DNA of 64,000 nucleotides from Pseudogemmatithrix spongiicola (lineage in GTDB: Bacteria > Gemmatimonadota > Gemmatimonadetes > Gemmatimonadales > Gemmatimonadaceae): NCBI RefSeq assembly GCF_030623445.1, contig NZ_CP130613.1, positions 2,046,001-2,110,000 of the forward strand, given 5' to 3'. The notes beneath the pieces were generated by a model. It had not been told where the DNA came from and did no database searches. It saw nothing but the letters and a program-made list of their open reading frames with translations. Within the stretch, counting starts at the first letter, position 1; every line of letters begins with the position of its first letter. The position numbers and the translations under genes are program-made. This document shows, piece after piece, positions 1 to 64,000 of the stretch.

Positions 1-1
1 C

Positions 2-868
2 GGCAAGGTCCTCGCCGAAGTCACCGGCGACTCCTCGGCGGTGGCGCCAGGCGAGGCGTTGTCGTCGGCCGAGGTGATCGGCGCGCTGGTGCGCGACGCG
101 CTGGCGCAGGCCGAGATCACGGAGCGCCCGGCGGCCGTGGTCGCAGGCGTGGCGGGCACGGGCCGCGAGAAGGAGCAGAAGGCGCTGCTGCGCGCCCTCC
201 GCAACGAGTCGCTGGCCGAGGACGTGAAGGTCGTCCCTGATGCGGAGATCGCGCTCACCGATGCCTTCGGCCGCGAAGGCGCGGGCATCCTGCTGATCGC
301 CGGCACGGGTTCGGTGGCCTTCGGCCGCGGCCCGGCCGGCGCGTTTCGCCGTTGCGGCGGCTGGGGCCCGGTGGCGGGCGACGAAGGCAGCGGCGCGTGG
401 ATCGGCCGTCGCGCGTTGAGCGTGGTGACGTCGAGCGCCGACGAGCGCGAGCCGGAGTCGCGGCTCACGGGCGCGCTGATGACCGCGCTCGAACTCGAGA
501 CGATCGACGACATCATCCCCTGGGCGGCCAAGGCCACGCCGAAGGATCTCGCGGCGCTTGCCGTGCACGTGACGACCCTCGCGGCGGACCGCGACCTGCG
601 CGCCAACTCGATCTGCACGCTGGCGGCCGAAGAACTCGTGCTCCACGTGCGGACGCTGGCGCGTCAGCTCTTTGTCGATGAGCGTGCGGCCGTGCCGGTG
701 GCGCTGGCCGGCGGCATGCTGCAGCGCGGAAGCTTCCTGCGCCGGCTGGTGGAGCACCGGCTCAAGACCGCGGTGCCGGGCTGCGTGCTGCACGCGGAAG
801 AAGTCGTGCCGGCGCGCGGCGCGGTGAAGATGGCGGCGGCGCTGCTCAAGGTGTCGGCGACAGCCTAG
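2..868 (+). CDS. BadF/BadG-type ATPase, N-acetylglucosamine kinase-like (5' end cut by window)
   Basis: The reading frame is open from the first bases of the window, so the N-terminus lies outside; the visible 288 codons are the main body of a BadF/BadG/BcrA/BcrD ATPase of the actin-like fold, the group that includes N-acetylglucosamine kinases. Seen: a Gly-rich phosphate-binding segment (IAGTGSVAFG, around base 300), a GGWG...GDEGSGAWIG block typical of the family, and a C-terminal LAGGML motif that usually closes the nucleotide site. A GTG at 41 could be taken as a start, but the sequence upstream (GKVLAEVTGDSSA) reads as family-like protein, so 41 is probably internal. Sugar-kinase activity, possibly in cell-wall amino-sugar recycling, is inferred from family; the substrate is not determined. 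Confidence 0.8.
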   Translation, partial: GKVLAEVTGDSSAVAPGEALSSAEVIGALVRDALAQAEITERPAAVVAGVAGTGREKEQKALLRALRNESLAEDVKVVPDAEIALTDAFGREGAGILLIAGTGSVAFGRGPAGAFRRCGGWGPVAGDEGSGAWIGRRALSVVTSSADEREPESRLTGALMTALELETIDDIIPWAAKATPKDLAALAVHVTTLAADRDLRANSICTLAAEELVLHVRTLARQLFVDERAAVPVALAGGMLQRGSFLRRLVEHRLKTAVPGCVLHAEEVVPARGAVKMAAALLKVSATA

Positions 869-874
869 CTACAG

Positions 875-956
875 CGGCTGTCACCACGAAGGCACGAAGG
901 CACGAAGCAAGTCGCTTCGTGCCTTCGTGTCTTCGTAGCCTCTTCGCGAACAGCCG
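875..956. repeat. Long hairpin of CACGAAGG tandem repeats between convergent genes
   Basis: Bases 893-908 pair perfectly with 914-929 across a 5-base loop, and the stem continues with a wobble out to 886/936 (about 23 pairs). An outer 7-base stem pairs 875-881 with 950-956. The left arm is made of the 8-base unit CACGAAGG repeated nearly three times. The structure fills the gap between the stop codons at 868 and 957. It probably acts as a two-way transcription terminator; its tandem-repeat build is unusual and is shared in style with elements at 11754, 30735 and 62815. Confidence 0.8.
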
Positions 957-2285
957 TTACGCCGCCGTCGGGGCTTCCTTCGGCACCATCGACGCATCCC
1001 ACACGCCTTCGCTCTTCGCCACGAAGGTCGTCGACGAGATATCCGACGAGACATTCACCACCGTGCGCGTCATGTCGAGGATGCGGTCCACGCCGAGCAC
1101 GATGGCGATGCCCTCTCCGGGCACGCCCATCATCGTGAGGATGCCGACCAGCAGCGGGATTGAGCCGCCCGGCACGCCGGCCGCGCCCACCGCCGTGATC
1201 ACCGACATCACGATGACGATCGCCATCCCCCCCAGCGAGAGGTCCACGCCAAAGACCTGGCAGAGGAAGATCACCGTGATGCCTTCGAAAATGCTCGTGC
1301 CGTTCATGCACATCGTCGAGCCCAGCGGCAGCACGAAGCCGGCGATCTTCGGCGGCACCCCGAGGCCGTCCTCGGCGGCGCGCAGCGCGGTGGGCAAGGT
1401 GGCCGAGCTCGAGCTGGTCGAGAACGCCGTCACCATCGCGCCCTTGATGCGCGAGAAGTAGAGCAGCGGGTTGATCCCGATGACGAACTTCAGGATCAGC
1501 GAGAGGTTCACGAACAGGTGGAAGAGCAGCGCGCCCATCACGACGAGCACGTAGGCGCTCAACGGCTTGAGCAGCGCGAAGCCGAAACGGCTGGTCACGC
1601 CGAAGATGAGGCCCGCGACGCCGTAGGGCGCGATCTTCATCGCCATCCCGACGATTTTGATGACCACGTCCTCGAGTGCCTGGAGGAACTTGATCATCGG
1701 CTCGGCCCGCTCCGGCTTGATCTGCGTCAGCGCCGCGCCGAAGACCAGCGCGAAGAAGATGATGCCCAGCATGTCGGTGTCCACCGCCGACTTCACCGGA
1801 TTGCGCGTGACGATCTCGACGAAGGTATTGATGCCGAAGTTGCCCGTCGCCTGCGCCTCGATCTTGCCGGCGGCGTCCTCGGCGTAGGTCGCCATCAACT
1901 CGGTCTTCACCTCGGGCGACAGGCCTTCACCGGGGCGGAAGGTGTTGACCACGAACAGCCCGAAGCTGGCCGCGAGGAAGGTGGTCGCCAGGAAGTAGCC
2001 GATCGCCTTGCCGCCGACCTTCCCGACCTTCTTGAGGTCGCCGAGTCCCGCGACGCCCAGCGTGATGCTCGCGAACACCAGCGGCATCACGATCATGAAC
2101 AGCATGCGCAGGAAGATCTGCCCGATCGGGCCCGCCAGATACGTGTTCACGAAGACCACGGTCGGGTCGTCGCCGCCCATCGTGAGATTCGCCGCGATGC
2201 CCGCCGTCGCGCCCACCACCAGCGCGATGAGGATCTTCGTGTGCAGCTTCATGCCCGGGCCGGACCCGCCGATCGATTCGCTCAT
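957..2285 (-). CDS. Dicarboxylate/amino acid:cation symporter (DAACS family, GltP/GltT-like)
   Basis: A 442-residue inner-membrane protein of the sodium- or proton-coupled glutamate/aspartate/C4-dicarboxylate symporter family. Seen: about eight hydrophobic segments, the serine-rich re-entrant loop (SSSS at 291-294, followed by ATLPTALRAA) and, near 326-331, CMNGTS where the family normally has the cation-binding NMDGT motif. The Asp-to-Asn change in that motif is frequent in subfamilies with altered ion or substrate use. ATG start at 2285. It lies 10 bases after the permease gene at 2296-3846, so the two are probably co-transcribed as an amino-acid uptake pair. Exact substrate is unknown. Confidence 0.9.
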   Translation of the reverse strand: MSESIGGSGPGMKLHTKILIALVVGATAGIAANLTMGGDDPTVVFVNTYLAGPIGQIFLRMLFMIVMPLVFASITLGVAGLGDLKKVGKVGGKAIGYFLATTFLAASFGLFVVNTFRPGEGLSPEVKTELMATYAEDAAGKIEAQATGNFGINTFVEIVTRNPVKSAVDTDMLGIIFFALVFGAALTQIKPERAEPMIKFLQALEDVVIKIVGMAMKIAPYGVAGLIFGVTSRFGFALLKPLSAYVLVVMGALLFHLFVNLSLILKFVIGINPLLYFSRIKGAMVTAFSTSSSSATLPTALRAAEDGLGVPPKIAGFVLPLGSTMCMNGTSIFEGITVIFLCQVFGVDLSLGGMAIVIVMSVITAVGAAGVPGGSIPLLVGILTMMGVPGEGIAIVLGVDRILDMTRTVVNVSSDISSTTFVAKSEGVWDASMVPKEAPTAA

Positions 2286-2295
2286 ACCTGTGGTC

Positions 2296-3846
2296 TCAAT
2301 CCTCGAAGGAGCGCGGCGGGAGGCCGCGGCGCAGCGTGGAATTCCTGTATCCGTATACGGCGTAGATGGCCAAACCGATGAGCAGCCAGATGCCGAAGCC
2401 CTTCCAGGCGGCCGCCGGCAGCCCCTTCATCACGAAGAGGCAGGCTGCGGCGCCGCCGCCGCCCACCAGCCACACGAAGGGCACCTTGAAGGGCCGCGGG
2501 CGGTCAGGGTCGACCACTCGCAGCACCATCACGCCCACGCAAACGAGCACGAACGCGAAGAGCGTCCCGATGTTCGTCAGGTCGTAGGTCGCCGCGTCGT
2601 CCGCCACGAGGGCCGCCAGGGCGACCAAGACGCCCGTGATGATCGTCGTCACATGCGGCGTGCGGTACTTTTTGTGCAGCTTCGCCGCACCCTTGGGCAA
2701 CAGGCCGTCGCGCGCCATCGCGTAGAAGATGCGCGGCTGGCCGTACTGGAACACCAGCAGCACCGCGCTCATCGAGACCACGGCGCCGTCGGCGATGATC
2801 CAGCTGAACTGCGTCAGGCCGGCCACTTCGAAGGCGTGGGCCAGCGGGTCGGAACTCTTGAGCTGCTCGTAGGGCACGAGGCCCGTCGCCACCGCGCCGA
2901 CGATCACGTAGATCAACGTGCAGATCGCCAGGCCGATCAGGATGCCGCGCGGCATCGTCCGCTGCGGGTCCTTCGTCTCCTCGGCGGCCGTCGAGATGGC
3001 GTCGAAGCCGATGTAGGCGAAGAACACGATCGCCGCACCTTGGTGGATGCCGCGGAAACCGTTCGGCGCGAAGGGCGTGTAGTTCTCAGGGTTGATGTGC
3101 ATCGCGCCCACGATCACGAACAGCGCCAGCACCGCAAGCTTGAGGATCACCATCCAGTTGTTGACCCGCGTGCTCTCCTTCACGCCGATCACCAGCAACC
3201 AGGTGATGGCCATGACGATCAGGAACGCCGGCAGGTTGATCAGGATGGGGATTCCCGCGAGACTCGGCGCCGAGTCGAGTAAGGCGAGGATCTCCGGGTT
3301 GCTGCTCGCCTTCACCTGGAAGTAGCCATGCGTGAGCCAGCCCGGGATGTCGAACCACGGCGACATCAGCGACTCGAAGTATCCGCCCCACGCGATGGCC
3401 ACCGCCACGTTGCCGACGGCGTACTCGAGGATCAGGTCCCAGCCGATGATCCACGCCACGAGCTCGCCCAGCGAGGCGTACGAATACGCGTACGCCGAAC
3501 CGGCCTGGGGAATCATCGAGGCGAGTTCGGCGTAGCAGAGGGCGGCCAGCGCACAGACCGCCCCGAGCAGGACGAAGGAGAGGACTAGCGCCGGACCGGC
3601 GCCGTAGCGGACCACTTCACCCGCCGCATTGATCTCGCCCGCGGCCGCGGTACCGAGCGTCGAAAAGATGCCGGCGCCGATCACGGCACCGATCGAGAGG
3701 CTTACCAGGTCTTTCGTGCCGAGGGCCCGCTTCATCCCGTGCCCTTCACCTTCAGGAACGAGGGCGGCGATCGGTTTGCGGGCCCAGAGGGAACGGAGGC
3801 CGGACACGGCTCCGCCGGAGGCTGCCGGTTGGGGGGAACTGGTCAT
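2296..3846 (-). CDS. Amino acid permease, APC superfamily (cationic amino acid transporter-like)
   Basis: A 516-residue polytopic membrane protein with 12 or more hydrophobic segments. Seen: the N-terminal GLGTKDLVSLSIGAVIGAGIF-like first helix signature with the GAGIF backbone kink, the ETKDPQRTMPRGI loop after helix 6, and GVKESTRVNNWMV, all characteristic of the CAT (cationic amino acid transporter/YfnA) branch. About 45 residues precede the first transmembrane helix. The ATG at 3846 is used; no strong ribosome-binding site is visible, and an internal ATG next to GMKRALGTKDL is a possible alternative start. It is followed closely by the DAACS symporter gene. Family assignment is firm; substrate range is inferred. 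Confidence 0.88.
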   Translation of the reverse strand: MTSSPQPAASGGAVSGLRSLWARKPIAALVPEGEGHGMKRALGTKDLVSLSIGAVIGAGIFSTLGTAAAGEINAAGEVVRYGAGPALVLSFVLLGAVCALAALCYAELASMIPQAGSAYAYSYASLGELVAWIIGWDLILEYAVGNVAVAIAWGGYFESLMSPWFDIPGWLTHGYFQVKASSNPEILALLDSAPSLAGIPILINLPAFLIVMAITWLLVIGVKESTRVNNWMVILKLAVLALFVIVGAMHINPENYTPFAPNGFRGIHQGAAIVFFAYIGFDAISTAAEETKDPQRTMPRGILIGLAICTLIYVIVGAVATGLVPYEQLKSSDPLAHAFEVAGLTQFSWIIADGAVVSMSAVLLVFQYGQPRIFYAMARDGLLPKGAAKLHKKYRTPHVTTIITGVLVALAALVADDAATYDLTNIGTLFAFVLVCVGVMVLRVVDPDRPRPFKVPFVWLVGGGGAAACLFVMKGLPAAAWKGFGIWLLIGLAIYAVYGYRNSTLRRGLPPRSFED

Positions 3847-3894
3847 CGGCGGAAGGTATCCCCGGAGGTAGCCGAGGACCAGTGAGAAACGACG

Positions 3895-4752
3895 TTACGG
3901 CGCTTCGGCGGTGATGACGGCGGTGTCCCGCACCGGTGTGCCGTCGGCCCGCGTCGCGGGCCGGAACCGCACCTCCGCGAGCATTTCGCGAATCTTGTTG
4001 TTGTAACTGCGGTCGCGCGAGGGGTTGAACCCGATCAGCCGCGCATTGCCCTTCTCGTCCACGTCGAAGTGCGCCACCAGCCGATACGGGCGCACGCGTG
4101 AGGGAACGGGCAGCGGCAGGATGGCGAGGTTGGTCACGGTGGGCGGGAAGATCTGGTCGTTGCCGCCGCCTGTGCCGGGCCCCACGCCGGAGCCGCGCCC
4201 CGTGCCGATGCCACTGCCGATCCCACCCCCGCTGCCCGGCCCGTTGCCGCCCGAACCGTCGTTGCCGCTGCCGCCGCCGGAACCAGGTGTCGGGACGGTC
4301 GTGCCGTTGGATGCCGGGGCCGCTGGGGCCTGCTGCACCTGCGCCGCCTGAGGCACCGGTTCGGGCTCAGGCGGCGGCGGGGGAACCGGCGTCGGGGTCG
4401 GGGTTGGGCGCTCGACTGGAGGGGGTGTCGGCGCCGCGGCGGCCGGCGGAGCGACATCGAGGTAGCGAATGCGCTCGGGGGTGATCGCTCCACCCGTCCC
4501 GCCGCTGCCGCCTCCACCGCCGCCGGCGGGGCCGGGGCCACCCGCGCCACCCGGCGTCTGCTCCTCAAGAATCCGCCCCACGAGCGGCGGCAGGAGCAGG
4601 GCCGTGATGATCAACGCGTGCAGCAGCCCCGAGACGATCCAGCCCGAGCGCGACCGCCGCTCCGGCTCCGGAATCCCATGCAAGGGACGGAGCGGGCGCT
4701 TGGGCTTCTCGGCCGGCGGCTCGGGGAGGGAGGACATATGCACCAGGGTCAC
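3895..4752 (-). CDS. TonB-like periplasm-spanning protein
   Basis: A 285-residue protein with a short basic cytoplasmic N-terminus, one transmembrane helix (about residues 37-58), a long Gly/Pro/Ser low-complexity periplasmic stretch with PPPPEPEPVP, and a C-terminal fold resembling TonB/TolA C-terminal domains (AHFDVDEKGNARLIGFN through FRPATRADG). It lacks the classical YPxxLRxxGxxG opening seen in the other TonB-like protein at 6516-7229, so it may be a divergent TonB or a TolA-like protein. A GTG at 4752 is the longest start; an ATG at 4737 is equally plausible. It is the last gene of the exbB-exbD-exbD series, with a hairpin at 4763-4794 between it and exbD. Confidence 0.7.
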   Translation of the reverse strand: MTLVHMSSLPEPPAEKPKRPLRPLHGIPEPERRSRSGWIVSGLLHALIITALLLPPLVGRILEEQTPGGAGGPGPAGGGGGGSGGTGGAITPERIRYLDVAPPAAAAPTPPPVERPTPTPTPVPPPPPEPEPVPQAAQVQQAPAAPASNGTTVPTPGSGGGSGNDGSGGNGPGSGGGIGSGIGTGRGSGVGPGTGGGNDQIFPPTVTNLAILPLPVPSRVRPYRLVAHFDVDEKGNARLIGFNPSRDRSYNNKIREMLAEVRFRPATRADGTPVRDTAVITAEAP

Positions 4753-4762
4753 ATAAATGATA

Positions 4763-4794
4763 CGGCGGGCGAGCCCGAAAAGGTTCGCCCGCCG
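4763..4794 (-). terminator. Hairpin between exbD and the TonB-like gene
   Basis: Bases 4763-4772 pair perfectly with 4785-4794, and the stem can extend inward by three more pairs around a GAAAA-containing loop. On the minus strand it follows the exbD stop at 4815 and is followed by a moderately T-rich stretch. It could end or attenuate the cluster transcript before the last TonB-like gene. Confidence 0.6.
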
Positions 4795-4814
4795 TCGACA
4801 AACTCCGAGAGGAC

Positions 4815-5231
4815 TTACTTCGTGTCCTTCGGCGGAATTCCGATGACCTTCACCCCGGCGCCACGCGCGACGTCCATCGCGTGGATGACGTCCTGATAGA
4901 TCACGGACGGCTCGCCCTTGATGAAGATGATCTTGTCCGGACGCGGGTCGTAGATCTCGCGGAGACGGTTCCCGAGGTTCTCCTTGGTCACCGGCTCCTT
5001 GTTCACCGCGAACGATCCATCCGCCAACACTTCCAGCACGATCTGGTCGCTGGCCTGGTTCGCCGTCACCACCGCGGGGGTGGGGTCCGGCAGCTGCAGG
5101 TCCACGGCCTTCCGCATCATCGGCTGCATGATCATGAAGATGATCAGCAGCACGAGCATGATGTCGATCATCGGCACGACGTTGGGCTCGTTGTTCAGCC
5201 CGCCGCTGCTCCCACCGACGCTCATTCCCAT
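4815..5231 (-). CDS. exbD: ExbD/TolR family biopolymer transport protein (second copy)
   Basis: A 138-residue ExbD/TolR protein: short cytoplasmic N-terminus, one transmembrane helix (about 20-42) carrying the conserved proton-path Asp (D23 in VPMIDIM), and a periplasmic domain ending KVIGIPPKDTK. The ATG at 5231 is chosen because a GGAG sits seven bases upstream and the product then aligns with the preceding ExbD; the frame stays open further upstream but that part is overlap with the previous gene. It is only partly similar to the other ExbD at 5254-5709 (shared MGMSV start and EPNVVPMID), which argues for an old duplication or a heteromeric ExbD pair. Confidence 0.9.
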   Translation of the reverse strand: MGMSVGGSSGGLNNEPNVVPMIDIMLVLLIIFMIMQPMMRKAVDLQLPDPTPAVVTANQASDQIVLEVLADGSFAVNKEPVTKENLGNRLREIYDPRPDKIIFIKGEPSVIYQDVIHAMDVARGAGVKVIGIPPKDTK

Positions 5232-5253
5232 GGTACGCTCCGGTGAAAGGTGG

Positions 5254-5709
5254 TTACGGGTTCTTGGCTTCGTCGCCTTCGACGGTCGAGACCGTGCCCG
5301 GCACCTGGTCCGTGATGGCGCCGACCATGCGCACGCCGTTCTTCGCGGCGATGTCCATGGCCTCGAGGATGCGACCATACTCGAGGTTCTTATCGGCCTT
5401 CACGTACAGGATCTGGTCGATGGTCCGCACCGAGTAGATGGCCTGCAGACGCTGACCAAGCTCGGGATTCGGAATCTGCTGCTTGTTCAGGAAGTAGTTC
5501 CCGAACTTGTCGATGCCCAGCACCTGGTCCTCATCCGCTTCCGGATGCGACTTGAGGTTGATGCCGCTCGGGGGCTCGGCCGTGAAGCCGGCGGCAATCG
5601 CCGGCGTCACGACCATGAAGATGATGAGCAGCACCAGCATGACGTCGATCATGGGGACGACGTTCGGCTCGGCCTTGACGCCGCCCCCCGTGCTCACTGA
5701 CATACCCAT
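5254..5709 (-). CDS. exbD: ExbD/TolR family biopolymer transport protein (first copy)
   Basis: A 151-residue ExbD/TolR protein with one transmembrane helix (about 17-40), the conserved Asp D22 in VPMIDVM, and a periplasmic domain. It partners ExbB to form the proton-driven stator complex that energises TonB. The ATG at 5709 has a strong AGGAGG-type site about nine bases upstream. Gaps to the neighbours are 29 bases (exbB side) and 22 bases (second exbD), so co-transcription is very likely. The periplasmic part differs from the second copy and contains a charged stretch (HPEADEDQ) not seen there. Confidence 0.92.
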   Translation of the reverse strand: MGMSVSTGGGVKAEPNVVPMIDVMLVLLIIFMVVTPAIAAGFTAEPPSGINLKSHPEADEDQVLGIDKFGNYFLNKQQIPNPELGQRLQAIYSVRTIDQILYVKADKNLEYGRILEAMDIAAKNGVRMVGAITDQVPGTVSTVEGDEAKNP

Positions 5710-5738
5710 TCGCGTGCCCTCCTGTGGGGGTCAGCGAG

Positions 5739-6479
5739 TTACTGCGAGATCGGCGCGGAGCCCTTCTGGGCGGCCGTGTTGAACTCGCGGGTGAAGCGGC
5801 TGCGGCCGAACTCGCCCGAGACGCCCTTGATGAGGTAATCGATCATCTCCTTCGAGACGTAGGTCATCTCGGAGGTGAGGTTGTCGATCTTCGTCTGGAA
5901 GTAGTTGTAGAACCACACCGCCGGGATGGCGACGAGGAGGCCGAAGCCCGTGGCGATGAGCGCCTCGGCGATACCGACCGTGATGGCCGCGATGCCGGTG
6001 GAGCCCGCCGATCCCATGGCGGCGAAGGCGTTGATGATGCCGAACACCGTGCCGAGGAGGCCGACGAACGGCGAGGTCGAACCGACCGTCGCGAGGATCG
6101 CGAGGCCGCGCTTCAGCGAGACGATCTCGACGAGCACGTTACGCTCGACGGCGCGCTCGGCCGAGTTGATGTCGGACACCGTCACCGAGCCGTCCATGAT
6201 GAGCGGCTTGACTTCGTTGAGGGCGCCACCGAGCACGCGCGCGACGTGCGACTTCTTGTACGTCAGCGCCAGGTCGATCGCGGCCGTGAGGTTGTCCTCC
6301 TCAAGGAACTGCGAGAACTCCGGGGCGAACTTCAGCGTCTCCTTCTGCGCCTTGCGGAGGTTCCACCACTTGCCGAAGGCCGTCGAGAGCGACCAGAGGG
6401 ACATGATCGCGAGGACGATCCAGATGCCCTTCGCGAAGACGGGGCTGTGCTCCCAGATGTAGCCGATGGACATATTCAT
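5739..6479 (-). CDS. exbB: MotA/TolQ/ExbB proton channel protein
   Basis: A 246-residue protein of the ExbB/TolQ/MotA family, with an N-terminal transmembrane helix (about 14-36), a large cytoplasmic region, and two further helices in the conserved block LATVGSTSPFVGLLGTVFGI through AEALIATGFGLLVAIPAVWFYN. This is the pore-forming partner of ExbD. ATG at 6479 preceded by AGGAGA at suitable spacing. It lies between tonB (upstream, 36-base gap) and exbD. Role: uses the inner-membrane proton gradient to drive TonB-dependent uptake through the outer membrane. Confidence 0.93.
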   Translation of the reverse strand: MNMSIGYIWEHSPVFAKGIWIVLAIMSLWSLSTAFGKWWNLRKAQKETLKFAPEFSQFLEEDNLTAAIDLALTYKKSHVARVLGGALNEVKPLIMDGSVTVSDINSAERAVERNVLVEIVSLKRGLAILATVGSTSPFVGLLGTVFGIINAFAAMGSAGSTGIAAITVGIAEALIATGFGLLVAIPAVWFYNYFQTKIDNLTSEMTYVSKEMIDYLIKGVSGEFGRSRFTREFNTAAQKGSAPISQ

Positions 6480-6515
6480 CGTTGCGTTCTCCTAGAATCC
6501 GATGATGTGGTGGGA

Positions 6516-7229
6516 TTAGCGCTGCAGATTGAACACGAAGGGCTGCTGCACGAGCTGCTTCACCTTGCGCCCGCCGACCTCGGCCGGGAGGAAGCGCATG
6601 TTGGGAAGCGAGCTGCGGACGGCCTGCTCGAACAAGGCGTGCGTGGAGCGCAGCACGCGGAAGGTGGAGACGTCCACGCGGCCGGTCGTATCGACGACGA
6701 ACTGCGCGAGCACCTCGCCTTCGACGCCGCCGGAGCGGAGGATGTCCGGGTAGCGGGGACCGGCCGAGCCCGGCGCCGAGGCGGCCGGCTTCTCGACCTG
6801 GAAGTCGAAGTAGGGCTGGTCCTGCACGACGGGGGCGACACCGCCGACGACGCCGGCGGCGACACCGCCGGCCACACCCTTACCCGAGAAGTCCGCTTCG
6901 TTGGTGATGGCCTTCGACAGGTCGATTTCCGGGATCACATCCGGGATGCTGACCGGCGCGGCGAGCACCTGGAAGCCCTTCGGCGGCGGCGGGGCCGCGA
7001 CGGCGTCCGGCGGCGGCGGCGGAGCGTCAGGCTCCGGCGGCGGCGGCTCGTCCTGCTTGACCTCGACGAAGTCGACCTTCTGGACGACCTCTTCCTCTTC
7101 TTCCATGCCCGCATTCGCCGTCGCGATGATCGAACCCGCGATGATGAGGACGTGGAAGGTAGTCGACACCACCGACGCGCCAAACGAGCGCTGCTTGACC
7201 GGTCTCGACTCGATCAGGTTGTTGAACAC
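6516..7229 (-). CDS. tonB: Energy transducer TonB
   Basis: A 237-residue TonB: one N-terminal transmembrane helix (about 18-40), an acidic run (EEEEEVV), a proline-rich spacer with PPPPEPDAPPPPPD (about 60-75), and a canonical TonB C-terminal domain containing YPDILRSGGVEGEV and FVVDTTGRVDVSTFRVL. GTG start at 7229, supported by a GGAG about ten bases upstream. It heads the tonB-exbB-exbD-exbD-tonB-like cluster. It would reach across the periplasm to TonB boxes of outer-membrane receptors such as the FecA-like one at 35035-37332, which is inference from function rather than linkage. Confidence 0.93.
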   Translation of the reverse strand: MFNNLIESRPVKQRSFGASVVSTTFHVLIIAGSIIATANAGMEEEEEVVQKVDFVEVKQDEPPPPEPDAPPPPPDAVAAPPPPKGFQVLAAPVSIPDVIPEIDLSKAITNEADFSGKGVAGGVAAGVVGGVAPVVQDQPYFDFQVEKPAASAPGSAGPRYPDILRSGGVEGEVLAQFVVDTTGRVDVSTFRVLRSTHALFEQAVRSSLPNMRFLPAEVGGRKVKQLVQQPFVFNLQR

Positions 7230-7338
7230 GCGTGCACTCCGTGGGACGTGGACACTTCGCGTGACGATGCCCAGGGAGTCCGGGCATCCACCGTGCCTGA
7301 ACGTACCCGCGCCCGATGAGGACAGAAGTGGGGGAAGA

Positions 7339-8856
7339 TTAAGTTTCGCTTAACCGACCGTGAGGATTCGCTTGGCCGCCGGGCGCGTGGCCCGGCGCAT
7401 GACCGAGCGCCTGACTCGGTGCCCCACGCAGCGGCAGCTGCACGGTGAAGGTGCTGCCCCGCCCGAGTCGCGAGCCGACGGAGATGAAGCCGCCGTGCGC
7501 ATGGGCAATCCACTGCGCGATGGCGAGCCCCAGGCCCGCCCCGCCCCGCTCGCCGGTGCGCGAGCGCACGCGATCGGCCCGCCAGAATCGGTCGAAGATG
7601 TACGGCAGGTCCGCCGCCGCGATGCCGACGCCGGTGTCCTGCACCACGAACGCGACGTGGTCGCCGCGGTCCTCGAGCGAGATCGTCACGAGGCCGTCGC
7701 GCGGGGTGTACTTCGCGGCGTTGGTGACCAGGTTGAGGAAGAGCTGGCGCAGGCGCACCGGATCCCCGTCGACGTGCACGGTGTCGGCCGTCTCCAACCG
7801 GACGCGGACCCCGCTCGCCTCCCCGAGGATCATCGCGGTCTCGACGACCTCGCGCACGATCGGCTCCAGGGCCACATCCTCACGGTGCAGGTCGAAGCGG
7901 CCTTCGTCGGCGCGGGCCAGCGTGAGGAGCGACTCCACTAAGTCGGCCATCCGCGCCGTCTCGGCGAGGGCCTCCTCCAGCGCCGGCAATTGGTCGTCGG
8001 CCACGTGCGGCGACTGCATCGCGCGTTCGATGTCGGCGCGCAGCACCGTGAGCGGGGTCTTGAGTTCGTGGCTCGCGTCCGCCGTGAAGCGGCGCAGCGC
8101 GGCGAACGAAGTCTCGAGACGCGACATCATCGCGTTCAGCGTCTGCGACAACCGATCGATCTCGTTCTCGTCCGACTCCACCGGCAGCCGTCGATGCAGC
8201 GAACGCCCGTCCTGGATGGCTTCGAGGTCGCTGATCAGCCGCCCGACGGGCATTAGCGCGTGCCCGGCCAACAGGAAACTCACCGCCGAGCTCAGCAGCA
8301 GGATCAGCGGCAGGATGACGAGGATCGGATAGTAGAGCGCGCTGTCGCGCAGCGACAATCCCGCCACCGGCTCGCCGGCCACCACGCGATGCACCGGGAT
8401 GCGCCGGGACGGCGTCTCGAAGTGCGCGATGACGAAGATGTTGGCCGTCGAGTCCATGCGCACCTCGGCCGCCGGTTGCTCACGGGTGCGCCGGAACGCG
8501 GCGTTCACGAGCCGCTGGCGGTCATCCAACTTGAGGCGGTCCACGGCCGGGCTGGAGTAGAGCACGCGCGTCGAGTCCGTGATGATCACGTAGCCCGGCA
8601 GCATGTCCAGCGAACGCCGCACGCCCTGCTCGATCTTCTGGCCCACCAGCGAGTCTTCCGTGACCAGCAGGGAGATGCTCGCCGGGCTCGTCTGCAGGAT
8701 GATCGCCGCGAGGTCCGCCACGAGGTCGGTGCGCCGCTGCAGCGTACGCGTCGCCTCCGTCTGCGTGGCCGACCACACGATCGCGGCGAACACCACGAGG
8801 GTGGCCGTCAGCGCCGCCACGTACGAGACCGTGAGCCGCGCGCGGATCGACGTCAC
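7339..8856 (-). CDS. Membrane sensor histidine kinase (HAMP-HisKA-HATPase)
   Basis: A 505-residue sensor kinase. Seen: transmembrane helix about 10-30, periplasmic sensor about 35-175, second helix about 177-200, HAMP linker to about 250, HisKA with phospho-acceptor H263 in [10 protein letters not shown], then HATPase with N box ([14 protein letters not shown]), G1 (DTGVGI) and G2 (GAGLGLAIA). A Gly/His/Pro-rich tail follows the kinase core. GTG start at 8856, seven bases after the stop of the OmpR-type regulator, so it is the cognate kinase in the same operon. The layout resembles metal or envelope-stress sensors (CusS/QseC type), but the signal is unknown. Confidence 0.9.
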
Positions 8857-8863
8857 GGGCGCC

Positions 8864-9532
8864 TCACGGCTTCAGCACGTACCCGACGCCGCGCACCGTA
8901 TGGATGAGCTTCTTCTCGTGCGGCGCGTCGATCTTCTTGCGCAGGTGGTTGATCACGACGTCCACGATGTTCGTGCCGGGATCGAAGTGATAGCCCCAGG
9001 CATACTCGGTGATCAGCGTGCGGCTCAGCACCCGGCCCACGTGGCGCGCGAGGTACTCGAGCACCAGGAACTCCTTCGGGGTGAGCTCGATCGGCTCACC
9101 CGCGCGCTTCACCTCGCGGGCATCGAGGTCGACCTCGAGGTCGGCCACGGTCAGCTTCGGCGAGACGATGGCCCGCGGGCGACGCGCCAGCGCCTCGACG
9201 CGCGCCAGCAGCTCCTCGAAGGCGAAGGGCTTCGTCACGTAATCATCGGCCCCGGCGCGCAGCGTCTCGACCTTCGCGTCCACCGCATCCTGCGCCGTGA
9301 GCACGAGCACGGGCTTCTCGAAGCCGCGGGCCCGCAGGTTGCGCAGCACCTGCTGCCCCGAACGGCCCGGCAGGCGCAGGTCGAGCACGACGAGGTCATA
9401 GGGCTGGTTCTTCGCCAGCTGCTCGCCCTCCTCGCCGTCGGCCACGAGATCCACGGTCCAGCGTGCCTCCTCGAGCCCGCGCTTCACGAACTGCCCGACC
9501 GTCGGGTCGTCCTCGATCACCAGCACCTTCAT
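8864..9532 (-). CDS. OmpR-family response regulator
   Basis: A 222-residue two-domain regulator. The receiver domain (1-115) has the acidic pocket EDD at 7-9, phospho-acceptor D51 in VLDLRLPG, and K101 in VTKPF; the winged-helix DNA-binding domain (about 128-220) has the ELTPKEF and HLRKKID...VRGVGYVL motifs. Its ATG at 9532 overlaps the stop of the upstream kinase gene by four bases (ATGA), so translation is likely coupled to that gene as well as to the downstream kinase. It therefore sits between two histidine kinases. Confidence 0.93.
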
Positions 9533-11097
9533 TGCGCCACCACCGGCAGGACCACGCGGAAGGTGCTGCCCTGCCCCAGGGTGCTATCCACTTCGATCAC
9601 GCCTCCGTGCTCCTGCACGATGCCGTAGCAGATGGAGAGGCCCAGCCCCGTCCCCTGCCCCGGCGCCTTGGTGGTATAGAACGGCTCGAAGATCTTCGCG
9701 ATTTCGCTCTTGGCGATCCCGTGCCCGGAATCGATCACCTCGAGGATGGCCCCGCGCTTGGGGTCCGGGCCCGCCTGCGTCACGATGCGCACCATGCCCT
9801 TCTCGCCCATCGCGTCCATGGCGTTGATCAACAATGCCATCAACACCTGCACCAGCTGCTCCGAGTTGGCCTGCGGCACGCGCCCGATCGTGGGGTCGAG
9901 ATCCGTCTGCACCGTGAGCTTCTTGAAGCGCACGTGATGCTTCAGCAGGAACAGCGTGCGTTCGACCACCTCATTGAGGTTCACGCGCTCCTTGCGCGCC
10001 TGCTTAGGCCGCGAGAAGTCGAGCAGGCCGTCGACGATCTGCTTGCAGCGGACGACTTCGTTCTCGATGATGCCGAGGAAGTCGAGCGTCTCCGGCGCGA
10101 TCGTCACGCCGCTCTTCTCGAGGTCCTCGATGCGGTAGCCCAGCGACTCCGCGCAGGCGGCGATCGTCGCCAGCGGATTGTTGATCTCGTGCATCACGCC
10201 GGCGGCCAGCTGGCCGATGGCCGCCAGCTTCTCGGCCTGCGAGAAGCGCTCCTGCGCCTCCTTCCAGTCCGTCACGTCCTCGCCGATGGTGATCACGTGG
10301 CTCACCGGCCCGTCGCCGAGCCGCATCGGGATCTTCGTGATGCGGTACGTGCGCGCCTCGCCCGAGGCCACGGACTCCATCTGGTATTCCTGCATGCGCC
10401 CCGTCGAGAACACGTCGTCGAACTCGCGACGCAGCATCTCGGCGGGTTGGCGGTGCAGGATCTCGAAGATCGTGCGGCCGATCGCCTCCTCACGCGAGAC
10501 ACCCTGCATGCCGGTCTCGCGCTTGCGATTCCAGCTTTGGATGCGGTACTCGCGGTCGATTACGTAGAGGCCGAGCGGCAGCGAGTCGATGATCTTCTCG
10601 GTGAAGCGGCGACCGCGCTCGATCTCCGCCGTGCGCGCCGCGACTTCCACCTCGAGCTGACGCGAGCGTTCGGCGTGCGCGAGCTCCGGTGCCAGCAGGT
10701 TGGCCAGCGCGGTGAGGAGCATGCGCTCCTCGTCGCCGAGGGCGCGGGCGGTACGCACCACGAGGGCGCCCACGCGGCGGTCGCCGAGGATGATCGGCGC
10801 GACTTCGAGGTCGCGCACCACCTGCAGCGAGTCGCCGAGGCGCAGGCCCTTGCGCACGTCGTCCTCGGTGGTGGTGTCGTCGCCGGCCGTGAAGGTCAGC
10901 GCCAGCCCCTGCGGCGTGTGCAGCCACAGCGACACCTGCTGGGCCTCGAGGAAGGCCCGCAGCGTGCCCAGCGCGCGATCGACCGTGCTCTCCAGGGCCC
11001 GCGCCGAAGCGAGTTCGGCGCTGATGCCCGCCAGCGCCGACAGGGCGCGGGCGGCTCGGCCTTCTCGGGCGGATTCAGGGCTGGCGGGAGTGGTCAC
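9529..11097 (-). CDS. GAF-PAS histidine kinase (NtrB-like, soluble)
   Basis: A 522-residue kinase without clear transmembrane segments. Seen: an N-terminal GAF-like region (about 20-145), a heptad-rich linker (LANLLAPELAHAERSRQLEVEV), a PAS domain (about 165-285; SLPLGLYVIDREYRIQSWN), HisKA with H303 in MHEINNPLATIAA, and a HATPase domain ending about 520 (GQGTGLGLSICYGIV). The HEINNPL H-box is the NtrB/AtoS class, which normally pairs with NtrC-type regulators. Here its gene overlaps an OmpR-type regulator by four bases instead. GTG start at 11097. A cytoplasmic sensing role is inferred. Confidence 0.9.
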   Translation of the reverse strand: MTTPASPESAREGRAARALSALAGISAELASARALESTVDRALGTLRAFLEAQQVSLWLHTPQGLALTFTAGDDTTTEDDVRKGLRLGDSLQVVRDLEVAPIILGDRRVGALVVRTARALGDEERMLLTALANLLAPELAHAERSRQLEVEVAARTAEIERGRRFTEKIIDSLPLGLYVIDREYRIQSWNRKRETGMQGVSREEAIGRTIFEILHRQPAEMLRREFDDVFSTGRMQEYQMESVASGEARTYRITKIPMRLGDGPVSHVITIGEDVTDWKEAQERFSQAEKLAAIGQLAAGVMHEINNPLATIAACAESLGYRIEDLEKSGVTIAPETLDFLGIIENEVVRCKQIVDGLLDFSRPKQARKERVNLNEVVERTLFLLKHHVRFKKLTVQTDLDPTIGRVPQANSEQLVQVLMALLINAMDAMGEKGMVRIVTQAGPDPKRGAILEVIDSGHGIAKSEIAKIFEPFYTTKAPGQGTGLGLSICYGIVQEHGGVIEVDSTLGQGSTFRVVLPVVAQ

Positions 11098-11245
11098 GAG
11101 GGTCTGGGGAGTGCGCGGAAGCTACGCCCGGCGCCGAGGCGCGACAAGGGAAATCAGGCCCGCCGGTGCCGTCCTGACAGCGTGCTCCGCCGCGACGACA
11201 GCCCCATCGGTCGCGTCGGCGCATTTGCGGCGGCACGCCGGTTGC

Positions 11246-11286
11246 GCGTTCTGCGCAGCGAGCGGGCGCGAAGGCCCGCAGAACGC
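11246..11286. promoter_or_regulatory. Inverted repeat upstream of hsp20
   Basis: Perfect 10-base arms GCGTTCTGCG (11246-11255) and CGCAGAACGC (11277-11286) flank a 21-base spacer that itself contains GCGGGC/GCCCGC. The repeat ends 26 bases before the hsp20 start. It could be an operator for a heat-shock repressor or a leader RNA hairpin. It does not match the CIRCE consensus. Confidence 0.45.
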
Positions 11287-11312
11287 ACTGTCAGCCTATT
11301 CTGGAGGATTCC

Positions 11313-11744
11313 ATGGTGTATCGCACGACCCTGTCTCCCATCGGTTCCCTGCGCCGCGAGCTTGACCGCTTCTTCGACGACGCCGTGGCGCGCGTGGCGC
11401 CGATCACCGCGAGCTGGACGCCCGCCGTCGACATCCGTGAGACGAAGGATGCCTGGGAGTTCGCGGTGGAGATCCCCGGCGTCGACCCAGCGCAGGTCGA
11501 GGTGACGGCCGAGGCCCGCGTGCTGAAGATCCGCGGGCAGAAGGAGATCGTTCGCAAGGAAGGTGACGAGGATGCCCGCTGGCTAAGCACCGAGCGCATC
11601 AGCGGCGCGTTCGAGCGCAGCTTCCGGCTGCCGGCGCAGGTGCGGGAGGACGCGATCGAAGCGCGCTACGCGCATGGCGTGCTGACCGTGACGGTGCCGA
11701 AGGCGGAGGTGCCGGCGCGGAAGATCGAGGTGCGGACAGTCTAG
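11313..11744 (+). CDS. Hsp20/alpha-crystallin family small heat-shock protein
   Basis: A 143-residue small heat-shock protein. The alpha-crystallin domain spans about residues 35-140 (VDIRETKDAWEFAVEIPGV ... ARYAHGVLTVTVPKAE), including the C-terminal A-x-x-x-G-V-L-T-V signature. A short C-terminal tail ends KIEVRTV, with a loosely I/V-x-I/V-like motif for oligomer contacts. ATG at 11313 is preceded by a good GGAGG site. It acts as an ATP-independent holdase in the cytoplasm. It stands alone between divergent kinase genes and a convergent peroxiredoxin gene; a perfect inverted repeat lies just upstream. Confidence 0.93.
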   Translation: MVYRTTLSPIGSLRRELDRFFDDAVARVAPITASWTPAVDIRETKDAWEFAVEIPGVDPAQVEVTAEARVLKIRGQKEIVRKEGDEDARWLSTERISGAFERSFRLPAQVREDAIEARYAHGVLTVTVPKAEVPARKIEVRTV

Positions 11745-11753
11745 CGCATAACG

Positions 11754-11848
11754 GCAGATGTAAGATGTGAGATGTGAGATGTAAGAAAGGGCGCGCCGAG
11801 GGTTCGGTGCGCCCCACTTACATCTCACATCTTACATCTCACATCTGC
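11754..11848. repeat. Nested giant hairpin of GATGTGA tandem repeats between convergent genes
   Basis: Arm 11754-11785 pairs with 11817-11848 at 30 of 32 positions. Both arms are built from a 7-base unit (AGATGTGA/AGATGTAA) in tandem. Between them, 11789-11814 forms a second, GC-rich hairpin (GGGCGC/GCGCCC plus an inner stem). The whole structure sits between the stop codons at 11744 and 11852 and should fold on either transcribed strand. A two-way terminator role is inferred. Confidence 0.82.
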
Positions 11849-11851
11849 GGT

Positions 11852-12316
11852 TCAAAGCTTCGCGATCTCCGCCAGAATCTCGGAGTTCTCGCGCTTCGTC
11901 CCCGGCGTCTCCTCCACATAGCTCCAGCGCAGCACGCCGGCCTTGTCGACCAAGAAGTACGCGCGGTTGGAGAAGAACGTGCTCTCCATCAGCGTGCCGT
12001 AGGCGCGCGAGGCCTCGCGCTTGAAGTCGCTGAGCAGCTCGACGCCCATGTTGTACTGGGTCTTGAAGGCCTTGAGCGACGGCACGGCGTCCACGCTCAC
12101 GGGCAGCACCACCACGCCCTGGTCGGCGAATGAGGAGTAATCCTCCGTGAAGGCGCACATCTCGGCCGTGCAGGTCGAGGTGAAGGCCAGCGGGAAGAAG
12201 GCGAGCAGCACGTTCGCCTTGCCCTTGAACTGGGCGAGCGTGACGACCTCGCCGTTGGTGCTGTGCAGGGAGAAGTCGGGGGCCGGCGAGCCGACCGCGG
12301 GGACCGTGAGCGTCAT
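11852..12316 (-). CDS. Peroxiredoxin (AhpC/TSA, AhpE-like)
   Basis: A 154-residue thioredoxin-fold peroxidase. Seen: PAPDFSLHSTNGEVVTL near the N-terminus, and the active-site block FPLAFTSTCTAEMC with T46 and peroxidatic C49; a second Cys (C54) lies close by. The family reduces hydrogen peroxide and organic hydroperoxides using a thiol donor. The ATG at 12316 is chosen because the product then starts in the usual place for the family; a GTG at 12343 in the same frame would add nine residues. A conserved F-S-N-R-A-Y-F-L-V-D block supports the call. It lies downstream of tRNA-Ala and shares a convergent junction with hsp20. Confidence 0.88.
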   Translation of the reverse strand: MTLTVPAVGSPAPDFSLHSTNGEVVTLAQFKGKANVLLAFFPLAFTSTCTAEMCAFTEDYSSFADQGVVVLPVSVDAVPSLKAFKTQYNMGVELLSDFKREASRAYGTLMESTFFSNRAYFLVDKAGVLRWSYVEETPGTKRENSEILAEIAKL

Positions 12317-12394
12317 GATGGGGAATCTCTGGTGGAAAGGCACGGGTCGCGCCGACGACCGCCGACGCGACCCGAGATAAACGTCTGGACCCGA

Positions 12395-12467
12395 TGGAGC
12401 GTGCCGGGATCGAACCGGCGACCCCCTGCTTGCAAAGCAGGTGCTCTCCCAGCTGAGCTAACGCCCC
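12395..12467 (-). tRNA. tRNA-Ala (anticodon TGC)
   Basis: Read on the minus strand, 73 bases fold into a full cloverleaf: acceptor stem GGGGCGT/ACGCTCC (one G-T pair), D-arm GCTC...GAGC, anticodon stem CCTGC/GCAGG with loop TTTGCAA giving anticodon TGC, and T-arm GCCGG-TTCGATC-CCGGC. Discriminator base is A. No CCA is encoded. It lies between the terminator of the act operon and the peroxiredoxin gene; no integrase is nearby. Confidence 0.97.
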
Positions 12468-12489
12468 TCAGCCACGCAATCTAAGACGA

Positions 12490-12522
12490 ATGGGGGGCGA
12501 GGCCAATGGCCTCGCCCCCCAT
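12490..12522 (-). terminator. Terminator hairpin after the act operon
   Basis: Bases 12490-12504 pair perfectly with 12508-12522 around a 3-base loop (15 pairs, very GC-rich). On the minus strand it follows the actF stop at 12546 by about 23 bases and precedes tRNA-Ala. Confidence 0.8.
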
Positions 12523-12545
12523 CGCAAACTGAACGCGCACGGCGC

Positions 12546-13889
12546 CTACTCGTGCGCCGGCAGCGGCTCCATCGTCTCCGGATCCACCGGGACCTGCACT
12601 TCGTCACGGTACGGCGAGGTCATCTTGAACACCTGCGCCTTCGGGAACGCGTCCATGAACTGGGCATAGCTCCAGCCGAACAGGCCGGCCATGCCGAGGA
12701 AGATGCCGAGCTCCCAGATGCCCAGCGGCAGGTGCTCGGCGCCCGAGCCGTAGATCGACGGATAGATCTCGGTGAAGCGCGAGAACCAGAGGCCGGCGAT
12801 CGACGAGCAGGCGAAGAGGATCATCGTCGGCGACCACACCTTGGCCTTCACGCTCATCAGGCCCGCGAAGGGCACGAGGAACGTCAGGATCGCGGCGAGC
12901 ATGGTCGTGGTGCTCCAGACGCCGCTGAGGCGCAGGGTGAACCAGTGCGTCTCTTCCGCGAGGTTGCCGTACCAGATGATGATGAACTGCGAGAAGGTCA
13001 GGTAGCCCCAGAACGCCGTGAAGGCGAATCCGAGCTTGCCGACGTCATGGTAATGCTTGTCGGTGATGAGCTCAGGCAGCTCCGAGAACTGCGTCTTCCA
13101 CCAGCGGAGCAGGATGGCCCAGATCATGAGGGCGACCAGCCAGCCACCCATGAAGACCTGCCAGCCGTACATCGTGCTGAAGAAGTAGTAGTCCAGGGAC
13201 ATCGAGTGGTCCCAGGCGAGAATGCACCAGCCGAAGCCGAAGACGAGCGCCATGATCACGGCGAGCTTGCCCTGCAGCGAGTGCGTGCTGTGCAGCTCGC
13301 GGCGCTCCTCACCGAACGAGGCGCGCATCTTGGCGCGGAGCCCGGCGGCCCACGAGGCGCCGTACTCCGGCGTCACGCCGACGTCGAGGCGGACGCTGGT
13401 GTACACATACCACACCTGCAGCGCGAGCAGCGCGCCGAAGGCGACGATCGAGCGCAGGTAGAAGAAGCCGTGGTTGAAGTACAGCTCCTTCTCGGGAATC
13501 AGGTAGCCCGTGCCGACCTTGTCCCACCACGGATAGATGTGGCCCTTGCCGAAGAAGATGATCAGCAGGAGGCCCACCGCAGCGAACGGCAGGAACGCGA
13601 CGAATCCCTCGAGGAAGCGGATCACGCCACGCGACCAGCGCGCCGTCGTGATGCGCTGCACGGCCGAGAACATCACGCCGGCCGAGGCGATGGTCGTGAA
13701 GAACAGCCAATTCATCAGGAAGGCCTGCCACGCGCGGGCCTGGCCGGTGATGGCGCCGTAGCCGAAGAGGCCGAGGCCGAAGACGGCGAGGCCCAGCGAG
13801 GCCTTCTTCCACATCTCCGGCATCTGCTTCGTCCGGAGCACGTCAATGAACTGGTCGCGCGGCGGCGAGTAGTGGTGCTGGTGGCTCAT
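12546..13889 (-). CDS. actF: Alternative complex III quinol-binding membrane subunit ActF
   Basis: A 447-residue polytopic protein with about ten transmembrane helices, of the NrfD-like type found as the second membrane subunit of alternative complex III. Seen: hydrophobic segments throughout, with family-like stretches such as LAWDHSMSLDYYFFSTMYGWQVFMGG and FSQFIIIWYGNLAEET. It starts two bases after the actE stop and is the last gene of the operon; a strong hairpin follows. In the complex, ActC and ActF form the quinol-oxidising membrane core. The start is an ATG at 13889. Confidence 0.92.
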   Translation of the reverse strand: MSHQHHYSPPRDQFIDVLRTKQMPEMWKKASLGLAVFGLGLFGYGAITGQARAWQAFLMNWLFFTTIASAGVMFSAVQRITTARWSRGVIRFLEGFVAFLPFAAVGLLLIIFFGKGHIYPWWDKVGTGYLIPEKELYFNHGFFYLRSIVAFGALLALQVWYVYTSVRLDVGVTPEYGASWAAGLRAKMRASFGEERRELHSTHSLQGKLAVIMALVFGFGWCILAWDHSMSLDYYFFSTMYGWQVFMGGWLVALMIWAILLRWWKTQFSELPELITDKHYHDVGKLGFAFTAFWGYLTFSQFIIIWYGNLAEETHWFTLRLSGVWSTTTMLAAILTFLVPFAGLMSVKAKVWSPTMILFACSSIAGLWFSRFTEIYPSIYGSGAEHLPLGIWELGIFLGMAGLFGWSYAQFMDAFPKAQVFKMTSPYRDEVQVPVDPETMEPLPAHE

Positions 13890-13890
13890 C

Positions 13891-14622
13891 TTAGTGGTCC
13901 CCGTGGTCTTCGGCGCCTTCGGCCTTCGGCTTCTCGGCCTTCGGGACGATGCCGGCGGTGGACGGACGGAGGTAGGCGTGCGGCATGTTCGGCGCGACGG
14001 GGCTCACGGCGCTGAACGCGCGGGCCTCGCCGGGCTTGAGGGTGATGCCCTTCGGGACGTCGTACTTGCCCTGGAGGCCACGCACGTAGTTGACCACGTC
14101 CCAGCGCTCGCGCTCCGGGATGCGGTTGAAGTTGCTCATGAGGCCGCGGCCGTTGCGGAGCATGCCCCAGATGTAGCCGTCGCTGCGGGCCTGCGTAGCC
14201 GCCCCGTTGATGGCCGGGACGAAGGCGATGCCCGAGACTTCGGCCAGCTTGCCGCGGCCGTCACCGGCGTCGCCGTGACACACGGCGCAGTTCACTTGAT
14301 AGAGCCGGTGCCCGTTCTCGATGGAGCGCGCGTCCGCTTCGACCGGATTCGCGAGACGGGACATCGAGTCCACCGTCTGCGGGTTCGGCAGATACGAGAC
14401 TTCCCACGCGGCAACCGTCACGCCCGTGACGGGTACGGAGCCCTGCGGATTGCCGCGGAACGGCACCGTGTCACCCGAGACCGAGTCGCTGGCGAACTTC
14501 TGCCAGGTGCCCACCGACGGCTGCTGCTTCATGTCGGTCAGCCACATCTTGGGATCGCAGGCCGTGAGGGCCAGCGGCAGGGCCAGCGCCCCGAGGGCGC
14601 GGGAGAAGACCTTAGCGCTCAC
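13891..14622 (-). CDS. actE: Alternative complex III monoheme cytochrome c subunit ActE (lipoprotein)
   Basis: A 243-residue lipoprotein cytochrome c. Seen: signal peptide ending in the lipobox LTAC at C22, and one heme-binding CAVCH motif around residue 113, in the cytochrome c class I context YQVNCAVCHGDAGDGRG, with a Met-containing distal region later. Its N-terminal 11 bases overlap the end of actD. It provides one of the six c hemes expected for the complex and probably carries electrons toward the oxidase or a soluble cytochrome. GTG/ATG choice: the frame begins with ATG at 14622. Confidence 0.93.
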   Translation of the reverse strand: MSAKVFSRALGALALPLALTACDPKMWLTDMKQQPSVGTWQKFASDSVSGDTVPFRGNPQGSVPVTGVTVAAWEVSYLPNPQTVDSMSRLANPVEADARSIENGHRLYQVNCAVCHGDAGDGRGKLAEVSGIAFVPAINGAATQARSDGYIWGMLRNGRGLMSNFNRIPERERWDVVNYVRGLQGKYDVPKGITLKPGEARAFSAVSPVAPNMPHAYLRPSTAGIVPKAEKPKAEGAEDHGDH

Positions 14623-15115
14623 CGCGCACCTCCACCGCCCCGTGGCGGCGCATGATGGCCTCGACCTCGGCCTGCTGCTCCGGCGCGCATTCGCACCAGA
14701 CGCCGAAGTGCGCGCCGCTGAAGCGCGGATCGTAGCCCACCGTCTCGGTGAGCCGCGGGATCCCCGCCAGGAAGAACATGCCGAACACGGTGGACAGCGC
14801 GCCCACCATCACCATGACCTCGAAGCCGAACACCGTGTACGGCAGCCAGGTGCTGATGGCCTTGCCGCCCACGACCAGCGGCCAGTACTCGGAACCCCAG
14901 ATCGACAGCCAGTACCCGAAGCTGACGCCCGCGAGCGCGCCGAACAGCGTGAACTTGCGCACGCCGCTCTGGGGCGGATGGATCGCATGCTCCAGCTCGT
15001 GGCGCAGCGTCGGCGAGTATGCCGTCAGCTGGCCGAGATTCTTGTGGCGGAGCTCCTCGATGGTGTCCGTCGTGGAGTCCAGCTCATGGAAGACGCCTAC
15101 GATGCCGCGAAACAT
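14612..15115 (-). CDS. actD: Alternative complex III subunit ActD (DUF3341)
   Basis: A 167-residue DUF3341 protein. It has a soluble N-terminal part, then two transmembrane helices (about 57-78 and 95-120; TLFGALAGVSFGYWLSIW and VFGFEVMVMVGALSTVFGMFFLA), and a C-terminal cytoplasmic tail with the conserved DPRFSGAHFGVWCE. This is the usual form of ActD, the peripheral two-helix subunit. Its end overlaps the actE start by 11 bases, and its ATG lies one base after the actC stop, so translation is probably coupled through the series. Confidence 0.92.
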   Translation of the reverse strand: MFRGIVGVFHELDSTTDTIEELRHKNLGQLTAYSPTLRHELEHAIHPPQSGVRKFTLFGALAGVSFGYWLSIWGSEYWPLVVGGKAISTWLPYTVFGFEVMVMVGALSTVFGMFFLAGIPRLTETVGYDPRFSGAHFGVWCECAPEQQAEVEAIMRRHGAVEVRGER

Positions 15116-15116
15116 C

Positions 15117-16520
<1,404 letters not shown>

Positions 16521-16535
16521 TGGTTGCCGTCCTCC

Positions 16536-19613
<3,078 letters not shown>

Positions 19614-19620
19614 CGCGGTC

Positions 19621-20349
19621 TTAGTAGTGGCAGGTGGCGCAATCGTAGTTCGCCTTCTTGCGCGGCATGGCGAGCGTGGCGGAGTCGGGTTCGTACCCGG
19701 CGGCGCGCATGCCCTCGGCCGGCGAGTAGCCGTTCACGTGGCACTGGACGCACCAGCCCATGTTCAGCGACTGCGTCTGGAAGACCTGCGGCATGTTGTT
19801 CACTTGGCCGTGGCAAGTCTGGCAGGTCACGCCGGCGTTGACGTGACGCATGTGCGGGAAGTGCACGTACTCCGGCACCTTGTGCACGCGGACCCACGGC
19901 ACCGGTTGGCGCTTGGCCCAGTATTCGGAAAGCTTCTGGATCTCCGGGCGGTCCGTGCCGACGAGCGTGTGGCAGGCCATGCAGGTGCCGACGGCGGGGA
20001 GACCCGGGTCCGGCGACTGCCCGGCAGCGTTGTGACAGAACGCGCAGTTCATCTGCAGCGTGTTCACGTGCACCGGGTGCGGGAACTTCACCGGCTGCTC
20101 CGGCGAGCGGCCGATGCCACCGCCGACGTAGAACGTGTAGCCGGAGGCGCCGCTGTACGCCCAAGGACCGGGCTGCGCCTTGCCGGCGGCCTCACGATTG
20201 GCGGCCTGGGTGGCGGTCTCCGCCGCACCAGCCGGTGCGGCCTCCTGCGCCGTCTGCGACCCCGCGTAGGCGGAGAGCATCGTGGCCGCGATGGCAATCG
20301 CGACCGTCCCAGGAATCAGGACCCACTTGCTACGACCCGTCATCGGCAC
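19621..20349 (-). CDS. actA: Alternative complex III pentaheme cytochrome c subunit ActA
   Basis: A 242-residue multiheme cytochrome with an N-terminal membrane anchor (about 8-30). Five CxxCH motifs are visible: CAFCH, CMACH, CQTCH, CVQCH and CATCH, the last almost at the C-terminus. This is the standard five-heme ActA. The longest start is GTG at 20349; an ATG two codons later (20343) is equally good. It is the first gene of the act operon, and the promoter with its palindrome lies immediately upstream. Confidence 0.93.
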   Translation of the reverse strand: MPMTGRSKWVLIPGTVAIAIAATMLSAYAGSQTAQEAAPAGAAETATQAANREAAGKAQPGPWAYSGASGYTFYVGGGIGRSPEQPVKFPHPVHVNTLQMNCAFCHNAAGQSPDPGLPAVGTCMACHTLVGTDRPEIQKLSEYWAKRQPVPWVRVHKVPEYVHFPHMRHVNAGVTCQTCHGQVNNMPQVFQTQSLNMGWCVQCHVNGYSPAEGMRAAGYEPDSATLAMPRKKANYDCATCHY

Positions 20350-20376
20350 ATGACTCGGGAAAGGGGATATCCGAAT

Positions 20377-20406
20377 ACTATACTCGGCTTGTGAAAAACT
20401 TCACAA
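20377..20406 (-). promoter_or_regulatory. Predicted act operon promoter
   Basis: On the minus strand a TATAGT -10-like box (20377-20382) lies 18 bases downstream of TTGTGA (20401-20406), a 4-of-6 match to a -35 box. It sits about 30 bases before the actA start, in a locally AT-rich stretch. The -35 box lies inside the palindrome at 20388-20407. Confidence 0.55.
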
Positions 20407-20407
20407 G
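20388..20407. promoter_or_regulatory. CRP/FNR-type palindrome over the act promoter
   Basis: A perfect palindrome with 8-base arms CTTGTGAA and TTCACAAG separated by AAAC. It contains TGTGA-N6-TCACA, the core of sites used by CRP-type members of the CRP/FNR family. It overlaps the predicted -35 box, a position more common for repression than activation. Confidence 0.6.
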
Positions 20408-20495
20408 CTTCACGGCAACGCGGAAAAATGACCGCAATACTCAACTATCGCAACCCCGTGACAATCGGGGCTTTACTGCCGTATCGAACACCCGG

Positions 20496-21248
20496 CTACT
20501 CCGGGTCCAACCCGCGCTTCACACGGTCAATCGTACGCAGCACTTCGATGCCGATCGCCCGCACCAACGTCAGCTCGCGACTGTCAGGTCCCGCGCGATT
20601 GAGCAGCGAACGCACGGTCCGCATGATGTGTTCCGGGTTCCGCGTCCGGTAGAACGCGATCGCCGCCAGCGCACGGTCGATGTCCCCCAGCGCCCGCTCC
20701 CACTCGTCGTGCTTGGGCAGCGCCGCATGATGCTTGTGCCGCGCCACCTCGCGCGTCGCGTCGCCGGCCGCCACGTGGAGCTCGTAGAGCGCGATGTTCA
20801 CCGCCTGCGCCACGTTCAGCGAGGCATGCTCCGTCGTGGGGATGCGCACCAAGACCTGCCCGCGGTCGATGGCCTCGTTCGGCAGGCCATGATCCTCCTG
20901 CCCGAAGAGCAACGCCACCGTACCGTCGGGAACCTTCTCCAGCAGGGTCCCGGCCAGCGCGCGCGGTTCCGTGACGGGCCAGCGGTGTGCGCGGCGCTTG
21001 GCGCCGAACGCCGCGACGTACACGCAGTCGGCCAGGGCCTCGTCGAGGGTGGCGAAGTGGCGGATGCGCTCCACCAAGTCGCGCGTCCCGTGCGCCACAC
21101 CCTCGATGCGCCACGGATCGTAGGGCACGGGATCCACCAGCCGCAGGTCGACGAAACCGAAGTTCTTCATCACACGCACGACGGCGGCGATGTTCACCTG
21201 GTCTTGCGGCTTGTTGAGGACGATGGCGACGCGGTGCAGGACGGACAT
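20496..21248 (-). CDS. RNA 2'-O-methyltransferase, SpoU/TrmJ family
   Basis: A 250-residue SPOUT-class methyltransferase. The three SpoU motifs are present: motif 1 NIAAVVRVMKNFGF (about 20-33), motif 2 ALLFGQEDHGLPNEAI (about 113-128) and motif 3 ASLNVAQAVNIALYE (about 147-161), which together form the knotted SAM-binding site. A short C-terminal helical extension follows. The best match in kind is TrmJ, which methylates the ribose of position 32 in tRNA, but a role on rRNA cannot be excluded. ATG at 21248. It lies between the act promoter and a divergent DedA gene. Confidence 0.87.
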   Translation of the reverse strand: MSVLHRVAIVLNKPQDQVNIAAVVRVMKNFGFVDLRLVDPVPYDPWRIEGVAHGTRDLVERIRHFATLDEALADCVYVAAFGAKRRAHRWPVTEPRALAGTLLEKVPDGTVALLFGQEDHGLPNEAIDRGQVLVRIPTTEHASLNVAQAVNIALYELHVAAGDATREVARHKHHAALPKHDEWERALGDIDRALAAIAFYRTRNPEHIMRTVRSLLNRAGPDSRELTLVRAIGIEVLRTIDRVKRGLDPE

Positions 21249-21324
21249 AGCGGGGGAAAGCTAGCCACGCGACGGCGGGCGCGCGGTGCAGAAAGCGGTG
21301 GCCGCGGCTTAGCTTTCGTCGGAT

Positions 21325-21966
21325 ATGGATTTCCTCCTCGATCTCTTCCACCAGCTCCGCGACCTTGAGTCGCTCGTCGCGACCGCCGGCTACGTCGGCA
21401 TCACCGCGATCATCTTCATCGAGACGGGACTGCTCTTCCCGTTCCTCCCCGGCGACTCGCTGCTCGTCACCGCAGGCCTCGCCGCCGCGGCCGTCAACTC
21501 GCCGCTCAACGTCTGGACCCTCGGCCTGCTCTGCTCGGTCGCCGCCATCGTGGGCGACCAGATCGCCTACGGCATCGGGCGTCGCTCGGGCGAGGCGCTG
21601 TTCAAGCGCGAGGACTCGCGCTGGTTCAAGCAGAGCCATCTCCGGGCCGCGCATGACTTCTACGAGAAGCACGGCGGCAAGACGATCATCCTCGCCCGCT
21701 TCATGCCCTTCGCGCGGACCTTTGCGCCGGTGGTCGCGGGCGCGGCGAAGATGCACTACCCGACCTTCGTCTTCTACAACGTGATCGGCGGCTTGCTCTG
21801 GATCTGGTCGATGCTGCTGACCGGCTTCTATGTCGTGAAGATGGTGCCCGGCCTCGACCAGCACGTCGAGAAGCTGATCATCGGCATCATCCTGCTCTCC
21901 ATCACGCCGGGCATCTACGGCTGGTGGAAAGCACGGCAGTCCCGCGGGAATGCCGCGGCGCGCTGA
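21325..21966 (+). CDS. DedA family membrane protein
   Basis: A 213-residue DedA/SNARE-associated (VTT domain) protein. Seen: the FIETGLLFPFLPGDSLLVTAG block near residue 35, a cytoplasmic loop with KREDSRWFKQSHLR, and the ILARFMPFARTFAPVVAGAAKM signature with the conserved arginines around 130-145, followed by C-terminal helices. Members help move undecaprenyl phosphate or phospholipids across the inner membrane and affect membrane potential. ATG at 21325, leaderless-like with no clear ribosome site. It is followed in the same direction by sodA with a 57-base gap. Confidence 0.9.
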   Translation: MDFLLDLFHQLRDLESLVATAGYVGITAIIFIETGLLFPFLPGDSLLVTAGLAAAAVNSPLNVWTLGLLCSVAAIVGDQIAYGIGRRSGEALFKREDSRWFKQSHLRAAHDFYEKHGGKTIILARFMPFARTFAPVVAGAAKMHYPTFVFYNVIGGLLWIWSMLLTGFYVVKMVPGLDQHVEKLIIGIILLSITPGIYGWWKARQSRGNAAAR

Positions 21967-22023
21967 GGGATATATTCTGCACTGACCGTTCGCCATTCTC
22001 TCGCACTACACTTGGAGTCCCCA

Positions 22024-22632
22024 ATGGCCCATACGCTTCCCGCCCTGCCCTACGCGACGACCGCGCTCGAGCCGCACATCGACGCGCAGACGATGGAGAT
22101 CCACCACGGCAAGCACCACAATGCCTACGTGACGAATCTCAACGCGGCGATCGACAAGGCCCCCGAGCTCGCGTCGTGGTCGCTGGAGCAGCTGAACCGC
22201 GACATCGCGAAGGTGCCGGAGTCCGTGCGCACGGCCGTGCGCAACAACGGCGGCGGCCACTGGAACCACTCGCTCTTCTGGGCGACGATGGCCCCCAATG
22301 CCGGCGGTGAGCCGGGCGCCGAGCTCGGCGCAGCCATCACGAAGGCGTTTGGCGACTTCGGCAAGTTCCGCGACGCCTTCAAGGCGGCGGCCACCGGCCG
22401 CTTCGGCTCCGGCTGGGCCTGGCTCGTGGCCGCCAAGGACGGCACGGTGAGCATCGAGAGCACGCCGAACCAGGACAACCCGCTCATGGAAGGCCGGCAC
22501 GCGCTGCTCGGTCTCGACGTCTGGGAGCACGCGTACTACCTCAAGTACCAGAACCGTCGCCCCGACTACATCGATGCCTGGTGGAACGTGGTCAACTGGG
22601 CCGAGGTCGCCAAGCGCTACGGCGCGCGCTGA
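22024..22632 (+). CDS. sodA: Superoxide dismutase, Fe/Mn family
   Basis: A 202-residue Fe/Mn superoxide dismutase. Seen: [34 protein letters not shown] at the start region, [11 protein letters not shown], and the C-terminal [23 protein letters not shown], which supply the four metal ligands (two early His, Asp and His of DVWEH). The GGAG at bases 22014-22017 and ATG at 22024 define the start; a TTG at 22012 is in frame but unlikely. Metal choice (Fe or Mn) is not certain from sequence. The gene ends at a strong two-way hairpin shared with the convergent antiporter gene. Confidence 0.95.
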
Positions 22633-22649
22633 GCCGCACAGGGCGAATG

Positions 22650-22688
22650 GCGAAGGGGGCGTCGAGCTTGGCTCGACGCCCCCTTCGC
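22650..22688. terminator. Two-way terminator hairpin (sodA / antiporter)
   Basis: An 18-pair perfect stem (22650-22667 with 22671-22688) closes a 3-base TTG loop between convergent stop codons at 22632 and 22711. It is very GC-rich and symmetric, so it can work in both directions. Confidence 0.85.
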
Positions 22689-22710
22689 TTGTCGCACCCA
22701 CGCGTCGCGA

Positions 22711-24006
22711 TCAGTGATCCGTCGGATGCAGCGCCTTGATCTTCCGCGACTTCCGGCTGCTCGAGCCCACGACGAGATCGTCGATGCCGACGTGGTCGGG
22801 TGCGCCTTCCTCGTTCGGCGTGCCGCGCCCGGCAATCAGGCTGAGCAGCGGCGGCGTCACGAAGGTGGTCACGACCACCATCAACATCAGCGCGCCAAAC
22901 CGCTCGTTGGTGAGCACCCCGGCGGCGAGACCGAGCTGGGCGAAGATGAGCCCCACCTCGCCGCGCGGCACGAGGGCCACGCCGACCAGCAGCTTGTTGC
23001 CCTTGAACCACCAGGGGGCGTAACCGGCGACCACCTTGCCGATGACGCCCACGACGACGAGCAGGCCGCCGATGGTCAGCGCCTCGCGCGTCATGAGGGC
23101 GCCGAGATCGATCGACGCACCGACCGTGGCGAAGAACATGGGCACGAAGAAGAAGCCGAGCTGCGTCACGCTCTCCTCGATCTCATGCCGCTGCGGCGTG
23201 GGATGGAGGATGAGGCCCGCCGCGAAGGCGCCGATGATCATCGCCGATCCGGCCTGCGTGGCGAGTAGTGCGAGCATCAGCGCAAAGCCCATCGCCGCGG
23301 CACTGAGCGTGCCGGACACGCGCACGCGCTCGATGATGCGGAACAGTGGCGGGATGGCCACGCTGCCGAGGGCGAGCGCGATCACGACGAAGCCGATCGC
23401 CACGCCGGCGATCTGGCCGATGCCGCCGACCGTGAGGTCGGCGCCGGCGACCATGCTCGCCACGATCGACAGGATGATGAGGCCGACGACGTCGTCGAAG
23501 ACCGCGGCACCGATCACCACCTGGCCCTCGGGCGTCTTGAGCTGCCCAAGGTCCGACAGCACGCGCGCCGAGATGCCGATGGAAGTCGCGGTCAACGCGG
23601 CGCCGATGACGATGGCGGTGAGCGTCTCGACGCCCATCACGCGCGCCACGCCGAAGCCACCCACGAAGGGCAGCACGACGCCGACCGCGCCGGCGAAGAG
23701 GGCGGTCGACCCCACCTTGGCCAGCGAGCGCAGGTCCGTGTGCAGTCCGATCTGGAACAGCAGGATCAGCACGCCGAGTTCCGAGAGCGCATGGACCACG
23801 CTGTCGGACGGGTCGAGGATGCCGAGGACGCTGCCGCCGAGGACCACACCGGCGACGAGCTCGCCGAGCACGGCGGGCTGCCCGAACTTCTGCGCCAACG
23901 CACCCATCAGCTTCGTCGCGACGATGACCGCGACAAGGACGAGGAGCAGGTGTTCGAATTCGGTATTGCCGCCGGCGGCGGCGAGGAGCGGTACGGGAAA
24001 GTTCAC
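22711..24006 (-). CDS. Cation:proton antiporter, CPA2 (Kef/NapA-like)
   Basis: A 431-residue protein with about 12 transmembrane helices and no C-terminal TrkA-N domain. Seen: LGELVAGVVLGGSVLG near residue 45, GAALTATSIGISARVL, and the VIGAAVFDDVVGLIILSIV segment near 165 with the paired Asp of the ion site, all typical of CPA2 exchangers. A short hydrophilic C-terminus follows (DHVGIDDLVVGSSSRKSRKI). GTG start at 24006. It would exchange Na+ or K+ for protons across the inner membrane; ion specificity is not readable. The 182 bases upstream contain a TATAGT on the minus strand near 24085 that may be its promoter. Confidence 0.88.
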   Translation of the reverse strand: MNFPVPLLAAAGGNTEFEHLLLVLVAVIVATKLMGALAQKFGQPAVLGELVAGVVLGGSVLGILDPSDSVVHALSELGVLILLFQIGLHTDLRSLAKVGSTALFAGAVGVVLPFVGGFGVARVMGVETLTAIVIGAALTATSIGISARVLSDLGQLKTPEGQVVIGAAVFDDVVGLIILSIVASMVAGADLTVGGIGQIAGVAIGFVVIALALGSVAIPPLFRIIERVRVSGTLSAAAMGFALMLALLATQAGSAMIIGAFAAGLILHPTPQRHEIEESVTQLGFFFVPMFFATVGASIDLGALMTREALTIGGLLVVVGVIGKVVAGYAPWWFKGNKLLVGVALVPRGEVGLIFAQLGLAAGVLTNERFGALMLMVVVTTFVTPPLLSLIAGRGTPNEEGAPDHVGIDDLVVGSSSRKSRKIKALHPTDH

Positions 24007-24188
24007 GTCAACCCAGCGCGAGAGATCGAGGGTGAGCGCGACGCAGCGCCAACGCGGCGCGTTGCACGTCGAGCGGACATCGTACTATACGCACGACAGT
24101 GCGCGTTCGTTCACGCGGTACGCGGCACCCGCGTCTCGCGGCCCTTTATATAGGAATGAAGATGCGCACGCCGACGAGGCGCGCCGCG

Positions 24189-26165
24189 CTATCGCGCCGC
24201 TTCGCCTTCGAGGTACGTGTAGCCTTCGAGCCCCGCGACGTACTCGGCGATGAACATGTTCGCTTCCTCGCGCGAGATGCCCTTCGCGCCCTGCACCTTG
24301 CGACGGAACGTCGCGAGCAGGTCGGAGGCGCGGAACTCCACGTAGTCGAGCACTTCGGTGACCGTGTCGCCGTGCACGAGGTGCGTGACCTCGTACGCGT
24401 CGCCGCGCAGGCGGATGTGGACGGCGTTCGTGTCGCCGAACAGGTTGTGCAGGTCGCCGAGGATTTCCTGGTACGCGCCCGTGAGGAAGATGCCGAGGAT
24501 GTAGGCATCGCCATCCTTGAACACGTGCAGCGGCAGCGACGGCTGGCCGTCGCGGCCGCCGATGAAGCGGTCGATCTTGCCGTCCGAGTCGCAGGTCACG
24601 TCCTGGATCGTCCCGCGACGCGAGGGTTCCTCGTCGAGGCGGTGGATCGGCATGATCGGGAAGAGCTGGTCGATGGCCCAGTTGTCGGGCAGCGACTGGA
24701 AGAGCGAGAAGTTCGCGAAGTAGCGGTCAACGAGCGCCGCGTCGAGGTCGCGGATGATGTCGTCGAAGCGCTCGCGCTTGCCGCTCACGAGCTTGGCCAC
24801 CGCGTTGAGCGAGCAGAGGTAGAACTGCTCGGCGATCGCGCGCTCGCGCAGCGAGAGCACGCCCGAGTTGAACAGCTGCTGGGCGCGCTCCTTGTCGAAC
24901 GTGGCGTCGTGGTAGATCTCGTGGATGCGGCGCATGGAGAGGTTCTTGCGCCCCAGCGTCTTCAGGTCCTCGGCCATCTCGTGGAGGAGCGTGTGGTCCT
25001 CCTCCGTGAGCGCCGGCGGCGACGGATCGTTCGCCGACTCCACGTCGATGACGCTGATGAGCATCAGCGCGTGGTGCGCCGTGAGCGCGCGCCCGGATTC
25101 CGAAATGATGTGCGGATGCGGCAGTCCTTCCTCGCGGCAGGTCTCGGCCAGCGTGTAGACGATGTCGTTGGCATACTCCTGCGAGGAGTAGTTCATCGAC
25201 GCCTGCGCCGTGCTCTGCGTGCCGTCGTAGTCCACCCCGAGGCCGCCGCCGACGTCCACGTAGTCGATCGAGAGCCCGAGGCGGCGCAGCTCCACATAGA
25301 AGCGCGAGACCTCCTGCAGGCCGCGCTTGATGAAGCGGATGTCGGTGATCTGCGAGCCGAGGTGGAAGTGGATCAGACGCAGCCACTCCGTCTTGCCGGC
25401 CGCGCGCAGCCGCTCGATGACCTGCATGAGCTGCGCCGCGTTGAGGCCGAACTTGGACTTCTCGCCGCCCGACTGGGCCCAACGGCCCGAGCCTTCGGCC
25501 GAGAGCTTGATGCGCACGCCGATCGTCGGCTCGATCTTGAGGTCCGCGGCGACCTGCATGAGCACGTCGAGCTCGCTCACCTGCTCGATGACGATCATCA
25601 CGCGATGGCCGAGGCGCTGGCCCATGAGGGCGAGGCGCATGAACTCCTCGTCCTTGTAGCCATTGCAGATGATCAGGTGGTCGGTGCGGTCGGTGAGCGC
25701 GAGCACCGCCTGCAGCTCGGGCTTCGAGCCGCACTCCAGGCCGACGCCCGTCGCGTGGCCGAACTCGACGATCTCCTCGACGACGTGCCGCTGCTGATTC
25801 ACCTTGATCGGATACACCGTGGTGTACTGCCCTTCGTACTGGAACTCGGTGATCGCGTTGGCGAAGCGCTGGTGCAGGTTCTCGATGCGCGCCTTGAGGA
25901 TCTCGGAGAAGCGCAGCAGCACCGGCAGGCCGACGCCCTGGGCCTCGAGGTCGTGGGCGAGCTCGAAGAGGTCCAGCGTGCGCTCCGGCTGGTCCTTGTC
26001 GGGCCGGACTACGACGCGCCCCTTCTCATTGATGTCGAAGAAGCCGTCGCCCCATCCCTCGATGTTGTAGAGCGCCTTCGCGCGCTCGACGGACCAGGGC
26101 TGGGGTTCGACGGGCGGCTTCGGCGCCGGAGCGGCGGCGGACTCGGGGCGGGACGTAGAGGCCAT
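24189..26165 (-). CDS. speA: Biosynthetic arginine decarboxylase
   Basis: A 658-residue fold-III PLP decarboxylase, the normal length for SpeA. Seen: PWSVERAKALYNIEGWGDGFFDINEKG near the N-terminus, the PLP lysine in YPIKVNQQ (K121), DVGGGLGVDYDG, and the C-terminal FNFSLFQSLPD...FPIMPIHRLDE block with substrate-binding residues. It converts arginine to agmatine, the first step of the agmatine route to putrescine and spermidine. ATG at 26165 is chosen from family length; the frame is open upstream but that sequence is Pro/Arg-rich shadow of the divergent gene. No other polyamine gene is adjacent. Confidence 0.94.
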   Translation of the reverse strand: MASTSRPESAAAPAPKPPVEPQPWSVERAKALYNIEGWGDGFFDINEKGRVVVRPDKDQPERTLDLFELAHDLEAQGVGLPVLLRFSEILKARIENLHQRFANAITEFQYEGQYTTVYPIKVNQQRHVVEEIVEFGHATGVGLECGSKPELQAVLALTDRTDHLIICNGYKDEEFMRLALMGQRLGHRVMIVIEQVSELDVLMQVAADLKIEPTIGVRIKLSAEGSGRWAQSGGEKSKFGLNAAQLMQVIERLRAAGKTEWLRLIHFHLGSQITDIRFIKRGLQEVSRFYVELRRLGLSIDYVDVGGGLGVDYDGTQSTAQASMNYSSQEYANDIVYTLAETCREEGLPHPHIISESGRALTAHHALMLISVIDVESANDPSPPALTEEDHTLLHEMAEDLKTLGRKNLSMRRIHEIYHDATFDKERAQQLFNSGVLSLRERAIAEQFYLCSLNAVAKLVSGKRERFDDIIRDLDAALVDRYFANFSLFQSLPDNWAIDQLFPIMPIHRLDEEPSRRGTIQDVTCDSDGKIDRFIGGRDGQPSLPLHVFKDGDAYILGIFLTGAYQEILGDLHNLFGDTNAVHIRLRGDAYEVTHLVHGDTVTEVLDYVEFRASDLLATFRRKVQGAKGISREEANMFIAEYVAGLEGYTYLEGEAAR

Positions 26166-26309
26166 AGGGAGAGAAGAATACGGGATTTTGGCCCCTGGGG
26201 GTACTCGGACGGCCAACTCGCGCGCTCGCGCCCTGACCGATCCCGTCGCAACTTCTCCCAGGCAGTTCCCGTACTGCCGTTCGTCCCACCCCCCTACACG
26301 GAACGAACC

Positions 26310-27212
26310 ATGAAGCGATTCCTGAAAGTGGCGGCGTTTGCCGCCGGCGGCCTCATCGTCCTCGCGGGTGCGGGCGTTGCGGGCCTGTACGCGTGGTCCA
26401 ACGGCGAACTCACGGCCACGGTCGAGGACCCCACCCACCCGTTCACCGCCCCGACGGACTCGGCATCGATTGCGCGCGGCGAGCACGTGATGAAGGCGCT
26501 CGCGAAGTGCGGCGACTGCCACGGCGAGGACTTCGGTGGCCGCACGATGGTGGATGATGCGGCAATCGGCCGGCTGAGCGGCCCGAACATCACGACGGGT
26601 CGCGGCGGCGTGCTTTCGGGCATGACGGACGCGGACATCGAGCGGGCGATCCGCCACGGCGTGGCCAAGGACGGCCGTCGCCTCGTGTTGATGCCCTCGC
26701 ACGAGTACCAACTGATGTCCGACGAGGACGTCGGCGTGTTGATCGCGTATCTCCGGACAGTGGCCCCGGTGGACCGCGAGATTCCGCCGAACCGCGTGGG
26801 GCCGCTGGCCCGCGCGCTGTACGCGACGAACAAGATGCCGCTGTTCCCGGCGAACAGCGTGACGCATCGCAACGAGGTGGTGCCGTCCGTCGCGCCCGAC
26901 TCGACGGTGGCCTACGGCAGATACCTCGCGAACGGCGGCTGCTCGGGTTGCCACGCCCAGAACTTCTCGGGCGGTCCCATCGGCGGCGCGCCGCCGGACT
27001 GGCCGCACGCGTCGAACCTCACGCCGACGGGTCTCGCCGCCTACAACTACGACGCGTTCGTGCGCGTGCTCACGACCGGCACGCGCCCCGACGGCACGAC
27101 GCTGCACCCGGTGATGCCCGTGCAGGCGACCAAGCTGATGACGCCGGTGGAGATGACGGCGATCTGGAAGTACCTGCAGACCGTGCCGGCGGCCGAGACG
27201 GGTACCCGATAG
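26310..27212 (+). CDS. Membrane-anchored diheme cytochrome c
   Basis: A 300-residue protein with an N-terminal signal anchor (about 5-28), then two cytochrome c domains. Heme motifs are CGDCH (about residue 69) and CSGCH (about 213); between them are the class I Met-containing regions (RLVLMPSHEYQLMSDEDV, and the second domain HPVMPV). The arrangement is that of the diheme subunits that accept electrons from periplasmic dehydrogenases such as alcohol dehydrogenase. ATG at 26310. No dehydrogenase is adjacent; it is divergent from speA and converges on an S9 peptidase gene with a 19-base gap. Confidence 0.88.
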   Translation: MKRFLKVAAFAAGGLIVLAGAGVAGLYAWSNGELTATVEDPTHPFTAPTDSASIARGEHVMKALAKCGDCHGEDFGGRTMVDDAAIGRLSGPNITTGRGGVLSGMTDADIERAIRHGVAKDGRRLVLMPSHEYQLMSDEDVGVLIAYLRTVAPVDREIPPNRVGPLARALYATNKMPLFPANSVTHRNEVVPSVAPDSTVAYGRYLANGGCSGCHAQNFSGGPIGGAPPDWPHASNLTPTGLAAYNYDAFVRVLTTGTRPDGTTLHPVMPVQATKLMTPVEMTAIWKYLQTVPAAETGTR

Positions 27213-27223
27213 GCCCTCGCGCT

Positions 27224-27255
27224 GGGTGGGATCAGCGATTCAGCTGATCCCGCCC
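27224..27255. terminator. Hairpin at cytochrome c / S9 peptidase junction
   Basis: Bases 27224-27236 pair with 27243-27255 (13 pairs, one G-U) around a 6-base loop. The stem overlaps the last codons of the peptidase gene and may serve both convergent transcripts. Confidence 0.6.
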
Positions 27256-30090
27256 GCGCTCGAGGAACGGAATGCCCCGCTCCATCCACTCGGGCTTCGG
27301 CGCGCCAAGCAGGTGGTGGGCGAAGAACTCCTGCATGCGGCGGTCGATGTCCTTCTGGTTCGCGTACTTCCGCGGGTTGTGCGCATCGCCATTGTAGTTG
27401 AGCATGTAGGCTTCCTTGCCCAGGCGACGCATCGCGACGAAGAACTCGATGCCCTGGTACCACGGCACCGCGCCGTCGGCATCGTTGGCCATGAACAGCA
27501 CCGGCGTCGTGACGCGGTCGAGGAAGAACAGCGGCGAGTTCTCCATGTAGCGCTCCGGATACTCCCACAGCGACCCGCCGATCCGGCTCTGGCCGCGTTC
27601 GTAGTTCACGATGGCGCGCTCGACGCCGCTCTCCCAGCGGATACCGCCGTACGCGGACGTCATGTTCACGACCGTCGCGTTCGGCACCGCCGCCGCGAAG
27701 AGATTCGTCTGCGTGATGATGTACGCCGTCTGGTAGCCGCCCCACGACTGACCGCCGATGCCCACGCGCTTCGGGTCGACGAAGCCCTGCGCGATCAGCG
27801 ACTGCACACCGGGCACGATGCTCTTCACCGAGCTGGGGCCAGGGTAGCCGGGCGTGTAATGGATGTTCGGGAAGAACACCACGTAGCCGAGCGACGTGTA
27901 CACGCTGGGGTTGATGATGTTGCGACCCGCCGGCCGGTGGTACTGGTGCAGGTTGTCGGAGAGCTGCTCGTAGAAGTACACGACCATCGCGTACTTGCGG
28001 CTGGGATCGAAGCCCTCCGGGGTGTACAGCAGGCCCTCCATCGGCACGCCGTCGCTGTTCATCCACTTGTGCAGGCGGACGTTGCCCCAGCGGTACTGCG
28101 ACTGCTCCGGCATCGCGTCGGACAGCCGCGTGAGCTGGTCGAAGCGCGGGCCGGACCACAGATCCGGATACTCGCGGAAGTCCGCGCGCGCCACGAGGAA
28201 CTGCTCGGCGCGTCGGGCCTTCTGGAGCACGGGCCAGGTCTTGGGCGCCATGACGAGGCGTTCCGGCGCCGTGTTCGCGCCGAGGCGATCGCGATACACG
28301 CCGGCATCCTTGCTGCGGATGTCGAAGGCGCGCAGGTACAGCGGCGCGGCGGGATCGATGTAGTCGAGATCGGCGTCGAAGTCGACCACACGGAACGTCA
28401 TGCTGTCCCGACGGCCCGCGCCATCGGTGAGATTGCGCGCCGCGCGTACGCCCGCGGGGTCCACGTCCCAGACGTCGAAGCGATCGTACACCAGTACCGC
28501 AGCATCGGCGGCGGCCCAGCCGCCGAGTCCGTAGGGCCCAGGCTCACTCGGCGTGTCGTGTGACTCGTCCTCGAAGGACACGCCGGTCACCCCGGCCGTG
28601 AGCTCGCGCGTGCGGTTGGCGGCGATGTCATGCACGCGCCAGGCGCGATTCTCCCACCATGTGACGTACTTGCCGCCCGGTGAGAGCTGGCCGCCACCGC
28701 GCACCTTGGTCGCGACGCGACGCACCGCGCCGGTGAGCGTGTTGATGACGTTGATGTCCGTGCCGCCTTCGCCCGCGATGGCATCGAGCTCGTAGGGCAC
28801 GTTGGTGTTCGCCACCGCCGTACGGCCATCGCTGGAGAGCGTGATGTTCGGGAACTCCCGCGAGCCCAACTGCCGCATCTGCTTCGCGGCGATGTGGTAG
28901 ATGGCCGTGTACTGGCGGTTGCGGTCCTGCCCGGCCTGGATGCGCTGCATCGGTTGCGGACGGGCATCCTGCCAGTGCCAGAGATCCACGACGGCCTTGT
29001 CGGCAAGCGAGTCGGCGGGAATGGAGTCGGGCTGGATGCGCGAGACGCCGAACGTGAGCGCGCTGCCGCTCTCCACAAAGTCGACGCGGCTGCGCTCCGC
29101 GACCTGCAAGCCTTCGGCGATCTCGCTGGCGGCCACAGCGCGGGTCGCCTGCTGCGGGCCGGGCCGACTCCGCGGCCCCGCGAGCGCGGCGTGGTACACG
29201 GCAAAGCGCACGGTCTCGGCACCCCAGGAATCGGCGTCCGTGATGAACGCCAGCTGCGAGCCCGCTTCGTCGAAGGCCAGCGAGCGATAGTTGCCGGTGG
29301 CGACCTTCAGCGCCGTCTCGACGCCGGTCGTGAGATCGCGGACGTACACGCCATCGACGCCCAGCGAGTCGGCGCCGGCGCGCGCGTAGGCCAGCCAGCG
29401 CTCGCTTTCATTGAGCTCGTACGCACTCACGTGCTCGATACGCGTCTCCGTTCCGGTGGCGAGCTCGCGGATGACGAGCGGGCTGCCGGTGTCCTTGCGC
29501 CGCGCGGGGCGGGCAGAGGAGTCGGCGCCGGCACGCGCGCCGTTGCGCGACGCGGCGGTATCCGCCTCCGGCTGGTAGACCACCCAACGGCCACCGTCGC
29601 GCGCGACGGAGTAGCCGCGCACCTTCTCGATCTCCGTCACGTTGCCATCGGCGAGCGAGAGGATGCCGAGCGAGGCCTTGGGCTGGTCGGCGGCGCGGGC
29701 ACGACGGGCCCGCGCCGAGTCCAAGGCGCCCTGCGTGGGATAGCGCAAGAACACGACGAAGCGCGAGTCACCCGTAACCTGCGCTGCCTGCGGCGAGAAG
29801 GGCTGACCGGTCACGCTCTGCAGCGGACGGCCGGTGGACCCGCGTGCGACGCGATATTCCGTCGCGGCCGCCGTCGCGCGAACCACGAGCTCGCCGTTGC
29901 CGGCGGTCGGCGAGAGCGTGTAGACCGCCCAGCGCCCGTCGGGCGAGAGCGTGGGCTGGAGAATCGAGCGCCAGAGGTCGTAGGTGTCCTGCGTGAGGAC
30001 CTTGCGCTCGCCTTGGGCAGCCGCGAGGGCCGGCAGGAGCAGCAGCGCGACGACTCGCGCCGCCCGGAGGACGACAAGACGGAAATGCAT
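27232..30090 (-). CDS. Secreted S9 family peptidase (prolyl oligopeptidase type)
   Basis: A 952-residue exported serine peptidase. Seen: signal peptide (about 1-25, ending ALAAAQ), a long N-terminal beta-propeller region with TLSPDGRWAVYTLSP-type blades, and a C-terminal alpha/beta-hydrolase domain with nucleophile GGQSWGGY, an Asp in ANDADGAVPW and a His in NGDAHNPRKY. Larger than typical S9 enzymes (about 650-750), because of a long propeller and linker. It probably trims peptides in the periplasm or outside the cell. ATG at 30090 is the start that creates a good signal peptide. It is divergent from the DUF502 gene by 79 bases. Confidence 0.9.
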   Translation of the reverse strand: MHFRLVVLRAARVVALLLLPALAAAQGERKVLTQDTYDLWRSILQPTLSPDGRWAVYTLSPTAGNGELVVRATAAATEYRVARGSTGRPLQSVTGQPFSPQAAQVTGDSRFVVFLRYPTQGALDSARARRARAADQPKASLGILSLADGNVTEIEKVRGYSVARDGGRWVVYQPEADTAASRNGARAGADSSARPARRKDTGSPLVIRELATGTETRIEHVSAYELNESERWLAYARAGADSLGVDGVYVRDLTTGVETALKVATGNYRSLAFDEAGSQLAFITDADSWGAETVRFAVYHAALAGPRSRPGPQQATRAVAASEIAEGLQVAERSRVDFVESGSALTFGVSRIQPDSIPADSLADKAVVDLWHWQDARPQPMQRIQAGQDRNRQYTAIYHIAAKQMRQLGSREFPNITLSSDGRTAVANTNVPYELDAIAGEGGTDINVINTLTGAVRRVATKVRGGGQLSPGGKYVTWWENRAWRVHDIAANRTRELTAGVTGVSFEDESHDTPSEPGPYGLGGWAAADAAVLVYDRFDVWDVDPAGVRAARNLTDGAGRRDSMTFRVVDFDADLDYIDPAAPLYLRAFDIRSKDAGVYRDRLGANTAPERLVMAPKTWPVLQKARRAEQFLVARADFREYPDLWSGPRFDQLTRLSDAMPEQSQYRWGNVRLHKWMNSDGVPMEGLLYTPEGFDPSRKYAMVVYFYEQLSDNLHQYHRPAGRNIINPSVYTSLGYVVFFPNIHYTPGYPGPSSVKSIVPGVQSLIAQGFVDPKRVGIGGQSWGGYQTAYIITQTNLFAAAVPNATVVNMTSAYGGIRWESGVERAIVNYERGQSRIGGSLWEYPERYMENSPLFFLDRVTTPVLFMANDADGAVPWYQGIEFFVAMRRLGKEAYMLNYNGDAHNPRKYANQKDIDRRMQEFFAHHLLGAPKPEWMERGIPFLERGRDQLNR

Positions 30091-30169
30091 CGACGGGACG
30101 GTTCGGGTTATCTTGGCTCGAGCACCGCTACAGGATACGCCGTCCCTCCCCCAGCCGTTCAGGACGCCG

Positions 30170-30733
30170 ATGCGCCACCTCGTTTCGTACTTCCTCCGCG
30201 GCCTCGTGCTCACCGTCCCGCTCGCGGTGACGATCGCCGTCTGCTGGATTGCGCTGCGCACCATCGATGGCTGGCTGGGCATTCCCGTGCCCGGCGCCGG
30301 GCTGCTCGTGACGCTCGCGGCCATTACGCTCGTCGGATTCCTCGGCTCGAACTTCCTCTGGAACACGATGGTGGAGCGGATGGAGCGGATGCTCGACCGC
30401 CTGCCGTTCGTGCGGATCCTCTACAACGCGACGAAGGACCTGCTGGACGCCTTCGTCGGCGAGAAGCGGCGCTTCGACCGCCCAGTGCTGGTCGCCATGA
30501 GCGCGGACGGCGCGGTGCGGACCTTTGGCTTCATCACCCAGGAGTCGCTGGAGCGGCTCGGCCTGGCCGATGATGTGGCGGTGTACTTCCCGCAGTCGTA
30601 CAACTTCGCGGGGCAACTCGTCGTCGTGCCGGCGTCGCGCGTGACGAAGATCGAGGCGCCGAGCTCGGACGTGCTGGCGTTCATCGTCTCCGGCGGCGTC
30701 ACCGATGTGCCCGGCGCCAAGCATGGAAACTGA
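30170..30733 (+). CDS. DUF502 family membrane protein
   Basis: A 187-residue DUF502 protein. It begins MRHLVSYFLRGLVLTVPLAVTI, has two transmembrane helices (about 8-30 and 42-62), the conserved RLPFVRILYNATKDLLDAF segment, and a C-terminal soluble domain with VAVYFPQSYNFAGQLVVVP. This family is widespread and of unknown function; a role in membrane trafficking or envelope maintenance has only been suggested by homology to plant LCV-like proteins. ATG at 30170; no strong ribosome site is seen. The gene ends at a complex hairpin element at 30735-30872. Confidence 0.9.
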   Translation: MRHLVSYFLRGLVLTVPLAVTIAVCWIALRTIDGWLGIPVPGAGLLVTLAAITLVGFLGSNFLWNTMVERMERMLDRLPFVRILYNATKDLLDAFVGEKRRFDRPVLVAMSADGAVRTFGFITQESLERLGLADDVAVYFPQSYNFAGQLVVVPASRVTKIEAPSSDVLAFIVSGGVTDVPGAKHGN

Positions 30734-30734
30734 C

Positions 30735-30872
30735 GCCACGGAGACACGGAGGCCCTGAGGTTGCACGGGGCACAACAAAGACTTGGGGGTCCGCACCAAT
30801 GCATCGGTGTGGACCCCCTAAGTGCCTACGCGGTTCTCCGTGCAATACTCCGTGTCTCCGTGCCTCTGTGGC
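30735..30872. repeat. Layered hairpin of CACGGAGA tandem repeats between convergent genes
   Basis: Bases 30737-30751 pair perfectly with 30848-30862; the arms consist of the unit CACGGAGA, and the right arm carries an extra unit. Inside, 30761-30768 pairs with 30838-30845, and 30785-30797 pairs with 30806-30818 (one G-U) to form a GC-rich terminal hairpin. The element starts one base after the DUF502 stop at 30733 and ends 39 bases before the MetS-like stop at 30912. Confidence 0.8.
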
Positions 30873-30911
30873 AGCGTCGTTCACGGACCCTCGTGCCAAC
30901 CGAGGCCTCGC

Positions 30912-31040
30912 CTACGGCCCGAAGCCCGGCGGCGCCTTCTCCTCCTGCGGCGTCTCCAACACCTTCTTGAAGCACCAGAATGTGCCGCCCCACACGAGCA
31001 GGAGCGAGAATGTCATGAAGATCCAACCCAGGGTCGTCAT
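30912..31040 (-). CDS. MetS-family NSS transporter small subunit (42 residues)
   Basis: A tiny gene encoding 42 residues: a short start (MTTLGWIFM), a single transmembrane helix (about 5-24), and a polar tail (FKKVLETPQEEKAPPGFGP). ATG at 31040 preceded by a GAGGAG ribosome site about eight bases upstream. It begins 12 bases after the stop of the NSS transporter at 31053. Position, length and layout match the MetS-type small partner that accompanies MetP-like sodium-dependent amino-acid transporters in actinobacteria and others. The function in assembly or stability of the transporter is inferred. Confidence 0.85.
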   Translation of the reverse strand: MTTLGWIFMTFSLLLVWGGTFWCFKKVLETPQEEKAPPGFGP

Positions 31041-31052
31041 TGTGGTTTCTCC

Positions 31053-32648
31053 TCAGTCCGCAGGGTTGTTGTCGTCGATGTCCACGCCGGCCGCGCGCAG
31101 GCGCTTCTCACCGACATAGGTCACGATCACGAGGTACGCGAGGATCGCCGCGATGGTCAGCATCGCGACGCGCGAGCCCGTGTTGGCCCAGGACGCCTCC
31201 AGCGAGGCCCTGAAGTTCTGGATCGTGAAGCCCACGAACACGATGATCAGGTACGCCGGCGCGATGTACTTCATGATCACCTTGAAGATCGTCGGCACCT
31301 GGATCGACGCGCCTTGGTGCAACTCCTTCCAGCCGCGCTCGATGCCGAACACCCAGCCGAAGTAGATGATCTGCACCATCGCCAGCACGAAGATCAGGTA
31401 GGTCCCGACCCAGAAGTCCACCGTGCTCCAGAAGGCGCCGCCCGCCGTGAACCAGAGCGTGAGGATCGCGCCGATGGTGCCGATGATGGCGATCGTCGAC
31501 GTGGACTTGGTGTGCGACCAGCCCGTCGCCTCCTTCAGGTGCGCCGTCGCCGGGGCGTACATCGAGAGCGAGCTCGTGATCGCCGCCAGCCAGAGCATCA
31601 AGAACCAGATCGCGCCGATGATGTTCTCGAACGCACCCATCTGCGCGAATACCACCGGCAGCGTGTTGAAGCCGAGGCCGAACGAGCCCGTCGCGACCGC
31701 ACCGGCCGTGCCGCTCAAGCCGAGGAACACGAAGGCGGCGGTGAGCGTGATCATCCCGCCGAAGCCCACCTCGAAGAGTTCGTTGGTCGCCGACGCCGTG
31801 AGGCCCGACAGTGCGACGTCATCCTTCGCCTTCATATAGGAGGCGTAGTTGATGATGACGCCGAAGCCGACGGACAGCGAGAAGAAGATTTGCCCGGCGG
31901 CCGCCAGCCATGTCTGGAAGTTCCCGAGCGCCGAGAAGTCGGGGTTCCACATGTAGCCGAGGCCGTTGATCACGTTCTGCTCGGGAATCGCCGGGTTCGG
32001 CGTGCCGAGCGTGAGCACGCGGATCAGGACGATCAACGCGCAGACGGCCATCACGGGCATCGCGTAGGAGACGAATTTCTCGATGCCCTTCGACAGCCCG
32101 CGGAACACGAAGAAGATGTTGACCGCGAACACGACGATCCAGCTGATCACGGTGAACTTGGAGTCGCCCGTGAAGAGCAGGCCGTCGCCGTCGGCGCCGG
32201 TGATCATCGTATAGAACGACCCGGACTGCGCCGTCTGCGTGACGATGTCTGCCGTGCGGTCGATGCCGATGCCGCCGCTGATGTACTTGAGGAAGTACGC
32301 GAACGTCCACGTCTCGATGAACACGTAGTACGTGCTCACGCCCAGCGGGATGAGCACGCCAAGCACGCCGAGATAGCGCGCGAGGCGACCCTTGCCGATG
32401 GCCCCCATCACCATCGGCGCGCCGTGCAGGCCCTTCTTGCCGCCGTACTTGCCCATCGTCCACTCGGCCCAGCCGATCGGCAGGCCCAGCAGGAACAGCG
32501 CGCAGAAATACGGAATCAGGAATGCGCCGCCGCCGTTCGCAGCCGCCTGGCCGGGAAAGCGGAGGAAGTTGCCGAGGCCCACGGCGGATCCCGCGACTGC
32601 GAGGATCACGCCGAGTTTACTGCCCCATTCTTCCTTGTTATCAGACAT
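31053..32648 (-). CDS. Sodium-dependent amino acid transporter, NSS/SNF family (MetP-like)
   Basis: A 531-residue member of the neurotransmitter:sodium symporter family with about 12 transmembrane helices. Seen: the N-terminal WGSKLGVILAVAGSAVGLGNFLRFP helix 1 with the unwound sodium site, GVSTYYVFIETWTFAYFLKY (helix 3), SLSVGFGVIINYASYM (helix 6 region) and SSLSMYAPATAHL. It would take up amino acids with sodium across the inner membrane. Members followed by a MetS-like small gene include methionine/alanine carriers, so those substrates are possible. ATG at 32648. Confidence 0.92.
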   Translation of the reverse strand: MSDNKEEWGSKLGVILAVAGSAVGLGNFLRFPGQAAANGGGAFLIPYFCALFLLGLPIGWAEWTMGKYGGKKGLHGAPMVMGAIGKGRLARYLGVLGVLIPLGVSTYYVFIETWTFAYFLKYISGGIGIDRTADIVTQTAQSGSFYTMITGADGDGLLFTGDSKFTVISWIVVFAVNIFFVFRGLSKGIEKFVSYAMPVMAVCALIVLIRVLTLGTPNPAIPEQNVINGLGYMWNPDFSALGNFQTWLAAAGQIFFSLSVGFGVIINYASYMKAKDDVALSGLTASATNELFEVGFGGMITLTAAFVFLGLSGTAGAVATGSFGLGFNTLPVVFAQMGAFENIIGAIWFLMLWLAAITSSLSMYAPATAHLKEATGWSHTKSTSTIAIIGTIGAILTLWFTAGGAFWSTVDFWVGTYLIFVLAMVQIIYFGWVFGIERGWKELHQGASIQVPTIFKVIMKYIAPAYLIIVFVGFTIQNFRASLEASWANTGSRVAMLTIAAILAYLVIVTYVGEKRLRAAGVDIDDNNPAD

Positions 32649-32720
32649 CAGGTCTCTGTCCGGGGGATGAGGGAACCTGCGGGGGAATGTCCTACAGAAC
32701 GCCTGAAGATGGCACGTGGC

Positions 32721-34850
32721 CTAGGGCTTCAGCCAGTGGCCGAACCAATCGCGCAGGCGGCCGAGCCGGTCCACGAGCAGCCAGGGCTCGCCGGTGCGCG
32801 AGAGATCGTGCGTGCTGCGCGGGTAGCGGACGAACTCCACCGGCACGCCCTGCCGCACCAACGCGGCGAACCATTGCTCGGCGTCCGTCATCGGCGTGCG
32901 ATGGTCCTCTTCCGACTGCAGGATGAACGTCGGCGTCTGCACCTGCCGCACGTAGCGGATCGGCGAGAGCGAGTCATACATCGCCGGGTTGTCCCACGGA
33001 CGGCCGTAGAACTCGAACTCGGTCAGTCCCTGCGCGTCCGACGTGCCGTACCAACTCCACCAGTTGGAGATCATGCGGTCGGCCTGCGCGGCCTTGAAGC
33101 GATTGGTCTTCACGGTGACCCACGCGGTCATCACGCCCCCGTAGGACCCACCCGTCACGCCCATGCGCGTGGAGTCGACATCCGCACGCGCGGCGGCGAT
33201 GTCCACGGCCTTCATGAGATCCTCGTAGTCCTCGGCGAACCAGCGCCCGCGCGTGCTGAACGTGAAGTCCGCGCCGTAGCCGCTGGAGCCGCGTGGATTC
33301 GTGTACAGCACCATGAAGCCGGCCGCGGCGAGGTTCTGCGTCTCATCGAACCACTGCTCGCCGTACTGCGAGTGCGGGCCGCCGTGGATGTACAGCACAA
33401 GCGGGTACTTCTTGCCGGCCTCGTAGCCGAAGGGCTTCATGAGCCAGCCTTCGATCTCCACGTCGCCGACCGACCTGTACGTGAGGCGCTCGGCGTCGCT
33501 CCACGCGATCTCGCGGTTCAGCGCGTCATTGAAGCCCGTGAGCTTGCGCTCGTTCCGGCCGTCCACGCCGGCGATGAAGAGCTCGGTGGGTTTGGCCACG
33601 CTCGTTGACACGTACGCCACGCTGGTGCCGGCCGCATTGAACGAGAAGCCGTTCATCTTGCGGCGGCCGCCGAGCACCTCGCGCATCTGTGCCGTGCGCG
33701 GATTGACCATGAAGAGACCGCTCGAGCCGCCGATGTCGGCCCACATCGCGATCTCGCCGGAGGGCAGCCACTCCATGCCGCCGGGCTCGTAGCGCCAGGT
33801 CGGCGTGAGGTTGGTCGGCTGGCCGCCGGCCACGTTGATGACCATGAGGCGCGCGTTCGCGGTGCGCGAGGCGCGATGCACGAAGGCGAGCTGGCGGCCG
33901 TCCGGCGACCAGGTGAGATCCGACTCCGTGCCGACCAGCGTCGCGACCTTGCGCGGCGTGCCGCCGGCGACGGGAATCACGAAGATGTCGGCGTCGTTGC
34001 GCGGCGCTTCGTCGCGCACGCGGTCATACGGCAGGCGCGAGATGGAATCGTTGATGGCCTGCACCAGCGAATCGGGGCGCAGGTCGGCATCGGCGATGAA
34101 GGCGATGAATCGGCCATCCGGACTCACGACCGGGCTGCGATGCGAGTACGCCGTGCGCGTGAGCTGCTCACGGCGAGCACCCGGTGCTTGGGTGAAGATC
34201 TGCTGCGGCCGCACCTGCGGCGCCGTGCGCGCGCCGGGCAGGAAGCCCTGTCCGTTCGCCTTGTAGCGGGCGCTCAAGATGTGCCGGCCGTCGAAGCGCT
34301 CGGGCATCACCGGCTTCGTGATGGCGCCGAAGGGCGGACGCGCCGTGGGCTGCATGCGGGCGTACGGATCCGCCTCGCGTGCCGCACGCGGGCCGCCTGC
34401 AGTATCGGCATCGGCCGCGGCGCTGAATACCGCGAACTTGCCGTCGCGCGGCCAACTGCCCGCGGGATAGTTCTCCACCTGCGCGGCCTCGCCGCCGGGC
34501 GCGTCCATGCGGATGGCCCAGGTGTTGCCGCTGCCGCCCGGCCGCTGCGACGAGAAGAACAGGTACTTGCCGTCGGGCGAGAAGCGCGGATTGCTGCTCT
34601 CGTAGCCGGGTGCCGTGTAGCGCTGCGGATCGCCGCCGGCGGCCGGCGCCACCCAGACTTCCTGGTGGCGCTTGTTCTCGCGCTCGTTCACCGTGGTCAC
34701 GGTGAAGGCAACGAGGCGCCCGTCGGGCGACATCGCGGGTTGCGAGACGGTCGTGAGGCGATGCCAGTCGTTGGGCTGCATCGCACGCTGGGCGGCGGCT
34801 GCCGCGGGGGCGAAGAGAAGCGCCGTGAGGGCGCGACGGAGGACACGCAT
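32721..34850 (-). CDS. Secreted S9 family peptidase (dipeptidyl/acylaminoacyl peptidase type)
   Basis: A 709-residue exported peptidase. Seen: signal peptide (about 1-21, AAAAAQ), beta-propeller blades (AMSPDGRLVAFTV, RFSPDGKYLFFSS), and a C-terminal hydrolase domain with GGSYGGVMTAW, Asp in QSEEDHRTPM and His in RSTHDLSRTG, giving the Ser-Asp-His triad. Length is normal for the family. ATG at 34850 selected because it begins a clean signal sequence. It is divergent from the FecA-like receptor gene at 35035. Its relation to the other S9 enzyme at 27232 is family level only; the two are not close. Confidence 0.92.
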   Translation of the reverse strand: MRVLRRALTALLFAPAAAAAQRAMQPNDWHRLTTVSQPAMSPDGRLVAFTVTTVNERENKRHQEVWVAPAAGGDPQRYTAPGYESSNPRFSPDGKYLFFSSQRPGGSGNTWAIRMDAPGGEAAQVENYPAGSWPRDGKFAVFSAAADADTAGGPRAAREADPYARMQPTARPPFGAITKPVMPERFDGRHILSARYKANGQGFLPGARTAPQVRPQQIFTQAPGARREQLTRTAYSHRSPVVSPDGRFIAFIADADLRPDSLVQAINDSISRLPYDRVRDEAPRNDADIFVIPVAGGTPRKVATLVGTESDLTWSPDGRQLAFVHRASRTANARLMVINVAGGQPTNLTPTWRYEPGGMEWLPSGEIAMWADIGGSSGLFMVNPRTAQMREVLGGRRKMNGFSFNAAGTSVAYVSTSVAKPTELFIAGVDGRNERKLTGFNDALNREIAWSDAERLTYRSVGDVEIEGWLMKPFGYEAGKKYPLVLYIHGGPHSQYGEQWFDETQNLAAAGFMVLYTNPRGSSGYGADFTFSTRGRWFAEDYEDLMKAVDIAAARADVDSTRMGVTGGSYGGVMTAWVTVKTNRFKAAQADRMISNWWSWYGTSDAQGLTEFEFYGRPWDNPAMYDSLSPIRYVRQVQTPTFILQSEEDHRTPMTDAEQWFAALVRQGVPVEFVRYPRSTHDLSRTGEPWLLVDRLGRLRDWFGHWLKP

Positions 34851-35003
34851 GGGAGAGGCGGCTCGGCGTGAGAGTACGTCGGTCTGGGCGAGAGATAACA
34901 CGAGCGTTACGTACTCGCCCCCGCCAGACGCTGACGGACAGCGAATCGCCGGAAACCCTATTGCATTACTCCCCATTGGCGTTTAGCCTCCATAACTGGC
35001 TTT

Positions 35004-35018
35004 TGAAAACGATTCTCA
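35004..35018. promoter_or_regulatory. Fur-box-like site upstream of the TonB receptor
   Basis: TGAAAACGATTCTCA matches 14 of the 14 fixed-position bases except one against the 7-1-7 Fur pattern TGANAAT-N-ATTNTCA (the T at position 7 is C). It lies 16 bases before the FecA-like start codon, in an AT-rich stretch, and therefore probably overlaps the promoter. Confidence 0.65.
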
Positions 35019-35034
35019 TCTAACGTTCGACTCA

Positions 35035-37332
35035 ATGGCTTCCTCCTCCCCCCGCCCCCGCCGCGCGTCGCGTGCACTTCCGCTGGCGTTGATGTTGTCG
35101 CTGGTGGCTTTCGCCCCTCGCGGACTGACCGCGCAAGCGCGCGATACCGCCCCCGGCCGACGCGCCTTGCGGGATTCCAGCCGTAGCCTCCGCGACTCCG
35201 TCGCGCGGCTGCCCGGCCTCACGATCATCGGCACCACGGAAGACCGGAGCCGCATTCCCGGCTCAGCCCAGACGCTTGATCGGCGCACCCTGACCCGAGC
35301 CCGCGTCTTCACCACGAACGAAGCGCTGCGCAAGGTCTCCGGCATCGTCGTGCGAGACGAGGAGGGCCTCGGGCTGCGCCCGAACATCGGCATTCGCGGG
35401 CTCAATCCGACCCGTTCCGCCAAAGTGCTGCTCCTCGAGGACGGCGTTCCCGTTGCGCTCGCCCCCTACGGCGACAATGCCGCGTACTACCACCCGCCCA
35501 TCGGCCGCATGGAGCGCATCGAAGTGCTCAAGGGCGCGGGCCAGATCCTCTATGGCCCGCAGACCATCGGTGGCGTCATCAACTACATCACGCCCGGGCT
35601 CCCCGCCGTCTCCTCGACGTCGTTGCGGGTGGCCGGGGGCTCCAACGCGTTCGGCAGCGCGCAGGCGCGCGTGGCGGCCGTGCAGGGCGATGGCGGTGTG
35701 GTGTTCGACGTCGGCCGCTTCCGCTCGCTCGGCGCCCGCGAGAACACGGCTTCCGACGTCTCGGACGCCTCAGCGAAATTCTTCCTGCGCCTGGCCCCGA
35801 CGCAGCGGCTCACGGCAAAGGCCAACTTCTTCCGCGAAGGGTCGCAGGTCACCTACTCGGGGCTGCGTGAATCCGAGTGGGCGGACAATCCGCGCCAGAA
35901 TCCCTTCCGCAACGACCGCTTCGACATCCAGCGCCTCGGCGGCGCCATCGCCCACGAGTGGACCGCCGGCCACCGGCGCCTCGTCACCACGCTTTACGGC
36001 CACCAGATCCAGCGGGATTGGTGGCGACAGTCGAGCAACTCCTCGCAGCGCCCGAATGACGCGGCCGACCCCGCCTGCGGGTCGATCGCCGCCCTCGAGA
36101 CGGGGTGCGGCAATGAAGGGCGGTTGCGGCAGTATCGGATCGCCGGCATCGAACCGCGTTACGCGCAGCCACTCGTCCTCGGCGCCCTCGCGGGTGAGCT
36201 CGACGCCGGGCTGCGGCTGCATCGCGAGGTCCAGACCCGGGTGCAGCTCAACGGAGCGGCGCACGACAGTCGCAGCGCCGGACCCGCCGGCAATCCGGGC
36301 TCCGGGATCCTTGAGGACAACCTTCGCACCACCAGCGCCCTCGCCGGCTTCGTACAGGCGCGCATCGGAGGCTTGACGTGGAGCGTCACGCCAGGCCTGC
36401 GGGTGGAACGGATCACGATCACGCGCACCAACCGCCGCCCGCTGGCCGGCGCGCCCTCGGGCGTCGGCGGCGAGACGTCGCTCACCGAGATCATCCCGGG
36501 CATCGGCGCCACGCTTGCACCCAGCGCGCGCCTCACCGTGTTCGCCGGCGCGCATCGTGGCTTCGCGCCGCCGCGCAACGAGGACATCATCAGCAACACC
36601 ACGGGTGGCGTCGTCGAGCTCGACCCGGAGCGCTCGTGGAACTACGAAGTCGGGGCGCGCTGGACCTCCGCGCGGGGATGGAACCTCGACGCGACGGTGT
36701 TCCGCCTCGACTTCGAGAACCAGGTGATTCCGGCCTCGGTGGCCGGGGGAGCGGGCGCCACGCTCACAAGCGCCGGCCGTACCCTGCACCAAGGCGTCGA
36801 GTTCGACCTGCGCGGAGACCTGCCGGCGCTGGGTGGCCTGACGCCTTTCGTGCAGCTGGCGACGACCTGGATGCCGATCGCCCGATTCGAAGGCGAGCGC
36901 TTCGCCTTCATCGGCACCGGCGGTGCCGACGTCGCCGGCCAAGTGTACGCGGAGCAGAACGCGGCCGAGTCGCGGACGGCCCTGCGCGTGACGGGCAATC
37001 GCCTGCCGTATGCACCCGAGGTCACGGTCACCGCGACGCTCGGTGTCCGGCACCGGGCAGGCCTCGATCTCTCCGCCGAGGCGGTCCACGTGGGCCGGCA
37101 GTTCGGCGACGCCGCAAACACCAGCGTTCTCGTGCCGGACGGCCAGCAGGGCCCGCTCGCGGCCAACACGCTCTGGAACCTGTCGGCGAACTGGACGTCG
37201 GCGCCGCTCGGCGTCACGGTGTTCGCCACGGTGAAGAACGTCTTCGATGAACTGGTCGTGGTCGACCGCACGCGCGGGTTGCTCCCCGGGATGCCGAGGC
37301 TGCTGCAGCTGGGGCTGGAGCGGAGCTTCTAG
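35035..37332 (+). CDS. TonB-dependent receptor, FecA-like
   Basis: A 765-residue outer-membrane receptor. Seen: a signal segment (about 15-38), a plug domain with RTLTRARVFTTNEALRKV and the stretch GLRPNIGIRGLNPTRSAKVLLLEDG...GAGQILYGPQTIGGVINYITP, very similar in kind to ferric dicitrate receptor FecA, and a 22-strand barrel ending in the aromatic residue F (LGLERSF). No obvious FecR-signalling N-domain is present. Iron-siderophore or ferric citrate import is inferred from this similarity and from the Fur-like box upstream. ATG at 35035. It would be powered by the TonB system at 3895-7229. Confidence 0.9.
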   Translation: MASSSPRPRRASRALPLALMLSLVAFAPRGLTAQARDTAPGRRALRDSSRSLRDSVARLPGLTIIGTTEDRSRIPGSAQTLDRRTLTRARVFTTNEALRKVSGIVVRDEEGLGLRPNIGIRGLNPTRSAKVLLLEDGVPVALAPYGDNAAYYHPPIGRMERIEVLKGAGQILYGPQTIGGVINYITPGLPAVSSTSLRVAGGSNAFGSAQARVAAVQGDGGVVFDVGRFRSLGARENTASDVSDASAKFFLRLAPTQRLTAKANFFREGSQVTYSGLRESEWADNPRQNPFRNDRFDIQRLGGAIAHEWTAGHRRLVTTLYGHQIQRDWWRQSSNSSQRPNDAADPACGSIAALETGCGNEGRLRQYRIAGIEPRYAQPLVLGALAGELDAGLRLHREVQTRVQLNGAAHDSRSAGPAGNPGSGILEDNLRTTSALAGFVQARIGGLTWSVTPGLRVERITITRTNRRPLAGAPSGVGGETSLTEIIPGIGATLAPSARLTVFAGAHRGFAPPRNEDIISNTTGGVVELDPERSWNYEVGARWTSARGWNLDATVFRLDFENQVIPASVAGGAGATLTSAGRTLHQGVEFDLRGDLPALGGLTPFVQLATTWMPIARFEGERFAFIGTGGADVAGQVYAEQNAAESRTALRVTGNRLPYAPEVTVTATLGVRHRAGLDLSAEAVHVGRQFGDAANTSVLVPDGQQGPLAANTLWNLSANWTSAPLGVTVFATVKNVFDELVVVDRTRGLLPGMPRLLQLGLERSF

Positions 37333-37354
37333 GCCCGTCGAATCCGCGCGAGGC

Positions 37355-37378
37355 GGCCCGGCGCTCAGGCGCCGGGCT
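37355..37378. terminator. Hairpin at receptor / aminotransferase junction
   Basis: Bases 37355-37364 pair with 37369-37378 (one G-U) around a 4-base loop. It lies 23 bases after the receptor stop and overlaps the last codons of the aminotransferase. Confidence 0.6.
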
Positions 37379-38543
37379 GCATCCGACGGAGGACGCGACC
37401 GGCGCGCATCGCCGCCTCGGCGATGCGCGCTGGATGCGTGATGAACGAGATGCGGAAGAACCCTTCCCCGCCCGCGCCCAGCGACGATCCGGCGAGCACG
37501 ATGACGCCTTCTTCCATCATCAGGCGCTCGTGGAACTCCAGCGACGTGATGCCCGCCGGCAGCGGCACCCAGAGGTACATCGAGGCCTTCGGCGCCTCGA
37601 CGGCGAAGCCGTTCGCGCGGAAGGCGGCCACCGCGGCGTCGCGGCGTTCCTTGAACACCGCAAGGTTGCCGGGCACCCACTCCGCGTGGCTCTCCAGCGC
37701 AGCCACGGCCGCCGCCTGCACCGCCATGAACTGGCCGGTGTCGAGAAAGCTCTTGGTCTTCGACAGCGCGCCGACCAACTCCGCGTTGCCGCAGGCCCAG
37801 CCGCAGCGCCAGCCGGTCATGTTGTAGGTCTTCGACAGCGAATGGAACTCGATGGCCACGTCGCGCGCGCCGGGCACATCGAAGATGCTCGGCGCGACGT
37901 AGCCGTCGAAGGTCATCTCCGAGTATGCGTTGTCGAAGAGCAGGATGATGCCAAGCTCCTTGCAGCGTCGGACGATGCGCGCGAGGTACTCCATGGGCGC
38001 AATCGCGGCGGTCGGGTTGTTCGGATAGTTGAGGAACAACACCTTCGTGCGCGCCAACACCTCCGCCGGCACCTCGTCGAGTTCCACGAGGAAGTTGGTG
38101 CGCGGCGTGATCGGATACATGTACGGCTCGGCTTCGCTCAGCAGGGTGCCGCCGAGGTAGGCGAGGTAGCCGGGATCGGGGAGAATGGCGACGTCGCCCT
38201 TCTGCAGCGTGGCGAGGCAGAAGTGGGCGATGCCTTCCTTGGACCCGATGAGTGGCACGATCTCCTTGAGCGGATCGAAGCGCTGCCCGAAACGCTTCTC
38301 CATCCAGGCGCTCACGGCCTCGCGGTACTTGGGCAGCCCGAGTCCGAATCCGTAGCGGCTCATCGCGGGGTCCTGCACGGCGCTGATGAGCGCCTCCACG
38401 GCCTTCGGCGGTGCGGCGAGGTCGGCGTCGCCGGCGCCGAGGTCGATGACGTCCACACCCCGGGCGATGAGCTCGCGCTTCTTCTGGGGAATCGTGGCGA
38501 GCAGGTAGACCGGCAGCGAATCGAAACGGGCGGTGGTCTTCAC
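37365..38543 (-). CDS. Class I/II aminotransferase (LL-diaminopimelate aminotransferase-like)
   Basis: A 392-residue fold-type-I PLP aminotransferase. Seen: IDLGAGDADLAAPP near residue 35, YPNNPTAAIA, the PLP lysine in SLSKTYNMTGWRCGW (around 237), and an arginine in FRISFITHPARI near the C-terminus that binds the substrate carboxylate. The overall pattern is close to the DapL group of LL-diaminopimelate aminotransferases, which supply diaminopimelate/lysine in one step from tetrahydrodipicolinate; an aspartate- or alanine-type role cannot be excluded. ATG at 38543. No lysine genes are adjacent. Confidence 0.82.
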   Translation of the reverse strand: MKTTARFDSLPVYLLATIPQKKRELIARGVDVIDLGAGDADLAAPPKAVEALISAVQDPAMSRYGFGLGLPKYREAVSAWMEKRFGQRFDPLKEIVPLIGSKEGIAHFCLATLQKGDVAILPDPGYLAYLGGTLLSEAEPYMYPITPRTNFLVELDEVPAEVLARTKVLFLNYPNNPTAAIAPMEYLARIVRRCKELGIILLFDNAYSEMTFDGYVAPSIFDVPGARDVAIEFHSLSKTYNMTGWRCGWACGNAELVGALSKTKSFLDTGQFMAVQAAAVAALESHAEWVPGNLAVFKERRDAAVAAFRANGFAVEAPKASMYLWVPLPAGITSLEFHERLMMEEGVIVLAGSSLGAGGEGFFRISFITHPARIAEAAMRAGRVLRRMQPGA

Positions 38544-38627
38544 GGGGCCTGGGGGCGCGGTGGGAACGACGGAGTTGAAGCGGGCGAAGCGAGCATGTAA
38601 GCTACGCGCTTCATCTCAGCCCGCGCG

Positions 38628-39005
38628 ATGCTCCCCATGCCGTCGATTCGCCTACCCCGCTTGGTCGTGCCGCTCGCCATCGCCGTCGTGGCGGCGGCCA
38701 GCTGCCACACGTTCCCGACCGACCCGAACGCCACGCGCTGGGATCCGCCGCCAGCCCAGTTTCCGCTGACTTTCGTCAGCGGCCGCGTGTTCCGGCAGGG
38801 GACCAACACACCGATCGCCGGCGTGACCGTCGAGGGGGGCTCGAGCCGCAGCGTCACGGACTCGGCCGGCTTCTACGCCCTCGACGGCTACCGCGCCTCC
38901 CAGATGCTGGTGTCAGCGATGAAGGAAGGCTTCGACACGGTGCGGGTGAGCATCGTACTGAACGGCAGCAACCAGACCTTCAACATCGCGTTGCGCCAGC
39001 CCTGA
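38628..39005 (+). CDS. Small lipoprotein with carboxypeptidase-regulatory-like domain
   Basis: A 125-residue protein with a signal peptide ending in a lipobox-like VVAAASC (Cys about residue 26), then a single carboxypeptidase D regulatory-like beta-sandwich (VSGRVFRQGTNTPIAGVTVEGG ... VTDSAGFYALDGYR). Such domains often occur on surface lipoproteins and TonB-linked systems of these phyla. ATG at 38628, with a second in-frame ATG at 38637 as an alternative. Its stop is four bases from that of the convergent BNR-repeat protein, so no terminator fits between the two genes. Function unknown. Confidence 0.72.
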   Translation: MLPMPSIRLPRLVVPLAIAVVAAASCHTFPTDPNATRWDPPPAQFPLTFVSGRVFRQGTNTPIAGVTVEGGSSRSVTDSAGFYALDGYRASQMLVSAMKEGFDTVRVSIVLNGSNQTFNIALRQP

Positions 39006-39009
39006 ATCC

Positions 39010-42000
39010 TCAGGGCGCAAGCTGCACGCCCTTGGCCTGCAGGCTGCGCCCCACGCGCACCGCGTCCGCCAGCAAGCGCTCCGCATCACGGACCGGCGCC
39101 ACCAACGCCTGCTGGGCATTGCGGAGCTGCTGCTGCACACCGGCACTCGGCATCTCCCAGAGCCCGATCACGGACGCCTTGAGCCCCGTGAAGCGCGAGT
39201 AGGCGTTGCCGCCGCCGGCGCCGCCGCCGAATCCGCCCCCGCCACCCCCGCCACCCGCGCCGCCGCCCTGCGGCGCGATGCCGACGCCAAGCGCCGGACC
39301 GACGCTGTCCAAGCGCGCCTTCAGCTGCGCAAGGCTCGCGCGCTCATCGGCGCTGAGCTGCAGCGAATCCGCACGCTGCTGCGCCGCGCTCAGCTGCGAA
39401 CGCAGCGTGTTCAGGCGCGCCACGGTTGTCGCCGAGCGGCGATGCTCATCGTGCAACTGCATGACGAGGCGATCGTAGGCGGCGCGCTCGGCGACCGTCC
39501 AGGTGAGGGCCGGGTCCGCCACGACGGTGAGCGGCTTGCTGTCCACGACCGAGCCGTCGGCGATCAGCTCGACGGTGTAGCGGCCCGGCGCGACGTACGG
39601 CCCGAGATTCGCGTTGCCGCCAAACCCGAAGCCACCAGCGAATCCGCCCGCGCCTCCGCAGGGATTCTCCGGCCGGAAGCCGACGTCCGGCAGCGGTGCG
39701 CGCACACCGGGAATCGGACGCTGCTGCGAGGGCCCGCCGCCCGGACCGCCCTGCCCGCCGGGGCCACCCGCAGCCGGCGGCGCGCCCACCGCAACCGGCG
39801 CCACCCGCATGTCCCAACACACCGCCTGCAGGCCTAGCGTCCGCTTCGCGGCCGGCACCTCGAGACGCCGCACCTCTGCGTTGCGAGCGCCGACCACGCG
39901 CAGTTCCAACGACTGGACCTCACGCTGCACGTGGAACGGCAGCACCGCCTCGCTGGGCGGGTTCTCGCCCGTGAACCACTGATGCCCCCAGCACTCGTCG
40001 TTGCGGTCGTCCTTGGTCTTCCATTGCAGGGCCGGCGTCGGCGTGAACAGCGTTGCCGGCCGACTCGCCGATTGCGCGGCGGCGAGTTCCTGCACGGGCG
40101 CGAGGTTGTCGAGCACGAAGATGGCGCGGCCATGCGTGCCGACGATCATCGCGTTGTCGCGCGGATGGATGGCGATCTCGTCGACGCGCACGTCCGGCAG
40201 GTTGCTCTTGAAGCGGCGCCACGAGTTGCCGCGGTCCAGCGAGACGAACAGGCCAGTCTCCGTGCCGACGTAGAGCACGTCGGGGTTCCTGATGTCTTCC
40301 GTCAGCGTGCGGACCACCTCGCCGCGCAGGCCTGCGTCGATGCGGCGGAACGTCGCGCCGAAATCCTCGGTGCTCCACACATACGGCGCGTAGTCGTTCT
40401 GCCGGTAGTTGGGCACCACCACGTAGGCGCGGCCGGGCGCGCCGCGCGAGGGCACGACCTCCCCGATGTACGCGCCGCGCGGGAATCCCGGCAGGTTGGC
40501 CGCTACGTTGGTCCAGGTGGTACCCCCGTCCTTCGTCACGCTCACGACGCCATCATCGGAGCCTGCCCAGAGCACGCCTCGCTGCGCCGGCGATTCCGCC
40601 AGCGAGACAAGCGCCGGCCACTGCGAGATGCCATCGTGCGTGGCGATGCGGATGTCGCGGCCGGCCTTCCCCATCGTGACGATCGAATCGCGATTGGCAT
40701 TCATCGTCAGGTCGGGCGACACGACGGTCCACGAGTCGCCCCGATCCGTGGAGCGGAAGACGCGATTGCCCGCCACGTACAGCGTGCCCGGATCGTGCGG
40801 CGAGAGCAGGATCGGCGCGTCCCACTGGAAGCGGAAGGTCTCCCCCGCCGCCGGGGCAGGCGTCACCGTGTTCGGCGTCGGACGGATGCTCTTGCTCTCG
40901 CCCGTCACGACGTTGCGACGGATCATGTTGCCGTTCTGTGACTCCGTGTAGACGATGCGCGGGTCGCGCAGGTCGGGGATCGCGTGGAAGCCGTCGCCCC
41001 CGAGGATCTGGAACCAGTCGTGGTTCACGATGCCGCGGCTGAAACGCGAGCGGCTAGGGCCGCACCAGTTGTAGTTGTCCTGCATGCCGCCGCAGATGTT
41101 GAACGGCACGCTCATATCGTAGCTGACGTGATAGAACAGGCCCACGGGCAGGTTCGGCACGAACTGCCAGCTCTTGGCTTGGTCGAACGACACGGCCATG
41201 CCGCCGTCGTTGCCGATCACGAGGTGCTGTGGGTTCGCCGGGTTCACCCACAGCGCATGGATGTCGTCGTGCGTGACCATCGCGGCATCGGTCTCGACCG
41301 TCTTGCCGCCGTCGAGCGTCATGTGGAGGCCGACGCCGCCGAAGTACACCGTCTCCGCGTTGCTGGGGTCGATGGCCAACTTCGAGAAATACATGGGCCG
41401 CGGGTTGGCGCCGTTCACGCGCGTCCACGTCGCGCCGCCATCATCCGAGCGCCAGAGACCGCTGACCTGGTTGTTCGCCGGCGCGCTCGACGCCATCGAG
41501 CCTCCCGCAGGCGCAGCGGCGGCAGGCGCTCCGGCTGCAGGCGCACTGGGCGCGGGTGCCTCGACGAGCGAGTACACGATGTTCGGGTTCGACCGCGCGA
41601 TGTCCACTGCGATGCGGCCGAGCTCGCCGCTGGGATAGCCCCCAGCCACGCGCGCCCAGGTCTCGCCGCCGTCGGTGGATTTGAACAGCCCGCTGCCCGG
41701 GCCGCCGCCGTTGAAGCAGCACTCGCTGCGGCGGCGCTGGTACGTCGAGGCGAAGAGCACCTTGGGATCCGCAGCCGACATCACGATGTCGTTGCCGCCC
41801 GTGTCGTCATCGCCGGCCAGGACGCGGCGCCAGCTGCGGCCGCCGTCGATGGTCTTGTAGATGCCGCGCTCGCCGCCGGGGCCGAAGAGCGGACCCGTCG
41901 CCGCGACGAAGACGATGTCGTTGTTCGTCGGGTCGATGACGATGCGATGGATGTGCTTGGATTCGCGCAGTCCCATGTTCGTCCACGTCTTGCCGCCGTC

Positions 42001-42393
42001 GGTGGACTTCCACACGCCGCTGCCCCAACTGGTGGACTGGCGATTGTTGCTCTCGCCGCCGCCGGCCCAGACCAAGTCCGGGTTCTGCTGCGAGAGCGTC
42101 ACGTCGCCGATGCTCATCAGACCCTGGTCCTGCAACATCGGCTCCCAGGTGGTGCCGCCGGAGGTCGTCTTCCACACGCCGCCGTGCGCCGTCGCGACGT
42201 ACCAGAGGGCCGGGTTCTTCTCGGAGACCGCCACGTCCGCGATGCGCCCCGACATCGTCGCCGGGCCGATCGAGCGGAAGTGTAGCCGGTTGAGTTCCTC
42301 GGCCACGGGGATCTGCGCCGAGGTCGCGGAGGCCAGTAGGGCAAGGGCGCCACAGGCGCCGAGGACACGGCGGGCGAGGGTCGAGGTCTTCAC
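39010..42393 (-). CDS. Secreted BNR/sortilin-like repeat protein
   Basis: A 1127-residue exported protein: signal peptide (about 1-26, SATSAQ), then two beta-propellers built of VPS10/BNR blades. At least eight Asp-box motifs are readable, for example TTSGGTTWEP, STDGGKTWTN, TIDGGRSWRR, STDGGETWAR, SDDGGATWTR and TKDGGTTWTN. The C-terminal third has a Gly-rich linker, a beta-sandwich that resembles FlgD-type folds (GRYTVELIADGSVVDSKPLTV), and a helical end. Proteins of this plan are common in Gemmatimonadota and are usually annotated glycosyl hydrolase, but no catalytic site is evident. ATG at 42393. Confidence 0.85.
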   Translation of the reverse strand: MKTSTLARRVLGACGALALLASATSAQIPVAEELNRLHFRSIGPATMSGRIADVAVSEKNPALWYVATAHGGVWKTTSGGTTWEPMLQDQGLMSIGDVTLSQQNPDLVWAGGGESNNRQSTSWGSGVWKSTDGGKTWTNMGLRESKHIHRIVIDPTNNDIVFVAATGPLFGPGGERGIYKTIDGGRSWRRVLAGDDDTGGNDIVMSAADPKVLFASTYQRRRSECCFNGGGPGSGLFKSTDGGETWARVAGGYPSGELGRIAVDIARSNPNIVYSLVEAPAPSAPAAGAPAAAAPAGGSMASSAPANNQVSGLWRSDDGGATWTRVNGANPRPMYFSKLAIDPSNAETVYFGGVGLHMTLDGGKTVETDAAMVTHDDIHALWVNPANPQHLVIGNDGGMAVSFDQAKSWQFVPNLPVGLFYHVSYDMSVPFNICGGMQDNYNWCGPSRSRFSRGIVNHDWFQILGGDGFHAIPDLRDPRIVYTESQNGNMIRRNVVTGESKSIRPTPNTVTPAPAAGETFRFQWDAPILLSPHDPGTLYVAGNRVFRSTDRGDSWTVVSPDLTMNANRDSIVTMGKAGRDIRIATHDGISQWPALVSLAESPAQRGVLWAGSDDGVVSVTKDGGTTWTNVAANLPGFPRGAYIGEVVPSRGAPGRAYVVVPNYRQNDYAPYVWSTEDFGATFRRIDAGLRGEVVRTLTEDIRNPDVLYVGTETGLFVSLDRGNSWRRFKSNLPDVRVDEIAIHPRDNAMIVGTHGRAIFVLDNLAPVQELAAAQSASRPATLFTPTPALQWKTKDDRNDECWGHQWFTGENPPSEAVLPFHVQREVQSLELRVVGARNAEVRRLEVPAAKRTLGLQAVCWDMRVAPVAVGAPPAAGGPGGQGGPGGGPSQQRPIPGVRAPLPDVGFRPENPCGGAGGFAGGFGFGGNANLGPYVAPGRYTVELIADGSVVDSKPLTVVADPALTWTVAERAAYDRLVMQLHDEHRRSATTVARLNTLRSQLSAAQQRADSLQLSADERASLAQLKARLDSVGPALGVGIAPQGGGAGGGGGGGGFGGGAGGGNAYSRFTGLKASVIGLWEMPSAGVQQQLRNAQQALVAPVRDAERLLADAVRVGRSLQAKGVQLAP

Positions 42394-42507
42394 GGAAGGT
42401 GCTCCACGGGGTGAGACAGTTGGGATGGCGCGCGGAGAAGTTACGCGGCGTCAGGGCTCGGCGCTGGCCGCGGCGCCGTCGCCCGCGGACGTATGTAGGT
42501 TTCTCGC

Positions 42508-42882
42508 ATGTCCACGACACCCGCCGCCACCGTCCGCCCCGCGGACAGCGTCACGCCGACCGTCATCCCGTCCGGCCGCGACGCCGCGTTCCGCGTCCTC
42601 GTCGGCCCGCAGCAGGGCGAGACCACCTTCGTGCTCCGCCGCTTCACCTTCGGGGCCGGCGGCGGCATGCCGCTCCATACCAACCTCGTCGAGCACCAGC
42701 AGTACGTGCTGCGCGGCCGCGCGCGCATCCGGATTGCGGACGCGGTGCACGAGGTCGGCGCCGACGACACGCTGTTCATTCCCGCCGGCGTGCCGCATGC
42801 CTACGAGGTCGTGGACGGCCCCTTCGAGTTTATTTGCGTCGTGCCGGACAAGCCGGATCAGGTGACGCTGGTCCAGCCGTGA
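42508..42882 (+). CDS. Cupin domain protein
   Basis: A 124-residue single-domain cupin. The two cupin motifs are visible: motif 1 GGGMPLHTNLVEHQQYVLRGRARI (about 52-75) and motif 2 FIPAGVPHAYEVVDGPFEF (about 91-109), with His and Glu residues placed to bind a metal. ATG at 42508. Its stop overlaps the start codon of the MATE exporter by three bases (GTGA), so the two are co-translated. The ligand is unknown; a small-molecule-binding or isomerase role is possible. Confidence 0.87.
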   Translation: MSTTPAATVRPADSVTPTVIPSGRDAAFRVLVGPQQGETTFVLRRFTFGAGGGMPLHTNLVEHQQYVLRGRARIRIADAVHEVGADDTLFIPAGVPHAYEVVDGPFEFICVVPDKPDQVTLVQP

Positions 42883-44264
42883 CGACGGGCCTCGACCTCA
42901 CGCAGGGGTCCATCTCGGGTCACCTGGTCCGCATGGCGATCCCGATGGCGCTGGGCATGATCTTCCAGACGCTGTACGTGCTGGTCGACCTCTACTTCGT
43001 CGCGCAACTCGGCGATGCGGCGATCGCCGGCGTCAGCGCCGCGGGAAACGTGCAGTTCATCGTGATGGCCCTCACGCAGGTGCTCGGCGTCGGGACCACG
43101 GTGCTCATCGCCCACGCGGCCGGGCGCAAGGATCGCGTCGATGGCGCACGCGCCTTCCGGCAGAGCCTGCTCCTCTCCGGCATCACGGGCGTGTTCGTGC
43201 TGGTCGCGGGAGGCGTGCTCGCCCCGATGTACCTGCGCGGCGTGGCGGCGGACGCCGAGACGGTGCGGAACGGACTCATCTACCTCAAGTGGTTCCTGCC
43301 GGCGCTCGCACTGCAGTTCGCCCTGATCTCGATGGGCGCCGCGCTCCGGGGTGCCGGCATCGCGAAGCCGACGATGATCATCCAGATGGTGACGGTGCTC
43401 CTCAACGCGATCCTTGCGCCGGTGCTGATTGCCGGCTGGGGCACCGGGCGACCGATGGGGATCGCCGGTGCCGGACTCGCCTCGACCATCGCCGTTGCGG
43501 TCGGCGTCATCGCCGCGGCGGCGTACTTCGTCCGCACGGGCTTCTTTGCCGCGACGGCAGAGGAGGCCCCGTATCGGCCGGACCCGGCGGTGTGGCGCAA
43601 GCTGCTGCGCATCGGCGTCCCCGCGGGCGGCGAGTTCGGGCTGATGTTCGTCTCGATGGCGATCATCTACGGCATCATCGGCGGCTTCGGGGCGGCGGCG
43701 CAGGCGGGCTTCGGCGTGGGCTCGCGCATCATGCAGTCGCTGTTCCTGCCGGTGATGGCGATCGCGATCTCGGCCGCGCCCATCGCGGGGCAGAACGTGG
43801 CGGCGGGCCGGCCGGACCGCGCACGCGAGACGTTCTGGGCGGCCGCGCGGCTGTGCAGCGCGCTCATGGCCCTCATGACATTGTTCGCCCACTGGCGGCC
43901 CGCGGTGCTCGTGCAGCCCTTCGCCAGCGACCCGGTCGTCGTCGAGGTCGCGGTGGACTTCCTGCGCACGATTTCGTGGAACTTCGTGGCGAGCGGGCTC
44001 GTGTTCACCTGCTCGTCGATGTTCCAAGCGATGGGCAACACGATTCCCAGCGTCGTCTCGAGCGCCGTGCGGCTGACCGTGTTCGCGATCCCCGCTTTCT
44101 GGGTCTCCCGGCTGCCGGGCTTCCAGCTGCACTGGGTGTGGCGCGTCTCGGTCGTCGCCACGACGGTGCACGCGCTCTTCGCCCTCTGGCTGCTGCGCCG
44201 CGAGGCGGCGCGCCGACTCAGCGCCCTCGCGGCCGGCCCCGCCCCACAGCCGTCGGCGGCGTAA
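42879..44264 (+). CDS. MATE family efflux transporter
   Basis: A 461-residue membrane protein with about 12 transmembrane helices in two homologous halves. Seen: [29 protein letters not shown] in the first half and [39 protein letters not shown] in the second, both MATE signatures. GTG start at 42879 overlapping the cupin stop. It would export drugs or metabolites against a Na+ or H+ gradient. The last 47 bases of the gene overlap, in antisense, the end of the DUF2256 gene at 44218-44409. Confidence 0.9.
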
Positions 44265-44409
44265 CGCCCGCGCCGCGCTGCCGACAGGCATCAGAGCAGT
44301 ACTTCACCTGCTCCCAGTCCCGCTCCCATTTCTTCCGCCAGGTGAACGGACGGCCGCAGTTCAGGCAGTCCTTCTGCGGGAGGTCGGACTTCTTCCGCAT
44401 GCGGGCCAT
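44218..44409 (-). CDS. DUF2256 zinc-finger-like small protein
   Basis: A 63-residue protein. Residues 1-45 match the small DUF2256 family: a basic start ([11 protein letters not shown]), then [21 protein letters not shown] and a C-x3-C pair, which together can bind one zinc ion (treble-clef type). The last 17 residues ([17 protein letters not shown]) lie beyond the family core and are coded by the region that overlaps the convergent MATE gene. It ends six bases before... the adjacent TPR gene begins downstream of it on the same strand order, so it is read after that gene. Function unknown. Confidence 0.85.
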
Positions 44410-44415
44410 GGCGGG

Positions 44416-45822
44416 TCAGCCCGGCGTCGCGGCGGCGGACGGCGGGTCCCAATCATCGCCGTAGAGCTTGGGGCCACAGCTGTTGCAGATCGAGTGCGAG
44501 AACTGCGCCATCGACCGCGATGCCATGTACTCCTCGACGCTGCGCCAATAGCCGGCGTCGTCGCGGACGTTCTTGCAGTTGGCGCAGATCGGGATGAAGC
44601 CCGAGAGGGTGCGCACTTCACGCCTCGCGCGCAGCAGCGCCAGCACGAACAGCAGCGTGATGACGAGCAGGAGCACGGCGAGGCCCGTCAGCACGCGCTG
44701 TAGGCGCAAGGCCGCGGCCTGCACCTGCTGTTGCTCGCGGAGGTCCCGCGCGGCCGCCCGCTGGCGGGCCGCCTCGGCCTCGAGCTCGATGGCCGCCACA
44801 CGCTGCGCCGCGCGGGCGTCGAAGACCGAGTCGCGCAGGGCCTCGTGTTGACGCGCATAGCGGAGCGCGGCCGGCGCGTTGCCGAGGCGCTCCGACACGC
44901 GCGAGAGCCCGTGCAGCGCCTCCAATCGATACACGCGGTTGCCCGTGCGATCGGCGGCCGCGAGCGCACGGCGATAATCCTCGACGGCCGCTCGCGACCG
45001 CCCGAGCGCCTCGTTCGCACGCGCCATCTGCAGCGCCGCGTTGGCCTGCCCGCGCAGGGTGTTGCCCTTGAGCGCCCAGTCGTAGACCTCGCCGAAGCGC
45101 CGCAGCGCGTCATCCGGCCGCCCTGACGCGAGATCGATCTCGCCGAGCAACAGGATGTTGATGGACCATGCGCTCAGCGAATCGCGCCGGCTGATCGGCG
45201 GGCGGCCGCTGTAGTACGCGGCGAGCGAGCGCTCGACATCCGCGCGGGCGTCGGCGAAGCGGCCGAGGTCGGCGAGGATGTCGGCGCGCGTGTTCAGCGC
45301 GTACCCCAAGGTGTGGCCATCGCCCGACGCATCGGCGAACGTGACGCCGCTGTCGGCGCTCTCGAGCGCCCGGTCGAACTGCCGCCAGTCTTGGTACGCC
45401 TTGGCAATGTTCGCGTGCAGGTAGGCCTGGCCCCGTGCGTTGCCGTCGGCGGTCCGGATGGCCAACGACCGCATGTAGGCTTGCAGGGCGAGCTCGAAGT
45501 TGCCGATCTGGTAATGCGACGAGCCGACGGAATTGGAGACGCGGGCCACCGCCGCGCTGTCGCCGCGTGCCGCCGACAGGTCGCGGCTGGCCATGAGATG
45601 CACGAGCGCCGAGTCGAAGCGATCGGCACGCCAGTGCGCGAGTCCCAACTCTTCGAGGAGGCCAGCCCACGCCAGCGTGTCGTGCGCGGAGCGTGCGGCC
45701 GCGGCGGCCGCGCGCAGCGCCGGCAGGGTGTCGGCGGGCGATGCGGATTGTGCCGGCACCGGCCCCGGGCTGAACGCAGCGCCAGCGGCGAACACGACGA
45801 GGGAGCGAAGGAGGGTGCGCAT
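44416..45822 (-). CDS. Exported TPR-repeat protein with membrane anchor and zinc-binding C-terminus
   Basis: A 468-residue protein: signal peptide (about 1-25), about seven tetratricopeptide repeats (e.g. SLAYAL... NTRADILADLGRFADARADVERSL), a coiled coil (QRVAAIELEAEAARQRAAARDLREQQQ), one transmembrane helix (about 382-402; LTGLAVLLLVITLLFVLALL) and a cytoplasmic tail with FIPICANCKNVRDDAGYW...FSHSICNSC, a C-x2-C...C-x2-C motif often found at the end of PAS/response-regulator proteins. The plan resembles TPR sensor kinases whose catalytic domain has been replaced by this short zinc-binding module. ATG at 45822. Signal-relay role is inferred. Confidence 0.8.
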   Translation of the reverse strand: MRTLLRSLVVFAAGAAFSPGPVPAQSASPADTLPALRAAAAAARSAHDTLAWAGLLEELGLAHWRADRFDSALVHLMASRDLSAARGDSAAVARVSNSVGSSHYQIGNFELALQAYMRSLAIRTADGNARGQAYLHANIAKAYQDWRQFDRALESADSGVTFADASGDGHTLGYALNTRADILADLGRFADARADVERSLAAYYSGRPPISRRDSLSAWSINILLLGEIDLASGRPDDALRRFGEVYDWALKGNTLRGQANAALQMARANEALGRSRAAVEDYRRALAAADRTGNRVYRLEALHGLSRVSERLGNAPAALRYARQHEALRDSVFDARAAQRVAAIELEAEAARQRAAARDLREQQQVQAAALRLQRVLTGLAVLLLVITLLFVLALLRARREVRTLSGFIPICANCKNVRDDAGYWRSVEEYMASRSMAQFSHSICNSCGPKLYGDDWDPPSAAATPG

Positions 45823-45937
45823 GGCTCGCCACGAAAAAAGCGCGGGGGCGGGCGGCGGGTCAATCGGGGCTCTTCCGCGGGAACAGGCCCGCGGCGGCGG
45901 CTGTTCATCGGGCAACCTTCCCGTGGAGCCCGCCCGC

Positions 45938-46291
45938 ATGTCCGCTGCGTACACCGCCCCTGACCTCGACGCCGTCACCATCCCGCCGTTCTCCGTCTAC
46001 GACGGCATCGAAGGCCTCTGGCAGGATGATGACCGGACCGTCTCCCTGTGGTCGCACTATCACGCGATCCGCGTGAACACCTGCCTCCGCATCACGCGCG
46101 CGCGCATTCGCGCGTTCGAGTGGCAGCTCGCCGACGTCACGCCGCGCGGCGACGCCGCGATGGTGGCGAAGGCGCAGGACGAGCTGGCCACGGCGAAGGC
46201 GGAGCTGGCCGATCTCGAGCATCGCCGCAACCTCCTCGAAGCCGCGCGCGTCGCGGACTCCTACGCGCCGACCAGCTGGACCTGGGAGTAA
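45938..46291 (+). CDS. Hypothetical protein with helical hairpin
   Basis: A 117-residue protein I do not recognise. The first 35 residues are acidic and aromatic (TIPPFSVYDGIEGLWQDDDR); residues about 45-105 form a predicted two-helix coiled coil (ITRARIRAFEWQLADV, AKAQDELATAKAELADLEHRRNLLEAARVA), and the end is YAPTSWTWE. No signal peptide or membrane segment. ATG at 45938 with a GGAG about 13 bases upstream. It lies alone between a divergent TPR gene and a convergent transglutaminase-like gene; the divergent spacing is 115 bases. Confidence 0.6.
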   Translation: MSAAYTAPDLDAVTIPPFSVYDGIEGLWQDDDRTVSLWSHYHAIRVNTCLRITRARIRAFEWQLADVTPRGDAAMVAKAQDELATAKAELADLEHRRNLLEAARVADSYAPTSWTWE

Positions 46292-46314
46292 GCGGTACGC
46301 GGCACGCAGCCCGG

Positions 46315-46335
46315 GCGACGGCGCAACGCCGTCGC
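46315..46335. terminator. Hairpin between hypothetical protein and transglutaminase-like gene
   Basis: Nine perfect pairs (46315-46323 with 46327-46335) around a CAA loop, sitting directly next to the stop codon of the minus-strand gene. Confidence 0.65.
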
Positions 46336-48030
46336 TCAGGGGATGCGGACGATCTGCGGCGTGACGGTCTTGAACTGCGGCATGGCCTCGCCGACGTCCG
46401 CCCCGATGTAGGTCGGGTCGCTGACGATCCAGCGCTCCCCGCCGATCACCACGGCATCACCGGTCACGGCCGCGCGGAACTTCACCGCCGTCGCCATGTG
46501 GCCCGGGTAGAGCAGGCCCACGACCTCGAGTCCGGTGAGTTCGCGCACGAGCGCGGCGAAGATGATGGAGCGGTCCTCGCAGTCCGAGAACGGATAGAGC
46601 AGCGTCTCGTCCACGCTCAGCGGCTTCTCGCGGCCGAACTGGTCGCCGTCCGTCTTGTACTCGAAGGCCGTCTGCACGAAGCGGATCAGGAAGTTCACCT
46701 GGTCGCGCTCGCTGCGGCCCTGGAGCTTGCGCCGCAGGGCGGGCAGCAGCGTCTCCCGCGCCGGCTGCGACATCTGGATGCCGAACCACACGTCCCACTC
46801 GACCTGCGGGAACCACTCGAGGTACTTCACCGCGTTGCGGTCGGCGCGCACCTCGATGGTGTGCGTGGTGTCCTTGTAGCTCCAACGCAGCGTGCGGGAT
46901 TCCGCGGCGACGCCGAGGTTCGGCGTCCGCGCGATGCGCATGTCCATCTTGCGCGGCTGGCCGGGATAGTTGCCGTCGTAGGTGAAGAGGCGCCCCAGCC
47001 CGTCCGGTGACGGCGCCTCGTCCAGCGACACCGCGAAGAACTTCTCGTTCTGCAGCGTGAAGTACGTCGTGTTGTACACCATCACCGTGCTCGGCACGAG
47101 CAGCACGATGGTACCCACCGGCATGGCGGCGGTGGCGCCGTTCGGCCCGATGTAGCCGACACGCGCGTCCACGTTGGACTTGAGCAGCAGATACCACGTC
47201 AGCAATCGCGCGCGGCTCTCGTCGCCTGCGAGCTGCCGGCCCAAGCGGAGCACGAACTGCGCGTAGGCGTAGTCGTCGAGCGCGAGGGCTTCGGACTGCG
47301 CGCGCAGGTCCTCGGCGAGCACGCCCCAGTCGGCGGAGGCGAGACCGCGGTAGAAATCGGCAATCGCCTTTCCGTCCACCGGACTGCCCAGCGCCGGAAG
47401 GGGCGAGCGCGTGTAGCGCAGCGGGATCGGACCTCCATAGAACGGCACGCTGAGCGTCTGCGCCGGGGCCGCCGGGCGCGGAGCGGGCGTGGGGGCGGGT
47501 GCCGGCTCGGGCGGCAGCATCGACGGATCCACCGGGCGCGCCGGCAGCGGACGACTCGCCGGCGGAATCAGCGCCAGCGGCGCCGGACGATTGCCCGGCG
47601 TGCCCGTAGTGCGACGCGGCGGCATCGGCGGCAGGGCCGGGATGTTCGCGACGACGTTGTCCGGTGGCGCGACGGGAACGGGCGGCGTGTTCGCGCGCGG
47701 CGTGTTGGCGGGCGGTGTGTTCCCGCCGGCCGGCGTGGGTCGGGTCGGCGAGGGCCGCGGCCCCGGCGCCGGGGCCGGCGTCGGTGTGCGGCGCGGCAAG
47801 GTACGCGGCTTCGGCGCCGTGTAGCCCTGGCTGGCGGCAAAGGCCTGCATCGCGCGCCAGTCGCGCTCGAGGAAGTTGGCGAAGGCGCTGTCCTGCGCCG
47901 TCATGAACTGGTTGAACTGCCGCTCTTGCTGTTCCAGGAAGCGCCGATACCGCTCCTCCTCACTCTGCTGCGCGCCTGCACCGGCCAGCGGCAACGCCGC
48001 GAGGCTGAGCAGGAGCAGCGATCGACGCAC
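46336..48030 (-). CDS. Exported protein with transglutaminase-like C-terminal domain
   Basis: A protein of about 564 residues: signal peptide (VRRSLLLLSLAALPLAGAGAQ), a glutamine/glutamate-rich helix (about 22-60), a Pro/Thr/Ala-rich spacer (about 75-200), a middle region, and a C-terminal transglutaminase-like domain. The triad Cys in SDCEDRS, His in PGHMATAVKF and Asp in SDPTYIGAD is visible in the right order. GTG at 48030 is chosen because it puts the signal peptide at the N-terminus; GTG at 48093 would add 21 residues. Periplasmic crosslinking or peptidase activity is possible. The gene family is not further recognised. Confidence 0.7.
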   Translation of the reverse strand: MRRSLLLLSLAALPLAGAGAQQSEEERYRRFLEQQERQFNQFMTAQDSAFANFLERDWRAMQAFAASQGYTAPKPRTLPRRTPTPAPAPGPRPSPTRPTPAGGNTPPANTPRANTPPVPVAPPDNVVANIPALPPMPPRRTTGTPGNRPAPLALIPPASRPLPARPVDPSMLPPEPAPAPTPAPRPAAPAQTLSVPFYGGPIPLRYTRSPLPALGSPVDGKAIADFYRGLASADWGVLAEDLRAQSEALALDDYAYAQFVLRLGRQLAGDESRARLLTWYLLLKSNVDARVGYIGPNGATAAMPVGTIVLLVPSTVMVYNTTYFTLQNEKFFAVSLDEAPSPDGLGRLFTYDGNYPGQPRKMDMRIARTPNLGVAAESRTLRWSYKDTTHTIEVRADRNAVKYLEWFPQVEWDVWFGIQMSQPARETLLPALRRKLQGRSERDQVNFLIRFVQTAFEYKTDGDQFGREKPLSVDETLLYPFSDCEDRSIIFAALVRELTGLEVVGLLYPGHMATAVKFRAAVTGDAVVIGGERWIVSDPTYIGADVGEAMPQFKTVTPQIVRIP

Positions 48031-48170
48031 GGGGGAAACGGGAACAGTCTGGACCGACACAGGCACCTCGGCGCGGAAGCGAACACACGGCACTCAGCGT
48101 ACACTCGCTCCGTACACCGCGCCCCGCAACTCCGTGCCGCTCACCGCGCTGGCGCGGCGCGTGATGGCGG

Positions 48171-49070
48171 TCACAGCGCCGATTCGATGCGGTGATCCAG
48201 CAAGGTGCGGACCAGCGGCGGGGCGAACTGGCGCCGCACCGTGACGGCGAAGAACTCCTCGTAGAGATCGGGCACGGCACAGTACTCGTGCAGCGTGCCG
48301 CGCCGCAGTTCGTCGCGCACGACGACGGCGGGCACCAACGCGACGGCCTGCAGGTCGCGCGCCAGGAGGCGCAGCATCGCCATGTCGTCCACCTCGGCGA
48401 CGACCGTCGGCCGGATGCCGGCGCGTTCGCAGAGCACGTCGAAGCCGCTGCGCAGTTCGCTGTCGCGGCTGGGCAGGATGAGCGGCACCTTGCCCACGTC
48501 CTCGGGGAAACGGAACGCCCGGCCGCGGCGCCGATGCCCGACGAGGCTCACCTGCTGGCGCGCGATGCGTTGGCAGCGCCACGCATGCTCGGCGTCCTCG
48601 TGCACGCGTCGGTTGGCGAGCACCACGTCCAGCGTGTGCGCGCGGAGGCGGGCCAGCAGCTCGCCCAGCGATGCCGATTGCAGCACGAGGCTGACGTCGG
48701 GCACCCCGAGCAGGGGCGCGACGAAGCTGCGCTGGAAGTTGCGCGAGAGCGTGGCGACGGCACCGATGCGGACGACTTGCCGCGCCGCCTCACGCCCCTC
48801 GCGCAGCGTCGCGACGAGTTCCTGCCCCGCCCCGACGATCTGCTCGGCATACTCGAGCGCGATGCGTCCGGCCTCGGTGAGCGTGAGCTGCCGCCCCTGG
48901 CGCTGGAAGAGGGGCTGGCCGAGGCGTGCCTCGAGCTGTCGGATCTGCGTGGACAGCGCGGATTGCGACACGCGGAGATGGGCGGCGGCGCGGGTGAGGT
49001 GGCCTTCCTTGGCGACCGCCCAGAAGTACAGCAGGTGGTGGTAGTTGAGCGTCGGGAGGCGCGATTCCAT
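48171..49070 (-). CDS. LysR-family regulator, NhaR-like, divergent from dabBA
   Basis: A 299-residue LysR regulator. The winged helix-turn-helix is at about 5-65 (LNYHHLLYFWAVAKEGHLTRAAAHLRVSQSALSTQIRQLEARL), with the YHHL-YFW opening that is typical of the NhaR subgroup. A periplasmic-binding-protein-like effector domain follows (about 95-290). ATG at 49070 is the natural start; the frame is open upstream but AT-rich sequence there is the promoter region. It is read away from dabB, with the two start codons 93 bases apart. Control of the carbon-uptake genes is inferred from this arrangement. Confidence 0.9.
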   Translation of the reverse strand: MESRLPTLNYHHLLYFWAVAKEGHLTRAAAHLRVSQSALSTQIRQLEARLGQPLFQRQGRQLTLTEAGRIALEYAEQIVGAGQELVATLREGREAARQVVRIGAVATLSRNFQRSFVAPLLGVPDVSLVLQSASLGELLARLRAHTLDVVLANRRVHEDAEHAWRCQRIARQQVSLVGHRRRGRAFRFPEDVGKVPLILPSRDSELRSGFDVLCERAGIRPTVVAEVDDMAMLRLLARDLQAVALVPAVVVRDELRRGTLHEYCAVPDLYEEFFAVTVRRQFAPPLVRTLLDHRIESAL

Positions 49071-49163
49071 TGTTCTTTTTTCGCGATGTGTTTGATATAA
49101 AGTATGTATTTTACAGAACGATAGGAAGCGCCGAGATTCCGTGTGTCCCTTCCCGGAGTCTCT
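49071..49163. promoter_or_regulatory. Divergent lysR/dabB control region
   Basis: A 93-base region between the two start codons. Bases 49081-49120 are only 13 of 40 G or C, far below the surrounding GC content, with TTTGATATAAAGTATGTATT as the core. LysR regulators bind T-N11-A boxes in such positions; several candidate pairs exist here but no clear palindrome, so the exact site is not called. Confidence 0.5.
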
Positions 49164-50717
49164 GTGCCCGACCTTGCCTTCGCTCCGCTCGCCTGGCTGC
49201 TGCCCGGCGCGCTTGTCGCCGCCGCGCTGCTCGTGCGCTGGCGGCCGCACGCCGCGTGGACCATCGGCGAGCGCGTCACGCTCGCCGCGCCCGTGTTCGC
49301 CCTCCTCGCCGTGCCCGCGCTCGCGCCAGCCGCCCGCGTGATGGCCTTCCTCATCGCGGCCCTCGGGGCCATCACCCTGCGCTTCTCGCGCCGCTACCTC
49401 GACGGCGAGGCGGACGGGCCGCGCTACGTGCAGTGGTTCCTGCTGGCCGTCGCCGGCGCCTCGCTCGTCACGGTGTCCCGCGACCTCATCGTCACCGGTC
49501 TCGCTTGGACGCTGACCTCGCTGGCCCTGCACCAGCTGCTCACCGTCGGACCGGCGCGCGCCGCCGCGGAGATCGCCGCGCACAAGAAGTTCCTGCTGAG
49601 CCGCGTCGCCGACCTCGCGGTCGCGACGGCCGTCATCCTCATCGCGACCGCCTTCGGCACCACCGACATCCCGCGCCTCCTCGAGGCCGCAGGCACGGGA
49701 GAGATACCCGGCACGGCCACCGCCGGCACGCTGCTCCTCGCCGGCGCGATCATCCTGCGTTCGGCGCAGCTGCCCTTTCACGGCTGGCTCATCCAGGTCA
49801 TGGAAGCCCCCACACCGGTGAGCGCGCTGCTGCACGCCGGTGTCATCAACCTCGGCGCCTACGTGGCCATCAGTCTCGCGCCACTCTTCGTCGCCGTGCC
49901 CGCGGCGCTCACGCTGCTGGCGCTTGCGGGCCTCGCCTCGGCGACGCTCGCGGCGCTCGTCATGCGTACGCGCGGCAGCGTGAAGGGGGCGCTCGCGTGG
50001 TCCACCTGCGCCCAGATGGGCTTCGTGCTCGTCGAAGTCGGCCTCGGGGCCTTCGACCTCGCGCTGCTGCACATCGTCGCGCACGGTGCCTACAAGGCCA
50101 ACGCCTTCCTCGCCTCCGGCAGCGGCGTTCATGTCGCCGCCCAGCAGCTGCGCGCGGGCGATGCCCTGCGGAGCCGCGCCCCGCTCGCGCCCGAGGAGGG
50201 GCTGGGGCGCTGGCTCGCGGCCATCGCGGTCGTCGCCGCCGCGTTGGCTGCGGCCCGCATGACGCAAACATGGACCCCCACCACGCCGTCGCTGTTGCTG
50301 AGCGCCACGGTGGTCGCGCTCGCGCTGATCCCCGCCCTCGCCACCCTGCGGCTCGCCGATGGATCTGCGTCCCTCCGCAGCGGCCTCGGCATCATCCTCG
50401 GCCTCCCCGCCCTCTACGCCATCTGGCATGCCGTGCTCGCCCCGATCGCGCCGAGCGCCGCGACGCTGCCTGTCCCGGCCTGGGTTGCCGCGCTCGTCAT
50501 CGCGGGCTTTGCCGCCGCGCTGGCCGTGCAGGTCACCGTCGCCCAGGCGCCGCAGGGACGCCTCGCCCGCGCGCTGTATCCACACGCGCTCGCCGGATTC
50601 CATCTCGACGCCGTGTTCACGCGGCTCACGTTCCGTCTCTGGCCGCCGACCATCACCGCGCCCGCCGTCCGTCAGCGGCGTGAGCGTTCACCCCTTCGCA
50701 TCGAGCGTGCCGCGTGA
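49164..50717 (+). CDS. dabB: Proton-conducting membrane transporter DabB (NuoL/MrpA-like)
   Basis: A 517-residue membrane protein of the NuoL/ND5/MrpA proton-channel family, with about 14 hydrophobic segments. Seen: the ion-path signature QLPFHGWLIQVMEAPTPVSALLHAGVINLGAY (around 195-225) and later WSTCAQMGFVLVEVG. Genes of this type next to a DUF2309 gene encode DabB, the membrane partner of DabA. GTG at 49164 is chosen over an earlier GTG (49143) because a GGAG lies at the right distance upstream. It overlaps dabA by four bases (GTGA). It would let cations flow down their gradient to power DabA. Confidence 0.9.
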   Translation: MPDLAFAPLAWLLPGALVAAALLVRWRPHAAWTIGERVTLAAPVFALLAVPALAPAARVMAFLIAALGAITLRFSRRYLDGEADGPRYVQWFLLAVAGASLVTVSRDLIVTGLAWTLTSLALHQLLTVGPARAAAEIAAHKKFLLSRVADLAVATAVILIATAFGTTDIPRLLEAAGTGEIPGTATAGTLLLAGAIILRSAQLPFHGWLIQVMEAPTPVSALLHAGVINLGAYVAISLAPLFVAVPAALTLLALAGLASATLAALVMRTRGSVKGALAWSTCAQMGFVLVEVGLGAFDLALLHIVAHGAYKANAFLASGSGVHVAAQQLRAGDALRSRAPLAPEEGLGRWLAAIAVVAAALAAARMTQTWTPTTPSLLLSATVVALALIPALATLRLADGSASLRSGLGIILGLPALYAIWHAVLAPIAPSAATLPVPAWVAALVIAGFAAALAVQVTVAQAPQGRLARALYPHALAGFHLDAVFTRLTFRLWPPTITAPAVRQRRERSPLRIERAA

Positions 50718-53215
50718 CCGCCACTCCGACCCTTTTCCCCGTCGATCCGACGACGCGTGCCCAAGTGCGCGCGCACATCGACGCCGCCTGCGCCCGGATC
50801 GCGCCGGCGTGGCCGCTGGACCGCTTGATCGCCGTCAATCCGTACTGGGGATGGACCGACCGGCCCATCGCCGATGCGGCGGCGACGATCGGCGCGACGG
50901 CCTCGGCACCGATGCTCATGCCACGCTCCTGGTACCGCGCGCAGCGCGCGGCGGGGCTCATTCCGGATGAGGCGATCGAGACCGCCATCAAGCGTCGTGG
51001 ACTCGCGCTGCGCAAGGACGACGTGCTCGCCGCGCTCTACGCGGACGCGCCAGAGCTTCCGCACCATCCGCTCGTGAGCGAGCTGCGCGACGCGCAGCGC
51101 GATCCCGCGCGCGAGGTGCTCTGGCGCGACTACCTGCTGCAGCAGGTCGGCCAGACCTGCGAGGCCTACTTCGACGCCGCGCAGGCGCCGTGGGCTGCCG
51201 TCGCCCCGGATGGCCTCTACGCCTTCTGGCGCGAGCTCATGCTCACGGACCGCACGCCGCAGTTGCTCCTGGGCGCGCCGGACATCCGCGATGCCGCCGG
51301 CGAACTTCCCGACACTGCCGAGGCGCTGATCGCCGAGGCGCTGGACACCCTCGCGCTCCCGCGTGCGGCGCGCACGACCTACCTCACGGCCGTGCTGCTC
51401 TCGGTGATCGGGTGGGCGAGTGCGGCGGCGCACCGGCGCTTCGAGGCCCGGCTGCGCCATGCGGACGACGAGACCATCGTCGAACTGCTCGCCGTGCGCC
51501 TCGGCTGGGAGCTGCTCTTGTACCGCACCGCGACCGCCAGCGACCTGCCTTCGCGCTGGACGCAGGATCGGCGCCGCTGGCAGGACCTCGCCGAGGCCGT
51601 ACCCCGCGCGCAGGAGCCGGAGTGGATCCTGCAGCGGGCCTTCGAGGTCCGGTACCAAGAGAAGCTGGCGAATGCCCTCGCGTGGCACCCGACGTTGCGC
51701 CACGCCGACTCCGGCGCAGCCGCGCCGGCCACGGTGAGCGCGCAGGCGGTGTTCTGCATCGACGTGCGCAGCGAAGTCTTCCGCCGCCACCTCGAGGACT
51801 GCGACGGCGGCATCCACACGCTCGGCTTCGCCGGCTTCTTCGGCGTGCCGCTCGAGTACCAGCCGCTGCTGGGCGCCTCGCGCCCGCAACTCCCCGGCCT
51901 GCTCGCGCCCGGGGTCGTCGCGGAAGATCGGGGCGAGGGCGTCGACACGCTGCGCGGCGCGATCGTCGCGCAGGGCAGTGCGCGTGCCCAGTGGAAGGGT
52001 GTGGCGGGTGGCGTGCCGTCGACCTTCGCGTTCGTCGAGTCCACCGGACTCGCCGCCGCATTCCGCATGCTGCGCGCGAGCTTCGAGCCGGAGCGCGCGA
52101 AGGGCGACGCGCGCCGCTACGGGCTCGACGCCGGCGAGGGACACGTCGTGCCGACGCTCACGCGGCGCAGCGACGGATCGGCGCTCGACGGCGCCGCCAA
52201 GGTCGATATCGCGGCCGGCATCCTGCGCGGCATGTCGCTGACGCAGGGCTTCGCGCCGCTGGTCGCGTTCATCGGTCACGGCGCGCTGGTGGTGAACAAT
52301 CCGCAGGCGGCAGGCCTCGCCTGCGGCGCCTGCGGCGGGCAGTCCGGCGAGATCAACGCACGCGTCGCGGCGGGCCTGCTGAACGAGCCGGCGGTGCGCA
52401 GCGGGTTGCGCGAGAGGGGCATCGAGATCCCCGACCGCACGCGATTCGTCGGTGGCCTGCACGACACCACGACGGACGACCTGCTGTTCTTCCCCGACGC
52501 CGAGACCGCGGCCTCGCATGCGCAGGTGTTGGCGGAGTTCCGGGCGGCCTGCGCCCGCGCGTCGCGACGTACGCGGGCCGAGCGGGCAGCACGGCTCGGC
52601 ATCGAGACGAGCGATCCGTTCGCCCTCGCCGACGCGCTGCGCCATCGCGCCGCCGACTGGTCCGAGGTTCGCCCCGAGTGGGCGCTGGCCGGCAACGCCG
52701 CATTCATCGCGGCACCGCGACGCCGCACGCGCGCGCTCGACCTCAAGGGACGTGCCTTCCTGCACGAGTACGATGAGCGCCGCGACGCGGACCACGGCGT
52801 GCTGGAGCTGATTCTCACCGCGCCGGTCGTGGTCGCGCACTGGATCAACTTCCAGTACTGGGCCTCGACGGTGGATCCGAGCCGCTTCGGGAGCGGCGAC
52901 AAGACGCGGCACAACGTCGCGGGCGGTAGCCTTGGCGTGTACGAAGGGGCTGGCGGCGACCTGCGCATCGGGCTCGCGCAGCAGTCGGTGCACGATGGCA
53001 CGCGCTTCGTGCACGATCCGATGCGGCTCGGGGTGTACCTCGAGGCGGGCGAGGCGGCCATCGACGCCATTCTCGCCAAGCACGCGCATGTACGCGCGCT
53101 CGTCGAGCACGAGTGGATGTTCCTCTACCGCATCGACCCGGAGACGAGCAGCGTCACGCTGCGCACGCGCAGTGGCTGGGAACCGATCGCCAGCGGGAAC
53201 GCGGCGCGCTGGTAG
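50714..53215 (+). CDS. dabA: Inorganic-carbon uptake protein DabA (DUF2309, carbonic-anhydrase-like)
   Basis: An 833-residue DUF2309 protein, the usual DabA length. Candidate zinc-site residues of the beta-carbonic-anhydrase-like centre are present and spaced as in characterised DabA: C348 and D350 in VFCIDVRSE, H522 in FIGHGALVV, and C537 in AGLACGACGG. It starts at a GTG overlapping the dabB stop. With DabB it would hydrate CO2 to bicarbonate in one direction in the cytoplasm, using ion-motive force. The call is firm; a CO2-accumulating role in this organism is inferred. Confidence 0.93.
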   Translation: MTATPTLFPVDPTTRAQVRAHIDAACARIAPAWPLDRLIAVNPYWGWTDRPIADAAATIGATASAPMLMPRSWYRAQRAAGLIPDEAIETAIKRRGLALRKDDVLAALYADAPELPHHPLVSELRDAQRDPAREVLWRDYLLQQVGQTCEAYFDAAQAPWAAVAPDGLYAFWRELMLTDRTPQLLLGAPDIRDAAGELPDTAEALIAEALDTLALPRAARTTYLTAVLLSVIGWASAAAHRRFEARLRHADDETIVELLAVRLGWELLLYRTATASDLPSRWTQDRRRWQDLAEAVPRAQEPEWILQRAFEVRYQEKLANALAWHPTLRHADSGAAAPATVSAQAVFCIDVRSEVFRRHLEDCDGGIHTLGFAGFFGVPLEYQPLLGASRPQLPGLLAPGVVAEDRGEGVDTLRGAIVAQGSARAQWKGVAGGVPSTFAFVESTGLAAAFRMLRASFEPERAKGDARRYGLDAGEGHVVPTLTRRSDGSALDGAAKVDIAAGILRGMSLTQGFAPLVAFIGHGALVVNNPQAAGLACGACGGQSGEINARVAAGLLNEPAVRSGLRERGIEIPDRTRFVGGLHDTTTDDLLFFPDAETAASHAQVLAEFRAACARASRRTRAERAARLGIETSDPFALADALRHRAADWSEVRPEWALAGNAAFIAAPRRRTRALDLKGRAFLHEYDERRDADHGVLELILTAPVVVAHWINFQYWASTVDPSRFGSGDKTRHNVAGGSLGVYEGAGGDLRIGLAQQSVHDGTRFVHDPMRLGVYLEAGEAAIDAILAKHAHVRALVEHEWMFLYRIDPETSSVTLRTRSGWEPIASGNAARW

Positions 53216-53236
53216 GCGCCGGAGCAGGAAGAACGT

Positions 53237-53269
53237 CAGCGGGGTCGGTGCTTGGCACCGACCCCGCTG
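53237..53269. terminator. Two-way terminator hairpin after dabA
   Basis: Fifteen perfect pairs (53237-53251 with 53255-53269) around a TTG loop, between convergent stops at 53215 and 53291. Confidence 0.85.
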
Positions 53270-53290
53270 TGCTTGGTGTCCCCGACGGCG

Positions 53291-53668
53291 TCAGCGCTGC
53301 CGCGTGCCCGTGAAGCGGGCGCCGCCCTGCCCGGCGAAGTCCACGTAGCCGTTCAGCGAGTCGGCCGTGACGATGCGCGCCGTGTAGGTCAGGACCATGC
53401 CTTCGCCGGCGCCGCTCGGCGAGAGCACGAACGACAGCGTGTCCCCGTACACCGTCCCCGAGATGGTGCGCGAGCCCATCGCATTGGACGTGTAGGTCCC
53501 CGTGACTTTGTCGCCCTCCTGCTTGAGCTCGAGGACCGGATAGCCCGTGCCGTTGTCGGTCACGACGGCGAGCTGCCAGCGTCCGGTGAGATCGTGCAGG
53601 ATGGATGCGGTGGCGGCGGTGGCAAAGGCCGCGACGAGCAGTGCGGCGGCGAGAATGCGGCGGGACAT
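53291..53668 (-). CDS. Small exported beta-rich protein (hypothetical)
   Basis: A 125-residue protein with a signal peptide (MSRRILAAALLVAAFATAATA) and a mature domain of alternating beta segments (GRWQLAVVTDNG, LELKQEGDKVTGTYTSN, SGTVYGDTLSFVLS, ARFTGTRQR). The plan looks like a small lipocalin-like or calycin-type barrel, but no known family is certain. ATG at 53668 with an AGGAG ribosome site nine bases upstream, located inside the end of the flavin reductase gene; the two genes are separated by only five bases and are almost certainly co-transcribed. Function unknown. Confidence 0.68.
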   Translation of the reverse strand: MSRRILAAALLVAAFATAATASILHDLTGRWQLAVVTDNGTGYPVLELKQEGDKVTGTYTSNAMGSRTISGTVYGDTLSFVLSPSGAGEGMVLTYTARIVTADSLNGYVDFAGQGGARFTGTRQR

Positions 53669-53673
53669 GGAAA

Positions 53674-54303
53674 TCACTCCTTGGGAACGACCGTCGGTCG
53701 GTTGAGTCGGAAGATAGCCTGCGGCGTGACATGCGCCCACTCGTCACGGCCCATCCGCGCGGCCGGATGCACCTTGGCGGTATCGGGCAGTCCGTCGGAC
53801 GCGAGCACGTCGTCACGTACCCACAGATGCAGCACCTCGCCGAGGACCCAGGTACCATGCATGGGTCCCGAGCCTTGGGGGACAATCTGGAACACGCGGC
53901 ACTCGAGTGCCGCCGGTGCCTCGGCGACACGCGGTGGCTTCACCACCACGCTCGGCACGCGCGTAAAGCCTGCGACGTCGAACTCGTCGACGTCCGGGGG
54001 ATACGGCGCCGAGGCCTGGTTCACGCGCTCGGCCATCTCGCGCGAGACGAGGTTGATCGTGAACTCGCCCGTCTCGCGGATGTTGCGCAGCGTGTCCTTG
54101 GGATTGCCGTGACGGTCCGCGGTCGGGCAGATGGCGACCCCTTGCGGACTCTGGCCGCCCATGGCGAAGAACGAGAACGGCGCGAGGTTGCCGACACCAG
54201 CCGCGCTGATCGTCGAGACGAAGGCGATCGGGCGCGGCGCGATGAGCGGCGTCAACCAACGATGACGCTCGACCGGCAAGAGCTCTGCGAGTGCGATGTC
54301 CAT
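53674..54303 (-). CDS. Flavin reductase-like FMN-binding split-barrel protein
   Basis: A 209-residue flavin reductase-like protein. Seen: RPIAFVSTISAAGVGNLAPFSFF near residue 24, and the block DTLRNIRETGEFTINLVSREMAERVN, both typical of the FMN-binding split barrel. ATG at 54303. It lies 25 bases after hmgA in the same direction. Family members reduce flavins or act as oxidoreductases on aromatic compounds, so a link to tyrosine breakdown is likely but not shown. No second enzyme domain is present. Confidence 0.85.
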   Translation of the reverse strand: MDIALAELLPVERHRWLTPLIAPRPIAFVSTISAAGVGNLAPFSFFAMGGQSPQGVAICPTADRHGNPKDTLRNIRETGEFTINLVSREMAERVNQASAPYPPDVDEFDVAGFTRVPSVVVKPPRVAEAPAALECRVFQIVPQGSGPMHGTWVLGEVLHLWVRDDVLASDGLPDTAKVHPAARMGRDEWAHVTPQAIFRLNRPTVVPKE

Positions 54304-54328
54304 GGGCGCGAGGCGACGCGCGCGCCGC

Positions 54329-55510
54329 TCAGCTCGTCGGCGGCGAGAAGCCCTGCCCGCCTTCGATCCAGCTGAACATGTAGTTCTTGTCCTCGTACGG
54401 CGTGATGGCCTTCGCCACCTTGAGCGGCCGGAACGAGTCCATCATGACGGCCAGTTCGTTGGTGTGCGTCTGGCCGATGCTCGCTTCGTAGCGGCCCGGG
54501 TGCGGGCCGTGCGGGATTCCGTCGGGATGATGCGTGATGCTGCCGTACTCGATGCCCTTGCGCGACATGAACTCGCTCGAGGCATAGAACAGCACCTCGT
54601 CGGAATCCACGTTGGAGTGGTTGTACGGCGCGGGAATCGCCTGCGGATGGAAGTCGTACGGGCGCGGGCAGAACGAGCAGATGACGAATCCGTCGCCCTG
54701 GAAGGTCTGGTGCACCGGCGGCGGCTGGTGGACCTTGCCGACGATGGGTTCGAAGTCGTGGATGTTGAACGCCCAGGGATAGAACTGCCCGTCCCAGCCG
54801 ACCACATCGAGCGGATGGTGATCGAGCACGATCTCGTTAAGCCCGTTGTACTGCTTGATGACGATCGGGAAATCGCCCTTCTGGTCGTAGGTCTTGAGTT
54901 CGCGCGGCACGCGAATGTCGCGCTCGGAGTACGGCGCGCCTTCCACGAGCTGGCCCACGTTGTTGAGATAACGCTTCGGCGGCCGCACATGCCCGCGCGA
55001 TTCCATCACCAGCAGCTTGGCCGGCTTCGTGAACTTGTAGCGATGCAGGATGTGGCGATGGATGACGAGATAGTCGCCGGGGATGATCGGCAGGTCGCCG
55101 TACTGCGTCTCCAGCGTGCCTTCGCCTTCCGCGACGTAGACCACTTCGTCGCCCTGCGCATTCCTATAGAGGTGCTCGTCCTGCTTGTCGGGCGCCACGT
55201 ACAGCATGGCGATGTCGTCGTTGAACAGCAACGGCACGCGGTTGAGCGTGGGGCTGCCGCCGCGGGCGATCTGCGCCGTCTTGAAGTGGCGGTGCTTGAG
55301 CGTCTTGTCGGGATCCGCCTCGTAGGGCGTTTCCAACAGGCGGCGCACGGCCTTCACCGTCGTCGGCGGGTGGATGTGGTACAGCAGGGCCGCCGGCCCC
55401 GTGAAGCCCTCGATGCCGACGAGCTGCTCGTTGTAGATGCCGCCCTCCGGCTTGGGAAACGCGATGTGCCGCTTGCGCGGGATCTTCCCCAGCGTGTGGT
55501 AGAACGGCAT
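54329..55510 (-). CDS. hmgA: Homogentisate 1,2-dioxygenase
   Basis: A 393-residue cupin-fold dioxygenase matching the bacterial homogentisate dioxygenase type. Seen: PFYHTLGKIPRKRHIAFPKPEGGIYNEQLVG at the start, GDYLVIHRHILHRYKF, and the metal-site region FCPRPYDFHPQAIPAPYNHSNVDSDEVLFY with SITHHPDGIPHGPHPG. It opens the aromatic ring of homogentisate to give maleylacetoacetate. ATG at 55510; the first base of its start codon overlaps the last base of the hppD stop. It is read as part of hppD-hmgA-flavin reductase. Confidence 0.93.
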   Translation of the reverse strand: MPFYHTLGKIPRKRHIAFPKPEGGIYNEQLVGIEGFTGPAALLYHIHPPTTVKAVRRLLETPYEADPDKTLKHRHFKTAQIARGGSPTLNRVPLLFNDDIAMLYVAPDKQDEHLYRNAQGDEVVYVAEGEGTLETQYGDLPIIPGDYLVIHRHILHRYKFTKPAKLLVMESRGHVRPPKRYLNNVGQLVEGAPYSERDIRVPRELKTYDQKGDFPIVIKQYNGLNEIVLDHHPLDVVGWDGQFYPWAFNIHDFEPIVGKVHQPPPVHQTFQGDGFVICSFCPRPYDFHPQAIPAPYNHSNVDSDEVLFYASSEFMSRKGIEYGSITHHPDGIPHGPHPGRYEASIGQTHTNELAVMMDSFRPLKVAKAITPYEDKNYMFSWIEGGQGFSPPTS

Positions 55511-56634
55511 TACAGGTTGCCTCGCTTGGCCTGCTCGCGCTCGATGCTCTCGAACAGCGCCTTGAAGTTGCCGGCCCCGAAGCTCTTCGCGCCCTTACGC
55601 TGGATGATCTCGAAGAACAGCGTCGGGCGATCCTGCACCGGCTTCGTGAAGATCTGCAGCAAGTAGCCTTCGTCGTCGCGGTCCACGAGGATGCCCAGCT
55701 CGGCCAGCGGCGCGATGTCCTCGTCGATCTTGCCGACGCGGTCGAGCACCGTCTCGTAGTAGGTGCGCGGGATCGTGAGGAACTCCACGCCGCGGCTCTT
55801 CAGCGCCCGCACCGTCCTGATGATGTCGTCCGTGGCGACCGCGATGTGCTGCACGCCGGGACCGCGGTAGAAGTCGAGGTATTCCTCGATCTGCGACTTC
55901 TTCTTGCCCTGCGCCGGCTCGTTAATCGGGAACTTGATGCGCCCGTTGCCGTTGCTCATGACCTTCGACATCAGCGCCGAGTACTCGGTGCTGATGGTCT
56001 TGTCGTCGAAGGACAGCAGGTTGTAGAAGCCGAGCACGTCGGAGTAGAACTGCACCCAGTGGTTCATCTTGCCGAGCTCGACGTTGCCGACGCAGTGGTC
56101 GACGTACTTCAGGCCCACCGGCTCCGGCTGGAAGGGCGAATCGGCCGCGATGAAGCCCGGCATAAACAGGCCCTTGTAATTGCGGCGCTCGACGATCGAG
56201 TGGATGGTGTCGCCGTAGGTGCGGATGCCGGCGACGACGATCTCGCCGTGCTCGTCCTTGAGCACCGTCGGCTCCTGCACGCTCACCGCCCCGCGTTCGA
56301 TGGCCTTCGCGTAGGCATCGCGGCAGTCATCCACCCAGAACGCCATGTCGCGCACGCCGTCGCCGTGCTTGGCGATGTGCGCGGCGATCTCGCCCTCGGG
56401 GCCCATCGGCGTCGTGAGGATGAGGCGGATCTTGCCCTGCTCGAGCAGGTATGAAGCGCGGTCGCGCACGCCCGTCTCGGGGCCGCGGTAGGCAACGAGC
56501 TTGAAGCCGAACGCCGCGCGGTAGAAGAGCTGCGACTGCTTCGCGTTCCCGACCCAGAACTCGATGTAGTCGGTTCCGTTGATGGGGAAAGTATCGTGGG
56601 CGGTTTCCGCGACGGGCTTGGTGGCGGTAGTCAT
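55510..56634 (-). CDS. hppD: 4-hydroxyphenylpyruvate dioxygenase
   Basis: A 374-residue vicinal-oxygen-chelate enzyme. The iron ligands are H180 (YVDHCVGN), H263 (GVQHIAVA) and E342 (PTLFFEIIQ). The C-terminal [21 protein letters not shown] helix is also typical of HppD. It converts 4-hydroxyphenylpyruvate to homogentisate, the step before HmgA. ATG at 56634. It heads the tyrosine-degradation run hppD-hmgA-flavin reductase-small exported protein. The 222 bases upstream hold its promoter; no certain boxes were identified. Confidence 0.95.
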
Positions 56635-56650
56635 AGGAACGGCAGTGGTG

Positions 56651-56670
56651 AGTTGGGAGTTGGGAGTTGG
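56651..56670 (+). repeat. Tandem GTTGGGA repeat, single arm
   Basis: AGTTGGGAGTTGGGAGTTGG contains about three tandem copies of the 7-base unit GTTGGGA, the same unit as in the hairpin at 62815-62887. No opposite arm is found nearby, so it looks like half of that type of element. It lies in the 222-base gap upstream of hppD; a 10-base palindrome AACTGCAGTT (56846-56855) ends the same gap and also occurs beside the 62815 element (62811-62820). Confidence 0.55.
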
Positions 56671-56856
56671 AAGCGAACGGCGACCGCATCACCGCGCGCG
56701 CTAGGCGGCGCGGTGCTCACCTCTCAGTTATGCGCCGCGGGCGCCGGTGCGGGCGCTGGTCCACCAGCGGCCCCACACACTCGCGTTTTGCCACGTCTGG
56801 ATGGGCATATCAACTCCGGTTCGGAGGACCCCTTCAATATACAAGAACTGCAGTTG

Positions 56857-58833
56857 TCAGAGCCTGAGCTCAGGCAAATCCCGGTACAACCCCAACGCCG
56901 CCGGGTTCGCCAGCGCCTCCGTGTTCTTCACCGGTCGCCCATGCACCACTTCGCGCACGGCGATCTCCGAGATCTTGTTCGAGATCGTCCGCGGGATATC
57001 CGCGACTTGGAGAATCACCTTGGGTACATGATGCGGGCTGGTCCGCGCCCGGATCGCCTTCTTGATGCGGTCGCGGAGCGCGTCATCGAGCGTCAGGCCC
57101 TCGCGCAGGCGCACGAAGAGGACTATGCGCACGTCCTTGTCGCCATCCGTCGTGATCTCCTGCCCGATGACCACGCTCTCCACGACCTCGGGCAATTGCT
57201 CGACCTCGCGGTAGATCTCCGCCGTGCCGATGCGCACGCCCCCTGGGTTCAATGTCGCATCGCTGCGGCCGTGGATGATCAGCCCGCCCTGCGGCGTGAT
57301 CTCCGCCCAGTCGCCGTGGCGCCAGATGCCCGGGAAGTGCGCGAAGTACGCCGCATGGTACTTCTCACCGTCGGGGTCATTCCAGAAGCCCACCGGCATG
57401 CTGGGAAACGGCTTCGTGCACACCAGCTCTCCGGCCACGCCGCGCAGCGGCTGGCCCGCGTCGTCCCAAACGTCCACCGCCATGCCGAGCCCGAAGCACT
57501 GCAGCTGCCCGCGGTACACCGGGAGCAGCGGGTTCCCCAGCGCGAAGCAGGAGATGATGTCCGTGCCGCCGGAAATGCTCGCCAGGTGCACGTCGGCCTT
57601 CACGTCGCGGTACACGAAGTCGTACGAATGCTCCGCCAGCGGCGAGCCGGTGCTGAGGATCATGCGCAACGCCGACAGGTCGTGGGTGCGCGCGGGTGCA
57701 TGGCCCTGCTTCTGCGAGAGCGCGAGGTACTTCGCGCTGGTCCCGAAGTGCGTGACGCGCTCCTCGGCCACCAAGTCCCAGCACGCATCGTCGTTCGCGG
57801 CCGGCATCGGCGCGCCGTCGTAGAGGACGATCGTCACCTGGCTGGCGAGCGCGCTGAGGAGCCAATTCCACATCATCCACCCGCAGGTGGTGAAGTAGAA
57901 CATGCGGTCATCGGGCCGCAGGTCGCAGTGCAGGCGATGCTCCTTCACGTGCTGCAGCAGCGTGCCGCCCTGCCCGTGCACCATGCACTTCGGCAGGCCC
58001 GTCGTGCCCGAGCTGTACATCACGAAGAGCGGGTGATCGAAGGGCAGCACCGCGAACCGGGGCGTCTCGGGCGCGTCTCCCGGACCGAACGACGCGAAGC
58101 GCGAGATGTCCAGCGAGCCCGCCCCGCCTGCCGCGCAGCCCGCCAGCGTCGCGTCGTCGATCGCGTCGCCAAGGAAGGGCACGAGCACGAGATGGCGCAG
58201 ACTGGGGATCGCCGCGACGATCTGCCGCACGCGCTCCAGGCAGTCGATCGACTTGCCGGCATACGTGTAGCCGTCCGCCGCGAACAGCACCGTCGGCTCG
58301 ATCTGCCCGAAGCGGTCGAGGACACCCTGCGCCCCGAAGTCCGGCGAGCACGAGGACCACACCGCGCCGATGGCATTCGCCGCGAGCGCAGCGATCACGG
58401 CCTCGGGAATGTTCGGCAGGAATCCCACAACGCGGTCGCCGCGCTCGACGCCCGCCGCGCGCAACCCTTCGGCCACGCGCGACACCTCGCGGTTGAGCTG
58501 CCGCCACGAGAGCTCGCGGCGCCGCCCGCGCTCGTCGCGGGCGATGATCGCCGGCGCGTCGTCCTGCCGCCGGAGCAGATGCGCGGCATAGGAGAGCTCC
58601 GCGCTGCGCAGGCCGCCCTCACGCTTGCCCCGCACGCCGGCCCAATCCCAGAGCGAGGACCAGAACGTCTCGGCCTGCTCGACGCTCCAGCGGTGCCAGT
58701 CCGCGTACGGCGCGCCCGGCGCGGGCGTGCCCGCGTGCTGCGCGGCGGCGTACGCGAAGAACTGCGCCATCTGCGAGGCCTGCGCGGCCTCCGGGCGGGG
58801 ACGCCAGAGGGGTTCGCTGTCAAGGGCGGTCAT
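56857..58833 (-). CDS. aacS: Acetoacetate--CoA ligase
   Basis: A 658-residue ANL-superfamily acyl-CoA synthetase with length and order of acetoacetyl-CoA synthetase. Seen: the AMP-binding P-loop MYSSGTTGLPKCMVHG (about 268-283), FYFTTCGWMMWNWLLS, the GTDIISCF motif, and the C-terminal HGRSDATLNPGGVRIGTAEIY hinge. It activates acetoacetate to acetoacetyl-CoA. ATG at 58833 is chosen from family length. Next to HppD and HmgA it would process acetoacetate, the end product of tyrosine breakdown. It is 222 bases upstream of hppD, so may form a separate transcript. Confidence 0.9.
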   Translation of the reverse strand: MTALDSEPLWRPRPEAAQASQMAQFFAYAAAQHAGTPAPGAPYADWHRWSVEQAETFWSSLWDWAGVRGKREGGLRSAELSYAAHLLRRQDDAPAIIARDERGRRRELSWRQLNREVSRVAEGLRAAGVERGDRVVGFLPNIPEAVIAALAANAIGAVWSSCSPDFGAQGVLDRFGQIEPTVLFAADGYTYAGKSIDCLERVRQIVAAIPSLRHLVLVPFLGDAIDDATLAGCAAGGAGSLDISRFASFGPGDAPETPRFAVLPFDHPLFVMYSSGTTGLPKCMVHGQGGTLLQHVKEHRLHCDLRPDDRMFYFTTCGWMMWNWLLSALASQVTIVLYDGAPMPAANDDACWDLVAEERVTHFGTSAKYLALSQKQGHAPARTHDLSALRMILSTGSPLAEHSYDFVYRDVKADVHLASISGGTDIISCFALGNPLLPVYRGQLQCFGLGMAVDVWDDAGQPLRGVAGELVCTKPFPSMPVGFWNDPDGEKYHAAYFAHFPGIWRHGDWAEITPQGGLIIHGRSDATLNPGGVRIGTAEIYREVEQLPEVVESVVIGQEITTDGDKDVRIVLFVRLREGLTLDDALRDRIKKAIRARTSPHHVPKVILQVADIPRTISNKISEIAVREVVHGRPVKNTEALANPAALGLYRDLPELRL

Positions 58834-58882
58834 CGCTGGGGGAATGTAGCCGCGCGGGCGGTTTCCCTCTATGCTTTGCAGG

Positions 58883-60109
58883 ATGACCGCCCGCCGAATC
58901 CTCCACGCCGACGCCGACGCCTTCTTCGTGGCGGTGGCCCGGATGGCGGATCCAGAGGGCGCAGGGCGGGCGCCGCTGCTCATCGTCGGGGGCCGCCCCG
59001 GCGGGCGTGGCGTGGTCTGCTCGGCCTCGTACGAGACGCGCGCCTACGGCGTCCGCAGTGCGATGCCCATCGCCCAGGCGCTGCGCCTCTGCCCCGATGC
59101 GATGTGCGTGCCGGTGCCGCGCGCGGCCTGCAGCGCCACGTCGAAGGCCATTGCTGCGGTGCTCGGGCGCTTCACGCCGGTCGTCGAAGGCGCGAGCATC
59201 GACGAGTGGTACCTGGATCTCACGGGGACGGAAGCCCTGCACGGTCACGAGACGCTGGAGCAGACCGCCGTGCGCATTCGGCAGTCCGTGCACCGGGAGA
59301 CGGGCATGTGGATCTCCATCGGCGGCGGCACGTCGAAGTTGGTGGCGAAGCTCGCCGCCGAGAAGGCCAAGCCGCGGCCGGGCACGGAGGCCACGGGCGT
59401 GCGCATCATCGCCGAGGGTGGCGAAGGGGATTTCCTACGCACGCTCGCGCTGGCGGAGCTGCCCGGCGTCGGACCCAAGCTGCAGGAGAAGTTGCGCAGC
59501 CTCGGACTGGTGCGCGTCGAGGACGTGCTGCCGCACGACCGCTCGACGCTGGCGCGCTGGCTCGGACGGCGCCCCGCGGAATGGCTCTACGCGCGGGTGC
59601 GCGGCATCCACACGGCGCCGGTCGAGCCGCGGGGCACGTCGAAGCAGATCAGCCGTGAGAGTACGTTCTCGCGCGACGTGGCCGACGACGCGCAGCTGAG
59701 CGCGCACCTGCGGGCGCTGGTGGCGAAGGCCGCCGCCGAGCTACGCGAGTCGCATCTGGCGGCCCGCAGCGTGACGGTGAAGCTGCGCGACGCCGACTTC
59801 ACGACGCGGCTCGCGAGCCGCACGGCGGCGGAGCCGCTCGAGAGTGACCGCGCCATCGGCGACCTCGCCGTATCACTCCTGCGGAAGTTGCGCATGGCGC
59901 GCCGCCACCCCGCGCGGCTGGTCGGCGTGGCCCTTGGCGGCCTGGTCGCCGCGCGAGACGCAGAGCAGCTCGGTCTCTTTGCCGGCGGCCCCGCCCCCGT
60001 CGAGCGCGCCGAGGATCGGGCGCTTTCGCGCGCCGTGGACAGAGTCCGAGAGCGATTCGGGGATGCGGCCATCCGCACCGCCTCAACGCCGCTGCGCCGC
60101 GCGCCGTAG
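58883..60109 (+). CDS. dinB: DNA polymerase IV (Y family)
   Basis: A 408-residue Y-family polymerase. Seen: RRILHADADAFFVAVARM, the catalytic SIDEWYLDLTG with paired acidic residues, SYETRAYGVRSAMP, the helix-hairpin-helix ELPGVGPKLQEKL, and the little-finger domain. A clamp-binding peptide QLGLF lies near the C-terminus. The usual A after SIDE is a W here (SIDEWYLD). ATG at 58883 is preferred over 58871 because the family starts just before RRILH. It performs error-prone translesion synthesis; no other SOS gene is adjacent. It is divergent from aacS by 49 bases. Confidence 0.93.
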   Translation: MTARRILHADADAFFVAVARMADPEGAGRAPLLIVGGRPGGRGVVCSASYETRAYGVRSAMPIAQALRLCPDAMCVPVPRAACSATSKAIAAVLGRFTPVVEGASIDEWYLDLTGTEALHGHETLEQTAVRIRQSVHRETGMWISIGGGTSKLVAKLAAEKAKPRPGTEATGVRIIAEGGEGDFLRTLALAELPGVGPKLQEKLRSLGLVRVEDVLPHDRSTLARWLGRRPAEWLYARVRGIHTAPVEPRGTSKQISRESTFSRDVADDAQLSAHLRALVAKAAAELRESHLAARSVTVKLRDADFTTRLASRTAAEPLESDRAIGDLAVSLLRKLRMARRHPARLVGVALGGLVAARDAEQLGLFAGGPAPVERAEDRALSRAVDRVRERFGDAAIRTASTPLRRAP

Positions 60110-60145
60110 AGCTAGAGCCCCACCATCACCCTTTCCATAGGTCCG

Positions 60146-62740
60146 ATGCGATTCACCAGACCGTTGTTCGTTTCGGCTGGTCTCGCCTTGGCCGCCGTGT
60201 CATGCACGCCGGCCGCCGCGACGACTCCAGCTCCCACTCCGACGCCCGCGCGCACGGCGCCAGCCCAGCCGGGCCCCTCGAACGGGGCCGCGCAGGGCGC
60301 TGCTCAAGGCGCTCAAGGTGGCGCACAAGGCGGTGGCGGCCAGCAGGACCCGCAGCCGCGTCCGTATGCGCAGGTCATCCGCGGCGACGTGAAGACCCGT
60401 GACGGACTCTTCAAGACCCACATGATCGGCGCCAACCAGCTCTACTACGAGATTCCGGCCCGCGAGCTGGGCAAGGAGATGCTGCTCGTCACCCGCGCCG
60501 CGTTCAATACGAACAGCGAAGGGTACGGCGGCGACGAAGTGAGCGAGGGTGTGGTGCGCTGGGAGCGGCGCGGCAATCGCGTGCTGCTGCGGCGCGTGCA
60601 GTACGGCATCATTGCCGACCCGGCAGACCCGATCGCCGACGCCGTTGCCCGTTCCAACTACGACGCCATCCTGGCGGCCTTCCCCGTGGCGGCCTTCGGT
60701 CCGGACTCGGCGGTGGTCATCGACGTGAGCCGGTTGTTCACGAACCCGCCGAACGAGATGAGCATCGTGCAGCAGTCGCGCGGCCAGGTGGACGCGACGC
60801 GCAGCTTCCTCGAGAAGGTCGCGAGCTTCCCGACGAACGTCGAAGTGGACGCCGTGCTCACGGTGAATGCACCGCCGGGCGGCGGCTTCAACCCGTTCAC
60901 GGGTCAGCCCGTCGTCGCGGCGCCCGGCACGCCGACCATCACCAAGAGCTTCGTCGTGCACTGGTCGATGGTGAAGCTGCCCGAGACGCCGATGCGCCCG
61001 CGCCTGCTCGACAGCCGCGTGGGCTACTTCCACAGCAATCGCATCGACTACTCGCGCCCGGAGCAGCGCGCGCAGAACCGCGCGTACATCTCGCGCTGGC
61101 GCCTGGAGAAGAAGGACCCGAACGCCGCGATCTCCGAGCCCGTGAAGCCGATCACGTACTACGTGGACCCGGCGACGCCCGAGTGGCTGGTGCCGTGGGT
61201 GAAGGCGGGCATCGAGGAGTGGCAGCCGGCGTTCGAGGCGGCCGGCTTCCGTCGTGGCATCGTCGCCGCGGACGCCCCGAGCCCCGAGCAGGATCCCGAT
61301 TGGTCGCCGGACGACGCCCGCTACTCCGTGATTCGCTGGCTGGCCTCGACGACCGAGAATGCGCAGGGCCCGTCCATCGTGGACCCGCGCTCCGGTGAGA
61401 TCATCGAAGCCGACGTCCGGATGTACCACAACATCATGAACCTCCAGACGTGGTGGTACTGGACGCAGGTCGGTCCGCTGGATCCGCGCGCCGCGCGGCT
61501 CCCGCTGCCCGATTCGCTGCAGGGCCGCCTCGTGCAGTTCGTCGTCGCCCACGAAGTGGGCCACACGCTCGGCCTGCCGCACAACCAGGTCGCCTCGGCC
61601 ATGTACCCGGCCGACTCCGTGCGCTCGCGTACGTGGGTTGAGAAGATGGGCCACTCGCCGACGATCATGGACTACGCCCGCTTCAACTACGTGGCGCAGC
61701 CCGAAGACAATCTCCCGCTGCACACGTTGATCCCGCAGGTCGGGCCGTACGATCTCTTCTCGATCAAGTGGGGCTACTCGGTGTTCCCCGGCACGACGAA
61801 CGCCGATGACGAGCGTCCGGCGCTCGACGCCCTCGCGCGCCAGCAGGACACGGTGCCGTGGTTCCGCTACGGCGTCGGCGACGACTTCGGCGCCATTCCG
61901 TACACGGCGTACACTGAAGCGGTCGGCGACCAGGACGCGATCAAGAGCACCGAGCTCGGCATCCGCAACCTGAAGCGCCTCGTGCCGATGCTGCTGCCGG
62001 CCACGACGCAGCCACTCGAGGACGTGTCGTTCACCAAGGAAGGCTACGGCCGCATCCTCAGCCAGTTCACGCAGGAGGTCCGTCACGTCGCCGCGATCGT
62101 CGGCTCGTCGGACGGCCAGGAGAAGTACGGTTCGCAGCCGGGCGCGCGCTTCACGCCGATTCCGCGCGAGCGCCAGCGGGCCGCAGTGCAGTTCATCCAG
62201 CAGCAGGTGTTCGCAACGCCGACGTGGATGCTCGATCCGGCCATCCTGCGTCGCCTCGAGCCGGAAGGTTCCGTGGCGCGCATTAACGCCATGCAGCGCG
62301 GCATCCTCGGCTTCATGATGGACGACAACCGCATGGCGCGGCTCGTTGAGTACGAGGCCCTGCCGGGCACCGTGCGCCCGTATCCGCTTTCGGAGTTCCT
62401 CGCCGACATGCGGACCGGCATCTGGAGCGAGCTAGGCGCCGGCTCGGTGCGCGTGGATGCGTACCGCCGCGGCCTGCAGCGCATCTACCTCGAGGCGGTG
62501 GCGGCGAAGCTCAACGCCAATCCGTCGACGGCACAGCGTGTCTCCGCGTCGGGAGCGGGCGGAACGCCGGTCTCGCGGGCAGCTGCCCGTCCGAGCACCG
62601 ACGCGAAGTCGCTGCTCCGCATGGAACTGCGCAGCCTCGACGCCGCGCTCGCTGCCGCGCTGCCGAAGGCTGGCGATGCGGCGACCCGCGCGCATATCCA
62701 GGACGCGCGGTGGCAGATTGACCAGCTGTTGAATCCGTAA
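60146..62740 (+). CDS. Secreted zinc metalloprotease (DUF5117/DUF4953 type)
   Basis: An 864-residue exported or lipid-modified metalloprotease. Seen: a signal segment with a lipobox-like AVSC (about residue 20), a low-complexity Ala/Gln/Gly stretch (40-80), a DUF5117-type N-domain, and the zinc motif HEVGHTLGLPHN (H469, E470, H473, H479) in a metzincin-like context, with a downstream SIMDYAR-like Met turn (PTIMDYARFNYVA). A helical C-terminal domain follows. Peptidase activity is inferred from the motif. ATG at 60146, 36 bases after dinB, so the two could be co-transcribed. The family is common in these phyla and its substrate is unknown. Confidence 0.9.
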   Translation: MRFTRPLFVSAGLALAAVSCTPAAATTPAPTPTPARTAPAQPGPSNGAAQGAAQGAQGGAQGGGGQQDPQPRPYAQVIRGDVKTRDGLFKTHMIGANQLYYEIPARELGKEMLLVTRAAFNTNSEGYGGDEVSEGVVRWERRGNRVLLRRVQYGIIADPADPIADAVARSNYDAILAAFPVAAFGPDSAVVIDVSRLFTNPPNEMSIVQQSRGQVDATRSFLEKVASFPTNVEVDAVLTVNAPPGGGFNPFTGQPVVAAPGTPTITKSFVVHWSMVKLPETPMRPRLLDSRVGYFHSNRIDYSRPEQRAQNRAYISRWRLEKKDPNAAISEPVKPITYYVDPATPEWLVPWVKAGIEEWQPAFEAAGFRRGIVAADAPSPEQDPDWSPDDARYSVIRWLASTTENAQGPSIVDPRSGEIIEADVRMYHNIMNLQTWWYWTQVGPLDPRAARLPLPDSLQGRLVQFVVAHEVGHTLGLPHNQVASAMYPADSVRSRTWVEKMGHSPTIMDYARFNYVAQPEDNLPLHTLIPQVGPYDLFSIKWGYSVFPGTTNADDERPALDALARQQDTVPWFRYGVGDDFGAIPYTAYTEAVGDQDAIKSTELGIRNLKRLVPMLLPATTQPLEDVSFTKEGYGRILSQFTQEVRHVAAIVGSSDGQEKYGSQPGARFTPIPRERQRAAVQFIQQQVFATPTWMLDPAILRRLEPEGSVARINAMQRGILGFMMDDNRMARLVEYEALPGTVRPYPLSEFLADMRTGIWSELGAGSVRVDAYRRGLQRIYLEAVAAKLNANPSTAQRVSASGAGGTPVSRAAARPSTDAKSLLRMELRSLDAALAAALPKAGDAATRAHIQDARWQIDQLLNP

Positions 62741-62756
62741 GCGTTGGGAGAAGGGA

Positions 62757-62803
62757 GCAAAAGGAACGGCCCCGGCGATGCTCGCCGGGGCCGTTCCTTT
62801 TGC
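62757..62803. terminator. Strong two-way terminator hairpin after the metalloprotease
   Basis: A perfect 22-pair stem (62757-62778 with 62782-62803) around a TGC loop. The flanks are AAAA on the left and TTTT on the right, so it works as an intrinsic terminator on both strands. Confidence 0.93.
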
Positions 62804-62814
62804 TGCCAACAACT

Positions 62815-62887
62815 GCAGTTGGAGGTTGGGAGTTGGCAGTTGGGAGAGCAGTTCTCTTTCAACTGCCAACTCCCAACCCGCAACTGC
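62815..62887. repeat. Hairpin of GTTGGGA tandem repeats between convergent genes
   Basis: Bases 62825-62842 pair perfectly with 62860-62877, and the stem extends with two mismatches to 62815/62887 (26 of 28 positions). The arms are built from GTTGGGA/GTTGGCA units. The loop (62843-62859) has a small inner stem. It lies beside the strong terminator at 62757-62803 and ends seven bases before the stop codon of the M16 peptidase gene. Confidence 0.8.
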
Positions 62888-62894
62888 CGTTCAA

Positions 62895-64000
62895 TCACCG
62901 CACTCGAACGAACTCCAGCGGCACCCCCGCCGGCCCGAACTTGAGCACACGATGCGGCGCCGCCTGCTCGATCCAGTACGTCCCCGGCGCCTCCCCTCCC
63001 GCATAGCTCACGCGGAACGCCGCCACCGCCCCGATCGGCAGGTTCACCACTTCCACGCCCTCGACGCGGAACGAGCGCCGTTCCACCACCCCGCGGCCCG
63101 ACGCGAAGACGGAGAGCTCAATCGTCGCCCCCTCCGCCCACGTGAAGAACGGCAGCAGCGCCGCCACGACGTTGTCGTCCACCGTCCCCTGCGGCACAGC
63201 GACGTCCTTGTAGTTCACCGGCTGCATGCCCGCCTGGCCCGGCGTCACCCCCTCGCCGCTGGCCTTGCCGTCCGCGTACTGCACCACGATCCGCAGGTCG
63301 TTGCCCTGCACCTTCCCGGACTGCTCGGTGCGCAGCATCGTGATCGCGTTGCTGAACTCCACCGTCGTCTGCTGCTGCAGGATCGGCCCGAGCACGCTGC
63401 GCTCGCGGAAGGTCCAGCCCGTCGCGCTCTGTTCGAGCGCCGTGGTCTGGTAGCCGAAGTTCTGGCCCTGCACCATCACGGCGAACGAGTCGCTCGACGG
63501 GCGCAGCTGCGCCGGGTCGAGTGCCAGCGGAATCGGCTTCACTTCCATCGTCTCGGCGGCGATCGGCTCGCCCTCCACATCCACCAGCGTCACGGGCGCA
63601 ATGGCGGAAAGCCGATCGCGCAGCGCGAGCCCGTCGCCGACGATGACGATCAACGCGGCGTCAGCGCGCATGCCGGCGCGCGACGCCGACTGGACCTGCT
63701 GCGGCGTCAGCGCCGCGAGGCGCTGGCGGTACGTCTGCACATAATCGTTGGGCAAGCCGAGGAGGCGCGCGCGTGCCACCTGCCCCGCCACCTGCTGCGC
63801 CGTCTCGATCTGCAGCGGGAACCGGCCCGTGAGCGTCTGCTGCTGGCGCTCGAACTCCGCGGTGGGCACCGGTTCGCTCCCCATGCGCCGCACCTGCCGC
63901 AGCAACTCCACCAGCGCCGAATCGGTCACGTCCGTTCGCACTTCCGCCGTCGCGGTGAACGAGCCGACGCCGCGCACCTCGGTCACGTCCGAGTACGCGC
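62895..64000 (-). CDS. M16-type peptidase-like protein with unusual C-terminal domain (5' end cut by window)
   Basis: The frame is open to the window edge, so only the last 368 codons are visible. The first part (up to about base 63580) is the C-terminal half of an M16 insulinase-like unit: VTDSALVELLRQVRRMGSEPVPTAEFERQQQTLTGRFPLQIETAQQVAGQ, and TPQQVQSASRAGMRADAALIVIVGD. The HxxEH zinc motif, if any, lies outside the window. The last 190 residues form a beta-rich domain (VMVQGQNFGYQTTALEQ ... GTYWIEQAAPHRVLKFGPAG) that resembles DUF3108-type periplasmic domains rather than a second M16 unit. The two-part arrangement is unusual. Function is uncertain. Confidence 0.72.
   Translation of the reverse strand, partial: AYSDVTEVRGVGSFTATAEVRTDVTDSALVELLRQVRRMGSEPVPTAEFERQQQTLTGRFPLQIETAQQVAGQVARARLLGLPNDYVQTYRQRLAALTPQQVQSASRAGMRADAALIVIVGDGLALRDRLSAIAPVTLVDVEGEPIAAETMEVKPIPLALDPAQLRPSSDSFAVMVQGQNFGYQTTALEQSATGWTFRERSVLGPILQQQTTVEFSNAITMLRTEQSGKVQGNDLRIVVQYADGKASGEGVTPGQAGMQPVNYKDVAVPQGTVDDNVVAALLPFFTWAEGATIELSVFASGRGVVERRSFRVEGVEVVNLPIGAVAAFRVSYAGGEAPGTYWIEQAAPHRVLKFGPAGVPLEFVRVR

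Follow-up and report, generated by a model that had tools for sequence, protein, structure and literature searches.

The palindrome that fills the gap between an Hsp20 gene and a peroxiredoxin gene of Pseudogemmatithrix spongiicola belongs to a dispersed class of repeats, is not an isolated terminator, and extends a known phenomenon to another phylum. What the genomes display directly is the anatomy of the arrays (tandem 7-base units, here AGATGTR), their dispersal, a rule of placement relative to genes, positions that are partly conserved among relatives, and turnover of the unit, including turnover of both arms of a pair. The reading preferred here, to which we give roughly an even chance from the sequences, is that the arms of these dispersed arrays would be alike by template switching and homogenisation, and that the palindrome at this junction would serve as a bidirectional RNA 3'-end hairpin.

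Anatomy of the Hsp20/peroxiredoxin junction

The window, a stretch of 64,000 nucleotides, belongs to a genome of 3,257,781 bases in one contig (the source genome, G000). A gene of the Hsp20/alpha-crystallin family (an ORF at 11313-11744, + strand; PF00011, E 2.6e-21) here converges on an AhpC/TSA-type peroxiredoxin gene (11852-12343, - strand; PF00578, E 5.2e-33). They are separated by 107 bases, nearly all of which form a nested inverted repeat. From the left, an outer flank AACGGC (11750-11755, + strand) is followed by an array of four heptamers, AGATGTA AGATGTG AGATGTG AGATGTA (11756-11783, + strand); a GC-rich hairpin without a T-run, GGGCGCGCCGAGGGTTCGGTGCGCCC, occupies the interior (11789-11814; interior z -3.9); four more heptamers, AGATGTG AGATGTA AGATGTG AGATGTA as read on the - strand, form the right array (11819-11846); and the right outer flank, AACCGC (11847-11852, - strand), overlaps the peroxiredoxin stop codon by one base. 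Such a flank, AAC-N-GC, lies immediately outside the array in 21 of 44 sampled arrays of this genome.

Flanks included, the inverted arms (11750-11785 and 11817-11852) are 36 nt each, complementary at 33 of 36 positions (92%) and spaced 31 nt apart. The RNA of 11745-11855 folds at -78.9 kcal/mol on the + strand (z -14.5) and at -76.6 kcal/mol on the - strand (z -15.0), and none of 200 dinucleotide shuffles folded as well on either strand. The nested hairpin with repeat arms described in the earlier note is thus real, with z about -15 on both strands, and its inner GC-rich hairpin is present as described. The GATGTGA repeats by which that note named the arms are there too, but as heptamers AGATGTR they recur at many other loci. 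The symmetry it saw in the mismatches loses its special character: the two mismatches within the arrays are at the final base of heptamer units 1 and 2 (one A opposite C, one G-U wobble), and that base alternates between A and G (AGATGTG or AGATGTA) at other loci as well. Nor is the word 'terminator' supported in its canonical sense, as a scan of 11700-11900 found no site with a hairpin and a T-run on either strand. Positions 11300-12400 gave eight Rfam matches up to E 1, all of them to microRNA-precursor models and far below the gathering score.

Dispersal, inward pairing and placement

The site is one of many. A BLAST search of the genome with it returned 54 matches, and the exact two-unit pattern AGATGTRAGATGTR occurs 55 times, its reversed control not at all. 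The wider comparison covered 17 genomes of the genus, among them the closest relative (G002, 71% complete), and 179 genomes of the family; it used a degenerate frame, RGNYGKR in three copies, with the reversed pattern as control. Matches clearly exceed that control in nine of the 17 genus genomes (G000, G002, G003, G005, G007, G008, G010, G015 and G016), for example 77 against 2 in G000, 126 against 6 in G010, 140 against 5 in G008 and 63 against 0 in G005; in the other eight they are at or near control level (one match in G004, one in G013, five in G006). Exact AGATGTR dimers are confined to six of the 179 family genomes, every one in this genus. Some genomes of other genera nonetheless stand far above the reversed control (G157, 175 against 2; G174, 174 against 3; G175, 193 against 1), and units such as AGCCGGA and AGATGGA reach high counts in some of them. 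The reversed pattern is itself enriched in G021 (79 forward against 259 reversed) and G053 (3 against 202), and is therefore not a clean null everywhere; the excess suggests that these two genomes may hold other heptamer families.

Units are also mixed within the source genome, which has a second family, AGTTGKR, and a few AGACGGA units; AGATGTR, AGTTGKR and AGCTGTA coexist there. The window holds a second array, of the AGTTGKR kind (AGTTGGG AGTTGGG AGTTGGA, 56651-56671, + strand). A single AACTGCAGTT lies at 56846-56855; in G002 (L218) the corresponding place has a pair of copies, separated by 87 bases, that bound an extra heptamer element. Elsewhere, an array lies between a tRNA-Tyr and a tRNA-Gly gene (L038, 1501-1528; G000:C1:742457), and L058 has a looser stretch of heptamers after a tRNA-Cys gene.

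For arrangement and context, 83 sites with at least three strict units were sampled: 40 in G000, 20 in G010 and 23 in G008, the G010 and G008 stretches having been partly selected as pairs. Arrays are mostly of three to five units (sampled range, three to seven strict units). Counted in strict units, G000 has 20 arrays of three and 24 of four; G010 has 12 of three, 14 of four and seven longer; G008 has 26 of three, eight of four and three longer, two of its 37 arrays being counted twice in this and the other per-array counts. As the search minimum was three units and three is the commonest length in G008, these lengths do not establish that exactly four units are preferred.

Neighbouring arrays face each other. 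Among the 83 sampled sites, arrays less than 200 bp apart form 41 inward-facing pairs, no outward-facing pair and three same-strand pairs. Reading by hand gives the same picture, with six inward and no outward pairs in G000 (all 55 AGATGTRAGATGTR matches), 12 and none in G010 (among 100 of the 126 matches listed), 11 and none in G008 (among 100 of the 140 listed), and four and none in G005 and G016 together (among the matches listed). The matches listed for other genera include six inward pairs (G044, G060, G064 and G076) and, in G086, whose count is no higher than background, one outward pair. Of the 41 inward pairs, 38 fold with z below -4; the interior has a hairpin of its own (z below -2.5) in 17 of 39, and interiors mostly differ from locus to locus.

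How closely the two arms of a pair match is a subtler matter. In G000, two arms from one locus pair better than randomly combined arms (12 pairs, permutation p 0.0002); since these pairs span several unit families, this p is read as the sharing of a unit family. Compared within a unit family, same-locus arms match weakly better than those of different loci in G010 (p 0.18 by energy, 0.10 by identity) and in G008 (p 0.06 and 0.006, respectively). Fine-scale copying from arm to arm is thus not strongly shown: what makes the arms alike is membership of a local unit family, not base-by-base compensation.

Placement relative to genes follows a rule. By a home-made codon-usage gene calling, on which all site contexts are based, 77 of the 83 sampled sites fall in gaps between genes (24 convergent, 47 co-directional and six divergent); four lie inside an ORF call and two are of undetermined context. 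Divergent gaps account for six of 77 array sites against nine of 30 gaps of at least 40 bp in the window (Fisher p 0.005), so that arrays are depleted between divergent genes. For 83 of 98 scorable arrays (16 excluded) the nearer gene is the one on the 5' side. Of the 61 stop-side arrays, 57 have their edge no more than 50 nt from the stop codon; on the start side, 24 of 37 are as close as this to the start codon. A simpler rule, one array per gene 3' end with pairs arising only where genes converge, was rejected: co-directional gaps are bracketed too, and many arrays stand beside start codons. The same brackets between co-directional genes mean that the hairpin is not specific to the Hsp20/peroxiredoxin pair.

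Two brackets were seen to enclose an ORF. Both are in L059: an IS256-type transposase gene (PF00872; G000:C1:1157296-1158725), which by eye has inverted ends of its own, lies inside a heptamer bracket, and a gene for a 23S_rRNA_IVP four-helix-bundle protein (PF05635; G000:C1:1159851-1160424) lies within inward-facing arrays. The PF05635 locus is collinear and bracketed in G010 as well (L147); the genes on either side are presumably ychF-like and pyrophosphatase-like. That the arrays are transposon ends around an internal gene was considered and rejected, the IS256-type element being read as a later insertion and the PF05635 gene as native. The available text of a report on Coxiella describes an intervening sequence (IVS) with an S23 ORF, heptameric repeats, a 28-bp terminal stem and RNase III cleavage (PMC4990558). 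Three species have arrays of different units at the same place within a long predicted ORF (G000:C1:1439895, L196; L148; L170); it is aldehyde-dehydrogenase-like by eye, and the place may be a domain linker or the ORF a wrong gene call.

Kept addresses, changed spelling

The Hsp20 and peroxiredoxin genes are adjacent and convergent in ten of the 17 genus genomes; the remaining seven have a stretch without an Hsp20 match, cut by a contig end or lacking a peroxiredoxin close by. A hairpin is predicted at the junction in all ten, and in eight its fold is clearly better than shuffles (z -4.8 or lower), whereas the folds of G010 and G015 are barely so (z -1.9 and -2.4). By eye, six of the ten have heptamer arms, and each spells them differently: AGATGTR in G000, a mixture of AGAYGTR and AGACGGA in G002, GGACGGA in G005, AGACGGA in G008, AGGTGGG in G016 and CGGTGGA in G007. 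G003, G006, G010 and G015 have the hairpin without heptamers. The earlier note proposed a comparison with related strains, looking for arms that co-vary; at this junction the hairpin persists and co-variation fails, as the right arm of G002 is unchanged while its left arm carries several uncompensated changes. Base-by-base compensatory evolution is accordingly not supported here, and single-base compensation is not the rule. Other loci come closer to the expectation: at two of them both arms have switched unit together, and at a third the left arm has done so fully and the right arm in part.

Addresses are kept in part. Thirteen of 19 G002 array stretches map onto a sampled G000 stretch, 12 of the 13 at a G000 array; at the remaining one (L215) G000 has no array at the corresponding place, and six of the 19 have no match among the sampled G000 stretches. 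Junctions in common with a sampled G000 array, collinear on both flanks, number five of 20 in G010 (L146, L147, L148, L152 and L160) and four of 20 in G008 (L168, L170, L179 and L181), and L158 (G010) and L176 (G008) agree with a G000 array by one adjacent flank; 14 of the 20 G010 stretches and 15 of the 20 G008 stretches share no junction with the 40 sampled G000 sites. L173 and L185 were dropped as common addresses, having genes in common with G000 but another junction. In the 71% complete G002, with 40 of 268 candidates scored, seven of 12 flanks had no clear orthologue.

Alignments of G000 with G002 cover 11 of 13 sites (all but L209 and L215) and four of five (all but L224), L209 being read by eye. 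The unit family is identical in the two genomes at L206, L214 (the Hsp20/peroxiredoxin site, with its drifted left arm), L217, L218, L220 and L221. Both arms have switched together at 3026401, from AGTTGGG to the AGATGTG type, and at 2919397, from AGATGTR to AGCTGTR. The left arm at 2645923 is different along its whole length, and in G000 half of the right arm there is already AGCTGTA. Differences in a single array occur at 1876250, 881275, 443711, 2898533 and 2943174, and L213 has a clear right arm in G002 only. One G002 bracket (L209) corresponds to two G000 array sites 2.6 kb apart (240412 and 243091), which looks like a duplication or interruption of the locus in G000.

Mixture is common inside arrays as well: 13 of the 26 AGAT-type arrays of G000 are mosaic, the odd unit being outermost in one of 13, second in six of 13, third in three of 13 and fourth in seven of 12. 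The hairpin spacers of G000 and G002 at 263076 are exact inverses of each other, an outcome that template switching across a palindrome could leave; none of four other spacer comparisons revealed an inversion.

Origin and kin of the heptamer arrays

One way to understand these arrays, and the one preferred here, begins with their geometry. Paired arrays face each other across a gap and turn it into a single long, imperfect palindrome; its centre is the gap's native content, which may be a GC-rich hairpin, other intergenic sequence or sometimes a small gene. One arm would be copied onto the other by slippage during replication and by template switches across the palindrome, and units would be homogenised between loci; template switching is described as creating and maintaining hairpin stems in the part of the literature available (PMC8794818). 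Copying of arms together with homogenisation between loci would leave species that differ in spelling, partly at conserved addresses. Of the earlier note's two ways of keeping arms paired, by selection or by copying, it is copying that fits better. At the Hsp20/peroxiredoxin junction, a transcript of either gene that enters the far arm would fold into a stem of some 36 bp with the GC-rich hairpin as its cap; this stem might block readthrough or be processed by an RNase III-type activity, and the palindrome would thereby define or protect the shared 3' end of both mRNAs. Such a role for both neighbours cannot hold where brackets lie between co-directional genes. Arrays might act at the DNA level. 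A bolder proposition, possible but doubtful in our estimate, is that spelling at intergenic addresses across the genus is rewritten in concert, by an active homogenising process or by a co-evolving putative reader. Were it true, concerted rewriting would mean both arms of a palindrome at once, locus after locus, through template switching plus conversion between loci; and a single widespread class would take in the arrays of Xanthomonas, Nostoc, Geobacter and Gemmatimonadaceae, united by the bracket palindrome and not by the G-quadruplex.

A second perspective does away with function: slippage and palindrome template switching may simply spread arrays in tolerant gaps, and the placement rule would merely mark where they are harmless, away from promoters and outside ORFs. 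The depletion between divergent genes, the many mosaic arrays, the one spacer inversion, the weak fine-scale matching of arms and the near absence of arrays from several genus genomes (G004, G013 and G006) all agree with such a pure mutational by-product. We nevertheless hold it to be somewhat unlikely, because array edges crowd within 50 nt of stop codons (57 of 61) and, to a degree, of start codons (24 of 37), because tolerance alone hardly explains why arrays prefer one strand with respect to the gene end, and because 12 of 19 G002 stretches retain their address, some with a new unit. A putative heptamer reader (nucleoid-associated, or acting in termination or RNA binding) could have its sites rewritten genome-wide as its specificity changes, in the manner of uptake-sequence dialects, and the dominant unit does differ by species within a common frame, RGNYGKR, which is also the frame of the search; paired opposite-strand tandem sites are described for Geobacter metallireducens in the accessible part of that report (PMC2700814). 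A single reader sits poorly with match counts that vary from 1 in one species of the genus to 140 in another, and with AGATGTR, AGTTGKR and AGCTGTA side by side in G000, which makes this account improbable.

Mobility is the next candidate, and we think it quite improbable: each pair would be the two ends of a transposable hairpin of the MITE or REPIN kind. Dispersed copies with a recurrent outer flank (the 21 of 44 G000 arrays with AAC-N-GC) have that look, as has the 87-bp element of G002, absent from G000 at 56846-56855 and bounded by direct AACTGCAGTT copies; yet a deletion between 10-bp direct repeats could explain the same indel, array edges near gene ends and mostly locus-specific interiors are unlike an inserted unit, and the one transposase found inside a bracket belongs to the IS256-type element with its own inverted ends. 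Least credible, and very improbable indeed, are G-quadruplex elements, as proposed for Xanthomonas heptamers. Placement and size are as in those repeats, going by the available text (PMC4692102), and four GG runs occur in 15 of 33 G010 arrays and in 24 of 37 G008 arrays (two of the 37 counted twice). In G000, however, four GG runs occur in none of the 26 AGAT-type arrays, only three of which contain any GG, counting inside the arrays; four GG runs occur in two of 44 arrays overall and four GGG runs in none, which is purely an argument of composition. Integron attC-like sites, prompted by hairpins at stop codons, and a Rho-utilisation reading of the pyrimidine-rich arm were considered as well.

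Short repeats with some of these properties are known from several groups, and the accessible parts of the reports allow a comparison. TAACTGA heptamers of Beggiatoaceae, Cyanobacteria and Bacteroidetes are dispersed and intergenic, many just upstream of start codons; they differ from the present arrays in being direct repeats, one indirect repeat being reported in the main genome, and in keeping one unit across phyla (PMC4679880). In the P6b element of the Nostoc tRNA-Leu intron, degenerate heptamer repeats of two classes pair into a hairpin, but that is a single locus inside an intron (PMC3488679). As short sequences spelled differently between relatives, the arrays also resemble the DNA uptake sequences of Neisseriaceae. 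The latter occur as inverted pairs in terminators, are not known to be tandem heptamers and have far more copies per genome. Their differing spelling among relatives figures as 'dialects' in the title of one study (PMC3630211). Closer are the tandem 7-8 nt repeats of G. metallireducens, present in many copies and read as possible IHF/HU sites, two classes of which form opposite-strand pairs at variable distance and which, according to the available portion of the paper, were not found in G. sulfurreducens (PMC2700814); tandem form, unit length, copy number and opposite-strand pairing are alike, the unit sequences are not. For Gemmatimonas, no description of heptamer arrays of this kind was found in open-licence PMC literature.

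The closest kin are the heptamers of Xanthomonas and Nostoc, GGGAATC and GGGGA(C/T)T (Rehm et al. 2015, PMC4692102). In the available text of that study, arrays are intergenic and of about four units; they adjoin the gene on the 5' side, sense after stops and antisense before starts, and are rare between divergent genes. Xanthomonas has 70-75 inward-facing inverted pairs per genome, 83% in the same context in a relative, and Nostoc few pairs (PMC4692102). The present arrays are alike in their tandem 7-bp units, few per array; in lying between genes (77 of 83 sites), seldom between divergent ones (six of 77); in having the G-rich strand near the 5'-side gene (83 of 98 arrays); and in their inward-facing inverted pairs (41 inward, none outward, three same-strand). 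They differ in phylum and in a dominant unit, AGATGTR, without GG runs; here, moreover, one address can have different units in different species, and the two arms can switch jointly. The same text describes quadruplex formation in vitro, and a higher frequency of transcript starts or stops at repeats capable of a quadruplex than at controls; its authors favour the G-quadruplex for Xanthomonas and leave the function of these abundant bacterial repeats open (PMC4692102). The different units found at the same addresses across species allow a test of whether spelling is homogenised by copying or rewritten by selection. G000 offers a natural control for the quadruplex: placement, size and pairing are the same, and the dominant unit has no quadruplex G runs. 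With four GG runs in none of its 26 AGAT-type arrays, it represents a variant with the same anatomy and placement outside the quadruplex-forming class, and the best reading of the arrays is as a variant of the Xanthomonas-type repeat class in another phylum.
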